Assembly (NCBI GenBank): GCA_030602705.1
Contig: JAUVZF010000001.1
Coordinates: forward strand, 1 to 64,000
Source of the DNA: Planctomycetota bacterium
GTDB lineage: Bacteria > Planctomycetota > Phycisphaerae > FEN-1346
Length of the DNA: 64,000 nucleotides
Reading direction: 5' to 3'
The notes under the pieces are model-generated. The model was not told the DNA's origin. It made no database searches and saw nothing but the letters and a program-made list of their open reading frames with translations. Shown in pieces: positions 1 to 64,000 of the stretch. Numbering within the stretch: position 1 is the stretch's first letter; every line of letters begins with the position of its first letter. The position numbers were made by a program, and so were the translations under genes.

Positions 1-1
1 G

Positions 2-3000
2 TTGAACGAATTCCTTGGGTCTGCACTAAAGCGTCTCCCCGGCGCAGAGGACGCGGTGCTGGAAATCATCGAGCATCCGGACGGTACACGGGAAGCCTTC
101 ATCAAAAACATGCCGGGTATAGGTACTTTCAATATCAGTGACCGGCATCACATGGAGGCGCTATACGCTGCGGTAGAAGAAGGCATCGGCGATCTTGAGG
201 GTACGCGCGATGAGGCTGCGGTTGACTTGTCTGAGGCCGAAATCGCGCCAGAAGCCGCTGTAGCCCCGCCAGTGCCCGCGGTGCCGGAAGTGGCCCCCGT
301 AGTCGCACCTGCCCCTCCAATCGCGCCAGAGGCCGCCGTAGAGCCTCCTGTGGCGGCTGAGAGGGCAGCAGAACGCAGAATAAGCCCGCAGCAGCGCAAA
401 ATCCTAGAACGCCTTGCTTCTCGCTTTGCCATTAGCGAACTCACCCCCGAAGCCCGAGAAGCGGTTATGAGCAGGGCCCAAGACGCCGGGGCGACAGTCC
501 TCGCTCTGCCTGAATCTGTGGTAGAGGAAATTGCTACTTGGCCCGACCACAAACAGCAGCGATTCCGCCAAGCCGCCGCCCTCAGAGCGGAGATGTCTCG
601 CCAGGGATTGGATGCAGGCAAACCGCAAGACCGCGAGATGGTTCATGCTGCCGCCATCGCTCGCGGGCAACTCGGACCACCCGCAGCGCTGGAGGCTCTG
701 CCAGCACCCCCCGTAGGGCCTCCTGTGGCACCTGTGGCACCCGAAGTGCCTACAGACGTGCAGGAGAAGTCCGAGAAGCAGGGTTTCGGTCTGCTTTCCG
801 ATGAAGAGGGCGCCTTTAGACTTGGCCCCAAGAGAGACGTTGCGGACTCCGTGCGAGAATCCGTAAACAAAGACCCGCAGGCCCGCAAGTTCCATGAGGC
901 TGGTGTTCGCAGCGAGGAAGCCGTTCGCGCGATGGGTCGTAACAAACTCCGACGGCTCTACCGTATCTTCAAGCGCAAAGGCATTGATGTTTCCGCCAAT
1001 GCCAAACGGGCGCTCCTGAGAACAAAGAATGAGGCTGCACGCCGGGCGGCTCGTCTACACGACCTTGTCTATGGTGCATCACCTGCCGGAACACTGCGCT
1101 TCCAAGACGCCGTGCGTGATATTCTCTCGCCGCTCTCGTGGAACGAGGAGTTTGAACTCGGCCTCTATCTCCAGGCCGTTCGGACGGTTGAGGTCGATGA
1201 GGTTGTTCGTCAACGCGCGGCAAAGCGGGCATTCGGTATACCGTCCGCGCAAGAGGCCATCGAGAGACGCACGGCCGAGATAACGGCTGCGCCGCTTCTC
1301 GCCGGTCAAATTCCTGTGATCACCCCTGCGGATGTTGAGGAAAATCTTGTCTGGATGATGCAGCATCCGGAAGGCATGGACGTTGCAGAGGCGCAGGCTT
1401 TCGTTCAGCAGGCTCAGGCCGCGCCAGGCTTTGAGAAGTTGCGAACTGCAGCAGAGAAATATTGGGCGGTTCACCGCGAGAACCTCGCGCGGTTGCATGA
1501 AGAAGGAATTGTCGGTGACGCGGCATTCGCGTATCTGACGGAGAAACACCGGGCGTATCATCCGCGCCTATTCCTCCAATGGCTTGACCCCGTGGCTTAC
1601 ACAACCCGCATCGGCGGTCGGACCATCAGCGTTACGGAGAGCGGCATTGAAGCGCTGGACGAGGGTAGTACCAACCAACTTGTGAATGACCTGCGCTTCT
1701 TCCTCGCGCAGAAAATGGTCCGAACCGAGACGCGAATTGCGATGAACAAGGCTAACCGGGCATTGCTCGAATTCGCTCGCGATGCACCAGATAATGAGTT
1801 GGGCATCCGCGAAGCGCGCATCATTGGTGCGCGGCCCGATGGTTCCTTGGAGTTCGAGAAGATACCTGCTGGGATGCGGGCCATCTATGTTTTTGAGGAA
1901 GGTGTTCGCCGACCCATACTCGTTCCGACTGAATTCTCACAGGAATGGGTGACGCAGACTCCGGAAATGTCGGCCTCACTCGCCAATGCTATCCGCTGGC
2001 TCTCCGGGGCGAACATCGTCAAGCCATTCGCCACAGGCTACAACTGGGCATTTGCCTTTACGAACGTGCCGCGTGACGTGGGCTTGGTTTGGTTTGCAAG
2101 TGAATGGCTCGCACAGGAAACGGGCGTCCATCTCTATTCTTCCTTGATGCCCGTTGCGGCCGTTCAGATGTCGCGCGATTTCAAGGCCGTCCTCAACGAC
2201 ACTCTCCGTAGGCAGGGTCGATTCGTCGATTACATCGAAGAGGGTGGCGGGATGGAGTTCCTGACGCATTACGGCGCGATTCGCAGGGGCGGTTGGCAGG
2301 TCGGTGCTTTGGATGAGACACAGCGCCGATTCAATCAAGAATCCAATCGCGTCAAGAACTTCCTATCTTACATCGGCGAAACGAGCGAACTAGTAACGCG
2401 GCTCATGCTGCGCGAACGGGCACTCAAGAACCTTGCCAAGCAGCGCGGCGTCGGCATAGATAAATTGACCAAGGCCGACCGGCAAACCGCCACTTGGATT
2501 GCCCGTGCCTATCTCGACTTTTCTCAGGGCGGTTCGTGGACGAAGGCAATCGACACAGGCATACCCTACCTCAACGCAGCGGTCCAAGGCTTGCGGAGCG
2601 GCGTCAAGAGCGGCGTGGCGAATCCTAGAGCATTCACGTTTCGTGTGGCGCAGATCGGTGCCATTTCGTCTGGCTTGGTCGCACTCGCCCTTATGAAAGG
2701 CAAGGACTTCTGGGACAGCGTGCCGGACAACATGAAGGACCGTTATTTCATCATCCCGCTTCCAGGCGGCTTGGGCGAATACACAGACGACCAAGGCAAC
2801 AAGCGTTGGTACTATCTGACGATTTCCAAGCCCGAGGTTGTCCGACCGTTTTGTGCGGTCTTTGAGATTCTGGCAGAGGCAAAATTGACAGGCGAGATGC
2901 CAGAGCGCTCTTGGACGGGGGCCACCAAAGACGTCTTCGAGGTCGTGCCGTTTGCCAAACTGCCGCCGACCATCGGGGCATTCTTTGCCTACGCTGGCAA

Positions 3001-3790
3001 CTTTGATTCGTGGCGGTTTGAGCGGGTGTGGCGTGGCGAAGAGGTGGAGGCCCAAGAGGAGATAACTTGGCGAACCCATCCGGCGTTCGTCAAACTTGCT
3101 GAGACGGCGGATAAAGGTGGCCTCAAAATTTCCCCCGCTCGGCTTCAGCGCGCGATAGGAACCATCGTGCCACCGTACAACCCCGTCATCGCTGGCATCT
3201 CCTACGCGGGCCACGGACTTGTGGACGAATCCTCGGAAAAGGAGAAGGCTCAGATACGCAACGCCGCCTTTCGCAACATCACGGGCATTGGGCGGATCAT
3301 CCGAACGACGCCAGTGCGGCTGCCGGCGGAAAAGATGCGCCGCGCAAAGGTTGCCGAGACAACGCGGCGGCACAAGCAGAATCGTGAACTCACCAAACGA
3401 TTCAGGGCGGGTGAAGAACCGCGTGCCATTCTCCGCGACTTCATCGCCAAGCAGGAACCTCTGGACAAAAAGCGGCTGGCCGACCGCCTGAGGCGCATGA
3501 TCAGGGTCAAAGGAGTCGAACCGTGGTGGCTTGACCTCGGCGATTTGCAAGTGCCAGAAGTCCGCGCTCGTATGTTCGCCGACCGTTATATCAAGGCCGA
3601 TGAAGCGGAGAGAAGAGAGATGGTCAAAATGGCGACACGGCTTGGCTTGCGGTCGAAGCGATTCGACTACGCGCTGGGTCGGTTTCGGGCATTGTACGAA
3701 AAGGAAACAGGCCGAACCGCCGAACCTGTCGAAACGCCGATTGGCAAGGTTCTTCGGGAGCGGCGGGAAAGGCGCGAACGAGAGAGATAG
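2..3790 (+). CDS. Large phage polyvalent-type protein (LPD-like), 5' partial
   Basis: 1262-aa ORF open at the window edge; Ala/Pro-rich N-terminus, long alpha-helical body, C-terminal segment (SELVTRLMLRERALKNL...DFSQGG...PYLNAAVQGLRSG) typical of large polyvalent phage proteins. Confidence 0.65.
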   Translation: MNEFLGSALKRLPGAEDAVLEIIEHPDGTREAFIKNMPGIGTFNISDRHHMEALYAAVEEGIGDLEGTRDEAAVDLSEAEIAPEAAVAPPVPAVPEVAPVVAPAPPIAPEAAVEPPVAAERAAERRISPQQRKILERLASRFAISELTPEAREAVMSRAQDAGATVLALPESVVEEIATWPDHKQQRFRQAAALRAEMSRQGLDAGKPQDREMVHAAAIARGQLGPPAALEALPAPPVGPPVAPVAPEVPTDVQEKSEKQGFGLLSDEEGAFRLGPKRDVADSVRESVNKDPQARKFHEAGVRSEEAVRAMGRNKLRRLYRIFKRKGIDVSANAKRALLRTKNEAARRAARLHDLVYGASPAGTLRFQDAVRDILSPLSWNEEFELGLYLQAVRTVEVDEVVRQRAAKRAFGIPSAQEAIERRTAEITAAPLLAGQIPVITPADVEENLVWMMQHPEGMDVAEAQAFVQQAQAAPGFEKLRTAAEKYWAVHRENLARLHEEGIVGDAAFAYLTEKHRAYHPRLFLQWLDPVAYTTRIGGRTISVTESGIEALDEGSTNQLVNDLRFFLAQKMVRTETRIAMNKANRALLEFARDAPDNELGIREARIIGARPDGSLEFEKIPAGMRAIYVFEEGVRRPILVPTEFSQEWVTQTPEMSASLANAIRWLSGANIVKPFATGYNWAFAFTNVPRDVGLVWFASEWLAQETGVHLYSSLMPVAAVQMSRDFKAVLNDTLRRQGRFVDYIEEGGGMEFLTHYGAIRRGGWQVGALDETQRRFNQESNRVKNFLSYIGETSELVTRLMLRERALKNLAKQRGVGIDKLTKADRQTATWIARAYLDFSQGGSWTKAIDTGIPYLNAAVQGLRSGVKSGVANPRAFTFRVAQIGAISSGLVALALMKGKDFWDSVPDNMKDRYFIIPLPGGLGEYTDDQGNKRWYYLTISKPEVVRPFCAVFEILAEAKLTGEMPERSWTGATKDVFEVVPFAKLPPTIGAFFAYAGNFDSWRFERVWRGEEVEAQEEITWRTHPAFVKLAETADKGGLKISPARLQRAIGTIVPPYNPVIAGISYAGHGLVDESSEKEKAQIRNAAFRNITGIGRIIRTTPVRLPAEKMRRAKVAETTRRHKQNRELTKRFRAGEEPRAILRDFIAKQEPLDKKRLADRLRRMIRVKGVEPWWLDLGDLQVPEVRARMFADRYIKADEAERREMVKMATRLGLRSKRFDYALGRFRALYEKETGRTAEPVETPIGKVLRERRERRERER

Positions 3791-3843
3791 GTACACTGCG
3801 GAAAAGGAGGACAAATAAGATTCGACAACTTAACGATAGAACT

Positions 3844-3933
3844 TTGCCTTGCCTCACCGCGCCGTGCCCTGCCGCGCCACGCCTCGCCGGGCCTCGCCGC
3901 GCCCCGCCGCACCCTGTCTGGCCAAGCCACGCC
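3844..3933. repeat. Degenerate pentanucleotide tandem repeat, (NNGCC)x18
   Basis: ttgcc ttgcc tcacc gcgcc gtgcc ctgcc gcgcc acgcc tcgcc gggcc tcgcc gcgcc ccgcc gcacc ctgtc tggcc aagcc acgcc, read directly. Confidence 0.9.
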
Positions 3934-3989
3934 ATTGTGAATAATACGCGAAAACGAACCGAAGTCAAACGGAAAAAGGAGGATAAGCA

Positions 3990-4259
3990 ATGGAAGCGCT
4001 GAGAGCACTATTTCGCAGCCGCAAATTTGTTACCGCCCTAGCGGTCGTTTTGGGCGACGTGCTCGCCCTGACCGTTGGGCCGTGGGCGGGTATTCCCGAG
4101 GACTTGTGCGTCCAATTAGCCACGCTCATCACGCTCATCGGGGCGGTGGTCATCGGGGGCGTGGCCTTGGAAGACTACGGCCTGAAGCGTGCTGGGACCA
4201 CCGTGGTTGAGATACCCGCCGAAACCAAGGAATCCATAGAGAAGGAGGATGACGCATGA
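3990..4259 (+). CDS. Small membrane protein, holin-like
   Basis: 89 aa, hydrophobic segments, in a lysis-like cassette before a lipoprotein; RBS aaaggagg upstream. Confidence 0.5.
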   Translation: MEALRALFRSRKFVTALAVVLGDVLALTVGPWAGIPEDLCVQLATLITLIGAVVIGGVALEDYGLKRAGTTVVEIPAETKESIEKEDDA

Positions 4260-4792
4260 AACGACTTACATCACTTGTAGCCGGGGCACTGGTGCTCCTG
4301 ATGGCGGGGTGCACACAACAGTACCGCATCGAATCGGCTGCCATGCAAGCGCGGTTGGCGCAGGAGGCCGAGACGCAGATCGGCGGCTACCATGCCGCGT
4401 CCGTCACGCTGCTGGAGCGCGCGCAGGCCAAGGTGGAAAACGGCCATGAGCAGTCGCTGCTGCTGCTGGTGGCGCACTTGGCGACGGAGCAACCGCTACC
4501 CCCGCTCGGCGACATCGCCAAGCCGACGGCCACGGACTATATCCAGCATCTTGCGTCTACGCTTTGGACCTCGTTGGATGGCGTGCAGCAGGACCGAAAA
4601 ACAGAGGCGGCACGGTATGCGCTGCTTCAACGCATACTCGCCGGCATCAAGAAGATCGCGGCCCGCAACGCGACGATTGCCATGCGGGAGACGAACGATC
4701 TGGAACAACTCAAGGAACTTGCAGAGGAGGCGCTGCTGAACCGCTTCTTCTCGCCGGTTCCGCTACTGGAGGGAGAAGCCAATGTCCCGTAA
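4256..4792 (+). CDS. Phage lipoprotein
   Basis: Signal peptide with lipobox (VLLMAGC); ATGA overlap with the preceding ORF. Confidence 0.6.
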   Translation: MKRLTSLVAGALVLLMAGCTQQYRIESAAMQARLAQEAETQIGGYHAASVTLLERAQAKVENGHEQSLLLLVAHLATEQPLPPLGDIAKPTATDYIQHLASTLWTSLDGVQQDRKTEAARYALLQRILAGIKKIAARNATIAMRETNDLEQLKELAEEALLNRFFSPVPLLEGEANVP

Positions 4793-4982
4793 CCCAATAA
4801 CCGGTCCGGCAGACGACGCCGCGTACACGCCGGCCCATCCGGAAGTGACGCAGGAGGCGCTGGACGCCGTGGACGTGGTGATGGACAACCACGACGCCAT
4901 CTTCCAGAAGGCCGTCGCGGACACGGATGTTCGGAGCAAGTTGATCAACCTGGCAAAACTGGTGATTGACAGGTTCCTGTAG
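4782..4982 (+). CDS. Hypothetical phage protein
   Basis: 66 aa, overlaps the previous gene, co-directional, RBS ggaggg. Confidence 0.5.
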   Translation: MSRNPITGPADDAAYTPAHPEVTQEALDAVDVVMDNHDAIFQKAVADTDVRSKLINLAKLVIDRFL

Positions 4983-4992
4983 TCGCAGAGAT

Positions 4993-5055
4993 TTGGGGCC
5001 GGGTTGGTGCGAAAGCACCTTCGGGCAAAACCCTCCTCTTTGCCACCGGCCCCAA
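4993..5055 (+). ncRNA. Candidate three-way-junction structured RNA
   Basis: P1 TTGGGGCCGG/CCGGCCCCAA (4993-5002/5046-5055), P2 GGTGC-GAAA-GCACC (5006-5019), P3 GGCAAA/TTTGCC (5024-5029/5039-5044). Confidence 0.55.
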
Positions 5056-5071
5056 TATTTGAGGTTTGCTC

Positions 5072-5236
5072 ATGCCTCTCAAGCCTGGAATGAGTTTTGG
5101 TAACATCGTTGCCGAGATTCTACGCTCCTACAAAAAGACGGGACGCATCGGCAATATCACGCCTCGAAACGCCAAGCACGCCCTGAAAATCGCGCAGGCA
5201 ATAGCGGCCAAGCGCACTGGGGCGCAGCGCAAGTAG
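5072..5236 (+). CDS. Small basic phage protein
   Basis: 54 aa MPLKPGMSFGNIVAEILRSYKKTGRIGNITPRNAKHALKIAQAIAAKRTGAQRK, RBS-like gagg upstream. Confidence 0.45.
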   Translation: MPLKPGMSFGNIVAEILRSYKKTGRIGNITPRNAKHALKIAQAIAAKRTGAQRK

Positions 5237-5306
5237 CCTACCGCAGCAGTTCCAGTTTCGCCAGTTCGGGTTTGGCTGTGGCTGTTGCTGTTGAAGTTGC
5301 CATAGA

Positions 5307-5786
5307 CTATTCCGCCGTTCGAAGACTCTGGGGTCTGTTGCTATGAGCCAGAAGATGGCAGTCTTTACACAGAGCCTGAAGGTCTTCAGGTTTCTCATCG
5401 CCGAGATGCTTGTAAGACAGATGGTGTACCTGAAGAGCGTCGTAGTTCTGACAACGAGAACATTGACCCGCCGCTGCGCAAATTGTCCTGCCCCGCACAT
5501 ATTTCCAATGCGGTGTCTGCAAATATTCGTCGTAAGCAACGAACCAGAGTTCTCTCGTTTTTGATAGTGCCAAGCGCTTCAAAATCTCGGCGAGTTGTTC
5601 CCTTTGCGCATCTGGATGCGCATCTAGTGATTCAAGTGCTTGCTTTATCGACACAATACGGAATTCATCGTCCTCATCCGCCAGCCACTGTTCGATACTT
5701 GGCGTTACTACAAGCCGACCCAAATTATCAAGCGAAAAATGCATTGGAGGGCGTGGGTGGCGCTCGGGTGTTGCTGTGTCTACCAT
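5307..5786 (-). CDS. HNH endonuclease
   Basis: CSRCQNYDALQVHHLSYKHLGDEKPEDLQALCKDCH is a canonical HNH/Cys motif. Confidence 0.85.
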   Translation of the reverse strand: MVDTATPERHPRPPMHFSLDNLGRLVVTPSIEQWLADEDDEFRIVSIKQALESLDAHPDAQREQLAEILKRLALSKTRELWFVAYDEYLQTPHWKYVRGRTICAAAGQCSRCQNYDALQVHHLSYKHLGDEKPEDLQALCKDCHLLAHSNRPQSLRTAE

Positions 5787-5796
5787 TGCTTACTCC

Positions 5797-5973
5797 TCAC
5801 AAGGTTCCCCCCGCCCCCTCCTCGCGCGCTTCCCAGTCCCCGCACCAACTCATCGCCGCCTTTGGAACAACCTGTGGGTGTCTGTGACAGGTCGAACGAT
5901 TGCCCCAAGTGTCCTTGTCTTCGGGAACCCACCACCTGCACGTTACGCACCGCTTCTCGCGCTCAGGCATCAT
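5797..5973 (-). CDS. Small Cys-rich protein
   Basis: RCVTCRWWVPEDKDTWGNRSTCHRHP...SWCGDW; start overlaps the end of the recombinase. Confidence 0.5.
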   Translation of the reverse strand: MMPEREKRCVTCRWWVPEDKDTWGNRSTCHRHPQVVPKAAMSWCGDWEAREEGAGGTL

Positions 5974-6692
5974 GCGCCTCCCTTCTCCCTCAGCAGGATT
6001 TTCCGAACGGTCGCTGCCCGCCATTTGCCCCCGTGCCGCGTCGGAATCTCGTTCGCATCCAGCGCCTTTGCAATCCGATGGTAGCCGATGCCTGCCTTCC
6101 GCATCTTGGCCATCTGGTGTATGACTTTCTGCTCGCCCTCGTCTGGAACCTCATGCACAATTCGTGTCCCTCTTTTCGTCGTCTTGTCTGACGGGACGCC
6201 CCTGAAACCATAGCGCACGCTGCCTGTCATCTCTCCGTGCGCCCTTTTCCACGCCAGACTCGCCTTGGTGCGCTCGCTTATCAGGTCGCGCTCGAACTCG
6301 GCCAGGACTGCCAAAAGCCTGAATACCATTTTTCCGGCGGCGGTCGTCGTGTTGATGTCCTCGCTCAGACTCACAAGGTCGGCTCCGGCCGCCTTCAGTT
6401 GCTCGGCGATTTCGATAGTGTCGTAGGTCGAGCGTGCGAGTCGGGCCAAACTGTAAACGACGAGAACGCCCTTGGTATCACACACCTGGGCCAGCGCCTG
6501 TTGCAGGGCGGGACGGTTATCGGCACGACTCCCGCTCACGCCGTTCTCGACACAGACTCTCTCTAGCGTGCGACCTGCTTGTTCGCACCAGTTGCGGATA
6601 GCGCTCTCCTGCGCTTGTAGGCTGACGCCGTCTGCGGCCTGGCCTGCGGTTGATACACGGACGTAGCCAATGGCTTTGGGCGGATCAGTCAT
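5970..6692 (-). CDS. Serine recombinase / resolvase family
   Basis: IGYVRVSTAGQAADGVSLQAQ...LVVYSLARLARS...RLLAVLAEFERDLISERTKASLAWKRAHG: serine recombinase signatures. Confidence 0.92.
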   Translation of the reverse strand: MTDPPKAIGYVRVSTAGQAADGVSLQAQESAIRNWCEQAGRTLERVCVENGVSGSRADNRPALQQALAQVCDTKGVLVVYSLARLARSTYDTIEIAEQLKAAGADLVSLSEDINTTTAAGKMVFRLLAVLAEFERDLISERTKASLAWKRAHGEMTGSVRYGFRGVPSDKTTKRGTRIVHEVPDEGEQKVIHQMAKMRKAGIGYHRIAKALDANEIPTRHGGKWRAATVRKILLREKGGA

Positions 6693-6988
6693 TTCGGTTC
6701 CTCTTCCTGTTTCTTCCTGATATGCACATTCTTCTCGCCCTTCTCGATAAAGGCGATAACGCAGACGACGAACTCGTCTTCCGGGCCGTAGAGATTGCCG
6801 CAGATTTCCTTCAGCCCCATAAATTGTTTGATGCTCTCATAGACCTCGTTGTCAATCCGCAGGTGGATTTCTTTGTGGCCCTTCTTGGTCTTGCTCATTT
6901 GCCTTCTCTTCTTGCACTGTCGCGAGAATCGCCATGGTCGCAGACGGGACAGATGCTGCCCCCAGACGCCGGGCGTATGCCGCAAATA

Positions 6989-7294
6989 TCACAAACTTGC
7001 CCGCAATTCATCGCGAGCCTCCCTGAGGTCCCGCTCCAGGTCCCGCACCAATGCTGCCAAGTCCGTCACCCGTTGCTGCAGCGCGTCCCGCTCTGCGCAG
7101 ACCTGCCGCAGTTTGTGCTCTGTGTCAGCCAGCATCCTGCGGAGGTCGTCGCACTGGGCTTCGGCATCGTCAGCGCGCTCATTGGCAGCACCCAAGGTGT
7201 GGCTGGCCACGGCGAGTGGGTCGGGCCCATAAAGCGGTCTGTCGGTTCGGACATTACCCTGCATCGGCCGGTCACCAGAGCCAGACATAATCAT
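6989..7294 (-). CDS. Hypothetical coiled-coil phage protein
   Basis: 101 aa, heptad-like C-terminal half. Confidence 0.4.
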   Translation of the reverse strand: MIMSGSGDRPMQGNVRTDRPLYGPDPLAVASHTLGAANERADDAEAQCDDLRRMLADTEHKLRQVCAERDALQQRVTDLAALVRDLERDLREARDELRASL

Positions 7295-7297
7295 CTC

Positions 7298-7807
7298 CTA
7301 AATCACATGCGCCCACAGTTTTCGACGAACAACGGAAGAAACCGTTGATTGGTCCATGCCATAGGCGCGGGCCAAAGCATACTGGCTGATGCCGCCTGCC
7401 GCGTAACGGCTTCGGATGTTGCGAATCTCTTGCTCTGTATACCTGGCGTTACCTTGTCGTTCGCCGCACGCCTGTCGATTTTTGTGATCTCTGTCATGCA
7501 TATTGTCCACATGATTTCCTATAAAAAGGTGGTGCGGATTTTGGCAACTAGGGCAATCACAGTGATGACAAACCAAGAGACCAGATGGAACCGGACCGTT
7601 GGCGATTGTCCAGACGACACGATGTGCGCGAAATGTTTTCCAGAAACCACTTCCCTCCAAACGCAGGACGAAATAGCCATAGCCGTTATTACTCTTGCTT
7701 GCCCGCCACTCCCAGCACTCATCAATCCCTCGAATACGGACATGGAACCAGAAGCGCAGAATGTCTTGTTTGCTCAGCGACGGGATGATACAGTGAACTT
7801 TAGGCAT
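7298..7807 (-). CDS. Free-standing HNH endonuclease, paralog 1
   Basis: DECWEWRASKSNNGYGYF...RAHRVVWTIANGPVPSGLLVCHHCDCPSCQNPHHLFIGNHVDNMHD plus C-terminal HTH; homologous to four other ORFs here. Confidence 0.88.
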   Translation of the reverse strand: MPKVHCIIPSLSKQDILRFWFHVRIRGIDECWEWRASKSNNGYGYFVLRLEGSGFWKTFRAHRVVWTIANGPVPSGLLVCHHCDCPSCQNPHHLFIGNHVDNMHDRDHKNRQACGERQGNARYTEQEIRNIRSRYAAGGISQYALARAYGMDQSTVSSVVRRKLWAHVI

Positions 7808-7835
7808 GGCTCTCTCCTCAGAAGAGGGTTTTGCT

Positions 7836-7909
7836 TAGAGCGCCCTGCGGTCCGTTCCGTAGGGCGTTCGCTTCATCCAAAGAATACAGGAAAGAGCCCG
7901 CCCTGTCAA
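7836..7909 (-). promoter_or_regulatory. Promoter plus hairpin leader of HNH paralog 1
   Basis: On minus: TTGACA (7909-7904), 17 bp, TATTCT (7886-7881), then GCGAACGCCCTACGGAACGGACCGCAGGGCG. Confidence 0.65.
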
Positions 7910-7912
7910 GAC

Positions 7913-8287
7913 TCATGGGGTTCCTTTCTGCACCGTCCGCAGAATCGCCTCGGCGCGCTCCCGGGCGCTGGCGTGGGCAAAGTTGTAGTCGGGAACGTGG
8001 CAAGTTTCGTGAACGATCGTCCTTAGCGCCGCAACCCATTTACTCTCACCATTCCAGCCGTATTTCTCCTTCAGCCGCTCCTCGGCAGCGTGGCAGATGT
8101 CCAAGGACTGCGTGCAGCGCGGGATGTACATCTCGCCGCCCAGTTCCGGGCAAGCGGGGTCAATGCCCGTAAGCGCACCGATCCGGTCCGGGCGCACGCT
8201 GAAGCGAATCTCTGTCCAGCCCTCTGCGCGGGCAATCGCCGCGTCGAGGTCTTCGTCGGCTAGTGCGTGAATCTCGGCTGTGTTCAT
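7913..8287 (-). CDS. Small phage protein, ABA-sandwich-like, paralog A
   Basis: [23 protein letters not shown]...LDICHAAEERL...FAHASARERAEAILRTV; paralogous to 8460-8906. Confidence 0.55.
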   Translation of the reverse strand: MNTAEIHALADEDLDAAIARAEGWTEIRFSVRPDRIGALTGIDPACPELGGEMYIPRCTQSLDICHAAEERLKEKYGWNGESKWVAALRTIVHETCHVPDYNFAHASARERAEAILRTVQKGTP

Positions 8288-8460
8288 TACTCGCCTTCCT
8301 TCCATCTTGCCAGACACGCTTCACAGTACCAGCCTGCCGGCTCGCCATCGTCATATTCAATCCCCGCCATAACCTCGCCGCGCTCGAAGTGCCGGTCGCA
8401 TCCGGCACACTGCTCATGCTTCTGCCCCAGGGCTTGCATGTGCATTCTGACCACGGCCAT
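8287..8460 (-). CDS. Small zinc-ribbon-like protein
   Basis: 57 aa with CAGC...CEAC; start/stop overlaps with neighbours. Confidence 0.5.
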   Translation of the reverse strand: MAVVRMHMQALGQKHEQCAGCDRHFERGEVMAGIEYDDGEPAGWYCEACLARWKEGE

Positions 8461-8906
8461 CACTCGCTCTCCTTCGCCTGCATCGCCACCAGGATCGCCT
8501 CGGCCCGCTGGCGGGCGCTGGCGTGGGCAAGTTCTCCGCAGTCGCAGTCGGTAGCAAATTGGTCGTTGTAGAGGCAGATTCCGAAAGCCCTTAGCAATCC
8601 CATCTTTTTCAACTGCTCCTCGGCGGCGTGGCAGAGGTCGAGACTTTCGCAAAATGACATGGACGAAGGCATGTTTGAATCTAAGGCGCCGTGAAGCAAT
8701 CCGTCCAGTTCCTCATCGGCTAATGCGTGAATCTCATCTGCTGTCATGGCTTCTCCTCCGCTTCCGCCGCTATCCTTTTCCAGTTCGATGAGTTTGTGAT
8801 TCGCCTCCATCAACTCCGCGGCCAGTCTTGCCACGTCATCGCGCGTGGCGGCGTCGGGATGGACGGACAGCATCGGCACACGCTCCGCCCAAGGCAGTAT
8901 TGTCAT
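8460..8906 (-). CDS. Small phage protein, ABA-sandwich-like, paralog B
   Basis: [18 protein letters not shown]...[11 protein letters not shown]...[17 protein letters not shown] matches 7913-8287. Confidence 0.5.
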
Positions 8907-9202
8907 GACTTCTCCTTTGCCGCCGCTTCCAGTGCCGCCATTGGCCTTGCCGCCTTGTTCATGGGCTCTTCTTCGCTTTCTTCCGCTTCTTGTTCTCGCG
9001 CTGTGCGAGAATCAATGCTGCTGTGTTGAGAACTTCGGGGGCCACGCGATACGCCGCCCACCAGACATTTGTTCTTGTCGCGGTTTGAGCCGCCGCGACA
9101 AGGTTTTCCAAAGAGCGGGTGTTTCGTCTTTTGAGTCGCCGCTCGATTTCAGAGGACATTGCGGCGTGAAGTTTGCCGAACGGCAGCAAGAGCCTGGAGC
9201 GT

Positions 9203-9631
9203 TCATCCGCTAACATGGTTTCTCCCTCCTTCCCCCGCCGCCTCCAGAGTCTCCGCAACCGCCGCACCGAAGGCGTCGATGATGTGTGTTGCCGCGCTCC
9301 TGGCAACCGCGCTCAGTGTCTCGGCGGCGGTCAAATCGTAGAGCCAGATGTGAACTTTCTCCCCTTCGCCCCTGCCTCTCCATTCAAATCCCATCTCCCG
9401 AATCTTCACCTCCAGTTCGGAGAGGTCGCGGGCGGGATAGGCAAGCCAGTGGTTGCGGTCGTACCAATGACCATCAGGGTATTGCGTTACCACCCCATCG
9501 GCAAGAAACTCATCTTCGCCGGGCATAAGAAGCCAGTGCCGGTGTCTGGTAGGAGATTTTGTAAACGGCCACACTACCGCCAGCCGCTTGCTCGTCTCGG
9601 GATTCGTCACGATTCCTGTCCCTGGTTTCAT
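9203..9631 (-). CDS. Hypothetical phage protein
   Basis: Start at MKPGTGIV with gaggagaag RBS. Confidence 0.45.
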   Translation of the reverse strand: MKPGTGIVTNPETSKRLAVVWPFTKSPTRHRHWLLMPGEDEFLADGVVTQYPDGHWYDRNHWLAYPARDLSELEVKIREMGFEWRGRGEGEKVHIWLYDLTAAETLSAVARSAATHIIDAFGAAVAETLEAAGEGGRNHVSG

Positions 9632-10288
9632 GGCTTCTCCTTCGCTTCTACTGCTATTCTTTCCGAACAGGCAGGGCAGATGTCGAGGCCCCAGCGCCGC
9701 TGCCAGTCGTCCTCTTGCATTATCTCCTGCAGTCCGGGGTGGCTTGACGACCACTCGGTCGGAGCGCCACAATAGCGTTTGCCGCACATGTCACATTTTG
9801 GCACGCGCCCTGCGACGCTCATGCCATTTCCTTCTTGTAGCAGGCATCGAGGTGTCTCTTGAAGTTCCGCCATGCGTAGATGCGCATCAACTGTTTGCTT
9901 CCGCACTCCTTCCCGCGACTGTTTTTCACAGCGTATCGTGTTGTGGCCCGCTTCCCACAGCGGAGGCAAACGTACATACTTTCTGCCGCCGCCCCTGGCC
10001 CGGACCGCTGCTCGTGTCCTTCGATGCGGTATCGTGCGTTGTCGCTTATGATTTCTCCCTCACCTCAACCCAGCAACCCGTATTCCTCCGCGTTTCGGTA
10101 TCGTCGCGGTCGAGCGGCCCTTACAAGGCGATACTCGTGGACACGGAAAGTTTCGATGAGAAGCCCCCGCCCGTGTTCCATTGCTTTCGACCTCGTTGCA
10201 AATGCCGTATACTCTCCGTATAGTTCCTCCATCTCCACGTCGTCATGCGAGAGGACGAACAACTTGTTCGGTGGTTTAAGTGTTTGGC

Positions 10289-10747
10289 TCATGGCTTCTC
10301 CCTCACTTCAACCCACACGCCTTCTGGCGCCCCATAATCCTTGAACATGCGCTCGCTCACGATAGCCGCATCATCGTGATAAACTATGCCTGTCAATGCA
10401 TCTTCGACCGCTCTCGCATACTTGAGCACGTCCGGCCGCGTCGCAGGATACCGTGGGGCGCTCGGCTTCAACTTGTCTGCGTTGCGGCCCGTGCCGAAGT
10501 GGCCCTTGGGCCGCGCCAGGACGAAGTAGAACGCCACGTCCAGCGCCACGGCGCGCCCGAACATCTCGCGCCCCTGCATGGCCTCGAGCGCGGCTGCCTT
10601 GACAGCGTCCTTCCAAGGGCGGCTGCGTTTGCAGGCGTCGGTTATCATCGCGTGGCCGGTCTTCTTGTTGAAGAACGCTTTTTTGGAACCGGCGGTGGCG
10701 GGTTTTCCGAGCACAAAAAACCGGACCTTTAATTTGGCGCTTGACAC
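10289..10747 (-). CDS. RusA-family Holliday junction resolvase
   Basis: VRFFVLGKPATAGSKKAF...GRAVALDVAFYFVLARPKGH...KPDVLKYARAVEDALTGIVYHDDAAIV-type RusA signature. Confidence 0.85.
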   Translation of the reverse strand: MSSAKLKVRFFVLGKPATAGSKKAFFNKKTGHAMITDACKRSRPWKDAVKAAALEAMQGREMFGRAVALDVAFYFVLARPKGHFGTGRNADKLKPSAPRYPATRPDVLKYARAVEDALTGIVYHDDAAIVSERMFKDYGAPEGVWVEVREKP

Positions 10748-10815
10748 AACAGATTCCTTTGTGTAGTCTGAGGGGAAAGCGAACGGCCCACGGAACTAGC
10801 CGCAGGCCGTTCTGG
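10741..10815 (+). promoter_or_regulatory. Promoter plus hairpin leader of HNH paralog 2
   Basis: TTGACA 10741-10746, 17 bp, TAGTCT 10764-10769, then GCGAACGGCCCACGGAACTAGCCGCAGGCCGTTCTG. Confidence 0.65.
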
Positions 10816-10842
10816 CCAAGAATCTCTGTGAAGGAGAGAATC

Positions 10843-11364
10843 GTGGTTAAGCCCCACCGTATCATCCCGCCATTGACTTCTCAAGACCTTCTGCGCTTTT
10901 GGAGCAAGGTGCGCATCCGAGGGCTCGATGAATGTTGGCCGTGGATAGCAGCCAAATTGCCTCAGGGCTATGGTCTGTTTGGGCTTGGTTCGCGGACAGA
11001 CCACTCCGCCAAAATCTACCGCGCACACCGTATCGCGTGGACCATTGCCTGTGGCCCCATTCCCGACGGGCTCTGCGTGCTTCACCACTGCGACAACCCG
11101 GCTTGTTGCAATCCGAGTCCCGCCCATCTTTTTCTGGGTACACGCCTGGACAACAACACCGACCGCGACCGCAAACATCGCTGGACACCCCTGCGCGGCG
11201 AGCAGCAAAGCCAAGCAAAACTCACGGCTGAAAAAGTACGAGCGCTTCGGGCCGAGTACGCAACCGGCACTATCGGTACCCGTCCTCTGGCCCGTCGCTA
11301 TGGCGTGAAGCGCTCGACCATTGTCAGTGTCCTTAAGAGAAAACGCTGGGTACACGTCAAGTAA
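10843..11364 (+). CDS. Free-standing HNH endonuclease, paralog 2
   Basis: GTG start after aaggagag; IIPPLTSQDLLRFWSKVRIRGLDECWPW...LHHCDNPACCNP...HLFLGTRLDNNTDRD. Confidence 0.85.
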   Translation: MVKPHRIIPPLTSQDLLRFWSKVRIRGLDECWPWIAAKLPQGYGLFGLGSRTDHSAKIYRAHRIAWTIACGPIPDGLCVLHHCDNPACCNPSPAHLFLGTRLDNNTDRDRKHRWTPLRGEQQSQAKLTAEKVRALRAEYATGTIGTRPLARRYGVKRSTIVSVLKRKRWVHVK

Positions 11365-11376
11365 GCACTCCATCGG

Positions 11377-11769
11377 TCAGGACTCCTTCCGGTCGAGGGC
11401 GGCGAGGTTATCAATAAGCACCTGTGTCGTGGCCTCTGCCTCCTCGCCCACAGCGGCCACCTGTTCTTTGCTCACAGCCTCGTCGGCCAAGATGCGCTCA
11501 GACACAGCCTGCACTTTGTCGCGGGCGGCCAAGTCTGTTCTCGCCGCTTCTGCCACCGCTTCCAGCACCGCGTTTCGCTTCTCGGCGGCGGCGAGTTGGC
11601 GCTCGACACAAGGCAGAGAGCCCGGCCTGTGTGGCCGTACTTTCGTCTCCCTCTCGGCCAGCGACATAACCTCATACGGCGAAACGCTTGGGAAAGGCAA
11701 CTGGTACGGCTCTCCGCACTTCGAACATTCGTCAGGCATCGGTTGCTCCTTTCCGGTCGAGGGCGGCAT
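11377..11769 (-). CDS. Hypothetical phage protein (CxxC plus coiled coil)
   Basis: MPDECSKCGEPYQLPFP... in the minus operon. Confidence 0.4.
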   Translation of the reverse strand: MPPSTGKEQPMPDECSKCGEPYQLPFPSVSPYEVMSLAERETKVRPHRPGSLPCVERQLAAAEKRNAVLEAVAEAARTDLAARDKVQAVSERILADEAVSKEQVAAVGEEAEATTQVLIDNLAALDRKES

Positions 11770-12268
11770 TGATTCGCCCAGCGACGGCGTAGATGCGCGT
11801 ATAGTGTCCGACCGTGGGGTGCCTTAACAATGTATGCCAAGGAACCCTATATCCTCCTTCGTAGTTCCTTAGTTCTTCTCCGACGACAGTAAATGGCGCG
11901 ACCGCCGCCAACAGTTCACTGCGATGGCGCTGGGCCAGGTCCAGCATCTTCTCCAGTTCCGCGACTCGCTCGGCCTGGGCGTCACGCTCGACCTTGAGCG
12001 CCTTGACCGCTTCGGGCGTTTGTGCTGCCACCCACAGCACCGCAGTGCCGCAGGTATCACACTTCTCGTCGTTCGTCACGCGAGACGCGCCAAGGTATTC
12101 CTGGCAACCGGGACAGTACCAGTCGCCAGCCTCGGCCTTCTCCAACTGCTCGGCCTGGGCGGCGATGTAGTTTCTGATTCGGGCGCGCTTGTCCACATTC
12201 GGCACATAACTCAGCAACGCCTCTCTCGCGTGGTCGCTCAACATCCACGAAGTGCTAGACACAATCAT
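11732..12268 (-). CDS. Hypothetical zinc-ribbon phage protein
   Basis: WYCPGCQEYL...CDTCGTAV. Confidence 0.45.
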   Translation of the reverse strand: MIVSSTSWMLSDHAREALLSYVPNVDKRARIRNYIAAQAEQLEKAEAGDWYCPGCQEYLGASRVTNDEKCDTCGTAVLWVAAQTPEAVKALKVERDAQAERVAELEKMLDLAQRHRSELLAAVAPFTVVGEELRNYEGGYRVPWHTLLRHPTVGHYTRIYAVAGRINAALDRKGATDA

Positions 12269-12280
12269 CTCCTTTCTCAC

Positions 12281-12358
12281 TTGACATGCGGGTTTTCTTT
12301 TTGGTATCGTGCCCACCACAAACGAACGGCCTGCGGGGATTAGGCCGCAAGCCGCTCT
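12281..12358 (+). promoter_or_regulatory. Promoter plus hairpin leader of HNH paralog 3
   Basis: TTGACA 12281-12286, 18 bp, TATCGT 12305-12310, then CGAACGGCCTGCGGGGATTAGGCCGCAAGCCGCTCTG. Confidence 0.65.
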
Positions 12359-12387
12359 GACCACGAACGCCTGATGAGGAGACGGTC

Positions 12388-12885
12388 ATGGCTGGAGCAC
12401 ACTGTAGTATCCCGCCGTTGACTCCGCAAGATTTGCTTCGATTTTGGTCGAAAGTTCACATCGGCAAGCCGGATAAATGTTGGGAATGGCAGGCATACAA
12501 GGGGATTGAGGGCTACGGTAAGTTCAGCCTTGGTGGCAGAAAGGGAGGCATGTTTTTCGCCCACCGCGTTGCGTGGCTTATCGCCTATGGGTCCATTCCA
12601 TCCAGCCTCTGTGTGTGTCATCACTGCGATATTCGCTCTTGTATTAACCCGTATCATCTCTTTCTTGGTACTGATGCTGATAACAGCGCTGATGCCGTGC
12701 GGAAGCATCGGATAGCGCATGGCGAACAACACTGTCGCGCCAAACTCACAGAGCAAGGTGTGCGAGACATTCGTAGACGTGCGGCCGAAGGCGAAAGACA
12801 AAGTGCCTTGGCCCGTGAGTACGGTGTTGATGCGATGACGATTTGGTTCATCGTCCACCGCAAAAAATGGCTTCACGTTCCTTAA
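12388..12885 (+). CDS. Free-standing HNH endonuclease, paralog 3
   Basis: IPPLTPQDLLRFWSKVHIGKPDKCWEWQ...VCHHCDIRSCINPYHLFLGTDADNSAD. Confidence 0.85.
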   Translation: MAGAHCSIPPLTPQDLLRFWSKVHIGKPDKCWEWQAYKGIEGYGKFSLGGRKGGMFFAHRVAWLIAYGSIPSSLCVCHHCDIRSCINPYHLFLGTDADNSADAVRKHRIAHGEQHCRAKLTEQGVRDIRRRAAEGERQSALAREYGVDAMTIWFIVHRKKWLHVP

Positions 12886-12887
12886 CT

Positions 12888-13139
12888 TCAATGGTCATTC
12901 TCCTTCACTGGCGCATCGGCTAGTGTTCTCGCAACAAGCCGTCGGAGGGCAACCGCAAACCCTGTGGCATCGTCGGGCGTCAGCGCCAACGGGCCGCCGC
13001 AGGAGTCAACGATGATGAACCCCGCATCCTCCGGCCGAGTAGAGCGATAGGCTTGGAGCCAGACCTCGGTCTCGTCGGTCGGGTCCCAGTCCAGCATCAC
13101 TCGGTCGGGTCCCTGGATAAGCATCGGCCGGTCAGGCAT
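12888..13139 (-). CDS. Hypothetical phage protein
   Basis: 83 aa, minus operon, good RBS. Confidence 0.4.
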   Translation of the reverse strand: MPDRPMLIQGPDRVMLDWDPTDETEVWLQAYRSTRPEDAGFIIVDSCGGPLALTPDDATGFAVALRRLVARTLADAPVKENDH

Positions 13140-13151
13140 AGGGATCTCCTT

Positions 13152-13304
13152 TCAGAAGCGAATCAGCGACCATGTGTGGTCAGGTCGAATGTACAGAATC
13201 GCATGACTGGTTTGGAGTTCAAGACCGCCGTCGGAGGCTTCGACGACCACGAAATCCTCATTCTCGGTCTCGTCCAATAGAAATTGTATGTCGTCATCAG
13301 GCAT
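13152..13304 (-). CDS. Hypothetical phage protein
   Basis: MPDDDIQFLLDETENEDFVVVEASDGGLELQTSHAILYIRPDHTWSLIRF. Confidence 0.4.
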   Translation of the reverse strand: MPDDDIQFLLDETENEDFVVVEASDGGLELQTSHAILYIRPDHTWSLIRF

Positions 13305-13314
13305 GGTTTTCTCC

Positions 13315-13382
13315 TTGACTTTGCAAGGGATTGGGCGTAGAAGAAAGCGAACGGCCTGTAGGACTGGCCCACAGACCGTTCT
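13315..13382 (+). promoter_or_regulatory. Promoter plus hairpin leader of HNH paralog 4
   Basis: TTGACT 13315-13320, 17 bp, TAGAAG 13338-13343, then GCGAACGGCCTGTAGGACTGGCCCACAGACCGTTCTG. Confidence 0.6.
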
Positions 13383-13410
13383 GGCACGGCGACTTGGAAA
13401 GGAAACCGCC

Positions 13411-13971
13411 ATGCGTGCCCCGAATCATAGCATCCCGCCACTGTCCGCAAAAGACAAAAAGCGCTTCTGGTCGAAGGTCGATGTTCGCGGGCCGAACGAA
13501 TGCTGGCCGTGGCAGGCTGGCAAGTTTAGTGATGGCTATGGTCGATTTCGCTTTGGTTCGCGGATAGATGGCTCGCGAGGGATGTTTCGCGCTCATCGCG
13601 TTGCGTGGGTTATCGCTTATGGCCCTATTCCTGCTGGCCTGTGCGTTCTCCATCACTGCGACAGCCCATCGTGCTGCAACCCCGATCCGCGCCATCTTTT
13701 TCTCGGAACCCTCGCCGACAACAATCACGACAAGATATGCAAAGGCCGGGATAATTATGCGCGTGGCAAACAAAGTAGTTCGTGCAAACATCCCGAACTT
13801 CGGCGCGGTGAGCGGAACGGCAACGCCAAACTTGCCAAACAAGACGTGCGGGATATCCGTAGACGTGCAGCCGCAGGTGAAAGCCAAGCCGTTCTTGTCC
13901 GCGAGTACAGCGTTGGTCCAGCACAGATTTGGCGCATCATCCATCGCAAAGAATGGGTACATGTTATCTAG
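13411..13971 (+). CDS. Free-standing HNH endonuclease, paralog 4
   Basis: IPPLSAKDKKRFWSKVDVRGPNECWPWQ...LHHCDSPSCCNPDPRHLFLGTLADNNHDK; C-terminal HTH. Confidence 0.85.
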   Translation: MRAPNHSIPPLSAKDKKRFWSKVDVRGPNECWPWQAGKFSDGYGRFRFGSRIDGSRGMFRAHRVAWVIAYGPIPAGLCVLHHCDSPSCCNPDPRHLFLGTLADNNHDKICKGRDNYARGKQSSSCKHPELRRGERNGNAKLAKQDVRDIRRRAAAGESQAVLVREYSVGPAQIWRIIHRKEWVHVI

Positions 13972-14563
13972 GTTCTCCACCCCGTCGGTCCACGTCGCCC
14001 AGGTCCAGCACCAGTCCGTCCTGCATCCGAGAGGCCGCGCGCGGGTCAACCGCGTTGGCGAACTCGGTCAGGGTGAAGTTTGTGGTGATGACCGTTTGCT
14101 GCTGGTTGTCATATCGGCGCTCGATCAGAAACAACAATTGCTCGGCCAGATGCGGTGTCGAGCGGGATGCGCCTACATCATCGAGAACAAGCAAAGGCGC
14201 GTTCGCCCACTCCTGCCGCGTCTCCTGACCCGTGTCCATGTTCCTCAGCACGTCGGCGGCGGTGTACGCCGGCAGGAAGATGCCATTACGCCAGTCCTCG
14301 GGGTATTGTGGCCGCGCCCAGCGCCAAGCACGAAGGATGGCCGCCGCAAACATGGTCTTGCGGCTTCCGGTTTTGCCGAGCAGACACAGCGTGTCGATCT
14401 CGCCCCCGATAAACTCCAGCACGCTCTCGCACAGCCGTAGTGGAAAATCCCTCAGCGTGTACTGCAGGTATCGCTTCGGGATGCTGAAGGTGTAGTCGCT
14501 GCGGCAACCACCGAGCCGGGCCGCCAGCGCTTCGAGATACTCAGAAATCATTTCTCGTCCCAT
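13964..14563 (-). CDS. DnaC-like helicase loader ATPase
   Basis: Walker A GKTGSRKTM, Walker B LLVLDDVGA, sensor TTNF. Confidence 0.8.
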   Translation of the reverse strand: MGREMISEYLEALAARLGGCRSDYTFSIPKRYLQYTLRDFPLRLCESVLEFIGGEIDTLCLLGKTGSRKTMFAAAILRAWRWARPQYPEDWRNGIFLPAYTAADVLRNMDTGQETRQEWANAPLLVLDDVGASRSTPHLAEQLLFLIERRYDNQQQTVITTNFTLTEFANAVDPRAASRMQDGLVLDLGDVDRRGGEPR

Positions 14564-14588
14564 TCGACTTTCTCCGGCTGTTTTGTTC

Positions 14589-14667
14589 TTGACACGCCAA
14601 TTCTTTTTCTATATGATGGCTACGAAAGCGAACGGCCTGCGGGACTGGCCCACAGACCGTTCTGACC
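14589..14667 (+). promoter_or_regulatory. Promoter plus hairpin leader of HNH paralog 5
   Basis: TTGACA 14589-14594, 17 bp, TATGAT 14612-14617, then GCGAACGGCCTGCGGGACTGGCCCACAGACCGTTCTG. Confidence 0.75.
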
Positions 14668-14692
14668 AGGACATTCTGTGAAGGAGAACGTC

Positions 14693-15253
14693 ATGGCTGT
14701 CAAGCACCATATCATCCCGCCATTGACTCCGCAAGACTTGCTTCGGTTCTGGTCGCATGTGCGTATCCGTGGGCCTGATGATTGTTGGCCGTGGATGGCC
14801 GCACATCTGCCCCTCGGCTACGGCCAGTTTTGTCTTGGCTCGCGCAGAGATGGTTCCCGCAAAAAGTTTTATGCTCACCGTGTCGCTTGGACCATCGCGC
14901 ATGGTTCCATTCCGCTGGGTCTTTGCGTCTGTCACACTTGCGACGCCCCCGGTTGCCAGAATTCGCGCCATCTTTTTGCCGGAAGCCAGAAAGACAACAT
15001 GCTTGACAAGACCCAAAAGAAACGAGGAAACCCGTCTCGCGGCGATGAGCATTGGTTGCACAAACATCCAGAACGCATCCTTCGCGGCGAACAAAATGGC
15101 AGTGCCAAACTGAGCGAACAGGACGTGCGCGAAATCCGAAGGCGCTACGCAGCCGGAGATATTACGCTGCTTGCCCTGGCCCACGAGTATGGTGTCAGTG
15201 AGGCGGCAATTTGGCGTATTGTTCACCGCAAAACGTGGGCGCATGTGGCCTAA
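14693..15253 (+). CDS. Free-standing HNH endonuclease, paralog 5
   Basis: IIPPLTPQDLLRFWSHVRIRGPDDCWPW...VCHTCDAPGCQNSRHLFAGSQKDNMLDK; C-terminal HTH. Confidence 0.85.
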   Translation: MAVKHHIIPPLTPQDLLRFWSHVRIRGPDDCWPWMAAHLPLGYGQFCLGSRRDGSRKKFYAHRVAWTIAHGSIPLGLCVCHTCDAPGCQNSRHLFAGSQKDNMLDKTQKKRGNPSRGDEHWLHKHPERILRGEQNGSAKLSEQDVREIRRRYAAGDITLLALAHEYGVSEAAIWRIVHRKTWAHVA

Positions 15254-15258
15254 GAGGT

Positions 15259-16047
15259 TCATTTGTCCTCTCCGTCCCAATCAACCTTTTTGGGTTGCTT
15301 GTAGTCCCCTTCGTGAATGTCACGGTCTGGCGCTCCCTCTTTTTTCCGAATGCTGCCACAGGGTTTGGACGGCTTTGGGCGTTCGTACACACTAGGCACG
15401 AAGCCTTCATACACAGCCTCTTTCCCAAAGAAGTTGCCGGCGTTCTTGCGATACCGTGGTCCCTTGTCCAAGATGTCACACGACTCGGCGTAGTTCTTCA
15501 CCGCTTGCTCTAAGTCGGCGTGAGTGACGGTCTTCAGAAGGTCGGCCGCGTTCTTCTTGGCCTGCGACCGGCTTGTATCGTGCGCGGGCGGTTTGACGAT
15601 TTCTCCATAGAGTTTTATAAGTTCCTTTCCTTTCCTTTCCCTTCCTATCCTACCGTTGCTAGGGTTTTGCTTGCCTTTTGCTAGACCACCTTTCCTTCCC
15701 GCACTTGCTCGCGTCTCGCTCAACTCTGTCTTCCGCCACATCCTCCGACAGATAATGTGACCTTCTATACGAGAAAACACGCTTTCGTCCTCCAACTCTT
15801 TCAGCAGACCTTCTATCTCAGCCGGGGTGCCGCCCAACTGTTTTGCTAGATAATCAGCGTCTACAGCGCTGCCATTCGGCCTCAAAAGCATACCCTTGCG
15901 CGGTGAACGAGCCATCAGACAAATCATTCCCGTCCACAGCCCGTCTGCCGCAAACGACACTGCCCGGACTCCTTCGTCCGCAAGCCAGTCGGCAGGGAAC
16001 CAAGTGAATCCAGCCCGCCTGTCTTCACGCAACGAATCATCGCTCAC
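15259..16047 (-). CDS. Phage replication (replisome-organizer-like) protein
   Basis: N-terminal FTWFPADWLADEGVRAVSFAADGLW...ICLMARSPRKGML; next to the DnaC-like gene. Confidence 0.55.
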   Translation of the reverse strand: MSDDSLREDRRAGFTWFPADWLADEGVRAVSFAADGLWTGMICLMARSPRKGMLLRPNGSAVDADYLAKQLGGTPAEIEGLLKELEDESVFSRIEGHIICRRMWRKTELSETRASAGRKGGLAKGKQNPSNGRIGRERKGKELIKLYGEIVKPPAHDTSRSQAKKNAADLLKTVTHADLEQAVKNYAESCDILDKGPRYRKNAGNFFGKEAVYEGFVPSVYERPKPSKPCGSIRKKEGAPDRDIHEGDYKQPKKVDWDGEDK

Positions 16048-16580
16048 GGTTGTCGGTCCTTAGCATTCATCTTGCCTCGTGCGCTTCAGCGGTGCCAACT
16101 CGTGCCACTCCGCCGCCACCTGCACAGCGCCAAGATTGTGAAATCAGCAGCCACACTTACTCTCTCCTGACTCGACCGCTTCCAAAGCAGCGAACGCTTC
16201 CACGTCCACGATGCCCACTTGCGGGTAGTCGCGCCAGAACTTCGCGGCCAAGGCACCATGTTCACCATCATCGAGGTAATGGTCACCCGGCTCTGCCTTT
16301 GTACGTGCCGCACACAGGGCAAGCAGTTTCCCATCAACTCTTCGTAGACGAATCGCCACAATTATCTCCGATCAGTACCCACGTCCAACAGCGAAGAACC
16401 ACAGCCCCATAGACACATACGGACCACGGCCTTCGTGCCAGACAGGCGTCCACAAGTGCAACCACGCGGCCTTCCAGCGCCAGCCAATCCGCCAAACCTT
16501 CCAGCGGCGACCAGATGGCGGATGTGGCCAGCGCATCGTCCGAATCCCGGCCCACGCGCTTCTCAGGTTCAGATGCACGC

Positions 16581-18062
16581 TCAGTCTCCCTTCGTCTCCT
16601 GAAACAGCGGCAATTCCACCGTAGATTCGCTGTCCACGAATGTCGCCGGACGTAGGGCGCGCCCGATACGTCTCTCGGCCATCGCGTTGTATTCCGCCTT
16701 GGCCTCGATGCCGATGGCCTGGCGGCCAAGGCGGGCGGCGACGAGGGCCACGGTTCCGGCACCGGAGAAGGGGTCTAGGCAGAGGCAGGGAATGGGGGCT
16801 ACCTCATTGTGCTTCCTGCCCATGTACGGTCCTCCGCAACCGCATCCGGGACGCCAGCCGAGGGTGCGGGCAGGGGTGTTGGTGTTAGCGTTTCCGTTGT
16901 TCCTGTGCAGACCCCGACTCGTCTGCCGATTTCCACCCATGTTCGGAGCGCCGCCGGTTAGGTCCTCCCCCCCCACGTTTGCGTATTTTGATGGATTGGC
17001 TACCCGTTCAATCACCCGCTCCCAAGCCTTACCGCACTCCGGGCAGCAGCCCTTCTCGCTCGTCCCGGCCTTGATACAGCGCTCGGCCAGCGCTTCAGGA
17101 AAGACCGCAAAGTGGGCACCAGGAAAGGGCTGCGTCGGAATCGTCCAGACGTTCCGAAGATTGCGACCGCCGCTTGGTGGAGCACAAACCAAGTGGTCAC
17201 GCGGATCCGCAAAAGCATCTCGGGAAACGCGCGCCGACTCGCAGCGTTTGTAGCCATCGGGCTCGGTCACCGGTGCTTTGTTTTCGGCCTCAACCTCGCC
17301 CTCTCGGCCTGCTGCGAGTCGAACGCGCGTCATTGTTGACGTTGCTGGTTTTTCTCGTACTGCCTCGGCATCGTAAAAATATCGAGCCGCTTTTGTTAGT
17401 AGGAAGACATATTCGTAGGCATTTGTGGGCCGGTCGGTCACGCTTTCAGGCATCGGATTCGGCTTGGCCCAGATAATGGCGCTGCGGAGCCACCAACCGT
17501 CGGCCTGAAGGGCCATTGCCACACGCCAGGGGATGCAGCAGAGGTCCTTGGGCTTGAGGCCAGGGGGCGGGATTTTTCTGCCAAGCGCTTGAGCATCTGC
17601 CGTTCCGATACCCATCTTCTCCCGATGATGCCTGTTGGTTCCACGGCCCCCAGATGTGTACGAATCCCCCAGATTCAGCCACAGCACGCCGTCGTCTCGC
17701 AGCACTCTTTTCACACCCTGCATGACCTCGACGATGTGCGCGACGTACAAATCGGGTTGCGGTTCGAGGCCGAGGCAGCCGCGCCACGCGCCGCAGCGGC
17801 AACAGAACTGGCCTTGGCTCGGATGTTTCCCCTTGACTTTGGTGGCAGGATTGCCGCCCGTTGTCCATTCCATCTCGCCCCGGTTGCTGTCCTTGGCCTT
17901 TGCAATTATCTTGTCGCCCCACTCGTGCTCGCACGCTTCGCCGTTCCCGCCCCACACGCTCGGTTCAAGGCCGTAATCGCGCAAACTCCAGTTCAGTACG
18001 GCGGCGAAGTGCAAACCATCTGGACAGAGTTTGCGGGCATCGCCGCCAGAGCCTCCCTGCAA
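16581..18062 (-). CDS. Site-specific DNA methyltransferase
   Basis: DDGVLWLNLGDSY catalytic motif and C-terminal DPFSGAGTVALVAARLGRQAIGIE AdoMet motif. Confidence 0.85.
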   Translation of the reverse strand: MQGGSGGDARKLCPDGLHFAAVLNWSLRDYGLEPSVWGGNGEACEHEWGDKIIAKAKDSNRGEMEWTTGGNPATKVKGKHPSQGQFCCRCGAWRGCLGLEPQPDLYVAHIVEVMQGVKRVLRDDGVLWLNLGDSYTSGGRGTNRHHREKMGIGTADAQALGRKIPPPGLKPKDLCCIPWRVAMALQADGWWLRSAIIWAKPNPMPESVTDRPTNAYEYVFLLTKAARYFYDAEAVREKPATSTMTRVRLAAGREGEVEAENKAPVTEPDGYKRCESARVSRDAFADPRDHLVCAPPSGGRNLRNVWTIPTQPFPGAHFAVFPEALAERCIKAGTSEKGCCPECGKAWERVIERVANPSKYANVGGEDLTGGAPNMGGNRQTSRGLHRNNGNANTNTPARTLGWRPGCGCGGPYMGRKHNEVAPIPCLCLDPFSGAGTVALVAARLGRQAIGIEAKAEYNAMAERRIGRALRPATFVDSESTVELPLFQETKGD

Positions 18063-18909
18063 TCCGCAGTAATCAAGCGGACGCCCTCGACGGGCTGGAT
18101 TTCGTTGGGGTCAGTCATCGTCCTTCCCTTGCGATACCATCTTATGCAGTTCTATCATGGCCTCGGATTCCAGCGCGCCCAGCCGGTCGATGACCTCGCC
18201 CAGAACCTCGCTCGGGCGCTCGCTCTGTGCGCCCATCACGTGCGAGCGGGCCTCGCGCAAAAGAGTAATGTAGCCCCGAAGGTCGGATTGCCGCTGGTCG
18301 CGTTCGGTCGTCATCGGTCGCCTACCTTCCAAGTCCTGCGCCATACACGTTTTCGTCGTGCGGGCTCATGCTCTAATCCCAAGATGAGACGGCCGTAATC
18401 CCAAATTCTCTCCTGCCGCACGGCCTCATCGGTTAGGAGTTCGGCCTTCATTTTCAGGCAGCGTCTGACAACTCGGAGTGGTATGCGGTTGCATTTGGTC
18501 ATGGCAAGTTCTCTTTGGCTCGCGCGCGTCGGACGGCGGAAATTGACCAATCGCGCGTCTTGGCAATGGACCCGCTGGTCTTTTCAACGGCAGTCTCGGC
18601 GGCAAACTGGTCGGCGAACAGCGTGATGTTGCCTTGGCCGCTCCACAGACGACCAGACTCTGGATCCCACTCGCACGCTACGCCCAAATGGAAGACGGCA
18701 TAGCCGCAAGGGCGTGGTTCAATCGTGAGTTCGGTCATCTCATCTCCTTTCGGCAGGTGCGGGGGCTGGCACGGTGCTCGGCCCCCGCCCTGCCTCATCA
18801 CCCGCGAACGCCGGGGGGCCAGCGCCGCGAGCCGCGGGTGCCTACACGATGCAGGCACCATTCGCTCTTTGTTCCACGCCTTGCGGCTCCAAAAGAGCGA
18901 TTTCGCCTG

Positions 18910-19941
18910 TCATGTATCTGCCTTCTTCGCAAGTTTGAGGTTCCAGAGCCACACAACCCGGTCATGTGTGAGGCCGGCTTCGTGGCAGTTGGTAAGCCTG
19001 AACGTCACAAACTCGATTGTTTCAGGGCCAGCGAGCCGGGCCGGGCTGGGAATTGGCACGCCATCGCTGCTAACCAGAATCTCGATGTCCTCCACCACGT
19101 CGCCCGGTCGAAGCGCTTCCTGCTCGGCGGTGAGGATGGGGGCGCAGGGTTCGAGGTCGTCTTCACAGGCGTACACGAAAGAGCCATCTGCAACATGGCC
19201 GGAATATGTCCACCGAAGAACAGAGGGTTCCCACGCGATTTTCTCGATGCGGAACTTGATGGGAAGCCGCTGCCGCTCTGCGCACTGTCCAACCTGAAAC
19301 TTCGGCTCTGGCTGCTCCGGCTCGGCATCGACCAGGCCCAAGGCGCGGGCGACGACAAGGGCGCGGCGGAAAGACAGTAATTGGACTGGGTTGCCCCAGG
19401 TATTGTCGCCTGCATCAATGGACGCCGCTGCCTGCCCAAAACCTACTGGATTCTCGCTAGATTTGACATGGTGGTCATGCCACCAGTAGTCTGCCATGAT
19501 GTCCCACCACGGCAACCGCCCCAGGAACACCGCCCCCTCGTCCGGCGGCTCGGACTGCGGGCCTTCGCGGTGGCAGGCGGCAAGAAAGACGTGCCATGTG
19601 CGGTGGGGATCGGCATGGCCGGTCCATGGCTGATCGAATAGCACGGTTGCTGTATCTTTGCTCACATCTTGAATCTTGCCCCATCCTTCAATGCGGCAGG
19701 CGGCTAATGCACCAGCCGGATTCGATACATACACCCACTCGCCCGCCTTCAGTTCCGGCGCGCCGGGAGGCCCGGGGGGCTTGAAGCATGAGTCGGGCGC
19801 CTCCTCCTCGCGCCAAATCGTGCCTTTGTCGCGAGCGCGGATGGCCGTTCGGATGGCAGCCCGTCTTGGCCGGTTCTCGTCTGGAACGAAAACAGATACG
19901 CCGCGCTCGAAGCCGTCAGCCAGTCTGCGTTTGCTCTCCAT
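18910..19941 (-). CDS. Hypothetical phage protein
   Basis: Start at MESKRRLADGFERG with aggag RBS. Confidence 0.45.
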   Translation of the reverse strand: MESKRRLADGFERGVSVFVPDENRPRRAAIRTAIRARDKGTIWREEEAPDSCFKPPGPPGAPELKAGEWVYVSNPAGALAACRIEGWGKIQDVSKDTATVLFDQPWTGHADPHRTWHVFLAACHREGPQSEPPDEGAVFLGRLPWWDIMADYWWHDHHVKSSENPVGFGQAAASIDAGDNTWGNPVQLLSFRRALVVARALGLVDAEPEQPEPKFQVGQCAERQRLPIKFRIEKIAWEPSVLRWTYSGHVADGSFVYACEDDLEPCAPILTAEQEALRPGDVVEDIEILVSSDGVPIPSPARLAGPETIEFVTFRLTNCHEAGLTHDRVVWLWNLKLAKKADT

Positions 19942-20302
19942 CGGGTTCTCCTTTCGTGGGCAGTTTCCCGCTGCGGTACATAGCGAGGGCTGTACGAGCC
20001 GCCTCTTTATCAGACACTTCGCCAATCGAAGCCCCGATATATTCCAACGTCTTCGCCAACTCCCGCAGCATGTCGCGCATGAGGGGCGTGTCGGCGCGGG
20101 AGTGGATAATTTGGTCGGCATCAGCCTTGGCGTAGACCTTGGCGACAAGTTTTCGGGTCAACGGCCTCTTGCCGCCCTTGGCGAACGCGGCTATGAGCCA
20201 CTCGTCTTTCTCGTGGCCCAACCGTTCGGTTCGCTTCCATAAGTCGCCAGTCGCCGCCTGCTCCCGCGCGTCGATTTTCTTGAGCCAGCCTGGATCGGTC
20301 AT
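19916..20302 (-). CDS. Hypothetical phage protein
   Basis: MTDPGWLKKIDAREQ...; overlaps next gene start. Confidence 0.45.
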   Translation of the reverse strand: MTDPGWLKKIDAREQAATGDLWKRTERLGHEKDEWLIAAFAKGGKRPLTRKLVAKVYAKADADQIIHSRADTPLMRDMLRELAKTLEYIGASIGEVSDKEAARTALAMYRSGKLPTKGEPDGEQTQTG

Positions 20303-21078
20303 CGCTCCGTTCCTTTCTTGTTCCGCGCGAGACGTTTGCGGTCGCGGCTCCAGGCAACATCCACACAGGAACCGCAGCGGTATCGGACAAGCGTGTAGAT
20401 TGTGAGGGGGACAACGCAGGTGATGGGGCGTCCACAGAGCGTGTGCTTCCCATCGGCGGTCAGGTGCATGGTCCCCGCCATTTCTGCCAGTTTGCTGACG
20501 AAACAGAGTTGGTAGACTTCCCGTTTCATCGCCCGTCTCCACCCAAGGTGTCCCTAGGGGACTTTCATGCCCGGCTCAAAAGCCCAAGCAAACAGTTCGT
20601 ATCGAGGCAGAGTGCAATGCCGCCATCCTTGTCAAAGTATTCGGCGGAGACACGGCTGCTGCGCCAGATGCCATTTTTGCGCGCACTGCGGCCAAACTCG
20701 GCCACGACGCGACGCGGCAACACAAGGAACTTGGCGATGCGCTTCACGCATGGGCCAACGACACATGCGGCCAGGAGGACCGCCGCGGCGCGCGTTGGGC
20801 GACGGCCGAGAAGCGGGTCTTCCTTGTGCTGCTGTTTTCCGTAGAGTACGCGCCCCGCTTCCTGCCAGCACAACCTTGCTTTATTAGTCATGGCTTCTCC
20901 CTGACTGTGACGACTGGCTCCTCGACTGTGATTTCGACCGCTTCAATGAGTTCGTAGCGACCCGCCGTAATGACTTCGCCGGCGATGGCAAAGTCGGCCG
21001 CATTCTCCGCCACCCGAAGATAAAACTCGTCTCCATTGTCCGCCTGCTGGCAGAATACCTGCGCTGGAAGTTGCTCGC

Positions 21079-21510
21079 TCATCGTTCCGTTCCTTTCATG
21101 CGGCACCGAATCCGCCGCCAGTATTCGTTTGTTGCGCGATACTTCTTCCGCCACTTCGGTCCTGAGTTCCAACAGCGTGCGCGCTCTTCAAGCGTCCGGG
21201 CGCCCCAGCGGTGCGTATAGGCAATCAGCACGGCCTCCGACTCAAAGCGCTTCCATACGCACTTGTCATAACTCCATGTGACGCCAAGAAACTCGCAGCC
21301 CTCTTTCCACGCTGCGCGGCCGCATTGGAGCGGGCCTCGGCTACGCCCGCTATCGCCCACGGCACGGTCATCACCTCGGGACTCCCAGTAGCGCACGGCA
21401 TCGAGGAAGGTACGCAGCGATGGTTCCGCCGCCAGGCACGGCTTGCAGAACGCGAAGAACAGCAAACCCAGAATCGCTAACAACCACAGCAGGCACCGCC
21501 AGATAATCAT
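21079..21510 (-). CDS. Secreted lysozyme/transglycosylase-like protein
   Basis: Signal peptide MIIWRCLLWLLAILGLLFFAFCKPCLAA then FLDAVRYWESRGDDRAVGDSGRSRGPLQ resembling SLT/lysozyme-like folds. Confidence 0.55.
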   Translation of the reverse strand: MIIWRCLLWLLAILGLLFFAFCKPCLAAEPSLRTFLDAVRYWESRGDDRAVGDSGRSRGPLQCGRAAWKEGCEFLGVTWSYDKCVWKRFESEAVLIAYTHRWGARTLEERARCWNSGPKWRKKYRATNEYWRRIRCRMKGTER

Positions 21511-21989
21511 CGGTGACTCTTTCTCACTGTCTGGCCTCCGTCGCTGGCACCAGCATAGCCGACGATAGAAACAAAGGGTGCCGACGACGACCGCTGCGGC
21601 AACCAGCAGTGCGCCCGTGAAAGCGAACAAGATCAGAGACTTCAGCCGGTAGTAGCCCCGGCGCTGGCGCTGGTACAGACATTGGAAAGGACCGACGATG
21701 GCCGGCGGCTGCGGCGGGCTTCGGTAGAGCATCGGTTAGTCCTTCTTGCACGCTCCGATTGTTGAAGCGCGTCGGGTAATCGGTCGGCCGAGCGAGTCCT
21801 TGACGACCTCGATAGTGATGCGGCACTTGACGAAGCGGTCGTCTAGCAGCACCACGCGGCTGTGCGGTGCTGCTGTCTCTTCGCGGTGGCCAGTAAGATG
21901 ATTTGGCAGATTCCAGCCAATATCGCCACCGTACCACCGCCCGACCCATCCAAATCCCACCGTCTTGTCTGGACTTGCGTTGCGTCGTG

Positions 21990-22316
21990 TCATCCGTAGT
22001 CCTCCGCCAACTCTTTCTCAACATCCTCCGCCTCGGCCGCGTCCCGCGCGTCCTGCTCCGCTTCCGTTCCGACTCCCGGGGCCAGGACGATAGAGCGTGA
22101 GAGACAGGGGGTGAACGTCAGGGCGCCGCGCCGAGCCATCGCGTGGATGTGTTCCCAGACCGTCGGCCCGGAGATGTTGAAGCGTCTGGCGATCTCCTGG
22201 TACGTCGGGCTGTCTCCGAACAAGTCCACCCAGGTGCGAATGAACGTTGCAATCTGTTGCTGCCGGTGTGTTAGGGGGATTCGTTTGGGTTTCGTCGCCT
22301 GGATCGGCTCGGTCAT
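21990..22316 (-). CDS. LexA-type winged-helix DNA-binding protein lacking the peptidase domain
   Basis: LTHRQQQIATFIRTWVDLFGDSPTYQEIARRFNISGPTVWEHIHAMARRGAL. Confidence 0.75.
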   Translation of the reverse strand: MTEPIQATKPKRIPLTHRQQQIATFIRTWVDLFGDSPTYQEIARRFNISGPTVWEHIHAMARRGALTFTPCLSRSIVLAPGVGTEAEQDARDAAEAEDVEKELAEDYG

Positions 22317-22849
22317 AGCCTCCTCCTTCGCTTGGGCACATTTTCTCCTTCGGCACCAACTGGCATGACCGCGCCTACTCCGCCGTCATAGCGGAACTGG
22401 ACCGGATGCCGCGAATTGGGCTTCCTTTTGCGATACTTGTAATAGACATTCGGCAGCGCCTTGATGAGGTCGTAGTAGTGCCGCGCGACCCAGGCACTGT
22501 TGACCCCGTAGAGGGCGATACCAGTGCCGCCACAGGTGCTGCAATCCTTGTCTTTCCCCGGGCAATCAAGACAGGGTGATGTTGGCGGATTGACAGGCCA
22601 CTTGTGCCACCTGCCCTTGTCCGGGTCAGGCAGAATCTCCTGGCAGATTTTGGTTGTGGGTACGCGCCCGGCGGGCTTCTGCGCCTTGAGTTTTGGACAA
22701 TGGTAGGCAACCATCACGGCCTTATCCGTCGCGTACCAGCAACCATCGACAGCCCACGGCTTGACCATGCCTGAATAGCGCATCGATTCCCAGTCGGGGT
22801 GCATCGAGTAGCAGAACTGTTGCAAAAAGTCCGGCGGCTTCGGCTTCAT
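22313..22849 (-). CDS. Hypothetical phage protein with CxxC zinc-ribbon
   Basis: SPCLDCPGKDKDCSTCGGTG. Confidence 0.45.
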   Translation of the reverse strand: MKPKPPDFLQQFCYSMHPDWESMRYSGMVKPWAVDGCWYATDKAVMVAYHCPKLKAQKPAGRVPTTKICQEILPDPDKGRWHKWPVNPPTSPCLDCPGKDKDCSTCGGTGIALYGVNSAWVARHYYDLIKALPNVYYKYRKRKPNSRHPVQFRYDGGVGAVMPVGAEGENVPKRRRRL

Positions 22850-22858
22850 CGCTCTCTC

Positions 22859-24094
22859 CTATTTGTGGCGGGCGAGAGTGGCATCAAATGCCTTGCGAAC
22901 CTCTTTCCACAACGCTCGCATCGGTGCCAGAAGCAAAATTAACTGGGTGCGCTCGATAGGGCTCATGTCAATCTTGGCCGCGACTAGGCATCGGGCGAGC
23001 AGTTTGTCCCTGTCCTCGCCGGCGGCCTTCTGAAGATAGGTCAGCATCTGACCGATTTCATCCCGCAGCGCCATCTCGCCCCGCTTGCCCACGGTGGCGG
23101 GAATCTTCGGCACGGTCACGTCGGGATCGACCGGCCCATGGTCAAAAGGGATCGTATCGTCCTCCTCATCACCCTCTGGTGGCAGAAGGTCGGGAGGGGC
23201 GGCCTGCGGCGCTTCGGCCGCTTTGTCCTGCGCTTCGCGGGTGGCGTCGGCGTTCCGCTTCTCCTGCCACTCGGCGAAGGCCGCCTTGTCGATCTTGCCC
23301 TTCTTGATGCCCGCGTGGAGGATTTCAAGCCGCCCGGTCTTGGCGCCAGGCTTAGCGGCCGAGAGGTGTTCGAGCCGCGTCACGCCAGGTACGTCCTTGA
23401 AGGCCGTCAGGCTTTTCAACCACGCCTCGCGGTCAGTCTTGCTCGCCCCCTTGGTGGCACCCATGATGGCGTCAAAGATTTCCTTCCGCAGGACGGCCTG
23501 CCCGGGCGTGTCCTTCGCGGCATAGTTCGTCGGCTTGCGCGACCCACCCGATGCAGGTTTGGATGCCGGAGCGCCTTTGCGGCCCGTCTGCTTAGGATGG
23601 CTGTAATCGGCGTCGCGGTCTTTGCCGCCCTCGCCGAGCGGGATGCAGAAGGTTTGCAGGAGCGTGTACTTGTAGGCCGCGGTCATGGCCTTGTTGGCGG
23701 CCTTGTCGGCGTAGTCGGTGGCCTCGCCTAGAGCAGTTGAAATGATGCTGGAACCATCTGGGGCGCACCACTCGAACTCGACCAGCATCAGCATGTGGAT
23801 GCCCTTGCTGCCGCTACCGCTGACGGTTTCTTCGGTCTGGTGGCTCACAACGCGAGGCGTGCAGAACACGCCGGCCTCGACCAGAGCAGGTTGCACCGCA
23901 TCGTAGGCGTCGTCGATGGAGCGGAAGTAGTATTTTTGCTGCACGTTTTCGTGCGACTTGCCGACGGCCTTGATCTTCGCCATCACTTGGCTCATCAATT
24001 TGAAGATGTCGCCCTTGCGCGGTGGCGTGAACCGTGGCCGCTCAGCGATCGGCGCCGCCTCTTGGGTTTCTGGCTCTGCCTGTGTCGCGGTCAT
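22859..24094 (-). CDS. ERF-family single-strand annealing recombinase
   Basis: FKLMSQVMAKIKAVGKSHENVQQKYYFRSIDDAYDAVQPALVEAGVFCTPRV...ATDYADKAANKAMTAAYKYTLLQTFCIPL is the ERF signature. Contains protospacers for CRISPR spacers 1 and 2. Confidence 0.9.
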   Translation of the reverse strand: MTATQAEPETQEAAPIAERPRFTPPRKGDIFKLMSQVMAKIKAVGKSHENVQQKYYFRSIDDAYDAVQPALVEAGVFCTPRVVSHQTEETVSGSGSKGIHMLMLVEFEWCAPDGSSIISTALGEATDYADKAANKAMTAAYKYTLLQTFCIPLGEGGKDRDADYSHPKQTGRKGAPASKPASGGSRKPTNYAAKDTPGQAVLRKEIFDAIMGATKGASKTDREAWLKSLTAFKDVPGVTRLEHLSAAKPGAKTGRLEILHAGIKKGKIDKAAFAEWQEKRNADATREAQDKAAEAPQAAPPDLLPPEGDEEDDTIPFDHGPVDPDVTVPKIPATVGKRGEMALRDEIGQMLTYLQKAAGEDRDKLLARCLVAAKIDMSPIERTQLILLLAPMRALWKEVRKAFDATLARHK

Positions 24095-25278
24095 CGTCTT
24101 TCTCCTTCTGGCCTTTCTTCTTTCATCTGGCTCTTGAATTGGTGCGCAATCTCCCCAAGCATCGTTCCGTGGCACTCGGCCTTCCCGCTGGGATGTGGCC
24201 CTCGCGTGGGCGTATCGCTCGGCAGGCCGTTCTTGTCGCGTTCCTCATCGTAGGGCAAGACGAGGCGCATCCCTTGGCTGGAGTAACCACGAAGGCTTTC
24301 CATCGAGAGGAAGTTGTGGGCGCTGCAGTGGGGGCATTTACCGACCCAGACGTTGTAGCAGGCGTCGAGAGTCCCCAAACTTTCAAAGACCGCCTTTTCA
24401 CAATGCGCGCACACGCCGGGAATCAAGCCGTCACCCGGCTGAGATTTCATTGTGAACACCATGCTCATCGTCTTTCTCCCTTCCTCTGTCCTGTTCGGCT
24501 TCCGCCCCGCTCGTGCCACAGCGCGACGGCTGTTCGGGTCCTGGGTGTTCGGCTTCGCATCCAGACGTGCCGCGCGATGGCCTTGCCGCAGCCATCCGGG
24601 AAAAGGCGGCAGCGAAGCCGCGCTCCTCGGCTCGTTGGCGCGGTCCCAAGTGCGCGATGTCCAAGCGGTCCTCGCGCTCCTGTCGCTCGGCGTCCAGTTC
24701 AGCGACCAGGTCCTGCTCCTCGCGCTCGTCGTCAGTCAGTTCCCGCAGGTCCTCGAACTCAAACATGGCATTTCCCCTTTTGCCCCTTTCGCTCCCGTTC
24801 CCGCTCCTCGCGCACAAACCGCCTGAACCGCCGGTTGGCGTTTTCTATCAGGTCCGGAACCTTGCGGACCTCAGCCGCCACGCGCTTGAGTTCGGCCTCC
24901 GCGCGATCCCACTCGGCTTGCGAGCGATCGCCCCAGTCGGCTGCGTGGTCAGTCGGCATCGGCTCACTTCTCCTAGAAGGGCATAACATCCAAGATGGCA
25001 CCTTCGCTTATAACGCTAGAAATTGTACGGATAGGGAGTTCCAGCCTCTTTAAGGCATCTTCTACTTCCCGAATGCCCGCATTCTTCTGTAGTGGTTCGG
25101 ACACGTGGTCATGGAGCAGGGCGTACAAACCTGTTGCCTCGCGCTCGGTCAACAACAAGTCAATGCTCTCCACGTGCTGGTTTTTTTTAGCCGTAGCCAT
25201 CGCTCACTCCTTCACTTGCTCGGTTCCGGTTTCCTCACGCTCGGTCGCCCCAGTCGGCTACGGGGTCAGGCTGCATGG

Positions 25279-25596
25279 TCATTCCTCATCGTCGCCGAGC
25301 GACAGCAAACTGGGACATTCTGCATCATCGGGAATCTGGATGTGGATGAACTGGCCGGCAGGAAGCCCGTCTTTGGCAAGATGTTCACGAAAGGCTTCAG
25401 GCGCGTTCCCGCAGATGGTCTTAACAATCCAGCCCGGTGGAATCTCCCCAGCCAGTCGGATGCCCCAGTCGCCGTGGTACTCATAGTGTGCGATAAGGCC
25501 CGGCGCGAGTTCGATGTCGCCGTAGGATTCAAATTCCCAGTCGCCCTCTATCTCATGGCAATCGTCGGAACAGCCGTACAAATATAAGTGTCTCAT
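25279..25596 (-). CDS. Hypothetical phage protein
   Basis: 105 aa in the minus operon. Confidence 0.4.
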   Translation of the reverse strand: MRHLYLYGCSDDCHEIEGDWEFESYGDIELAPGLIAHYEYHGDWGIRLAGEIPPGWIVKTICGNAPEAFREHLAKDGLPAGQFIHIQIPDDAECPSLLSLGDDEE

Positions 25597-25902
25597 AAAA
25601 ACGCTCTCCTTTCACTTGCCCAGGCCCAGCGCCCTCACACCCGGACGCCTCCGCCATTCGCGCTGTCTCAGCCGCACCCATCCCCGCGGTCGGACTCTGC
25701 CGACGCGCTTGACGTAGTCCAGCGTGACCGGGTCTGTAACGGTGCCGATCTTGACGTAGACCGATTTGCCGATTGCCTTGATGAGCATGGAATCGCCTTG
25801 CCTCAATATCCTCTGGACCTGCCTCTTTCAGAGGAATGCGACCCTGACTACCTTTTTGCTCGTTTTCGCACCTTGCGTCGCGTGGCGCCCCCTTAAAACG
25901 CC

Positions 25903-26359
25903 TCAGAATAGAGATTGTGGCAAACTTTCGACCGCGGGCTGCTCGGCGACCGGCCGCTTTTTGGACCATTTCGCTTCCAACCGCCGCTTCGCAAGGCACG
26001 TCGGGCACACCCGTTGCCCGCGTGCCAGCACCGAATCACAGTCTGGACATCGACGTTTTGCGATACCATCGTCGTCGGATTCGGCTATGAGCCTGCCGCG
26101 CACCTCCGGGTGCAATGCCCGGTAGGCTTCAACGACGCGCTGGTCGTCAATGGGGCGCGGCTTGCCGTGCAGTTTCCTCGCGCGCCGTAGCCCGCGTGTG
26201 GCAATCGGCAGAACGGAACGCTCGAAGTACCCGCACCGTCGGCCCTTGGTCAGCAGACAGACACCGGACTTGAGCATGATGCATGCGCCAGGCCGAGGGC
26301 AGTTGGCGCATTCTTCGTGTGAGAAATGGCGAAGGGCTGAGATCGCAGCGCTGCGGTTC
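25903..26359 (-). CDS. Cys-rich zinc-binding phage protein
   Basis: ECANCPRPGAC...CLLTKGRRC...RRCPDCDSV...CPTCLAKRR; start near MNRSAAISALRHF. Confidence 0.5.
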
Positions 26360-26362
26360 ATG

Positions 26363-26719
26363 TCAGACCTCTCTGTACCAGACCTCAAGCCAGAGGCAGT
26401 CGCGCTTGCCGCCGATGAGGCCGAGGCGTCGAAGAAGGCGATGCTCACCGGGCGTCACGTTCATCCACGCTTCTCCTTCAAGCCAAAGCCACCACATATC
26501 CAAGTCATCATGTCGCACCGTAACTTCGAGCCTGTCGGCGGCCCGCCGGTCGTGCAGTTCGAGCCACACATCCGCCACACCCGAGGGTATGTCTAAGTGC
26601 TTTTCGAGCAAGTCTCTGTTGATACCGCCCGCGTGCATCGAGTCACCGAGTTTCGTTTGCGCATCCAACCAATTGTCGAATTCTCCCGACCGAAGCCTGT
26701 CACTTTTCCACAGCACCAT
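26363..26719 (-). CDS. Hypothetical phage protein
   Basis: 118 aa, RBS aaaggagat. Confidence 0.5.
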   Translation of the reverse strand: MVLWKSDRLRSGEFDNWLDAQTKLGDSMHAGGINRDLLEKHLDIPSGVADVWLELHDRRAADRLEVTVRHDDLDMWWLWLEGEAWMNVTPGEHRLLRRLGLIGGKRDCLWLEVWYREV

Positions 26720-26739
26720 CGCAATCTCCTTTCAGTCTG

Positions 26740-27160
26740 ATCCAGCGGGCGTGAGCGGCATGGGAACGGCCCACGCCCGCCTCGGCCCGGAACCTGCGCT
26801 GGGGGGGTGCACGGTCCCGGAGCCGCCTCTGTGGCGCCCGCCCCGAGCGAGCGCCGTCCCTCGAATGGTTGTGGTTGCTGGCCGGGCTTGATACCGGCTC
26901 TCTGCCGAGCCAGAGAACTCTTAGGATGCAGGGGCTTGGCTTTTTGGTTGTCGCGCCCCGGTCAGTTCTTTGGACGCCTTCCAAACAAGGCTCCGTGTCG
27001 AACCTCAGCACCGCCTCTGGGCGTGTCCAATCCACGCCGCAGCAACCACGAGTATTTTTGGGCCGTGGCCGGTATCGGGTCGCCTGCTCTTACCGGACCC
27101 GGCGAACCCCACTGTGCCGAAGCACCCACGGCCCATGTTTTCATGTCAAAGAGCGTTCAC
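26740..27160 (-). ncRNA. Candidate structured noncoding region
   Basis: About 420 nt without a convincing operon ORF between minus genes; includes an arm pair GGGCCGTGG/CCACGGCCC (27060-27068/27126-27134) closing nested hairpins. Confidence 0.35.
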
Positions 27161-27161
27161 T

Positions 27162-27542
27162 TCAAGACCGCCGCACCGCCTGTTTCTTGATGGCGCGGCG
27201 GAGCGCACGGATTAAGGGTTCGGGGTCGCCCGTTTCGACCCAGATGCTAAATGGTTGCCCGTCGTTGGTGCATCTTTTCCCCGACTTGGTAACAAGGGGA
27301 CACTCAGGGGTACATGTGTGGTTCTTGTGATAGAACCTGCAAAGGGCACATGTTTTATCGACGAAGTAAAAGACGGTCTCGCCATCGGTCAAATCACCAT
27401 CCACGGTTTTCTGGACGCTGTGCCGTGCTATCGCCGCCTTCCGCGTGCCGAGGTACTTTTTCAGTGTGTGGGCCAGCGCGTCGGCCTTTTTACAGCGGCT
27501 GATTGGCGAATAGAACTCACGCTTCCAGGTTCGGATACTCAT
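27162..27542 (-). CDS. Hypothetical phage protein with Cys cluster
   Basis: CALCRFYHKNHTCTPECPLVTKSGKRC; located immediately after the 36-bp array. Confidence 0.5.
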   Translation of the reverse strand: MSIRTWKREFYSPISRCKKADALAHTLKKYLGTRKAAIARHSVQKTVDGDLTDGETVFYFVDKTCALCRFYHKNHTCTPECPLVTKSGKRCTNDGQPFSIWVETGDPEPLIRALRRAIKKQAVRRS

Positions 27543-27589
27543 CGGGATTCCTCCTCAAAGGGTAGCCCCGGCCGGGCGCACTTGAACTT

Positions 27590-28192
27590 TGGGTTTCAGA
27601 AGTTGTGTGGCTCGCATTCGATCCTTGGGGTTCAGCGGACGGATGGCTCGCAGCCTGTTCATGGGTTTCATTCATAAGATGGCTCGCACCGCCGCAATGG
27701 GTTTCAGTTGAGCACTGGCTCGCACTGCCACTTTGGGTTTCAGGCGCAATGTGGCTCGCATTCTGACCTTGGGTTTCACCGCTTGTATGGTTCGCATCTG
27801 TACGCTGGATTTCAGTCGTTGCGTGGCTCGCACGTTTGGGTTGGGCTTCAGCGGAACGATGGCTCGCACGATTCCAGGGGGTGGCAGGGAGTAGATGGCT
27901 CGCACCGGCGGAATGGATTTCAGTTGACCATTGGCTCGCAAGTTGGGCCTGGGGTTCACTTATGCGTTGGCTCGCACTTGTACGTTGGGCTTCAGACGCA
28001 AAGTGGCTCGCACTGACAAGATGGGTTTCAGTTAGCAAATGGCTCGCACCGTGTTTCTGGATTTCAGGCGGCGCGTGGCTCGCAACTCTACACTGGATTT
28101 CATTGGCGAGTTGGCTCGCAAATAAGGTCTGGGTTTCAGCCTGCCCATGGCTCGCATGGCCTAAATGGGTTTCAAGAGCAGCGTGGCTCATT
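27590..28192 (-). repeat. TIGR-like array: 36-bp units with two constant 9-bp blocks and two variable 9-nt spacers
   Basis: TGGCTCGCA blocks start at 27608, 27644, 27680, 27716, 27752, 27788, 27824, 27860, 27896, 27932, 27968, 28004, 28040, 28076, 28112, 28148, 28184 (last degenerate). TGGGTTTCA-type blocks start at 27590, 27626, 27662 and every 36 bp to 28166. All 33 intervening spacers are exactly 9 nt. Strand assigned by co-orientation with the tas-like gene; transcription direction unproven. Confidence 0.85.
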
Positions 28193-29006
28193 CGACAAAC
28201 TCCCACGGATCGTCCTTCGTCGTGTGCCCCTGCTTCTCGATAACATAGGGTTCACGCACTGCTAGGCCTTCCATCGCCCGCCAGACGAGCCAGAGATGAG
28301 ACAGCAATCGTTTAGCGATAAATCTGAGCGCCATGTTGTTGATGCGCCCCAGCGTCCATTCCGGCTTCGCGGGGGCCTTGGCCGGCGGCTTCACGCGCGG
28401 TAGATGGTGAGCGGGCGTGACCTTCGTGCCGTCGCTCTGCCAGATGATGTTGCCGTTCGCCACCTCGCGCTCCGTGATGCGGACCTTGTAGGCGTCGTAC
28501 AGTTTGCGGTACGGGCTGTCGGCGATCTTGACGAACGACTGGCCGAGTTTCCAAGCCGTCGTCTTGAGTTCCGCGTTCCAGTTCGCCTTCTGGCCCACGG
28601 CCCGCTTCGGTGCCCGCCCGTCAATCACATGCAGACCGGCATACGCCCATAGTTTGCTGATGGTGTCGAACCGCCCGATGTCGCCGATGTTCGCTACCAG
28701 CAGGGCGGCGAGGCGAGGGCCGACGCCTTTGACGCGAATCAGCCAACCGTCCACGATGGGTAGGTGTCGGACCTCGCGCCAGACCATCTTCTCCATCGCA
28801 GCCTCGGCGTCTTTCAGGCGCTGCAAGGGTACGTTGAAGAAGTCCTCGGCTTCTGCGTCCGTCATCAACCCTTCGCGCACCAACCGTTTGACTCGCAACT
28901 CCAACTGGATGCGGAGTTTTTGGGTGTCGTACAGGCCGCGAGTCACCACCTTCACGCGGTCGTTGATACCACCCGCGCTGGTTGCCGAAACTGTCGCCTG
29001 CGTCAT
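28188..29006 (-). CDS. Tas-like protein (Transposase_20/Nop-like, no nuclease domain), probable TIGR-associated TasA-type
   Basis: Coiled-coil N-terminus, then VDGWLIRVKGVGPRLAALLVANIGDIGRFDTISKLWAYAGLHVIDG as in the IS110 C-terminal Transposase_20 domain, without the IS110 DEDD catalytic N-terminus; SD AAGGAG; 3' end abuts the array. Confidence 0.75.
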   Translation of the reverse strand: MTQATVSATSAGGINDRVKVVTRGLYDTQKLRIQLELRVKRLVREGLMTDAEAEDFFNVPLQRLKDAEAAMEKMVWREVRHLPIVDGWLIRVKGVGPRLAALLVANIGDIGRFDTISKLWAYAGLHVIDGRAPKRAVGQKANWNAELKTTAWKLGQSFVKIADSPYRKLYDAYKVRITEREVANGNIIWQSDGTKVTPAHHLPRVKPPAKAPAKPEWTLGRINNMALRFIAKRLLSHLWLVWRAMEGLAVREPYVIEKQGHTTKDDPWEFVE

Positions 29007-29118
29007 GGCTCACTCCTTAAGAATCGGCCGGGGACGTAGCGCCGAACGGGGGGACATTCGGACACTGACGCCCCCGGCCTCAAACATGCGGGACCGCCCG
29101 CATGGCTTGACGGTTCTG

Positions 29119-29400
29119 TCAGGACGCCGCGCGGCGCGAAGCCCGGCGGCGCGGTTGCCGTTGCACAGGCCACCGGCTCGGCGCAAGACACGCCCCCGCT
29201 GGCGGCTCCTTGCTGCAGAGTTCGCGGTGATACTCGCTCATCGTCTCGCGGGCTTGGTCTAGGGCCGTCCCTCGCGCCATGCAGCGCGGGCAGACCAGCG
29301 CCATCAGCGCCATCGCGTAAGGTGCTGAGGTACGCCAAGTGCCAGGCAGGACGTGTTCGTGCCGATGACCGCATGCGTGTTGCAGATTGACAACGTACAT
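29119..29400 (-). CDS. Hypothetical small Cys protein
   Basis: MYVVNLQHACGHRHEHVLPG...CPRCMARGT. Confidence 0.4.
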   Translation of the reverse strand: MYVVNLQHACGHRHEHVLPGTWRTSAPYAMALMALVCPRCMARGTALDQARETMSEYHRELCSKEPPAGACLAPSRWPVQRQPRRRASRRAAS

Positions 29401-29903
29401 GGCTTCCACTCCTAAGCGGCGATTCCCCTTGAAGGGCTGCGGGTCGTGACTCAGGAGCATATTTGATTTGCTTGTGTTGCGGATGGAACTTTCTGTGGTA
29501 GGGGTGACGAGGGGTAGTCAGGCAAAAAAGATGGGCTTTTCTGCATGGCCCCTGCCAACGTCCGATAATCATTGTTATGTTGCGCAGCAGCCAGGTGCAG
29601 GACCAGGGGGGGCGTTTTGCTGATCAAACGTAAACGGCCCCGTTTGACCGCAAAAGTGGGCCTGACCTGCTGTTTTCTCGGATAGGCTCTCTTGCCGCAA
29701 CCGCACCACATGGCGTAGTAGTATTAGATGCCCGAACTGGCCGCGCTCGGAGACCATTGCGGCCTGGTTACTTGAGCATCGTCGTCGCGGGGATCTGAGA
29801 AGGTCGCTTGCGCGACTTCCGGCCGAGAGAGATAAAGGATAGCGGCGCACGGTAAACGGCAGGCGAACAACCGTATGCGCGTTCCTGTCCTGGTGACGGG
29901 CCT

Positions 29904-30026
29904 AAGCGAAGTCAGGTAAGTCTTTTGCGGTTGCTGCGCGGCGGGTCTCCGTACCCGCCGCGACATGGCGGTCGCAAGCGCGGTGGGTACGGAGACCCAC
30001 CGCGCAAGACTTACGTAAGTCCGCTT
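29904..30026. repeat. Nested inverted-repeat (MITE/REPIN-like) element
   Basis: Outer arms AAGCGAAGTCAGGTAAGTCTTTTGCG vs revcomp AAGCGGACTTACGTAAGTCTTGCG; inner arms each near-palindromic (GCGGGTCTCCGTACCCGC / GGTGGGTACGGAGACCCACC). Confidence 0.75.
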
Positions 30027-30037
30027 GGTGCGTGTGC

Positions 30038-30553
30038 CTACTCGGAGTCGATGAGGTCGTCGTCGGAGATCTCGAGGACGTCGTCTTTTTGTGGCCCGCC
30101 GCCGGCGAGGCGCTCGAGGCTGGCAAGGATGTCATCCTTGCCGTCTTTCTTCCCGGGCGGCACGGGCCTTTTGGGCTTGGCAGCCTTGGGTTTGGGTGCC
30201 TTGGGTTTGGGTGCGGGCGCCGGCCGCGCGGGAGCGGCCGCCCGGGCGGGCTTTTTGCGGACGCCGTCGACCTCGACGACAAACGTCAGTGGCCCGATCC
30301 GCACCTCGTCGCCGGCTTCAAGGGTCTCTTCCTGTATCTTGGCGCCGTTGATGAATGTGCCGTTGCCGCTTCCCTTGTCGCGGATGGCGAGGTGGCCCTC
30401 ATCGTTGACGATCTCGCAGTGGTGGCGTGAGACGCGTGTTGACGCGATGATTAGATCGCTGTCCTCGGCGCGCCCAACCGTGAGCGTGCCGGAAGGAATC
30501 TCCACCTGCTTCCCCTTAGGATTCCCTTTTATGAGGTGGAGTTTGGCTTCCAT
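30038..30553 (-). CDS. FHA-domain protein
   Basis: LTVGRAEDSDLIIASTRVSRHHCEIVNDEGHLAIRDKGSGNGTFINGAKI. Confidence 0.9.
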   Translation of the reverse strand: MEAKLHLIKGNPKGKQVEIPSGTLTVGRAEDSDLIIASTRVSRHHCEIVNDEGHLAIRDKGSGNGTFINGAKIQEETLEAGDEVRIGPLTFVVEVDGVRKKPARAAAPARPAPAPKPKAPKPKAAKPKRPVPPGKKDGKDDILASLERLAGGGPQKDDVLEISDDDLIDSE

Positions 30554-31139
30554 GAGCACGGTCCTCCGAAAAGACGGTGACGTTCTCCGACAATTACCGT
30601 GAACTATAGCACAACGGCTTCGGGCAATCAACACAAATTCGCCGTTTCCTGACAAGTTGCCGAAACGGTCCGGCACGCCTCAAGAAAGGCAGGTCTGGCA
30701 GGCCCAGGCCCCCCATCGGGGCGATGTAAATCGGCGATGTGAATCATTGAAGGCAACGGGCGCTCTGTGCCGATGAAAGGCACGGTAAACGCCGCTGGCA
30801 GCGCCCATTGCGTGGCCGTTTACCCTCGTTGGCCCGCACCCGGCCGACGATGCGAGCGGCCCAGGCTGGCCGTTCGGAAGAAAATCACGCATATTCCGGC
30901 GGTGCCGCGCATCTTCCTACAGTGCGGACACAGTATATCCCCTACGCGAGACAGAAGGCCGTGCGTGTAACGTCTTGTGAGGCAATGGCTTACAGCCGGT
31001 TTCCCGAGGCGACAGGCGTTCTTCCGCCGCGGCCCCCTGGACGGCTTGACGCACCGCACGGTAGCGGTACCCTTTAAGAAGCAAGGGTTCCCCCCGCGCG
31101 AGGGGGAGAACTGCTGCTTCTCACAGCAAGGAATCGGGC

Positions 31140-32282
31140 ATGGCGCAGGCCAAACACAATCTGTTGCCGATAGGCATCCACCTGACACCGGATGCCGTCC
31201 ACATGGTCCAGTTAGAGCAGGGCGCCGATGGCGTCAAGGTGGTCTCCAAAGCCAGTTGCCGCCTGTCCACCTCGGCGGAGACGATTGCCCGCATCGTGGC
31301 AGCCGGTGATGGTACCGGCGAAGCGTCCGGCAGCGATGCCGCCCCCGTACGGGGCCGTACGGTCGAGACGACCTACGGCCGGGCCCAGCAGTTTGTCCGC
31401 CAGACGATCGCGACAGACGGTTTCCGCAACAAGGAAGTGGTCATCAACCTGCCGCAGGAACATCTGGTGATCCAGCACGTCCGGATGCCGCCCATGCAGC
31501 CGGAAGAACTGAAAGCCGCCCTGCCCTACGAACTCCAAGGCAAACTGCCGTTTGATCCGCAGGCCGCGGTCGTCCGTCACATCGTGGCCGGCACTGTCTC
31601 GGAGAACAACGAAACCAAGCACGACGTTCTCGTTCTGGCCGTGCCGCGTCATATCGTAGAGAAGCATGTATCGGGAATGACGCGGATAGGGCTCACCGTT
31701 AGCGGCGTGGGCGTGGAGCCGTGCGCTATGTGCTACTGCTACACGTTCGCAGCGAGTCACTCGGGACCCAGCCAGGCCGGGCCTCTTTGCGTGATGGTCG
31801 TTTACCTGGGCACCCGGGCCACGCACGTGGCAATCTTGCGCGGCCAGGAGACGACGTTCGTCAAGGGGATCGGGCAAGGAACGGATCACCTGATTGAAGC
31901 CGTGGCAAAGGTCAAGGGGATCTCCCTCGAGGAAGCCGCGGATCTGGTCGAGACATGGCGGCAATCGGCGGAATCTGCAACGCTCGACGAAGCGGTCGAA
32001 ACCTACAATCGCAGCCGCCGGAGTCTGGATCACCTCATCGATGAGATCAAGTCGTGCATTCGGTACCATGCGTCGCTGGCCCGCGGGGCCGGGGTTGACA
32101 GGTTGTATTTCATGGGCCCCGGGGCCGCAGACCGCGCGCTGGTCTGTGTCCTGCGTGCCCAGCTGCATATCCCCTGCGAGGTCGGCGATCCGTTCGGCAC
32201 CGTGATGGACAAGGCCGACCCGGAAACGGCCGAGCCGGAGATGGCCGTCGCCGTCGGCCTCAGTCTGTTTGGGGCACAATGA
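31140..32282 (+). CDS. pilM: Type IV pilus assembly protein PilM-like
   Basis: LPIGIHLTPDAVHMVQLEQG..., actin-like fold pattern, first gene of the pil operon. Confidence 0.75.
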   Translation: MAQAKHNLLPIGIHLTPDAVHMVQLEQGADGVKVVSKASCRLSTSAETIARIVAAGDGTGEASGSDAAPVRGRTVETTYGRAQQFVRQTIATDGFRNKEVVINLPQEHLVIQHVRMPPMQPEELKAALPYELQGKLPFDPQAAVVRHIVAGTVSENNETKHDVLVLAVPRHIVEKHVSGMTRIGLTVSGVGVEPCAMCYCYTFAASHSGPSQAGPLCVMVVYLGTRATHVAILRGQETTFVKGIGQGTDHLIEAVAKVKGISLEEAADLVETWRQSAESATLDEAVETYNRSRRSLDHLIDEIKSCIRYHASLARGAGVDRLYFMGPGAADRALVCVLRAQLHIPCEVGDPFGTVMDKADPETAEPEMAVAVGLSLFGAQ

Positions 32283-32301
32283 GCCGAGGAAGGACCGCGT
32301 G

Positions 32302-33045
32302 ATGCAAGTCACGAATTTCTTGCCGGACGACTACCTCCATCGGCGCGGTGTCCGCCGGGCCAACTGGACGTGCCTTGGGATTGCCACCGGCACACTGCTG
32401 CTCCTCGGTGCGGTGACCGCCTTTGTGTTCATTCGGTCGTGGAGCATGGCCGGGATGCGTTATCTGACAGAACTCCAGTACCAGGAGGCCAGCCACCAGA
32501 TTGACGACCTGAGGCAACTCGAACAGCGCAGGGCCGGCCTCTTTCACAAGGTTGAGTTGAGCACGGCCCTTCTTGAACGCGTTCCCCGAAGTAACGTGCT
32601 GGCCCGACTGACCAACCACCTCCCGGAGCACACGAGCCTGACGTCCATGACCATGCAACTCGAAGTAATAAAAACGAAACCGAAGAAAGCCGCCGCCGGC
32701 ACGGACGACACCCAGTCGGCGGGCGGCAAGCCGCCGACCGGCGCCGCAGGCAAGAACCAGCCCCGCGTCGTCAGGACGAAACGGCTGCGCTTTCGGCTGG
32801 ACGGCTTGGCTGAGACCGACGTCGAAGTGGCCGAGTACATCTCTCGGCTTCACGCCGATCCCCTCTTTGAGAGCGTGGACCTACAGTTCTCAGAGGCGTT
32901 TCCGTATCAGGAAGATGTGACCATGCGGCGGTTTCAGATGTCGCTGCTGTTGAGCGAGGATGCCGAAAAGGTGTTGGGAGCGCCCGCGGCCGAGGCGCCG
33001 TCCGTCGCCGAGTCGGCTCCGGTTGACGCGAAAGGTGAATCATGA
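32302..33045 (+). CDS. PilN-like protein
   Basis: MQVTNFLPDDYLHRRGVRRAN then one TM segment; follows pilM. Confidence 0.7.
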   Translation: MQVTNFLPDDYLHRRGVRRANWTCLGIATGTLLLLGAVTAFVFIRSWSMAGMRYLTELQYQEASHQIDDLRQLEQRRAGLFHKVELSTALLERVPRSNVLARLTNHLPEHTSLTSMTMQLEVIKTKPKKAAAGTDDTQSAGGKPPTGAAGKNQPRVVRTKRLRFRLDGLAETDVEVAEYISRLHADPLFESVDLQFSEAFPYQEDVTMRRFQMSLLLSEDAEKVLGAPAAEAPSVAESAPVDAKGES

Positions 33046-33569
33046 AAGGTCCGATCCGGATCTTTATAACCGTCTTGGGCATGGCTGGCGTCGCGGCCGT
33101 GGTGGCGGTCCTGCTCATTGTGCCGGCGCTTCGCCGCACGGAGGCCGACCGCGCGGCAACTCAGGACCGACGGGCACAACTGCTCAAACTTCAGCGTGTG
33201 GCCGCCCTAATCAGTGATCTCCAGGAAGAGATCGGACGGCTCCAAGAGGCGCTGACCTTCTTCGAGGACCGGTTGCCCGAGGAACACGAGATCGACGTAA
33301 TCCTGCGGGAGGTGTGGCTGATCGCCGATTCGCAGTCTCTGACCCCACGCAGTATCCGGACCAGTAAACCGGAAACCATGCCGCGATACAACTCTCAGCC
33401 GATCACCCTTTCCCTCGAAGGGCCGTTCGAGAATTTTTACGAGTTTCTGTTGGGGTTGGAACGCCTGCCACGCCTGACCAAGGTCCGGCAGATGCAGGTC
33501 ACCAAATCGCCGCTGGCCGAGGGCGTCGTTCAGGTTGATCTTCTCATGGACATTTTCTTCGAGAAATAA
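33042..33569 (+). CDS. PilO-like protein
   Basis: One TM plus coiled coil; synteny pilM-N-O. Confidence 0.65.
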   Translation: MKGPIRIFITVLGMAGVAAVVAVLLIVPALRRTEADRAATQDRRAQLLKLQRVAALISDLQEEIGRLQEALTFFEDRLPEEHEIDVILREVWLIADSQSLTPRSIRTSKPETMPRYNSQPITLSLEGPFENFYEFLLGLERLPRLTKVRQMQVTKSPLAEGVVQVDLLMDIFFEK

Positions 33570-33571
33570 AC

Positions 33572-34264
33572 ATGCTACAGATACCCGAACAAGAAGAGCA
33601 GGTCCGCGTAGGAAAAGAGGGCATCGAGACCGTGCCCCAAGGAGGCTCTGCCGTCAAGGCGGGCTTCGGCGACGGGAAGAAGGTCCTTGCCCTCGCGGTT
33701 CTGCTCACGGTCGGGGCCGGTGTCGTCGCATACCAGTTCTTGGGCGGATCCGGCCCGCAAGAGGCGGCTGCGGTCTCCGCGGCGGCACTGGCCCCAGGCG
33801 TCCTGCCGGTTAACGCGACGGATGTCGAACGCGTGCTGGAGCATCTCGACGCCGGCTCGCAGAACGAGGCCGAGGAAGGCCTTTCCGTAGACCGGGTCGA
33901 GGTGATCGTCAACACGTTCGACACATACGTTCAGACACGGCAGGTTCCGCTCGAAGGGCTTCGTGTCAATCCGTTCGCCGTCCTGCGAAATGAGTCTCAG
34001 CAGGACGCGCAGGCCCAAGCCGACGAAGAGGCGGAGGCCGAAGCACGCCGAAGCCGGATAGTCGCCGCCGCCCGCGCGCTTAAGGTCGGCTCGATCCTCA
34101 TCGCCGGCGACGAGCGAAAAGCCATCGTGGGTGGCAAACTGTGCCAGGCCGGAGACACGATTGAGGGCTTTCTCGTCGAGGCGATTGACACCGATTGCGT
34201 GTGGCTCTCCGTCGAAGGCGAAACCGTGAAACTCCGGCTGAGGCCGGAAACCGACGGACGCTGA
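33572..34264 (+). CDS. Pilus-associated protein (PilP-position)
   Basis: One TM, C-terminal VGSILIAGDERKAIVGGKLCQAGDTIEGFLVEAID-like domain; operonic. Confidence 0.5.
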   Translation: MLQIPEQEEQVRVGKEGIETVPQGGSAVKAGFGDGKKVLALAVLLTVGAGVVAYQFLGGSGPQEAAAVSAAALAPGVLPVNATDVERVLEHLDAGSQNEAEEGLSVDRVEVIVNTFDTYVQTRQVPLEGLRVNPFAVLRNESQQDAQAQADEEAEAEARRSRIVAAARALKVGSILIAGDERKAIVGGKLCQAGDTIEGFLVEAIDTDCVWLSVEGETVKLRLRPETDGR

Positions 34265-34268
34265 GGAC

Positions 34269-36149
34269 ATGCCAGTGGCGAACGACCAGGTAACATCCGA
34301 TTCGCCCGTGGCCCTGGAGCCGGCCGCGGAGAACCCCGACCAGGTCGAGAATCCCCAGGCGGAGAACCCCGACCAGGTCGAGAATCCCCAGGCGGAGCCC
34401 GCCCCGGAACGGGTCCAGACTTCGCAATGGCATCCCCGAATGGGCGACCACCTGGTTGAACTCGGCGTGTTGACGCGAGCGCAACTCGAAGAGTGTCTGG
34501 CCCTTCAGAAGTCGAGCCCCGGCGAGCGGCTGGGGCAGATCCTTATCCGAAAAGGCTACGCCACAGACGGCGACGTGATGGCGTGCCTGGCGGTGGAATA
34601 CGGCCTCGACTTCGTCCACGTCGGTCAACTGGAAATCCCCGCGAAAATCGAGGCTCTGTTGCCTGCGGACTTCTGCCGCCATCGCAAGGTACTGGTCATC
34701 GACGCCGACGACGACACCGTGACCGTAGCCACCTCGGACCCCGCCAACGTGTTCCTGCTGGACGAGATCCGCCGCCGGGTTGACGGTCGTGTGATACTCG
34801 CCGTGGCGACCACCGCGGAACTCACCAAGGCCATTGACGATCTTCTGGGCGGCCCCGAGGAGTTTCATCTCGATGAACTGATTCGCGATATCGCCGACGA
34901 CGCCATTGAGATTCTCGAGGATGATGACGACGAGGCCGCGGACCTGGAGAAGGTGGCGGGCGAATCGCCTGTCGTGCGGCTGGCCAACTACCTCATCTGC
35001 AACGCCGTCACGGAAGGCGCCAGCGATATCCACCTTGAACCGGGCGAGAAGAAGATGCGCGTCCGGTACCGGATCGACGGCGTCCTGTTCGAGGTCATGT
35101 CTCCGCCGCAGACCATGCACGCCGCGCTGATCTCGCGTCTGAAGATCATGGCCAACCTCGACATCTCCGAACGCCGTCTGCCGCAGGACGGCCGCATCAG
35201 GGCCATCGTTCGCAACCGCTACGTGGACTTCCGCGTCAACACCCTGCCGACCACGCAGGGCGAGAAGACGGTCATCCGCATTCTCGATAACCGCTCCATC
35301 CTGATCGGTCTGGAGCGGCTGGGGTTCGAGCCGGATCACCTCGCCCTGTTCAAGGAGCACATCTCTCGCCCGCACGGGGTCATTCTGGTGACCGGGCCGA
35401 CCGGCTCCGGCAAGACGACCACCCTGTATTCGGCCCTCATGACGATGAACGGCGCGGAGATGAACATCTCGACGACCGAAGACCCGGTCGAATACTTCCT
35501 GAGTTTCGCCAACCAGGTCCAGATCAACGACCGCATCGGCTTCACGTTCGCCCGCGCCCTGCGTGCCCTGCTCCGCCAGGACCCCGACGTCATTATGGTC
35601 GGCGAGATCCGAGATGAGGAGACCGCCCGTATTTGTGTCCAGGCCGCCCTCACAGGCCACCTCGTGCTTTCGACGCTCCATACGAACGACGCGCCGTCGA
35701 GCATTACGCGGCTGATCAATATCGGCATCGAACCGTACCTGATCAGCGCGTCGGTCAACGCGGTCATGGCCCAGCGTCTGGTCCGCCGCATCTGTGAGAA
35801 ATGCAAAGAGGCCTACGAGCCGAACGATGAAGTCAGGGTGGCCCTCCAAAAAGCCAACATGCAGGTGGATACGCTATACCGCGGAGCAGGCTGTGACAAC
35901 TGCCGCAACACCGGCTACAGCGGACGATGCGGCATCTACGAAATGCTCGAACTCGACGACGGCTTCCGCGACCTCGTGGTAACTCGGCCCAGCGTGACCA
36001 AACTGCGCCGCTACGCCCAGGAGCACGGCATGGTCAGCCTGCGAGAGGACGGCCTCAGAAAACTTCGCAGGGGCATCACCACCGTCGAAGAGGTGTTGCG
36101 TGCCACCGAAGACGCCGTCATGCCAAGTGTTGAAGGAGGCGGAACGTGA
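34269..36149 (+). CDS. pilB: GspE/PilB-type secretion/pilus assembly ATPase
   Basis: N-terminal GspEII domain, Walker A GPTGSGKTTTLY, Asp box, CxxC zinc site. Confidence 0.95.
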   Translation: MPVANDQVTSDSPVALEPAAENPDQVENPQAENPDQVENPQAEPAPERVQTSQWHPRMGDHLVELGVLTRAQLEECLALQKSSPGERLGQILIRKGYATDGDVMACLAVEYGLDFVHVGQLEIPAKIEALLPADFCRHRKVLVIDADDDTVTVATSDPANVFLLDEIRRRVDGRVILAVATTAELTKAIDDLLGGPEEFHLDELIRDIADDAIEILEDDDDEAADLEKVAGESPVVRLANYLICNAVTEGASDIHLEPGEKKMRVRYRIDGVLFEVMSPPQTMHAALISRLKIMANLDISERRLPQDGRIRAIVRNRYVDFRVNTLPTTQGEKTVIRILDNRSILIGLERLGFEPDHLALFKEHISRPHGVILVTGPTGSGKTTTLYSALMTMNGAEMNISTTEDPVEYFLSFANQVQINDRIGFTFARALRALLRQDPDVIMVGEIRDEETARICVQAALTGHLVLSTLHTNDAPSSITRLINIGIEPYLISASVNAVMAQRLVRRICEKCKEAYEPNDEVRVALQKANMQVDTLYRGAGCDNCRNTGYSGRCGIYEMLELDDGFRDLVVTRPSVTKLRRYAQEHGMVSLREDGLRKLRRGITTVEEVLRATEDAVMPSVEGGGT

Positions 36150-37210
36150 GCCGTATTTGGGAACTCCTCGAGCGGACGGTTGCCGACGGGGCCAGCGACC
36201 TGCACATCATTGTCGGTCTGCCGCCGCTTCTGCGCATCCATACGGTCCTGGGCGAAATAGAAGGTGAACCCGTCATCAGCAGCGAGGATGCCGAAGCCGC
36301 CGTTCAGGACATCCTCGAGGACGATCAGTACAAGCGGTTCATCGCATACCGCGACCTGGACTTCTCCGTCACCCTGCCTGCCGGCCCAAGGTTTCGCGTC
36401 AACGCCCACTTTCAACGCGGAGCGCCCGCCCTGGCCTGTCGCGCCATTCCGCCCAAGGTCCCCCAACTGTCGACGCTGAACCTTCCCGAGGCGGTCCAGA
36501 CCTTCGCCGACATGCCGCACGAGGGAATCGTTCTTGCGACAGGCGAGACCGGAAGCGGAAAATCCACCACCCTCGCCTCCATGATCGACTACATCAACCA
36601 CAGATACCCGTACCACGTCATCACGCTTGAGGATCCGATCGAGTATTTCATCGAGTCGGACAAGTGCGCTGTGGAGCAACGCGAGGTCGGCCCCGACGTG
36701 CCGGATTTCAAGTCCGGAATCCGCCACGTGCTCCGCCAGGACCCCGACATCATCTTCATCGGCGAAATGCGAGACCTCGAAACCATCTCGACGGCCCTGA
36801 CGGCCGCCGAAACCGGGCACCTTGTCCTCTCCACCCTGCACACGAACGACGCCGCCTCCACCGTTGAACGGATCATCGACGTGTTCCCCGCCGCCCAGCA
36901 AAACCAGATCCGCTCCATGCTCGCCAACACGCTCAAAGGGGTCATCTGCCAGCGGCTGCTGCCGCGAATCGACGAACCCGGGATGGTTCCGGCCACGGAG
37001 GTGCTCATCTCGACGTCCGCCGTCCGCAACTGCATTCGCGAGAACCGCGTTTTCGAAATCTCGAACATCATCGAAACCAACCGCGCCGCCGGCATGCACT
37101 TGTTCGACACGTCACTGAAGCAACTCTTCTTCGCCGGCATGATCAGCCGCGACGTCGCACTGAACCACGCACGGACCCCCAACGAATTGGCCCGCGCGAT
37201 CTCGGCCTAG
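36146..37210 (+). CDS. pilT: Twitching motility retraction ATPase
   Basis: ATGETGSGKSTTLASMIDYIN; HVITLEDPIEY; RQDPDIIFIGEMRD; LSTLHTNDAASTVERIID. Confidence 0.95.
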   Translation: MSRIWELLERTVADGASDLHIIVGLPPLLRIHTVLGEIEGEPVISSEDAEAAVQDILEDDQYKRFIAYRDLDFSVTLPAGPRFRVNAHFQRGAPALACRAIPPKVPQLSTLNLPEAVQTFADMPHEGIVLATGETGSGKSTTLASMIDYINHRYPYHVITLEDPIEYFIESDKCAVEQREVGPDVPDFKSGIRHVLRQDPDIIFIGEMRDLETISTALTAAETGHLVLSTLHTNDAASTVERIIDVFPAAQQNQIRSMLANTLKGVICQRLLPRIDEPGMVPATEVLISTSAVRNCIRENRVFEISNIIETNRAAGMHLFDTSLKQLFFAGMISRDVALNHARTPNELARAISA

Positions 37211-37217
37211 GTGGACG

Positions 37218-38438
37218 ATGCATACGTATCGGTATCACATGAAGAAGCCCGACGGTCAGGTGGTCGTCGGTACCCTCAGCGCCGACAACCAGACCCTGGC
37301 GGCGCAGCAGATCCATGAACTCGGCGGCGTTGTCCTGGACCTCGCGCGGACCAGGACCGATGGCAACGAGGCGGCAAAGGTGGGCGGTTTCGCTATTCTC
37401 AACCGCATCGGCGCCAAGGACCTTCTCGCTTTCACAAGCCAGTTGAGCGTCATGTCCAAAGCCGGCATCGGCCTGACCACCGCCCTGGAGAGCATCGGCG
37501 ACCAGGTCGTCAACCCACGCATGAACACCGTGGTCCGAACACTCAAACGCGACGTCGAGGCCGGACACCAGTTCTCGGAAGCCATTCAGCGGTTTCCCAA
37601 GGTCTTCTCGGTGCTCTATATCAACATGGTGCGGGCCAGCGAGTTGGGCGGTACCTTCGGCCACATGCTCAGTCGCATCAACGACTACCTGACCCAGCAG
37701 GCCCAGACCAGGCGGCAGGTTGTCGGGGCCATGATCTATCCGTTCATCATCGTCGTCCTCGCCGTCGCGACCACCGTCTTCATGCTCACGTTTATCCTGC
37801 CCCAGTTCATGATCCTTTTCGAGGGCAAAGAGGACATTCTGCCCCTGCCGACGAAGATGCTTATGGCCATGAGCACGTCGCTGCGGCACTACTGGTACCT
37901 CTACATCCTGGTTGTGGGGGGCGGCACGGGAGGCCTGTTCTACTTCATCCGTACCGACACCGGCCGCGTGTGGTGGGACATGGTGAAACTCAGAGCGCCC
38001 CTCATCAAGAGACTGTGCCACGCCCTCTACCTGTCGAGGAGCCTCAGAACGATGGGCGAACTCGTCAACGCCGGCGTGCCGATGCTCGACACCATCGCCA
38101 TCACGGCCGAGGTCAGCGGCAACGTCCACTACGCCAAGGTCTGGCGTCGGGTCCACGCGGCCGTCCGGAAAGGCCAACGCCTGGCCCCCATGCTGGCCAA
38201 GAGCCCTCTCATTCCCGCCAGCGTCGCCCAGATGATCGCCGCCGGCGAGGAAACCGGAACCCTCGCCGACATCCTCACCGACGTCAGCGAGTTCTACGAC
38301 GACCAGTTGAAGGCGACCATCAAGGCGGTCACCAGCGCCATCGAGCCCCTGATGATCATGCTGATGGGCGGCATCGTCGCGTTCATCGCCGCCTCGATCC
38401 TGCTGCCAATCTTCAAGATGTCACAGTTGGTAAAATAG
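37218..38438 (+). CDS. pilC: Pilus platform protein PilC/GspF
   Basis: T2SF duplicated domains, GEETGTLADIL motif. Confidence 0.92.
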   Translation: MHTYRYHMKKPDGQVVVGTLSADNQTLAAQQIHELGGVVLDLARTRTDGNEAAKVGGFAILNRIGAKDLLAFTSQLSVMSKAGIGLTTALESIGDQVVNPRMNTVVRTLKRDVEAGHQFSEAIQRFPKVFSVLYINMVRASELGGTFGHMLSRINDYLTQQAQTRRQVVGAMIYPFIIVVLAVATTVFMLTFILPQFMILFEGKEDILPLPTKMLMAMSTSLRHYWYLYILVVGGGTGGLFYFIRTDTGRVWWDMVKLRAPLIKRLCHALYLSRSLRTMGELVNAGVPMLDTIAITAEVSGNVHYAKVWRRVHAAVRKGQRLAPMLAKSPLIPASVAQMIAAGEETGTLADILTDVSEFYDDQLKATIKAVTSAIEPLMIMLMGGIVAFIAASILLPIFKMSQLVK

Positions 38439-38440
38439 CC

Positions 38441-38905
38441 ATGAAGCACACACATGACACGCTCAACCGATCGCGCCGCGCCGCAGGGTTCACCCTGGCC
38501 GAGGTCCTCGTCTGCACGGTCCTGCTGGGTTTGGCGTTTGTCGCGCTGGTCGCCGCCTACGGGTACGACTCCGTCGTGATTCAGCGCGGCGAGGAGATTA
38601 CCTACGGAACCTTTCTGGCGGACGAAATCCGCGACGCCGCACTACGCATGGAACTCCAGGATGTTCTGGACCTCGACGGCACGACCTACAGCCCGGCCAT
38701 CCTCAGCACGGGCCAGGAGCAGCCCCAGACGCAATACACCCAGCAGATCGCGGTCATGCCGGTCACGGCCGCCGATCTCAACACCCAGGTAGCCCGGAGC
38801 CAGGCCGATGCGGCCCGGGTCACCGTTACCATCTCGGCGTACGGCAAGCCGGTTCTCGTTCAGAGTTACTACGTGTTTGACCTCTCGGCCGTTCCGTTCC
38901 AGTGA
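38441..38905 (+). CDS. Prepilin-like protein
   Basis: RAAGFTLAEVLVCTVLLGLAFVAL class III signal. Confidence 0.85.
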   Translation: MKHTHDTLNRSRRAAGFTLAEVLVCTVLLGLAFVALVAAYGYDSVVIQRGEEITYGTFLADEIRDAALRMELQDVLDLDGTTYSPAILSTGQEQPQTQYTQQIAVMPVTAADLNTQVARSQADAARVTVTISAYGKPVLVQSYYVFDLSAVPFQ

Positions 38906-38955
38906 GATGAATATTGCCGATCACGCCTCTCACGCCCCGGTAAGGAGGACGAACC

Positions 38956-40320
38956 ATGACTGCGCAACGAATCCGCGGCAGGGCGAAGGCAAAGGGCGTG
39001 GCATTCCTCATCACCATCATCTTTGTGGCGCTGTTTGCCTCCATGGCGGTGGCACTGGCAACCACCTCCGACATGAACCTGCTCGTATCACGCAACCGGC
39101 TCGAAAGCAATCAGGCCGCCGCACTCGTTGAAACCGGGCTGCTTCTGGCCCAGAAGGAACTCGGCGGCGCCAAGGTCTCAGGAGCCAGCGCCGAGGCCGT
39201 GCACGCATCAATCGCCGCCCACCTGCGCTCTGTGTGGGAATCTTCCAACACCATCGACGCCAGCGCCATCGCCGCCGATTCCGGCGGCGTCGTGCTCCCG
39301 TCCATCACGTTGACACGCGCCGACGGGCGCACCGGCACCATCAGTCTGGTCATCACATCCGACGGCGGCGTCGACGACACGCCGACCATCGAGATCGCCT
39401 CCACCGGCAGGTTCGCTGGCGCCGTCCGGACCGCTTACTACGATCTCGGTATCCAGACCGGCCTCGCGGCCTTCCGCGACTACGGGGCCGTCAGCAAGTC
39501 GGGCGTCGTCATGAGGGACCGCGCCAGAATCGGGGGCGCCAACACCGCCGTCGAGGGCAGTGTCCTTTCCGCCAGCGACGACCCAACCGCCATCAACATG
39601 TACGACAACACTTGGCTTAGCGGCAACGCCGGCGTGACCAGCGAGAACTCCAGCATCAGCCTCGCCGACAATGCCAGCATCGGCGGCGAACAGGTCATCG
39701 GTGTCAACGAGCCCGAGTGGCCCGAAATCGACACCTCCGGCTTCCAGCAGTACGTCGAGGAAATCGTCACAGGCGACGTCAGCGGAGACCAGACGCTTCA
39801 CAACATCCGCATCCCCGCCGGCACCAATCCCACCTTCGACGGCAACATCAACATCTACGGCGTCATCTACGTCGAATCGCCCAACGTGGTCACGTTCCAG
39901 GGGAACACCAATATCGTCGGGATGATCGTTACGGAAGAGCCCCCTGTCGAGAACTTCAGCGTAAACAAGATTCTGTTCAAGGGCGACCTCACCGTCTCCG
40001 GAGTGGAAAACCTACCGGACCAGGACCGCTACGACGGCCTGCGCGACCAGACGGGAACCTTCATGCTGGCCCCCGGCTTCCGGGCAAAGTTCAAGAACAA
40101 CTTCAGCACGATCCCCGGCGTCGTGGCCGCAGGACAACTCCGATTCGTCGGCAACGCCAACGGAACCGTCCGCGGCGGACTCCTGAACCTGAGCAACGCC
40201 CCCCTCGTGCTCAAGGACTACGCCAGCCTGACCATCGACAAGCAGAACGCCGACCCGAGCCCCGCCGGGTTCGGAAGCGGATACTCGCTCGTCTGCGTCA
40301 CCGGATCTTACAAGGACTGA
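38956..40320 (+). CDS. Pilus-associated PilX-like protein with repetitive beta-helix-type C-terminal part, copy 1
   Basis: KGVAFLITIIFVALFASMAVALATTSDMNLLVSRNRLESNQAAALVETGLLLAQKEL. Confidence 0.65.
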   Translation: MTAQRIRGRAKAKGVAFLITIIFVALFASMAVALATTSDMNLLVSRNRLESNQAAALVETGLLLAQKELGGAKVSGASAEAVHASIAAHLRSVWESSNTIDASAIAADSGGVVLPSITLTRADGRTGTISLVITSDGGVDDTPTIEIASTGRFAGAVRTAYYDLGIQTGLAAFRDYGAVSKSGVVMRDRARIGGANTAVEGSVLSASDDPTAINMYDNTWLSGNAGVTSENSSISLADNASIGGEQVIGVNEPEWPEIDTSGFQQYVEEIVTGDVSGDQTLHNIRIPAGTNPTFDGNINIYGVIYVESPNVVTFQGNTNIVGMIVTEEPPVENFSVNKILFKGDLTVSGVENLPDQDRYDGLRDQTGTFMLAPGFRAKFKNNFSTIPGVVAAGQLRFVGNANGTVRGGLLNLSNAPLVLKDYASLTIDKQNADPSPAGFGSGYSLVCVTGSYKD

Positions 40321-40397
40321 AACAAGCGATGTCCCGCCCCGACAAACAGTGGTTCCGTGACGCCCTCGCGGGCAACGTGAAAAAAGGAGGACGAACC

Positions 40398-41756
40398 ATG
40401 ACTGCGCAGCGAATCCGCGGTAGGGCGGAGGCAAAGGGCGTGGCATTCCTGATCATCATCATCTTTGTGGCGCTTTTTGCCTGCATGGCAGTGGCACTGG
40501 CAACCACCTCCGACATGAACATGCTCGTATCACGCAACCGGCTCGAAAGCAATCAGGCCGCCACACTCGTTGAAACCGGGCTGCTTCTGGCCCAGAAGGA
40601 ACTCGGGGGGGCCCAAATCGCAGGAACCAACGCCGAGGCCGTGCACACATCAATCGCCGCCCACCTGCGATCCCTGTGGGCATCTTCCAGCACCGTCGAC
40701 GCCGGCGCCATCGCCGACGATGCCGGCGGCGTCGTGCTCCCCCCCATTACGTTGACCCGCGCCGACGGACGCACCGGCACCATCAGCCTGGTTATCACAT
40801 CCGACGGCGGCGTCGACGACACGCCGACCATCGAAATCGCCTCCACCGGCAGGTTCGGCAAGGCCGTCCGGACCGCCTACTACGACCTGGGTGTCGATAG
40901 CGCCATGTTCAACGCCTACGGCATCGTCACGAGGTCAAAGATCGTCATGACGGACAGCGCCACGATTCAGGGGGCCAACAACGACCGGGAGGGCGGTATC
41001 CTGTCGACCACCACGTCTGTGACCCGCGCCATCGACATGAGCGGCAGCGCCAGCATCAGCGGAGACGCCGCAGCCACCAACCCCGATGCGGAGATCAGAA
41101 CCAGCGAGGATGCCAACGTCGGCGGCTCCAAGATCACCGGAGCCCCCGAACCCCCGTGGCCGACCGTCCAGACCGCCGATTTCGAGCAATACGTCGAGGA
41201 AGTCGTCGTCGGCGATGTCAGCAACACGACGCTTCACAACATCCGCATCCCCGCCGGCACCAATCCCACCTTCAGCGGCAACGTCAACCTCTACGGCGTG
41301 GTTTACATCGAGTCGCCGAACATCGTCACCTTCGAGGGGAACACAAACATCTGTGGCATCATCGTCGCCGAGGAACCCGCCGTCGAGAACCTGGAAATCA
41401 ACCAGATCCTGTTCGCCGGCAACCTCAGCGCCTCCGGGGTCCAGAACCTGCCGGCCGAAAGCCGCTATGACGGACTCCGGGACGAGACCGGCTCGTTTCT
41501 TCTGGCCCCCGGTTACTCTGCCGAATTCTCAGGCAATTTCAGCACCATCGGCGGGTGCATGGTGGCCGGCAAGTTCGTCTTCCGCGGAAACGCCGCCGGC
41601 ACCATCGGCGGCACCATCATAAACCTCAACGACTCGGTCGTCGAACTCAAAGGCAACGCCAACCTGACCATCGATAAGAACGCTGCGGACCCGCACCCCG
41701 CCGGCCTCAGCGAGGCGTACGCCTTGGTCTGCGTCAGGGGATCTTACAGGGAGTAA
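40398..41756 (+). CDS. Pilus-associated PilX-like protein, copy 2 (tandem duplicate)
   Basis: Same start context GGAGGACGAACCATGACTGCGCA and near-identical N-terminus to 38956-40320; ORF-track start at 39717 is an upstream out-of-frame extension. Confidence 0.65.
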   Translation: MTAQRIRGRAEAKGVAFLIIIIFVALFACMAVALATTSDMNMLVSRNRLESNQAATLVETGLLLAQKELGGAQIAGTNAEAVHTSIAAHLRSLWASSSTVDAGAIADDAGGVVLPPITLTRADGRTGTISLVITSDGGVDDTPTIEIASTGRFGKAVRTAYYDLGVDSAMFNAYGIVTRSKIVMTDSATIQGANNDREGGILSTTTSVTRAIDMSGSASISGDAAATNPDAEIRTSEDANVGGSKITGAPEPPWPTVQTADFEQYVEEVVVGDVSNTTLHNIRIPAGTNPTFSGNVNLYGVVYIESPNIVTFEGNTNICGIIVAEEPAVENLEINQILFAGNLSASGVQNLPAESRYDGLRDETGSFLLAPGYSAEFSGNFSTIGGCMVAGKFVFRGNAAGTIGGTIINLNDSVVELKGNANLTIDKNAADPHPAGLSEAYALVCVRGSYRE

Positions 41757-41759
41757 CCC

Positions 41760-42737
41760 ATGCGATACCTACACTCAAGAACTACCGGCTTCACGATAGC
41801 CGAACTGCTCATCGCGATGGCGCTGATGGCACTGCTTCTGTCGGCCATCGCCTATGGCATGTACAGCGCCGAGACCAGCAGCGACTACAACACCAGGAAA
41901 TCGGAACTCGTGACCCGCGCGCGCGGCGTTCTCGACCGCATCGCGTCCGACGTGTGGCGCGCCGACGCCACCCTCACGTCCGCCGACCACAGCGCGGTCA
42001 ACATCATGTTCGCCAGGCGCCTGCCAGGCGGCGGAGAAGAGACGGTCTGGCGCCAGTATCGAAAAGAGCAGGTTGGCGGCCAGTGGGTCATCAAGGTCTA
42101 CGAAGACGACAGCCCCATCGCGCTGCCCCCCGCAACCCCTTCGAGCAGCGCCACCGGCGCCGTCCTCACACCCAACGTCAAGACGTTCGACGTGTGGTCC
42201 GAGATCACCTCGTCACGCACCATCACCGAGACCCTCTCCTGCCGCATCACCGCCACCATCGGACCGAACGTCGGCAACACCTTCACCATCCCGATGGAAG
42301 AAGGCCCCTACGTCATGAAACTCTCCCAGACCCAGTACAACGACCGTCCTCCCGTAGAGTGCGTCGACTATGTGCCGAGACCCGAATACGAGCCCGACGA
42401 CAACCCCAACGTCTACTGGCTGTGTATGGAAGACGCCCAGGCCCCCCCCGTTGCCCTCCCGAACGCAGACTGGGACCACAACGATTTCATGCTCAAGGTC
42501 ACCGAGGGGGCCCACCAGGTCCAAATGGAAGTCCACTGGGGTACGGCTGCCTACGACCGCGACGTCATGGGCCCCGACGGCGAACTCCTCTACGGCGACC
42601 TCGGCGGCACACACACCTACACCTACGTGCCCTATTGTGCGGATAGCGACAAGGTCCGCATCGAACTCGAACTCCAGAACGGCAACGTCGAGACCGGCGC
42701 GACCATTACCGCCACCCAGCGCAAGTCGCTGTTCTGA
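41760..42737 (+). CDS. Type II secretion/pilus pseudopilin (GspJ-like)
   Basis: TTGFTIAELLIAMALMALLLSAIAYGMY prepilin N-terminus. Confidence 0.8.
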   Translation: MRYLHSRTTGFTIAELLIAMALMALLLSAIAYGMYSAETSSDYNTRKSELVTRARGVLDRIASDVWRADATLTSADHSAVNIMFARRLPGGGEETVWRQYRKEQVGGQWVIKVYEDDSPIALPPATPSSSATGAVLTPNVKTFDVWSEITSSRTITETLSCRITATIGPNVGNTFTIPMEEGPYVMKLSQTQYNDRPPVECVDYVPRPEYEPDDNPNVYWLCMEDAQAPPVALPNADWDHNDFMLKVTEGAHQVQMEVHWGTAAYDRDVMGPDGELLYGDLGGTHTYTYVPYCADSDKVRIELELQNGNVETGATITATQRKSLF

Positions 42738-42850
42738 CCTGCATGTGCCACCCTGGCACGGCTACAGCCGCGCCGGGTGGCACGGCATCCGTACGGAGGC
42801 CGTGAGTTTTGCGCGGCGCCTCTCCCCACCCACCGCGCCGTCCCGCGTGT

Positions 42851-42938
42851 GCCACGGCCGGCCTTGTCCGGCCGTGCGTTTTTCGAGCCCCCCTGCCCAC
42901 CGTGTGCCACGGCCGGTCTTGTCCGGCCGTGCGTTTTC
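42851..42938 (+). terminator. Duplicated terminator-like hairpins
   Basis: CACGGCCGG-N6-CCGGCCGTG at 42853-42876 followed by GCGTTTTT, and again at 42908-42931 followed by CGTTTTCC. Confidence 0.65.
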
Positions 42939-42967
42939 CGAACCCCCGGCGCGCCGTGTCCTTCGCG

Positions 42968-43864
42968 GTTGTGGATTGACCGCGGGCTGGGGTTGGTTAC
43001 ACTCTATCTCCAGAAAGCCGCCGGCGAGGACCGCGTTGTGGATTGACCGCGGGCTGGGGTTGGTTACACTCGACGGCCTTGATCTTCGCCATCACCTGCG
43101 AGTTGTGGATTGACCGCGGGCTGGGGTTGGTTACACTGCGATGCGAGACGGACGTCTGGTACTGGCTGTTGTGGATTGACCGCGGGCTGGGGTTGGTTAC
43201 ACTCTATGCGATCAGGTTCGGGCGACCGCTAACGTTGTGGATTGACCGCGGGCTGGGGTTGGTTACACTGCCGGCCTGCGCGACGTGTCCGGACAACTCG
43301 TTGTGGATTGACCGCGGGCTGGGGTTGGTTACACTGCAGGTGGTTCTCGCATTGACGGCTCTATTGTTGTGGATTGACCGCGGGCTGGGGTTGGTTACAC
43401 TCGTGACGGCCGAAGGGGACGCGGCGGATAAGTTGTGGATTGACCGCGGGCTGGGGTTGGTTACACTCTCGCCCCATATCCACCTGTGGCCGCCGGAGTT
43501 GTGGATTGACCGCGGGCTGGGGTTGGTTACACTCGCCGGCGTCCGCGACCTCATCCCCGACTAGTTGTGGATTGACCGCGGGCTGGGGTTGGTTACACTA
43601 CATGGCCAAGGTTGTCGGCTGGTGGCATGAGTTGTGGATTGACCGCGGGCTGGGGTTGGTTACACTGCTCAACGGTGCGGACATCGGGGGCGTGACGTTG
43701 TGGATTGACCGCGGGCTAGGGTTGGTTACACTTGCGGATCCAGATCTTGTCCGAGTGCCCCATGTTGTGGATTGACCGCGGGCTGGGGTTGGTTACACTT
43801 TTGGCGCCCACGAAGTCGCCGCGCTGCTGTTGTGGATTGACCGCGGGCTGGGGTTGGTTACACT
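42968..43864 (+). CRISPR. Type II-C CRISPR array, 14 repeats of 36 bp, 13 spacers of 29-31 nt
   Basis: Repeat GTTGTGGATTGACCGCGGGCTGGGGTTGGTTACACT starting at 42968, 43035, 43102, 43168, 43234, 43300, 43366, 43432, 43498, 43564, 43631, 43697 (one G>A), 43764, 43829. Confidence 0.98.
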
Positions 43865-43912
43865 AGTTGGCCCGTAAGTCGTGTGAGGCCGGGCAGTTGC
43901 TGCGACCGGAGT

Positions 43913-44136
43913 CTAGAAAAGTTCCAGTTGTCGCGGCTGCTGCTCGGTCGGTTTGCGCCTTTTTCCCCCAAAAACACGCATCCTTTCATACTGTTTGTCC
44001 GTGATGCGAATCAGGCGCACCTCGCCCTCCAGTGGCACCCGGCCGACCTTTCGCCTTCGCGGCGGACGGTGAGCGACCCCTGGTCGATGGCCAAGTGGTT
44101 GCCCTTGCCCGAGATTTCGATGGTGCGCTTAATCAT
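43913..44136 (-). pseudogene. Deletion remnant: cas1 N-terminus joined out of frame to cas2 C-terminus
   Basis: Minus from 44136: MIKRTIEISGKGNHLAIDQGSLTVRREGE (Cas1-like start, overlapping the cas9 stop). Minus 44038-43913: VPLEGEVRLIRITDKQYERMRVFGGKRRKPTEQQPRQLELF* (Cas2-like end). Confidence 0.75.
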
Positions 44137-47100
44137 GGCACGGGAGAACGCGGCCTATGGGGTCCACGGTAACCTTCTGCGTTTGGTACTTACGCAGCGT
44201 GTCCCACGGCCCGATGAGTACGCGAGTGTCCTTGTCTTCAGGTTGGGCCTTGGCCGCAGTGTGCAGGCGGAAGACGACGACCGGACTGCTCACGGAGATA
44301 TTCTGCACGCGGTAGAGCCGAACTTCCCCGGTCTTCCTGTCGGTCAAATAGGCCATGTCGTTGATGGAGAGGGAGAAGACAAACTTGGAGCCATCGGGCA
44401 CGCTTGGCTTGCCATGCTGCCCCGCGCGGTCCACGACGGGCATCCCTTTGCGCAGGCGTTCGTAAGCCTCAAAGCGCGAAACACAGCGTCCCGTCCACTT
44501 GCCGTCGGGCGTCTCGTAGATTTCCACGTGATGGTTGGCGCCGGGCTTGACGAACTTGGCGGGCTTGCCCGATACCTTGCGTATGGGAATGGCGGTGTTC
44601 TCCAAGGTCGTGATCCGCACGCGCTTGATGGGAACACCCGATGGCATGGTGAGTGCCGGTTCCGTCAGCACGTTGCCAAACGCGCCGCTCCCCTTCTCCT
44701 CGATGCCGCGCTCAGCCAGGCGGTCGCGCACGATCTGTTGAATCACCGGATCGCGGACGCGTTGCACCATGGCGCGGGTGAGGCGTTCGACGGGCACGCG
44801 GTAGGCGTACGTGTCCGCTTGGGTGGTGGGCCCATAGCCCGTGTCCTCGTGCAATCCGCCACGCAGTTTCCGGTGCGCGCGGTGGGAGACGTTGATCGCG
44901 TGGATGGCCTCGCGGACCTGGTCCCAGAACCCCTGCCACGGCGGCTGCATAGGCGCGTCTTTCGGGGCGTTGCCGACGACACCCGAAAGACGCTGAAGGT
45001 GGGAGCGAGTCGTCAGGGCGATCACGACGGCGTCGATGGCGTGGTAGCGGTGGTCGTCGCGGGACTTGCTGTAGTCGGTGCCCAGGACGCCGTACAGTCC
45101 CCAGTAGTGGCCGAGTTTGCTGGTGGTCTGGCCTTTGACGGGCCGCACCTCAACTCCGAGGCTTCTCAGGTAGCGCATGGCCAATTGGCTGGCGTAGCGG
45201 GTGTCGTTGAGTTGGCGATTCGCGAAATTGTCGAACTCGACCTCCTTGACGGTGAAGCGGCGGCGTTTCTTCCACGGCAGGCGCTTGGCCCGCTGAAGGA
45301 TGCCCTCGAATTCCGGCGTGTCGTGGTACGCCTCGTAGGGTGTGCGGTTGCCCTTGTCGCGGTTGACCTCGGCACCGTAGCACAGGGTCTTGTTCAGGTA
45401 GGAATCGTCGAGGCTGCGGTCGAGGGGGTAGATGTGTTCGATCTGGACTTCGGGCGACAACAACTTCGTCTTCGGGATATTCTTGCCGGTATAGACGCAC
45501 AGCCCCCCGCACTCCTCCCAAAGACGGTACTTGATGACGTCCTGCCGGGAGGGATTGGGAATGTTGAACTCGGCGACGAGGCGGTCGCGGATTGCGTCGT
45601 TCTCCTTCCGGCGGCGGACGTTGTCGAAGAAGATGTCGCGCCGCCGCTCCCTGCTGTGCTTCATGTCGCGCGCCAGTTCCACCACGATCTCCTCCGCCGT
45701 GCCGTACTGGCGGACCAGGGCGTTGACGACCTTGCGCGTCTCGGTAAGTGCGCGGCGGACAAGAGGGTTCGTCAGGTTCTGGATAACGTCTGCGGCCGCC
45801 GGCAGGCGGTCGAACGTGGCCACGGGCGGCGCGAGTTCGTAGCCGGCCAGGGCCTTGGCCTCGCTGACCACGTGGCCGGCGTCCGGGTCTTTGTCCGGGC
45901 ACAGTTTGCAGCAGCGCTCGTCGCACGCGTGATCCGGTTCCAGGTAAGGCAGCATCTTGCGGATGGCCTTCAGGGAGACCCGCCGGTGGCCCTTCGGCGG
46001 CTTGATCTTCAGGAGTTGCCCGGCCTGGGCCTCGGTGCAGCCCCAGTCTTCGATGGCAAGGCGGCGCAGGTTTTCGGGGTCCTGCACGTCGGCCAGCGCG
46101 TCATACACCGCCTCGCGGGCGTCCTGTGTCAGACCGTCGTACCACTTCCGCAACGTCTTGTGCCGCAGGGCGGCCTCCACGCGGTTGCCCCAAAGGTAGT
46201 CGCGTTTGCCCTCGGTTTCGAGATTGAACGTCTCGGCGTCCTGGAGGCCGAGGTGCTTGCGTATGGCCGAGAACTTCATCTTGGTTTTGCTGCCGAGCGC
46301 ATCGGTCAACCTGGCCCGCTCGTCCGCCGACAGCGCCGTCGTCTCGCCCGAAGCGCGGACAACGCGCAGGTTGTTAATCTCCTGGACCATGCGGAACCGT
46401 TCCGCCAGCCAGTGCGCGCGTGGACAGCGCTTCTCGCCTTGCTCAAGTTCACACTCCCCGATGACTTCCGGGTCGAAGCGCAGTGGACGCTGGTAGAAGA
46501 TGGCATGGTGCACGCGGGCTTTCAGATCATCGCTCAGCAAGTCCGGGTGGTGCTTGGCCTGGGCCTCCCAGAGCAGGGCGAACTCGTCCTCGTACATGGC
46601 ACGGAGGGTGTACCGGCCACGCGTGCGCTGGTCATCATCGCTGGCGTGATTCTGTGCGGCCAGGCGCTTGGCGCGGTATTCGCCGAGGGTGCGGCAGCGT
46701 GCCTCTTGTATCTCTACTTGGAGAGCCCCCGCGTCCTTGGTGACCTTGTTGTCGTCCTCTGACTCGGTCTTGCGGTTCGACTTGAATCCGCGGCGCTGGC
46801 ACATGTGGTAAAGCGCGCGGCCAAACTCATGCGGCTCAAGGGCTTCATCGAGCCCCCGCGCACGGATCTCGTAGGGGTTCTGCTTCATCAGCGCCCTGAA
46901 AGCATCGCGGTCCTCAGGAACAAGCCCGCCTGCAGAAAGGATGCCGTGCAGCAGGCGCCGGCGCTGGCGGCGTCGGTAGACGACCCGGCGCTGGCTGCGC
47001 TTCTCGCGGCGCGTCTGGCCGGGGGCCTGCTCCTTCTTCTCATTCAGGTGCGGGACCCCTTCTGGGAACACCCGCACGCCCGCGCGGATGCGGCGGCCGT

Positions 47101-47185
47101 CGTCGAACGTGTCGCCGTCGGCGGCGATCATCGCCCAGCCGACCGAGTTGCTGCCCAAATCGAGTCCGAGTGTGTAGCGGGTCAT
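44129..47185 (-). CDS. cas9: Cas9 endonuclease, compact type II-C (~1018 aa)
   Basis: RuvC-I YTLGLDLGSNSVGWAM; Arg-rich bridge helix; RuvC-II EEIVVELARDMK; HNH VQIEHIYPLDRSLDDSYLNKTLCYGAEVNRDKGNRTPYEAY; RuvC-III DDHRYHAIDAVVIALT. Start placed at MTRYTLG rather than the ORF-track start at 47236. Confidence 0.97.
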   Translation of the reverse strand: MTRYTLGLDLGSNSVGWAMIAADGDTFDDGRRIRAGVRVFPEGVPHLNEKKEQAPGQTRREKRSQRRVVYRRRQRRRLLHGILSAGGLVPEDRDAFRALMKQNPYEIRARGLDEALEPHEFGRALYHMCQRRGFKSNRKTESEDDNKVTKDAGALQVEIQEARCRTLGEYRAKRLAAQNHASDDDQRTRGRYTLRAMYEDEFALLWEAQAKHHPDLLSDDLKARVHHAIFYQRPLRFDPEVIGECELEQGEKRCPRAHWLAERFRMVQEINNLRVVRASGETTALSADERARLTDALGSKTKMKFSAIRKHLGLQDAETFNLETEGKRDYLWGNRVEAALRHKTLRKWYDGLTQDAREAVYDALADVQDPENLRRLAIEDWGCTEAQAGQLLKIKPPKGHRRVSLKAIRKMLPYLEPDHACDERCCKLCPDKDPDAGHVVSEAKALAGYELAPPVATFDRLPAAADVIQNLTNPLVRRALTETRKVVNALVRQYGTAEEIVVELARDMKHSRERRRDIFFDNVRRRKENDAIRDRLVAEFNIPNPSRQDVIKYRLWEECGGLCVYTGKNIPKTKLLSPEVQIEHIYPLDRSLDDSYLNKTLCYGAEVNRDKGNRTPYEAYHDTPEFEGILQRAKRLPWKKRRRFTVKEVEFDNFANRQLNDTRYASQLAMRYLRSLGVEVRPVKGQTTSKLGHYWGLYGVLGTDYSKSRDDHRYHAIDAVVIALTTRSHLQRLSGVVGNAPKDAPMQPPWQGFWDQVREAIHAINVSHRAHRKLRGGLHEDTGYGPTTQADTYAYRVPVERLTRAMVQRVRDPVIQQIVRDRLAERGIEEKGSGAFGNVLTEPALTMPSGVPIKRVRITTLENTAIPIRKVSGKPAKFVKPGANHHVEIYETPDGKWTGRCVSRFEAYERLRKGMPVVDRAGQHGKPSVPDGSKFVFSLSINDMAYLTDRKTGEVRLYRVQNISVSSPVVVFRLHTAAKAQPEDKDTRVLIGPWDTLRKYQTQKVTVDPIGRVLPCHD

Positions 47186-47229
47186 GGCGGTCCCTTTCTT
47201 CCTGGCGTGCAAAAAAAGCAAAAATATTA

Positions 47230-47258
47230 TTGACATTCCCGGGGCGGTTGTCCATAGT
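47230..47258 (+). promoter_or_regulatory. Putative tracrRNA promoter
   Basis: TTGACA 47230-47235, 17 bp, CATAGT 47253-47258, about 7 nt before the anti-repeat. Confidence 0.65.
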
Positions 47259-47264
47259 GTATGT

Positions 47265-47370
47265 GGGTGTAACCAACCCTGGTTCGCGGTCTTTTCACAC
47301 CAAGGCCCTCACGCTTTGGCGTGAGAGGATTCGCAGGCACCGCCGCCTCTTCGGAGGCGGCGTCCTTTTT
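47265..47370 (+). ncRNA. tracrRNA
   Basis: Anti-repeat GGTGTAACCAACCCTGGTTCGCGGTCTTTTCACACC pairs with the repeat (13 bp + 7 bp + terminal helix), followed by AAGGCC, hairpin CTCACGC-TTTG-GCGTGAG, and terminator CCGCCGCCTC-TTCG-GAGGCGGCG then TCCTTTTT. Confidence 0.9.
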
Positions 47371-47375
47371 GGCCT

Positions 47376-47640
47376 TTGCCCCCCTTTCCCCGCCGCAGGC
47401 GGGCATTCGGCATTTGTCATTCGGCATTGGCTGTGCAAATACGCGCTCCCTTGCGGTCGCGGCTTGGAACGGGCCGTTGGCCGTTTGCCGCTTGCCGTTA
47501 CTCAATCTGTCGCCGTTCTCTGCGTTCCGCTCCCTTGCGGTCGCGGCTTGGAACGGGCCGTTGCCGTTGGCCGTTACCCAGTAACCGCCGTTCTCTGCGT
47601 TCTCGGCGTCCTCTGCGGTCAAAGCCATTGCCATTTTCGA
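47376..47640. repeat. Intergenic cluster of short dispersed/direct repeats
   Basis: CGCTCCCTTGCGGTCGCGGCTTGGAACGGGCCGTT occurs twice (near 47446 and 47528); gcattcggcatttgtcattcggcatt; ccgttctctgcgttc repeated. Confidence 0.7.
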
Positions 47641-47645
47641 CCCGA

Positions 47646-47703
47646 TTGTTAGAACTCTAACAAAATCCTCGCCCCTCCCTCCGTTTTGTTAGAACTCTAA
47701 CAA
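47646..47703. promoter_or_regulatory. Paired operator-like palindromes
   Basis: TTGTTAGAACTCTAACAA at 47646-47663 and 47686-47703, exactly 40 bp apart. Confidence 0.6.
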
Positions 47704-48083
47704 CTTTTCGGGCCTTTGCGGCCGCTGGTCCGGCCTGCCATTGTGGCATGGTGACTTACATCAATTTCGCCCCCTCAAAAACCCATCAAAAACGGAACAA
47801 AACGGAACAAAAACGGACAAAAACGGACACATAAATCGCAAAAACGGATCAAAAACCAGCGCGTTTTGCCTTACCTATCTTAACATTTGGGCCCAAATCG
47901 CCCCTGACGGCCCAGAAACGGGGCTCGGAGCCAAAAAAAACGCGCATTTGGGTGTTTCGGCGAGGTGAAAATTGACGTAAGTCTTATGCAGGTGGCGGCA
48001 TGTTACGGCAATCCAGGACCATGCAAAGCCGCAAGGCAGCAAGAAAACTGAAATCACGGACTCCGTTCTTGCCGTCTTGCCCT

Positions 48084-49100
48084 TCAGAACTGCCGCAGGA
48101 AACGCACGTCGTTCGCAAACAGCAGGCGGATGTCTTTGATGCCGTACTTGAGCATGGCCGAGCGGTCGATGCCGAAGCCGAACGCAAAGCCGGTCACTTT
48201 CTCCGGGTCGTAGCCAACGGCCTCGAAGACGTTCGGGTCAACCATTCCGCATCCGCCGACCTCCATCCAGCCGGTCCGTTTGCACGCCGGGCAGCCGGAC
48301 CCGCCGCACAGCAGGCATGAGAAGTAGAACTCGGCGCTCGGCTCGGTGAACGGGAAGTAACTCGGCAGGAACCGCGTACGGGCCTCGCGGCCGATGAAGG
48401 CCCGCGCGAAGGTCGTCAGAACGCTTTTCAGGTCGGCGAAGGTCACGCCCTCCTCCACCCAAAGGCCCTCCAGTTGGTGAAACATGTTCGAGTGGCCGGC
48501 GTCCACCGTATCCGGCCGATACACCCGGCCCGGCGCCACCACCCGGACGGGCGGCGGCTGCGTCTCCATAATGCGAATCTGGACCGTGGAGGTCTGGCTG
48601 CGCAGCAGGACGTTGTCACTGAGGTAGTAGTTGTCGAGCGGGTCGCGGGCCGGATGGGCGGGGGGAATGTTGAGGCCGACGAAGTTGTGCCACTCGTCTT
48701 CGACCTCCGGCCCTTCGACGCAGGCGAATCCGAGGCGGCCGAAGATCTCAACCATTTCGCGGGTGGCCCGCGCGATGGGGTGAATCCGGCCGAGACGCAG
48801 CCGCCGGCCCGGCATCGTCACGTCCACGCTCGTCCGCTTCGTCCGCCCGCTCTCCAGTTCGCTTTGCCGACGGGCCAGGTGCTCCGTCACGAGGGCCTTC
48901 AGGGCATTGACGGCCTCGCCGAACTCGGCCCGCTCATCGGCGGGGACCGACTTGATGGACCTCAGGAGGGCCGTAATGCGGCCGGCCTTGCGGCCGAGCC
49001 ATTCGATACGCGCGGCCTCCAGGGCATCGACATCGTCGGCGTCGGCGATCAGGCTGAGTGCCTCGTTCTGAAGCGTCGTGAGTTCGGCGAGACTGGCCAT
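48084..49100 (-). CDS. pheS: Phenylalanyl-tRNA synthetase alpha subunit
   Basis: Class II aaRS motifs (GFACVEGPEVEDEWHNFVGLNIPPAHPARD; GFAFGFGIDRSAML). Confidence 0.96.
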   Translation of the reverse strand: MASLAELTTLQNEALSLIADADDVDALEAARIEWLGRKAGRITALLRSIKSVPADERAEFGEAVNALKALVTEHLARRQSELESGRTKRTSVDVTMPGRRLRLGRIHPIARATREMVEIFGRLGFACVEGPEVEDEWHNFVGLNIPPAHPARDPLDNYYLSDNVLLRSQTSTVQIRIMETQPPPVRVVAPGRVYRPDTVDAGHSNMFHQLEGLWVEEGVTFADLKSVLTTFARAFIGREARTRFLPSYFPFTEPSAEFYFSCLLCGGSGCPACKRTGWMEVGGCGMVDPNVFEAVGYDPEKVTGFAFGFGIDRSAMLKYGIKDIRLLFANDVRFLRQF

Positions 49101-49101
49101 C

Positions 49102-49461
49102 TCAGCCTCCGAGAGCCGCACGTGCCTCTTCGATGACGGCGTCGAACGCCTTCGGATCGTTCAAGGCCAGGTCGGCCAGTGACTTCCGGTCGAGTTGGAT
49201 GCCGCTCTTCTTCAGGCCGCCGACGAAACGGCTGTAAGAGATGTCGCGCTGGCGGCAGGCAGCGCTGATGCGGGTAATCCAGAGGCGGCGGAAGTCGCGT
49301 TTTTTGGTGCGGCGGTCGCGGTAGGCGTACTGGTCGGCTTTCATGCGGGACTGCTTGGCAACGCGGTAGAGTTTTCCGCGTGCGCCGAAGTATCCCTTCG
49401 TCCGCCGCCGCAGCCGGTGCTTGTTCTGGCGGCGCGTGGCCCCTTTTCGTGTTCGAGGCAT
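49102..49461 (-). CDS. rplT: 50S ribosomal protein L20
   Basis: L20 signature; infC-rpmI-rplT synteny. Confidence 0.97.
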   Translation of the reverse strand: MPRTRKGATRRQNKHRLRRRTKGYFGARGKLYRVAKQSRMKADQYAYRDRRTKKRDFRRLWITRISAACRQRDISYSRFVGGLKKSGIQLDRKSLADLALNDPKAFDAVIEEARAALGG

Positions 49462-49498
49462 GGTTGGTCTCCTGCTTATTCGCAGCGCCCGTGCGGTG

Positions 49499-49693
49499 TC
49501 AGCCGCCGAGCAGGCGCGAGTACGTCTTCACCTGGCCCGCCTTGACGGTATTTTTGGTGCGGAGGCGGCGTCGGCGTTTGCCGGTCTTTCCACTCATCAG
49601 GTGACTGGTTCCCGCGCGGTTCCGGACGATCTTTCCGGTCCGGGTTTTGCGCATGCGTTTAGCGGTTCCTTTGTGTGTCTTTCCCTTGGGCAT
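49499..49693 (-). CDS. rpmI: 50S ribosomal protein L35
   Basis: MPKGKTHKGTAKRMRKTRTGKI...HLMSGKTGKRRRRLR. Confidence 0.95.
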   Translation of the reverse strand: MPKGKTHKGTAKRMRKTRTGKIVRNRAGTSHLMSGKTGKRRRRLRTKNTVKAGQVKTYSRLLGG

Positions 49694-49803
49694 GTCTTGC
49701 GGTTTCTCCCTATGGTTTGTCAGGATTATAGAACGCGCCTCTGCCCTGCCGCCGGCGTAAGGCCCGGGCGGCTTGGCGTCGGGATTTCGTGGCCTGATTT
49801 CTG

Positions 49804-50325
49804 TCAGGACGGCTTCTTGTTGGGAAGGAGGATGAGGATCATCCGCCTGCCTTCCCTCGAAGGTCCCCGTTCGACCGTGGACACGTCGGCCAACTGCTCG
49901 ACAAAGGCCCGCATGTTCTGCTCGGCGTAGTCCATGTGCGACAACTCGCGACCGCGGAAGAGCATGTTGACCATCACTTTGTCGCCGGCCTCCAGGAAAT
50001 GGCGGGCCTGCTGAATCTTGAAGTCGCGATCGTGTGCTTCGGTCTTCGGTCGGATCCGGATTCCCTTCAGCCGCACCTCGTGGCTCTTGGCCCGGCTCTT
50101 GTGGCTTTTCTTGGACTGCTCGTACTTAAACTTCCCATAGTCCATGATCTTGCAGACGGGCGGCCGCACGTGCGGCGCAACTTCCACCAGGTCCAAGTCG
50201 GCCTCGGCGGCGATCCGGAGTGCCTCGTCGCGCTCCACGATGCCGAGTTGTTCGCCATCTACCCCAATCACTCGCAGCGGCGAGATCTTGATCTGATCGT
50301 TGATCCGCTGCCTCGCCTGTTTCAA
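49804..50325 (-). CDS. infC: Translation initiation factor IF-3
   Basis: INDQIKISPLRVIGVDGEQLGIV...VCKIMDYGKFKYEQ. Confidence 0.96.
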   Translation of the reverse strand: MKQARQRINDQIKISPLRVIGVDGEQLGIVERDEALRIAAEADLDLVEVAPHVRPPVCKIMDYGKFKYEQSKKSHKSRAKSHEVRLKGIRIRPKTEAHDRDFKIQQARHFLEAGDKVMVNMLFRGRELSHMDYAEQNMRAFVEQLADVSTVERGPSREGRRMILILLPNKKPS

Positions 50326-50376
50326 GCGTTCCTCCTCACAAGCGGTCCCCGTTCGATGTTTCGTACGGTCTGCGGC

Positions 50377-52374
50377 CTAAGCGGGACCTGGTGCCGTCGG
50401 GCGCAGCCGTTTCTCGTAGATCTCGTCGCCCGCGCGAGCGACGAACGCCTGTATCGATTCGGCGCCCTGGTCGCCGAGGGTTTTGTCTCGCACGCTGACA
50501 GTTCCCGCCGCCACCTCTTTTTCGCCGACGATGAGCATGTAGGGGATACGGCGGAGGGTAGCGCGGCGAATCTTGGCGCTCACCTTGTCGCTGGCGCCGT
50601 CGAGTTTGGTGCGAAGGCCGGCGCCGTCGAGCATCTCGAGCACCTTCGCTCCGTATGTATTGTATCGGTCGCTGACGGGCAGAATCGCCACCTGGACCGG
50701 CGCCAGCCAGAGCGGGAAATCGCCGCCATAGTGCTCGATAAGGATGCCGAGGAACCGCTCGACGCTTCCGAGGATCGCCCGGTGGATCATCGCGGGCCGG
50801 TGCTCGGCGTTGTCCTGCCCCACGTAGGTCAGGTCGAAGCGCTCGGGCATGGCCAGGTCCACCTGGATCGTTCCGCACTGCCACGACCGTCCGAGGCAGT
50901 CTCGGACGTGATAATCGATCTTGGGAGCGTAGAACGTCCCTTCCCCCTCGTTGACCGTGTAATCGATACCGCGCGCCTCAAGCGCCCCCCGCAGCGCCCC
51001 GGTTGCGTGCTGCCACATCTCGTCGGTGCCGATGGAGTGCTCCGGCCGTGTTGAGAGTTCGACCCGCACGTCCTGGAATCCGAAGGTGCGATAGATCGTG
51101 TCAACGAGGTCGATGACGCCGACGACCTCGTCCTGCACCTGCTCGGGCAGGCAGAAGATGTGGGCGTCGTCCTGGGTGAACTGTCGCACGCGCAGCAGGC
51201 CGTGCAGGACGCCGCTCTTCTCGTGACGGTGAACGAGACCGAGTTCGGCCACGCGCATCGGCAGTTCGCGGTAGGAGTGCGGTCGGTTCAGGTACACGAG
51301 CAACCCACCGGGGCAGTTCATCGGCTTGACGGCGTAGGCCGCCTCGTCGATCTCGGTGAAATACATGGCCTCGCGGTAGTTGTCCCAGTGGCCGCTGCGG
51401 TGCCAGAGTTCCTCGCTCAAGATCGTGGGCGTGCGTATCTCCTCATAACCCGCCTGATAGTGGACCCGGCGCCAGTACGCCAGGATTTCGTTCAGGATCA
51501 CCATCCCGTTGTGGTGCATGAAGGCAAAACCCGGACCTTCCTTGTGGAAACTGAACAGGTCCAAGTCCCTGCCGATGCGGCGGTGATCGCGTTTCTTGGC
51601 CTCTTCGACGCGCGCCAAGTGCTCCTGGAGCGCTTTCTTCGAGAAGAACGCCGTGCCGTAGATGCGCTGAAGCATCGGGCGGGTCGAGTCGCCGCGCCAG
51701 TAACTGCCCGCGACGCTCAGCAGTTTCAGCGCGGGGATCTTGCCGGCGTGCGGGATGTGCGGCCCTCGGCACAGGTCCACGAAGTCGGCCAACCGGTACA
51801 GCGATACCGTCTCGCCTGCCTGGGGCTTGGCCTCGGCATCGTGGATTTGCTCGCCTTTGGCAAGGCTGCCGGCGGCGATGTCCTGGAGCAGTTCGACCTT
51901 GTACTGCTGGCCGGCGGACTGCATGAGCGAGACCGCCTCGTCGTGCGAGACTTCCCGCCGCTCCAGCGGCGCGTTCTCGGCGATAATCTTGGCCATCTCG
52001 GCCTCAAGCCGCTCCAGGTCCTCGTCGGTGATCCGTTCCTGGAGGTCGAAATCGTAGTAGAACCCGTCCTCAATGGCCGGACCGATGCCGAATTTCACAC
52101 CGTCTCCGTACATGCGGCGCACAGCGGCCGCCATCACGTGAGCGGTGGAGTGGCGAAGAATCGAAAGGGCCTCGTCGCTTTTGTCGGTCAGGATCACCAG
52201 GTCGTACGGCCCGTCGGGGCCGAGGACGGTCGAGAGATCCACCAACTTGCCGTTCAGCCTGGCAGCGACGGCGGCTTTGGCCAGGCCTGAACCGATCTGG
52301 CTGGCAACGTCTGCGACGCTTACCCCATCGGCCACTTCCACGGTATGTCCGTCAGGAAGATTGACCGTAGGCAT
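50377..52374 (-). CDS. thrS: Threonyl-tRNA synthetase
   Basis: TGS domain, HxxxH editing site, class II catalytic core; start at MPTVNLPDGHTVEV. Confidence 0.97.
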   Translation of the reverse strand: MPTVNLPDGHTVEVADGVSVADVASQIGSGLAKAAVAARLNGKLVDLSTVLGPDGPYDLVILTDKSDEALSILRHSTAHVMAAAVRRMYGDGVKFGIGPAIEDGFYYDFDLQERITDEDLERLEAEMAKIIAENAPLERREVSHDEAVSLMQSAGQQYKVELLQDIAAGSLAKGEQIHDAEAKPQAGETVSLYRLADFVDLCRGPHIPHAGKIPALKLLSVAGSYWRGDSTRPMLQRIYGTAFFSKKALQEHLARVEEAKKRDHRRIGRDLDLFSFHKEGPGFAFMHHNGMVILNEILAYWRRVHYQAGYEEIRTPTILSEELWHRSGHWDNYREAMYFTEIDEAAYAVKPMNCPGGLLVYLNRPHSYRELPMRVAELGLVHRHEKSGVLHGLLRVRQFTQDDAHIFCLPEQVQDEVVGVIDLVDTIYRTFGFQDVRVELSTRPEHSIGTDEMWQHATGALRGALEARGIDYTVNEGEGTFYAPKIDYHVRDCLGRSWQCGTIQVDLAMPERFDLTYVGQDNAEHRPAMIHRAILGSVERFLGILIEHYGGDFPLWLAPVQVAILPVSDRYNTYGAKVLEMLDGAGLRTKLDGASDKVSAKIRRATLRRIPYMLIVGEKEVAAGTVSVRDKTLGDQGAESIQAFVARAGDEIYEKRLRPTAPGPA

Positions 52375-52523
52375 AGCGTTTTCCGCCCGTGCGCCGCTCG
52401 GCGGCTGCACCGGGCGTTCATCCTCCACATGTTTCCGGGGCTCATCATCAACGCTGATGACGCCATGGAACCATAAGGGACGGCTGGCGGTCTGTCAAGA
52501 CCTTTCACGGCCGCCTGGGCAGT

Positions 52524-53177
52524 TCATCCGGCCTCGATGGCAAGGACCTTCTCTGCCGCGAGTTTCGCGAACAGCGCGGCCATGGCCAGCAGAATCAGCG
52601 CGCAACCGATGAGCAGCCCCTTGTAGAGCCGTCCCTGAAGGTAGCGCCGGCCGCGGCTCACGCTGAACGAAACCGCGCTGTACCAGCCGAGGTCCCCGCT
52701 GATATGACCTGCGAAAAAGACAACCAGCCCCAGCCAGCCGGCCGTCTGTGCACTGGCTACCATGACCGCCCCGATCGTGACCCACCACAGGTACCAGTAC
52801 GGGTTCAGCAGGCTTGTGACGGCGCCCGACGGGACGGCGCCGAGACGAAGCACGCCGCCCTGGTGGGCGTCCGGATCGTCCACGCGACGGGTCTGGCAAA
52901 GCATGCCGACTGCCATCACGGCCATCGCCACGGCCCCGACGCACCCGATGACAATGACGATCCAGGAACTTTTCAGCGCCTCTCCCAGGCCCCAATAGAG
53001 GAGCAGAACGAGCGGCAGTTCGACAAGGGCATGACCGAGCACGACCCGCGGGCCGAACCAGAAACCGTGCCGCCGGCTCCCCGCCAGGGTTACGGCAAGC
53101 ACGGGCCCAGGCATCAGGGCGCCGGAAAGGGCAACCACAAAACTTGCAAAGGCCAGCGCTGCCAGTTCCAGGACCAC
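52524..53177 (-). CDS. LysE/RhtB-family transporter
   Basis: GALMPGPVLAVTLAGSRRHGFWFGPRVVLGHALVE. Confidence 0.8.
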   Translation of the reverse strand: MVLELAALAFASFVVALSGALMPGPVLAVTLAGSRRHGFWFGPRVVLGHALVELPLVLLLYWGLGEALKSSWIVIVIGCVGAVAMAVMAVGMLCQTRRVDDPDAHQGGVLRLGAVPSGAVTSLLNPYWYLWWVTIGAVMVASAQTAGWLGLVVFFAGHISGDLGWYSAVSFSVSRGRRYLQGRLYKGLLIGCALILLAMAALFAKLAAEKVLAIEAG

Positions 53178-53379
53178 CGACTTCTCCTCCAGGTCGCCGA
53201 ATTCTAGCCGCCACGTATCGTCGAGGGCAATGCCGAACCGGCGCAGAGTACCCGACAGCGCCCCACAGCAGGCGGGGTTGCGGTTCGGCCTCGGCCTTTA
53301 TTTGATTATCGCCTGGAAATTCCCGAGACTGCTTGTATAATGTCGGGCTGATTTGCCGATAGACTGCAACGGAAGTGCG

Positions 53380-54057
53380 ATGCGGCGATGGGATTCCCCA
53401 GAGCCGCTGAGGTGGGGTTTTGTGAATCACGACCTGAAGCGCACGGCTCACGCCGAGTTCTGCGACTGGGCAACGACGTACGATGCCCACTGGCTCAACC
53501 ACTTTCTGTTTGAGCCGTCGCACAAGATGATCGTCAAGGAACTGGCGGCCGTGCCGCCCGGCCGCATCCTCGACGTGGGCTGCGGCACGGGTGAACTGGC
53601 GAAGCGGCTCGCCCTGCGCGGGTGGCAGGTCATTGGCCTGGACCTGTGCGAACCGATGCTCCACCGGGCTCGGTTCAAGTTGAACGGCTACACGGGCAGT
53701 GTCCGGCTGACAGTGGCCGACAGCGAGCACGTTCCCTTTGCCGACAAGACGTTCGACGTCGTCACCTGCGCCAATTCCTTTCACCATTACCCGAATCAGG
53801 AGGCGGTAGTTCGTGAGTTGCATCGCGTGCTGAAACCTGGCGGCCAGTTTTTCCTGCTGGACGGGTGGCCCGACCAGTTCATCGGGCGCATCGTATACGA
53901 CCTCATTATTACCCAGGTGGAGGGCGGGCAGGTCTGGCACCGCGAGTCGCACGATGTCAAGGTAATGTTTAAGGACGCCGGATTTGATCGTGTCGGCCAG
54001 AGGCGGACTTACTCCCTCTTTCCCATCCTCCTGACGCGGGGTGCCGTCCCCCAGTAG
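53380..54057 (+). CDS. Class I SAM-dependent methyltransferase
   Basis: GRILDVGCGTGELAKRLALRGWQVIGLDLCEPML. Confidence 0.9.
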   Translation: MRRWDSPEPLRWGFVNHDLKRTAHAEFCDWATTYDAHWLNHFLFEPSHKMIVKELAAVPPGRILDVGCGTGELAKRLALRGWQVIGLDLCEPMLHRARFKLNGYTGSVRLTVADSEHVPFADKTFDVVTCANSFHHYPNQEAVVRELHRVLKPGGQFFLLDGWPDQFIGRIVYDLIITQVEGGQVWHRESHDVKVMFKDAGFDRVGQRRTYSLFPILLTRGAVPQ

Positions 54058-54085
54058 GGGCACCGCGCCGGTCGAGAGCGCCGAG

Positions 54086-54967
54086 ATGGCTGAACCCACC
54101 AACCGGCCGCACGCGACACGTCCCTGCAGCCGCCGGTCGCACCTCGCATCCCACGCCGCAAGGGCGTTTGCCCTGGTCGGCGTATGCGTCGCCATCGGGG
54201 CTGCCTTCTGCGCTGAGACCCCGGAGGCAAAACCGATCCCGAGCACCCCATCCCCCGTGTACCCCAAAGGTCGCGAGGAGATGGAGACACTTGCGCGGAG
54301 CAACCCGGTCGGGCTCCTGCAGGTGGCTCGCGCCTGGCACGCCGAGCGCGTTGTCGGCTACACGTGCCGGTTCCAGAAGGTCGAGCGAATCGGCGGCCGC
54401 CTCCACAAGCCGGAAACGATGCGCATGAAGTTCCGCAAGACGCCCTTCAGCGTCTACCTGAAATGGGTCGTCGAACCGCGAAAAGGCCAGGAAGTCATCT
54501 ACGTCGAGGGCGCCTACAAGAGCAAGGCCGTCGTTCACCCGCCCGGCATCCTCGGCCTCATCTTCCGGAAGGTCTCGATCGACCCCCACGGCAAACTGGC
54601 TATGAAACACAGCCGCAGGCCCATTACGATGGCCGGCATGGGAAACATGATTTCACTCATCACGGGCCAGTGCGAGCAGGCCCAGGCCAAGGGCCACCTG
54701 ACGCTGACCTACGAAGGCATCCGGCACGACGGCGGCCGACCGTCCTACGTCTTCAAGCGTGTCCTGCCCGAGAACAGGGGCTACCCGTGCAAGACGCTCA
54801 TCATCTTCATCGACGTCGAGTACCTGGTCTGCGTCCGCACCGACGCGTACGATTGGGGCGGCGAACTCATCAGCCATTACTTCTACACGGACCTTGCGGT
54901 CAATCCGGGCGTGACGGACAGCGACTTCGATCCAAACAACCGCGCGTACGCCTATCGTTTATTCTGA
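54086..54967 (+). CDS. DUF1571-type protein
   Basis: YTCRFQKVERIGGRLHKPETMRMKFRKTPFSVYLKWVVEPRKGQEVIYVEG. Confidence 0.7.
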   Translation: MAEPTNRPHATRPCSRRSHLASHAARAFALVGVCVAIGAAFCAETPEAKPIPSTPSPVYPKGREEMETLARSNPVGLLQVARAWHAERVVGYTCRFQKVERIGGRLHKPETMRMKFRKTPFSVYLKWVVEPRKGQEVIYVEGAYKSKAVVHPPGILGLIFRKVSIDPHGKLAMKHSRRPITMAGMGNMISLITGQCEQAQAKGHLTLTYEGIRHDGGRPSYVFKRVLPENRGYPCKTLIIFIDVEYLVCVRTDAYDWGGELISHYFYTDLAVNPGVTDSDFDPNNRAYAYRLF

Positions 54968-54973
54968 GAGACC

Positions 54974-55744
54974 ATGGGAGCGTTTGCCGACATCCAGGCC
55001 GTGCTGTTCGATCTCGGCGGCACGCTGGCGCAGTATCCGGTGCCGAGCCTGCCGGTGGTCGTCGTCCGATGCGCCAAGGCGCTGGTCACGGGGATGCTGG
55101 TCGGTTCGGATGCCGAATCGCCTCCCGCCGCAGCCGTTCCCGGCCCCGAAGAGGCCCATGCCCGCCGTCGGGCGGCCCACGCGGACAGCCCCCTCCCCCA
55201 CCGTGTCGCAACGGCCCTGCGGCGTATGGTCCGCAGCCTCAGCGGTCGCACCTTGCCGGGCATGGGCGAGATGTGTGCGCGACCGCTCGTGGCAAAGGGC
55301 TGGCTGTTTGACGACTCTGTTGCGACCCTGCAGGCGCTCCGGGACCGGGGATACCGGCTGGGGCTCGTCTCGAATACGCCGTGGGGCACGCCGGATTACT
55401 TGTGGGTGGGGCAATTGGAGCGGTTCGCGCTCGCGCCGCTGTTCGACGCCGCATGTTTCTCCAGCGACGTGGGGTTCCGGAAACCCGACGCCCGCATCTT
55501 CCGCGCGGCCCTGGACCAACTGGGCGTGCCGGCCCGGCGCGCCATGTTCGTCGGCGACGACCGCACGGCAGATATCCTCGGGGCCGGGCAGATGGGCCTG
55601 CGTACAGCGCTGATCGTCCGCGACGGGCCCGACGCCGACGACGAGGGCCCGGCGCCGGACCTTCGCATCGAGACGCTCACCGAACTGCTCGACCACCTGC
55701 CCGGACGGGCAAAAACCGTTGACACCCCCACGAGGCCTGCATAG
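54974..55744 (+). CDS. HAD-superfamily hydrolase
   Basis: QAVLFDLGGTLAQY...LVSNTPWG...KPDARIFRAALDQLGV...FVGDD. Confidence 0.9.
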   Translation: MGAFADIQAVLFDLGGTLAQYPVPSLPVVVVRCAKALVTGMLVGSDAESPPAAAVPGPEEAHARRRAAHADSPLPHRVATALRRMVRSLSGRTLPGMGEMCARPLVAKGWLFDDSVATLQALRDRGYRLGLVSNTPWGTPDYLWVGQLERFALAPLFDAACFSSDVGFRKPDARIFRAALDQLGVPARRAMFVGDDRTADILGAGQMGLRTALIVRDGPDADDEGPAPDLRIETLTELLDHLPGRAKTVDTPTRPA

Positions 55745-55824
55745 CATAATCGCTTCTTCGCGCCCTTCAGTGGCGGACGTTGGGCGTTGTCTGGTCCGCC
55801 GGTTCCACAGCAGGAAAGGCAAGC

Positions 55825-56922
55825 ATGGCACACGACGTAACGTTGGTCCTCGGTGATGGAACCGGGCCGTCGCTGGCGGAGGTGACACGCGACGTCATCA
55901 ACGCCACCGGCGCCGAGATCAACTGGGACGTCCAGGAAGCGGGCACGGACTGCCTCGAAACGTGCGGCACACCCCTGCCCGACGCGCTCATGGAGAGCAT
56001 CCGGCGGACGGGCGTCGCCCTGAAGGCTCCCATCACGACGCCCGTCGGAAAGGGGTTCCGAAGCGTTAACGTTCACCTGCGGCAGACGTTCAACCTGTAC
56101 GCGTGCTTGAGACCCTGCAAGTGGTATCCCGGCGTCCGCAGCCGCTACGAGAACATCGACCTGGTAATCGTTCGCGAGAACACCGAGGACCTGTACGCGG
56201 GCGTCGAGTTCGAGAAGGGCCGGGAAGCAACCCGGACGCTCCACCGGACGATCAACGAACTCAGCGAGGACAAGAAGATCCGGACCGGCGAGGACACAAC
56301 CGGCATCAGCATCAAGCCCATCAGCGTTGAGGCCACCGAGCGGGTCCACCACTTCGCCTTCCGCTACGCCCGCCGGCACGGCCGCAGCAAGGTCACGACC
56401 ATCCACAAGGCCAACATCATGAAGCACTCCGACGGCCTGTGGCTGGAGGTGGCACGCCACGTGGCCGAGGCGTACACCGACATCGAGTTCGAGGACCGCA
56501 TCGTGGACAACATGTGCATGCAACTTGTGCAGAAGCCGGAACTGTACGACGTGCTGGTCCTGCCGAACCTCTACGGCGACATCCTGAGCGACCTGTGCGC
56601 GGGCCTGGTCGGCGGGCTCGGCGTTGCGCCGGGTGCAAACATCGGCGACGATGGTGCGATTTTCGAAGCCACGCATGGCTCCGCCCCGAAATACACGGGG
56701 CAGAACAAGGTCAACCCCACAGCGCTGATCCTCTCGGGCATGCTCATGCTCGATCACCTGGGCGAGAAGGACGCTGCCCGCCGTCTCGAAGCGGCGGTCG
56801 CCGCCGTCATCGCCGAGGGCAAGTCGGTTACCTACGACATGAAGCCGCACCGCGACGACCCCACCGCCGTGGGCACCCGCGAAATGGGGCAAGCCGTCAT
56901 CGAGAAGTTGGCTCAGCAATAA
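55825..56922 (+). CDS. Isocitrate/isopropylmalate dehydrogenase family
   Basis: [16 protein letters not shown]...[14 protein letters not shown]...[21 protein letters not shown]. Confidence 0.93.
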
Positions 56923-56950
56923 TCCTTCGCATCGCGCATGGACGAGGGTT

Positions 56951-58078
56951 ATGGACGCCGACCGATCAACCGCGATGCCCCAACCGCCGCCGGATCGCCA
57001 AAGCCGGTGGCTGGCCCTCGTCTCGGGCGAGACGCGAGGTGTTGCGGCGTCGCTCGCGCGGTTCGGCCTTTGGGTGCTCTCGTTCGTTTACCGTCTCGGG
57101 CTTGCCGCCGGCAACCTGCGGCGGCTTCTTCCCGGCGGGGTCCAACACCCCCCCTGCCCCGTCGTGAGCGTCGGGAACCTGACGGTCGGCGGGACAGGCA
57201 AGACGCCGATGGCAGCCTACCTGGCGGACCTGGTGACGCGAATGGGCGGCGCGCCGCTCATCGTCAGCCGCGGCTACGGAAGCGACGAGGGCCGGCCCAA
57301 TGAGGAAGCCCGCGAACTCCAGCGTCTGTGCCCCGACGTGCCCCACGTTCAGAACCCCGATCGCGTCCGGGCCATTGAGGAGTGGATGCGACGCCGTCCG
57401 TGCGACGTTGCGATTCTCGACGACGGCTTTCAGCACCGCCGATGCGCGCGCGACCTCGACATCGTCCTGCTCGACGCCCTGCGCCCCTTCGGTTACGGCC
57501 GCCTGTTGCCGCGCGGCCTCCTGCGCGAGCCGCTATCGGCCTTGCGGCGAGCCGACGTCATCGTCATCACCCGGACGGAATCGATCGCCGCCGACGAGTT
57601 GGCAAAACTGAAAACGGAGGTCGGCAGGCTCGCACTTGGCGAAACGCCCGTTCTCCTGGCCGAACATCAACCGACCGCTATCCTCCTGCCGGACGGTTCG
57701 CGACGCGACCTCGAGTGGCTCGCGGGCCGCGAAGTCGCGGCAGTTTGCGGCATCGGCAATCCGCAAGCCTTTCGCATAACCCTGGAGCGACTGGGGGCAT
57801 GCATTGCGCCGTTCGAAACGTTCCGCGACCACCACGTTTACACACGCGAGGACCTGAACCGACTCGTCGGCGCGGCCGAGGCGGCGGGCGCCAAGATGCT
57901 TGTGACCACGGGCAAGGATTTTGTAAAATGGCTCCCGATGATCGAGGCCGCAGGGGTCGCGTCCCGAGTCGGGGTGGCAGCCCTTCAGATCGACCTTCGC
58001 ATAACGGAGGGCGAGGACGTGCTGCGTCGCCGAATCGCCGCGCTACTCGCCGCCTCCAAGAGCCAGGGGGAACACTGA
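56951..58078 (+). CDS. lpxK: Tetraacyldisaccharide 4'-kinase
   Basis: PVVSVGNLTVGGTGKTPMAAYLADL...ILDDGFQHRR. Confidence 0.93.
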   Translation: MDADRSTAMPQPPPDRQSRWLALVSGETRGVAASLARFGLWVLSFVYRLGLAAGNLRRLLPGGVQHPPCPVVSVGNLTVGGTGKTPMAAYLADLVTRMGGAPLIVSRGYGSDEGRPNEEARELQRLCPDVPHVQNPDRVRAIEEWMRRRPCDVAILDDGFQHRRCARDLDIVLLDALRPFGYGRLLPRGLLREPLSALRRADVIVITRTESIAADELAKLKTEVGRLALGETPVLLAEHQPTAILLPDGSRRDLEWLAGREVAAVCGIGNPQAFRITLERLGACIAPFETFRDHHVYTREDLNRLVGAAEAAGAKMLVTTGKDFVKWLPMIEAAGVASRVGVAALQIDLRITEGEDVLRRRIAALLAASKSQGEH

Positions 58079-59028
58079 TGCGCCAACCCAAGGCGTACCA
58101 ACCGATTGACCTGAAGCGGCTCGAGACGTTCTCCATCGCCGAGCGGGAGCACAAGGTCCGCCTGGCCGATCTCGTGTCTCCAGCCGGCGCGGGCGCCTCG
58201 ATGGCCGACTTCTTCGATTCCCTGCCCTCCACGCCCGTGACCGCCGGACTTCACGACCTCGCGGCGTCCATCGCCCGCGCCGTCAAGGCCGACGCACCCG
58301 TCGCGGTCGCCTTCGGAGGGCACGTCGTCAAGTGTGGCTTGGGGCCCCTGCTCATCGACATGATGGAAACCGGGATCATCACGGCCGTGGTCACCCACGG
58401 GGCGGGCGCCATCCACGACCTGGAACTCGCCTACCACGGCGCCACCAGCGAGGACCCCGCCCAGACGATCCGCGACGGCCGCTTCGGCATGGTCGAGGAG
58501 ACGCCGAGTTACCTGAACGACGCCGCGCGACTCGGCCGCCACCGCGGCCTGGGCCAGGCCATCGGCGACCTCATGAACGAGGATCCCGAGGAGTTCCCGC
58601 ACGCCGAGATCAGCATCCTGGCATCCGCCAGCCGCCTCGGCTGCACCGCCACCGTCCACGTGGCCATCGGGACCGACACCGTGCACATGCATCCCGAAGC
58701 CGACGGCGGCGACATCGGCGAGGCCACGCTCCTTGACTTCCGCAAACTCTGCGCCGTCGTCGCCGACATGCGCGACGGTGTTTGGATCAACCTCGGATCG
58801 GCCGTCATTCTGCCCGAAGTCTTTATGAAGGCCTACGCCGTGGCGACGAACCTCGGGGCAACGCTCGAGAAGATGGTCACCGCCAACCTCGACCAGATTC
58901 AACACTACCGGCCGCGAGAAAACGTCCTCACGCGGCCGACCGATCGCGGAATCGCCCTGACCGGCCACAACGAGATCCTGATGCCTTTGCTGAGGCATCT
59001 CGTGCTGCTGGAACTCGAATCCGGGTAG
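58078..59028 (+). CDS. Deoxyhypusine-synthase-like family protein
   Basis: GLGPLLIDMMETGIITAVVTHGAGAIHDLELAYHGATSED...NLGSAVILPEVFMKA; ATGA overlap with lpxK. Confidence 0.5.
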   Translation: MRQPKAYQPIDLKRLETFSIAEREHKVRLADLVSPAGAGASMADFFDSLPSTPVTAGLHDLAASIARAVKADAPVAVAFGGHVVKCGLGPLLIDMMETGIITAVVTHGAGAIHDLELAYHGATSEDPAQTIRDGRFGMVEETPSYLNDAARLGRHRGLGQAIGDLMNEDPEEFPHAEISILASASRLGCTATVHVAIGTDTVHMHPEADGGDIGEATLLDFRKLCAVVADMRDGVWINLGSAVILPEVFMKAYAVATNLGATLEKMVTANLDQIQHYRPRENVLTRPTDRGIALTGHNEILMPLLRHLVLLELESG

Positions 59029-59037
59029 GAGAGATGT

Positions 59038-60552
59038 GTGTACCGCCAACTCGTTCAACTCGTTGAGGGGCTCGGGCGGCCGAGGATCCTGGTGGTCGGC
59101 GACCTCATGCTCGACCGTTACGTCTACGGCGATGCCGAGCGCATCAGCCCTGAGGCGCCCATCCAGATTCTCCGGGCCGAGGACACGGAGAGCCGTCTCG
59201 GCGGCGCGGGGTCTGTTGTTGCCAACCTCCGGGCCCTCGGCGCGGCCGTCAGCGTGTTCAGCGTTATCGGTCGCGACGCCGCGGGCGCCGAGGTCGGACG
59301 CGAATTGAAGGAAGGTGGTGTCCGGACGGGCGGCCTTCTGCGCCTCGGCGACCGGCCGACCACCATCAAGACGCGGTTCGTCGGACGTGCCCAACAACGC
59401 CATCCGCAGCAGGTGCTCCGCGTGGACCAGGAAGACACCCGCCCGCTCTCCCGCCAGATCGAGGACCGCCTGCTTTCAAAGTTCGAGGTGGCTCTGAAAG
59501 CCGCCGACGGCGCCGTCATCAGCGATTACAACAAGGGCGTTCTGACGCCGCGCCTCACCCGGTCGGTCATCCGCATGGCCCGCCGCAGCAAGGTCCCCGT
59601 CGTGGTCGATCCCATCAAGGCGCCCGACTACAGCAAGTACCGTCGTGCGACGCTCCTGACGCCAAACCGGAGCGAGACGGAACTGGCGTCCGGCGTCCGC
59701 CTGACCGGTCGGGGAGCCGTCCGGCGGGCCGCGAAACGGTTGCTCCACGAGTTGGCGCTCGACGCACTGGTCGTCACCCTCGACAAGGAAGGCGCCTGGC
59801 TGGCCGCCAGGGGAAAGCCCGGCAAGATGATCCCGACGCGGCCGCGGCCGGTTTACGACGTGACGGGCGCCGGCGACATGGTCATCTCGGTCATTGCGCT
59901 CGCGCTGGCGGCGGGGGCACCGTTGCCGGACGCGGTGCGTCTGGCGAACGTGGCCGGCGGGCTGGAGGTCATGAAGTTCGGCGTCCAGACCGTCTCGCGC
60001 GACGAGATCATTACCGAACTGCTTGAGGAGGCCCGCCGCAGCGGCAACAAACTCCGGACGCTCGACGGTCTGCTCGCCGACCTGGCCCGGCACCGGGCGC
60101 GCGGCGAGAGCGTGGCGTTTACGAACGGCTGCTTCGATCTGATTCATGCGGGGCACATCGAGTATTTCGACTTCGCCGCCAGCCAGAGCGACGTCCTCGT
60201 CGTCGGATTGAACTCCGACCGGAGCGTCCGCGCCCTGAAAGGGCCGCAGCGCCCGATCTGTCCTCAGCGGCAGCGCGCCCGCGTGCTCTCGGCCATCGAG
60301 GTGATTGACTACATCGTCATCTTCGACGAGGACACACCGCAGAAACTCATCGAGGCCGTCCGTCCCGACGCCCTCATCAAGGGCGAGGATTGGCGGCGCA
60401 AAGGCGTGGTCGGCCGCAGGTTCGTCGAATCGTATGGCGGCCGAGTGGTCCTGGCCCCCCTCGTCAAAGGTCTCAGCACGACCGACCTGGTGAACCGTAT
60501 CCGAGGCACCGGCGCGGCGGCATCCCGCCCGCCGAAGGGAGGATCGTCATGA
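59038..60552 (+). CDS. hldE: Bifunctional heptose 7-phosphate kinase / heptose 1-phosphate adenylyltransferase
   Basis: PfkB kinase domain plus FTNGCFDLIHAGHIEY nucleotidyltransferase domain. Confidence 0.94.
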   Translation: MYRQLVQLVEGLGRPRILVVGDLMLDRYVYGDAERISPEAPIQILRAEDTESRLGGAGSVVANLRALGAAVSVFSVIGRDAAGAEVGRELKEGGVRTGGLLRLGDRPTTIKTRFVGRAQQRHPQQVLRVDQEDTRPLSRQIEDRLLSKFEVALKAADGAVISDYNKGVLTPRLTRSVIRMARRSKVPVVVDPIKAPDYSKYRRATLLTPNRSETELASGVRLTGRGAVRRAAKRLLHELALDALVVTLDKEGAWLAARGKPGKMIPTRPRPVYDVTGAGDMVISVIALALAAGAPLPDAVRLANVAGGLEVMKFGVQTVSRDEIITELLEEARRSGNKLRTLDGLLADLARHRARGESVAFTNGCFDLIHAGHIEYFDFAASQSDVLVVGLNSDRSVRALKGPQRPICPQRQRARVLSAIEVIDYIVIFDEDTPQKLIEAVRPDALIKGEDWRRKGVVGRRFVESYGGRVVLAPLVKGLSTTDLVNRIRGTGAAASRPPKGGSS

Positions 60553-61142
60553 TCGAACCGATCCAGGCGCATCTTCGCATGAGTGCCGACGTGTGCACGC
60601 AGATGGCCGACGAACTGGCCGAGCCGACGGCCCGTGCTGCCAAGATGCTCATCGAGGCCGTCCGCGGCGGGCACACGGTTTACGTCTGCGGCGACGGGGG
60701 CAGCGCCGCCCAGGCCCAGCACATTGCCGGGGAACTGGTCGGACGGTTCCTCAAGGAACGGGCCGCCCTGCCCTGCGTCGCACTGACGACCGACACGAGC
60801 ATCCTGACGGCCGTCGCGAACGATTACGATTTCGAGGACGTTTTCGCGCGGCAGGTTGAGGGCCTCGTCAAGGAGGGCGACGTGCTCTGGGCGCTTTCAA
60901 CGAGCGGCAACAGCGTTAACGTCCTGAAGGCGGTGTCGCTTGCCCGCAAGCGCGGGGCCAAGGTGCTTGGAATGACCGGCCGCGGCGGCGGCAAGTTGAA
61001 GGAACTCTGCGACGTGGTGCTCTGCGTGCCGGCCGACTCGAGTCCGCCGATTCAGGAAGGGCATCTGGTGCTCCTCCATATTCTCTGCGGACTCCTCGAA
61101 CAGGGCGCCTTCGCGAAAGAGACGCCCGAAACCGAAGGATGA
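60549..61142 (+). CDS. gmhA: Phosphoheptose isomerase
   Basis: SIS domain, YVCGDGGSAAQAQHIAGELVGRF. Confidence 0.93.
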   Translation: MIEPIQAHLRMSADVCTQMADELAEPTARAAKMLIEAVRGGHTVYVCGDGGSAAQAQHIAGELVGRFLKERAALPCVALTTDTSILTAVANDYDFEDVFARQVEGLVKEGDVLWALSTSGNSVNVLKAVSLARKRGAKVLGMTGRGGGKLKELCDVVLCVPADSSPPIQEGHLVLLHILCGLLEQGAFAKETPETEG

Positions 61143-61148
61143 TACCTC

Positions 61149-62417
61149 GTGGCCGATGCGGCAGTATTTCTGGACCGTGACGGAACGCTTATCGAGGAGG
61201 TCGGCTACGCCTCCCGGCCGGAGCAGATCCGTATCCTTGGCGGGGTGGGCCGCGCGCTGGCAGACCTGGCAGAAGGTGGATACAAACTGATCGTCGTCAC
61301 GAACCAGTCGGGCATGGCGCGCGGCCTTTCGACCGAAGAGGATCTCGAACGGTTTCATCAGGCCCTCGATGAGCAACTCGACATGCTCGGCGTGCGGCTG
61401 GACGCCTACTACGTGTGCCCGCACCATCCCGACCTCCCGAACTCGCCCAGGCCCGACCTGGTCGTCGAGTGCGATTGCCGAAAGCCCAAGCCGGGGCTCA
61501 TCCTGCAAGCGGCGGAAGACTTCCGGATCGACCTTTCGGCTTCGTGGACGGTGGGCGACACATGGCGAGACATTGCGGCCGGCCAGGCCGCCGGTGCGAA
61601 GACAATCAAACTGCCGGCCGACGCGGACCACGACTTCGCCCGTCCGCCGGATGTCGGCCTGCCCACGGCCGAGGCCGACAGCCTGGCCGAGGCCGCCCGC
61701 ATCATTCTCGGCATCGCGGATGCCGAGGCCGACCTCGCCAGCGAGACCCCTGAAACCGTAGACGAGCAGGCCGAGGAGCCGCCGGACGAAACGATGGAAG
61801 AGCCATCGTCCGAGGAAGTTTCCGAGTCCACAGAGACCGACGAGTCGGCTCAGGTCGAGGACGCGGCGCCGCCCGAAGAGAACATCGAGGATACGGAGGA
61901 GGCGCAAGCCTCCGAAGACGTCGAGGCCGTGGGTGTTCTCGAACAGGTGCCGGACGAGCAACCGTCCGACGAGCCGGAACCCGAAACATCAGAGGAGGAG
62001 CCCGTCATGGCTCCAGAGGGTGCTTCCCGCTTGGCTGCGATGGCGGGGCAGTGCGCCCGCTGCGGACAGGACGTCTCGGAGAGCGACCTTGCCGACGGAA
62101 AGGCCGGCGAGCGCGACGGATTCCTCCTGTGCTCCGAGTGTCTTGCCCGCCATCCTCGCGAGTCGGCCGGTGCGTTTCCGAGCGGAGAGAAGGACCTGCT
62201 GCGGTCGATGCTTGTGGAACTGCGGCGGATGAACCGGGCGCGGCAGATATCGGGCCTGACGTGGCTGCGGATGCTGGCATACATCATCCAGGCCGGCGCG
62301 CTCTTCTGTGGCCTGGTTCTGGGGCTTGTGAGCGAAGAGAAGGCCCTGTACATCCAACTCGCCGTTTTTCTGCAACTGGTGGTCGTCGCGCTTGTGCTTT
62401 TCGAGAGAAGGCCATGA
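61149..62417 (+). CDS. GmhB-type phosphatase fused to acidic linker, zinc-ribbon and C-terminal TM segments
   Basis: VFLDRDGTLIEEVGYASRPEQIRILGG (HAD-IIIA), Glu-rich linker, CARCGQDV...CSECLARH, two hydrophobic segments. Confidence 0.8.
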   Translation: MADAAVFLDRDGTLIEEVGYASRPEQIRILGGVGRALADLAEGGYKLIVVTNQSGMARGLSTEEDLERFHQALDEQLDMLGVRLDAYYVCPHHPDLPNSPRPDLVVECDCRKPKPGLILQAAEDFRIDLSASWTVGDTWRDIAAGQAAGAKTIKLPADADHDFARPPDVGLPTAEADSLAEAARIILGIADAEADLASETPETVDEQAEEPPDETMEEPSSEEVSESTETDESAQVEDAAPPEENIEDTEEAQASEDVEAVGVLEQVPDEQPSDEPEPETSEEEPVMAPEGASRLAAMAGQCARCGQDVSESDLADGKAGERDGFLLCSECLARHPRESAGAFPSGEKDLLRSMLVELRRMNRARQISGLTWLRMLAYIIQAGALFCGLVLGLVSEEKALYIQLAVFLQLVVVALVLFERRP

Positions 62418-63442
62418 CGCTGGCGGTGGCATTGCCGAATTGGGTAGGCGATGCCGTCATGGCGACGCCGACCTTGCGTGCCCTTCGCGCACGTTTTCCC
62501 GACGAGCGTATCGTAGCCGTCGCACGCCCATACGTGCGTCCGGTCCTCGACCCGAACCCGTGGACGGACGCGTTCATCGAGGCCGACAAGTCAGCAGGAC
62601 CGTTCCGCGCGGCCGTGCGGGCGCTGCGGCGCGAATCCATCGAGACGGGCGTCCTTCTGCCGAACAGTTTTCGCAGCGCCCTGATGTTTTGGCTCGGAGG
62701 CGTGCACCGGCGGGTCGGCTACGCCCGGGGCGGGCGCGGCTTTCTGCTGACCGATCGGCTCCAGGCCCGACGCTGCAGCGGCCGGTTCGTCCCAACGCCG
62801 CAGATCACCTGCTACTTGGCGCTGGCCGAACATCTCGGCGCGCCCACCGACGACCGACGTATGGAACTCGCGACGACCGAGCAGGACGAGGCTGCCGCAA
62901 CAGCGGCGTACGAGACGGCCGAACTCGAGCCGGCCACCACGCTGCTGCTTTGCCCCGGTTACGCCTTCGGGCCGTCGAAGGCATGGCCGGCGCCGCACTG
63001 GGGCGAACTGGTTCGCGGCGCGCGCGAGCGGTTCGGCCTGCGGTCGGCCGTCCTGTGCAGCCCAAAGGAGGCACAGTTGGCAACCGCCATCTCTGATGCG
63101 GCCGGGGGGTGCCCGACGTTCTGCGACAAAGGCATCAGCCTGGCGTCGGCCCGCGCGGTCGTTCGGCGCGGGCGCGCCATGGTGACGATCGACAGCGGCT
63201 TGAGGCATTACGCCGCAGCCTTCGGACGGCCCGTCGTGGCGCTGTTCGGGCCGACGCACATCGAGTGGACCGAAACATGGTACGCCAAGGAAGTCCGCCT
63301 CCAGGCTGCGGTTCCGTGCAGAGCGTGTCAGGAGCCGGTGTGCCCGATCGGGACGACCGAGTGCATGTGGAAGATCAGGCCGGACGAGGTGCTCGACGCC
63401 CTGGCCGAAGTGATTCGCCGCGACAATACCGACTGTGGGTAG
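62414..63442 (+). CDS. ADP-heptose:LPS heptosyltransferase (WaaF-like, GT9)
   Basis: ALPNWVGDAVMATPTLRALRARFPD...CPGYAFGPSKAWPAPHW...IDSGLRHYAAAFGRPVVALFGPT. Confidence 0.9.
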   Translation: MTLAVALPNWVGDAVMATPTLRALRARFPDERIVAVARPYVRPVLDPNPWTDAFIEADKSAGPFRAAVRALRRESIETGVLLPNSFRSALMFWLGGVHRRVGYARGGRGFLLTDRLQARRCSGRFVPTPQITCYLALAEHLGAPTDDRRMELATTEQDEAAATAAYETAELEPATTLLLCPGYAFGPSKAWPAPHWGELVRGARERFGLRSAVLCSPKEAQLATAISDAAGGCPTFCDKGISLASARAVVRRGRAMVTIDSGLRHYAAAFGRPVVALFGPTHIEWTETWYAKEVRLQAAVPCRACQEPVCPIGTTECMWKIRPDEVLDALAEVIRRDNTDCG

Positions 63443-63445
63443 CGT

Positions 63446-64000
63446 ATGCTCGACCGCGAACGACTCGCCGGAATCCGCGACGGGCGCGAAACGCCCGACG
63501 ACCTGGCGTCGATTGTCATTCCGCATTATCAAACGGCGGACCTCGCGACGTTGTGCCTGCGGGCGATCCGTCGCATGACCAACCACCCGTACGAGACGAT
63601 CGTCGTCGACAACCACAGCCGCGACGGTTCGCTCGAGGCCCTGCGCCGGGTGAAATGGATCCGACTGGTTGAGCGCGGACCGCAGGCCGAGTCCGAGGCC
63701 GTCTACGCTCACGCCGGCGCCATGGACATCGGCACGGCCCAAGCGCGGGGACGCTGGCTTGTCACTTTCCATACCGATACAATCGTGCGCCGTGAAGGTT
63801 GGCTCGGGGAGATGATCGCCCGGCTCAAGGCCGATCCGAAAGCCGCTGCGCTCGGGTCGGGCAAACTTGAGGCCGACCCCGGCTGGTACCGTGCGATGAA
63901 ACGCCTCTGGGACACGCACCGGATGAAATCGGCGGCGAGGCGTGCGGTCGGCTTGCCGCCCGATCCCAGACACGAGCCCAAGGCATGGTACCCGCGGTCG
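63446..64000 (+). CDS. Family 2 glycosyltransferase, 3' partial
   Basis: MLDRERLAGIRDG...LASIVIPHYQTADLATLCLRAIRRMTNHPYETIVVDNHSRDGSLEALRR, open to window end. Confidence 0.85.
   Translation, partial: MLDRERLAGIRDGRETPDDLASIVIPHYQTADLATLCLRAIRRMTNHPYETIVVDNHSRDGSLEALRRVKWIRLVERGPQAESEAVYAHAGAMDIGTAQARGRWLVTFHTDTIVRREGWLGEMIARLKADPKAAALGSGKLEADPGWYRAMKRLWDTHRMKSAARRAVGLPPDPRHEPKAWYPRS

What the first reader, a model, noticed from the sequence alone, without database searches (positions are those of the whole stretch)
27590..28192. Prophage-borne 36-bp dual-spacer array with TIGR (tandem interspaced guide RNA) architecture
The region is a strict 36-bp-period array: constant TGGCTCGCA, 9-nt spacer, constant TGGGTTTCA (variants TGGATTTCA, TGGGCTTCA, TGGGGTTCA), 9-nt spacer. 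There are 17 A blocks and 17 B blocks and all 33 spacers are exactly 9 nt. On the minus strand the two blocks are related (TGCGAGCCA and TGAAACCCA, shared TGNNANCCA), giving an 18-bp half-period. 36-nt units with two 9-nt guides beside a Nop/Transposase_20-like protein match published TIGR-Tas systems. Because 36 is divisible by 3 and the blocks lack stops, at least four frames are open, so automated annotation would call a false ASHxxxETQxxx repeat protein.
Basis: partly seen in the sequence, partly recalled or inferred. Interest (0 to 1): 0.95.

Follow-up and report, generated by a model that had tools for sequence, protein, structure and literature searches.

The report
Prophage dual-guide RNA array (TIGR-TasA)
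A prophage carries a 17-unit array of paired 9-letter guides next to the Nop-domain protein expected to bind the RNAs made from it, a TIGR-TasA system of the kind published in 2025; related arrays in dozens of other phage contigs suggest where the RNA is cut and that single guides can be swapped, but what the guides target is still unknown.

Summary
Window 27577-28188 (minus strand) is exactly 17 units of 36 nt: edge TGCGAGCCA, 9-nt spacer A, loop TGAAACCCA (variants), 9-nt spacer B; 34 spacers. It starts inside the stop codon of a 272-aa Nop-only protein whose best solved-structure matches, by sequence and by fold, are TIGR TasR and TasH. It is a TIGR-TasA locus in a prophage early region: a new member of a known kind. 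The same repeats occur in 55 stretches of IMG/VR contigs, all with arrays, 39 with a Tas gene in the stretch. There, terminal edges keep only AGCCA (5') or TGCG (3'), predicting the mature tigRNA AGCCA-N9-loop-N9-TGCG, 36 nt. In 1,070 spacers of related arrays stop codons are about as frequent as composition predicts, so the repeat-protein reading fails. No targets were found in own flanks, 48% of the host genome, or whole-collection scans of four guides. Two phage contigs identical over 12.4 kb differ only in two spacers, one a precise half-spacer swap; this bears on how TIGR arrays change, but rests on one pair of assemblies. A Cas9-CRISPR locus 15 kb away has two spacers resembling this prophage's erf gene.

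The parts
28188..29006 (-). tasA: 272-aa Nop-domain-only Tas protein (TasA type)
   Evidence: Pfam Transposase_20 1.8e-6; PHROG 4285 7.5e-53; PDB TasR 9mty 6e-34, TasH 21kl 1e-13; AF2 pLDDT 86.8, Foldseek ranks 1-11 all TasR/TasH
27577..28188 (-). TIGR array, 17 units x 36 nt
   Evidence: phase of units set by the truncated terminal edges
28184..28188 (-). 5'-truncated first edge (AGCCA); its first A is the last base of the tasA stop codon TGA
   Evidence: same truncation in most related arrays
27577..27580 (-). 3'-truncated last edge (TGCG)
   Evidence: same truncation in most related arrays
27878..27886 (-). degenerate loop repeat of unit 9 (TGCCACCCC)
27162..27542 (-). 126-aa Cys-rich ORF starting 34 nt after the array; no family match
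27517..28206 (-). spurious 229-aa ORF (ASHxxxETQ) that annotation could call across the array
   Evidence: no Pfam or PHROG match; spacers of related arrays carry stop codons about as often as composition predicts
22859..24175 (-). phage Erf recombinase gene of the same leftward early region (context)
   Evidence: Pfam ERF 2.6e-19, PHROG 155; matched by two host CRISPR spacers

Best explanation
A prophage TIGR-TasA system. The minus-strand transcript that ends tasA runs straight into the array; the pre-tigRNA is cut within each edge repeat between positions 4 and 5 (TGCG|AGCCA) into 17 RNAs of 36 nt, AGCCA-spacerA-UGAAACCCA-spacerB-UGCG. A TasA dimer holds each RNA through the UG (box D) and CCA (box C) of edge and loop, and the two 9-nt spacers pair with opposite strands of one roughly 18-bp DNA site. 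Having no nuclease domain, TasA would bind and bend DNA, so the likely effect is blocking transcription or replication of rival mobile elements or of host genes. Shown here: anatomy, homology, conservation of repeats and of the truncation pattern, absence of coding constraint in related arrays. Inferred from comparison: the cleavage site. Inferred from published TasR/TasH work: RNA binding and paired-strand targeting. Inference only: interference by occupancy, and the class of target.
For: Array. Protein; placed with L063 (55% identity) and L039 in the Tas tree. Same edge/loop pattern in 55 stretches of IMG/VR contigs, arrays parsed in all of them, Tas ORFs in 39, among them a close relative of the solved TasR (L049 to 9mty, 1.5e-127), and on an archaeal MAG contig with a Tas homologue (L073). 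Terminal edges: first conserved at positions 5-9, last at 1-4, inner at all 9. Stop codons in 1,070 spacers near expectation in six frames. Whole units gained, lost or replaced between related phages while their neighbours stay. Published definition and biochemistry: PMC12045711.
Against: No RNA data. No target found: own flanks at permutation level for 639 guides, 1.88 of 3.88 Mb of the host genome, 100 of 108 kb of the Microcystis phage genome for its own guides; whole-IMG/VR scans of four guides gave 1-8 stretches with no independent recurrence. No recognisable rho-independent terminator directly after the array. The paper saw no protection against conjugation or phage even for the nuclease TasR.
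Confidence: 0.93

Rival explanations
1. A protein made of 12-residue ASHxxxETQxxx repeats encoded on the minus strand.
For: One frame is open for 205 codons and makes a 229-aa ORF.
Against: No Pfam or PHROG match. In 1,070 spacers of related arrays stop codons occur about as often as composition predicts in all six frames. Some spacers in related arrays are 8 or 10 nt, which shifts the frame (L057 unit 5). With spacer letters shuffled the frame stays open in 7% of trials.
Confidence: 0.02
2. The protein is an IS110-type transposase and the array is a by-product of the element.
For: Pfam Transposase_20; Foldseek matches to IS621 and ISCro4 recombinases at weaker E-values.
Against: The protein has only the Nop part (272 aa; no DEDD/RuvC domain found by Pfam, and an all-helical model); TasR and TasH rank above IS110 by several orders of magnitude; it sits in a phage early operon beside a dual-repeat array that IS110 elements lack.
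Confidence: 0.02
3. A decayed TIGR-TasA locus carried by a defective prophage, no longer expressed.
For: The serine integrase ORF is short (240 aa, matching 85-311 of 651 model positions); one loop is degenerate; no virion genes beyond one large ORF lie in the window.
Against: tasA is intact, with third-position GC of 0.80 like other coding genes; 16 of 17 loops keep TGAA-N-YCCA and all inner edges but one are exact; phase is unbroken over 612 bp.
Confidence: 0.12

Closest known systems
TIGR-TasA (Nop-only Tas with dual-repeat array; Faure et al. 2025, PMC12045711)
   Same: Solo Nop protein, array directly downstream, 9-nt alternating repeats with UG and CCA boxes, 9-nt spacers, truncated terminal edges, phage location.
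   Different: 17 units (published: most often 5-15); array lies between two genes without a recognisable terminator; in a prophage 15 kb from a host Cas9-CRISPR locus.
TIGR-TasR (Thermoproteota archaeon TaTasR, PDB 9mty)
   Same: Closest solved relative (6e-34 by sequence, 31% identity in the fold alignment). A phage TasR closely related to 9mty (L049) carries the same edge-loop pattern as the window.
   Different: No N-terminal RuvC nuclease here.
TIGR-TasH (PDB 21kl, 9w04)
   Same: Same Nop fold; two-spacer guide RNA.
   Different: No HNH domain here; more distant in sequence (1e-13).
IS110 family recombinases with bridge RNA (IS621, ISCro4)
   Same: Shared Nop-like RNA-binding region.
   Different: No DEDD domain here; no bridge RNA or element ends seen (ends were not systematically searched).

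Membership tests
TIGR-Tas | Adjacent Nop-domain Tas protein | tested here: met
TIGR-Tas | Two alternating 8-12-nt repeats with 9-nt spacers | tested here: met
   9-nt repeats, 34 spacers all 9 nt
TIGR-Tas | UG (box D) and CCA (box C) shared by edge and loop | tested here: met
   TGCGAGCCA and TGAAACCCA; one loop (unit 9) deviates
TIGR-Tas | 5'- and 3'-truncated terminal edges | tested here: met
   AGCCA at start, TGCG at end; same in most related arrays
TIGR-Tas | Rho-independent terminator after the array (stated as typical, not required) | tested here: not met
   no T-run hairpin directly after 27577; a coding gene follows 34 nt later. Such a terminator is seen in L004
TIGR-Tas | Processing into 36-nt tigRNAs bound by Tas | not testable with these tools
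   needs small-RNA sequencing; truncated edges predict 36 nt
TIGR-Tas | Tandem targeting of opposite DNA strands | not testable with these tools
   natural-target searches negative
TasR / TasH subtypes | N-terminal RuvC or HNH nuclease | tested here: not met
   272 aa, Nop only: TasA subtype
IS110 transposase | DEDD catalytic domain plus Transposase_20 | tested here: not met
CRISPR | Single long repeat (about 25-36 nt) with spacers of similar size, and cas genes in the locus | tested here: not met
   the neighbouring CRISPR-Cas9 at 42968-47236 is separate

The most novel reading that the evidence does not exclude
TIGR arrays have a mechanism that replaces single 9-nt half-spacers precisely, leaving repeats and the partner spacer untouched, so guides are renewed one half at a time without Cas1-like genes in the locus. 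The case: contigs L049 and L057 are identical over 12.4 kb except for spacer B of unit 5 (ATGACAAAA against AGGCCGATGC) and one base in spacer B of unit 6; within arrays, spacers shared by two units (8 or 9 of 9 letters) are of the same kind (A-A or B-B) 18 times against 4 for A-B. This was seen in relatives, not in the window's own array.
Probability: 0.25. Interest if true: 0.85.

Novelty: new member of a known kind. Interest (0 to 1): 0.5.

Why it matters
The locus itself adds one more TIGR-TasA. Its value is that its edge and loop repeats serve as a DNA probe that finds dozens of further arrays at once, which allowed comparative tests: a predicted cleavage site, rejection of the protein reading for related arrays, a quantified absence of near-full-length cis targets, and a first look at array turnover between related phages. 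[quoted passage not shown] pairs such as L049/L057 make that testable. The prophage also sits 15 kb from a Cas9-CRISPR array with two spacers that resemble its erf gene, so two RNA-guided systems meet on one contig.

Tried and rejected
Target searches (order spacer A then reverse complement of spacer B, my derivation from the published 8-nt 3' overhangs and C-5 rule, plus the reverse order; gaps 0-2 or 0-3): 17 guides in the 64-kb window, nothing under 3 mismatches; 568 guides against a 629-kb pool of related loci, no clear excess over same-strand controls; 17 guides against 1.88 Mb of the own genome, two single-mismatch hits, neither in the expected order, and shifted-pair controls did as well (two even gave an exact match); 639 guides against own flanks with 30 permutations; Microcystis phage guides against 100 kb of its genome; four guides against all IMG/VR, 1, 6, 5 and 8 stretches, where sites recurred only between near-identical contigs. 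Segment duplication as the source of array growth: the window's unit 8 vs 14 similarity has permutation p = 0.04 and pooled counts exceed permutations only modestly, one tandem triple making most of the top class, so it is suggestive only. Rfam scan of 26-31 kb: one sub-threshold match outside the array. Related genomes: 1 other of 101 has a weak match, in a 538-codon frame that looks like IS110 rather than TasA.

Full report
Observation. On the minus strand the window reads, from 28188 down to 27577, exactly 17 units of 36 nt: AGCCA, spacer A (9), TGAAACCCA, spacer B (9), TGCG; between neighbours TGCG and AGCCA join into the edge TGCGAGCCA. The edge-N9-loop pattern has 15 matches at one mismatch or less against 0 in 100 shuffles and is absent from the rest of the 3.88-Mb genome.

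Protein. The gene ending in the first truncated edge (28188-29006, minus) has 272 aa and only the Nop/Transposase_20 region. Sequence search of solved structures gives TasR 9mty at 6e-34 and TasH 21kl at 1e-13; PHROG 4285 at 7.5e-53. An AlphaFold2 model from 24 relatives (pLDDT 86.8) matches TasR and TasH in ranks 1-11, then IS621/ISCro4 recombinases. It is TasA in the sense of the paper (PMC12045711). In the tree its sister is L063 (55% identity), then L039.

Setting. Neighbouring leftward genes include Erf, a LexA-type DNA-binding domain, RusA, a replication initiator and an N6/N4 methylase, and a short serine integrase, so the region is a prophage early module at the left end of a 115-kb contig. 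From 30 kb rightward the genes are bacterial (by eye, type IV pilus genes; Cas9 by Pfam). Of 101 genomes (own plus 100 relatives) only one other gave a match, a weak one in a 538-codon frame that looks IS110-like.

Relatives. TGAAACCCA-N9-TGCGAGCCA was found in 55 stretches of IMG/VR contigs, some on the same contig. A parser found arrays in all 55, and a Tas profile matched an open frame in 39 of them; stretches without one are often cut short. They include TasR forms: the L049 protein matches the solved TasR at 1.5e-127 over nearly its full length. Of 11 GTDB stretches with the pattern, L073 (a Thermoplasmatota MAG) carries a Tas homologue; single matches there can be chance. The array of the isolate Microcystis phage Mvi-JY20 has the same edge and ends in a hairpin with a T-run.

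RNA, not protein. In 1,070 spacers from 91 non-redundant arrays, stop codons number 183, 107, 92, 132, 85 and 73 in the six frames against 185, 123, 123, 144, 96 and 96 expected from overall base composition. Some frames are somewhat under expectation, which the uneven composition of spacer ends may explain; none is free of stops. Spacer lengths of 8 and 10 nt also occur. Across arrays, the first edge is conserved only at positions 5-9 (0.71-0.90 against 0.19-0.47 at 1-4) and the last only at 1-4 (0.89-0.92 against 0.27-0.48), while inner edges are 0.95-1.00 throughout. The ends of the array thus mark the ends of the unit, TGCG|AGCCA, which gives 36 nt, the size published for tigRNAs. This is comparative inference, not a measured cut.

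Array turnover. L034 and L037, about 86-92% identical in flanking DNA, share seven units (three identical, three with one changed base, one with two), differ by two blocks of two units, and have unrelated end units. L049 and L057 align over 6,536 bp with seven differences, all in the array: six in spacer B of unit 5 and one in spacer B of unit 6; a further 5,900 bp is reported 100% identical. If two events fell at random, both landing in the 234 spacer bases has probability about 4e-4. The two records carry consecutive IMG sample numbers; assembly error in a repetitive stretch cannot be excluded, and no third contig was found.

Targets. None found; see Tried and rejected. The negative is strong for cis targets with at most two mismatches, weak for host targets (48% searched) and nearly silent for other phages, since exact 18-base matches are expected by chance in a collection of that size.

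CRISPR neighbour. A 14-repeat array (42968-43864) and a 1,035-aa Cas9 (44129-47236, minus) lie 15 kb from the TIGR array. Spacers 1 and 2 match the prophage's erf gene at 23009 (minus) and 23962 (plus), four mismatches each, where shuffled versions of them reach 9 and 11 at best. TIGR guides do not match anything in the window, the CRISPR locus included, at two mismatches or fewer.

Verdict. A well-supported TIGR-TasA system; a new member of a known kind. What would lift it is proof of half-spacer replacement or a natural target.

Noticed in passing
window 42968-43864 and 22859-24175: Host CRISPR array (14 repeats of 36 nt) whose first two spacers match the prophage erf gene with 4 mismatches each, several at the spacer 3' end; Cas9 of 1,035 aa at 44129-47236 (-).
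   Followed up: partly
L049 vs L057: 12.4 kb identical except for two adjacent TIGR spacers, one a precise swap of a half-spacer.
   Followed up: partly
L010, L031, L044, L048 (IMGVR_UViG_3300036863_000086, 72 kb): One phage contig with about 105 parsed dual-spacer units in many arrays (published arrays most often have 5-15 units).
   Followed up: no
L007:2620-2940: Mycobacteriophage Pari: a gene annotated 'transposase' is a Tas homologue and the gap before it looks, by eye, like a stem-loop type array (CCA-N9-CG twice per hairpin); 76 Mycobacterium phage records have the homologue.
   Followed up: no
window 5970-6692: Serine integrase ORF is short (240 aa; 85-311 of 651 model positions), so the prophage may be defective.
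   Followed up: no
window about 29950-30010: Imperfect inverted repeat (CGGGTCTCCGTACCCGCC...GGTGGGTACGGAGACCC) near the phage-host boundary.
   Followed up: no
spacers of 91 arrays: Spacer position 9 is G-rich (42-47%) and C-poor (9-12%) in both A and B, next to the UG of the following repeat; the window's own A spacers instead end mostly in C.
   Followed up: no
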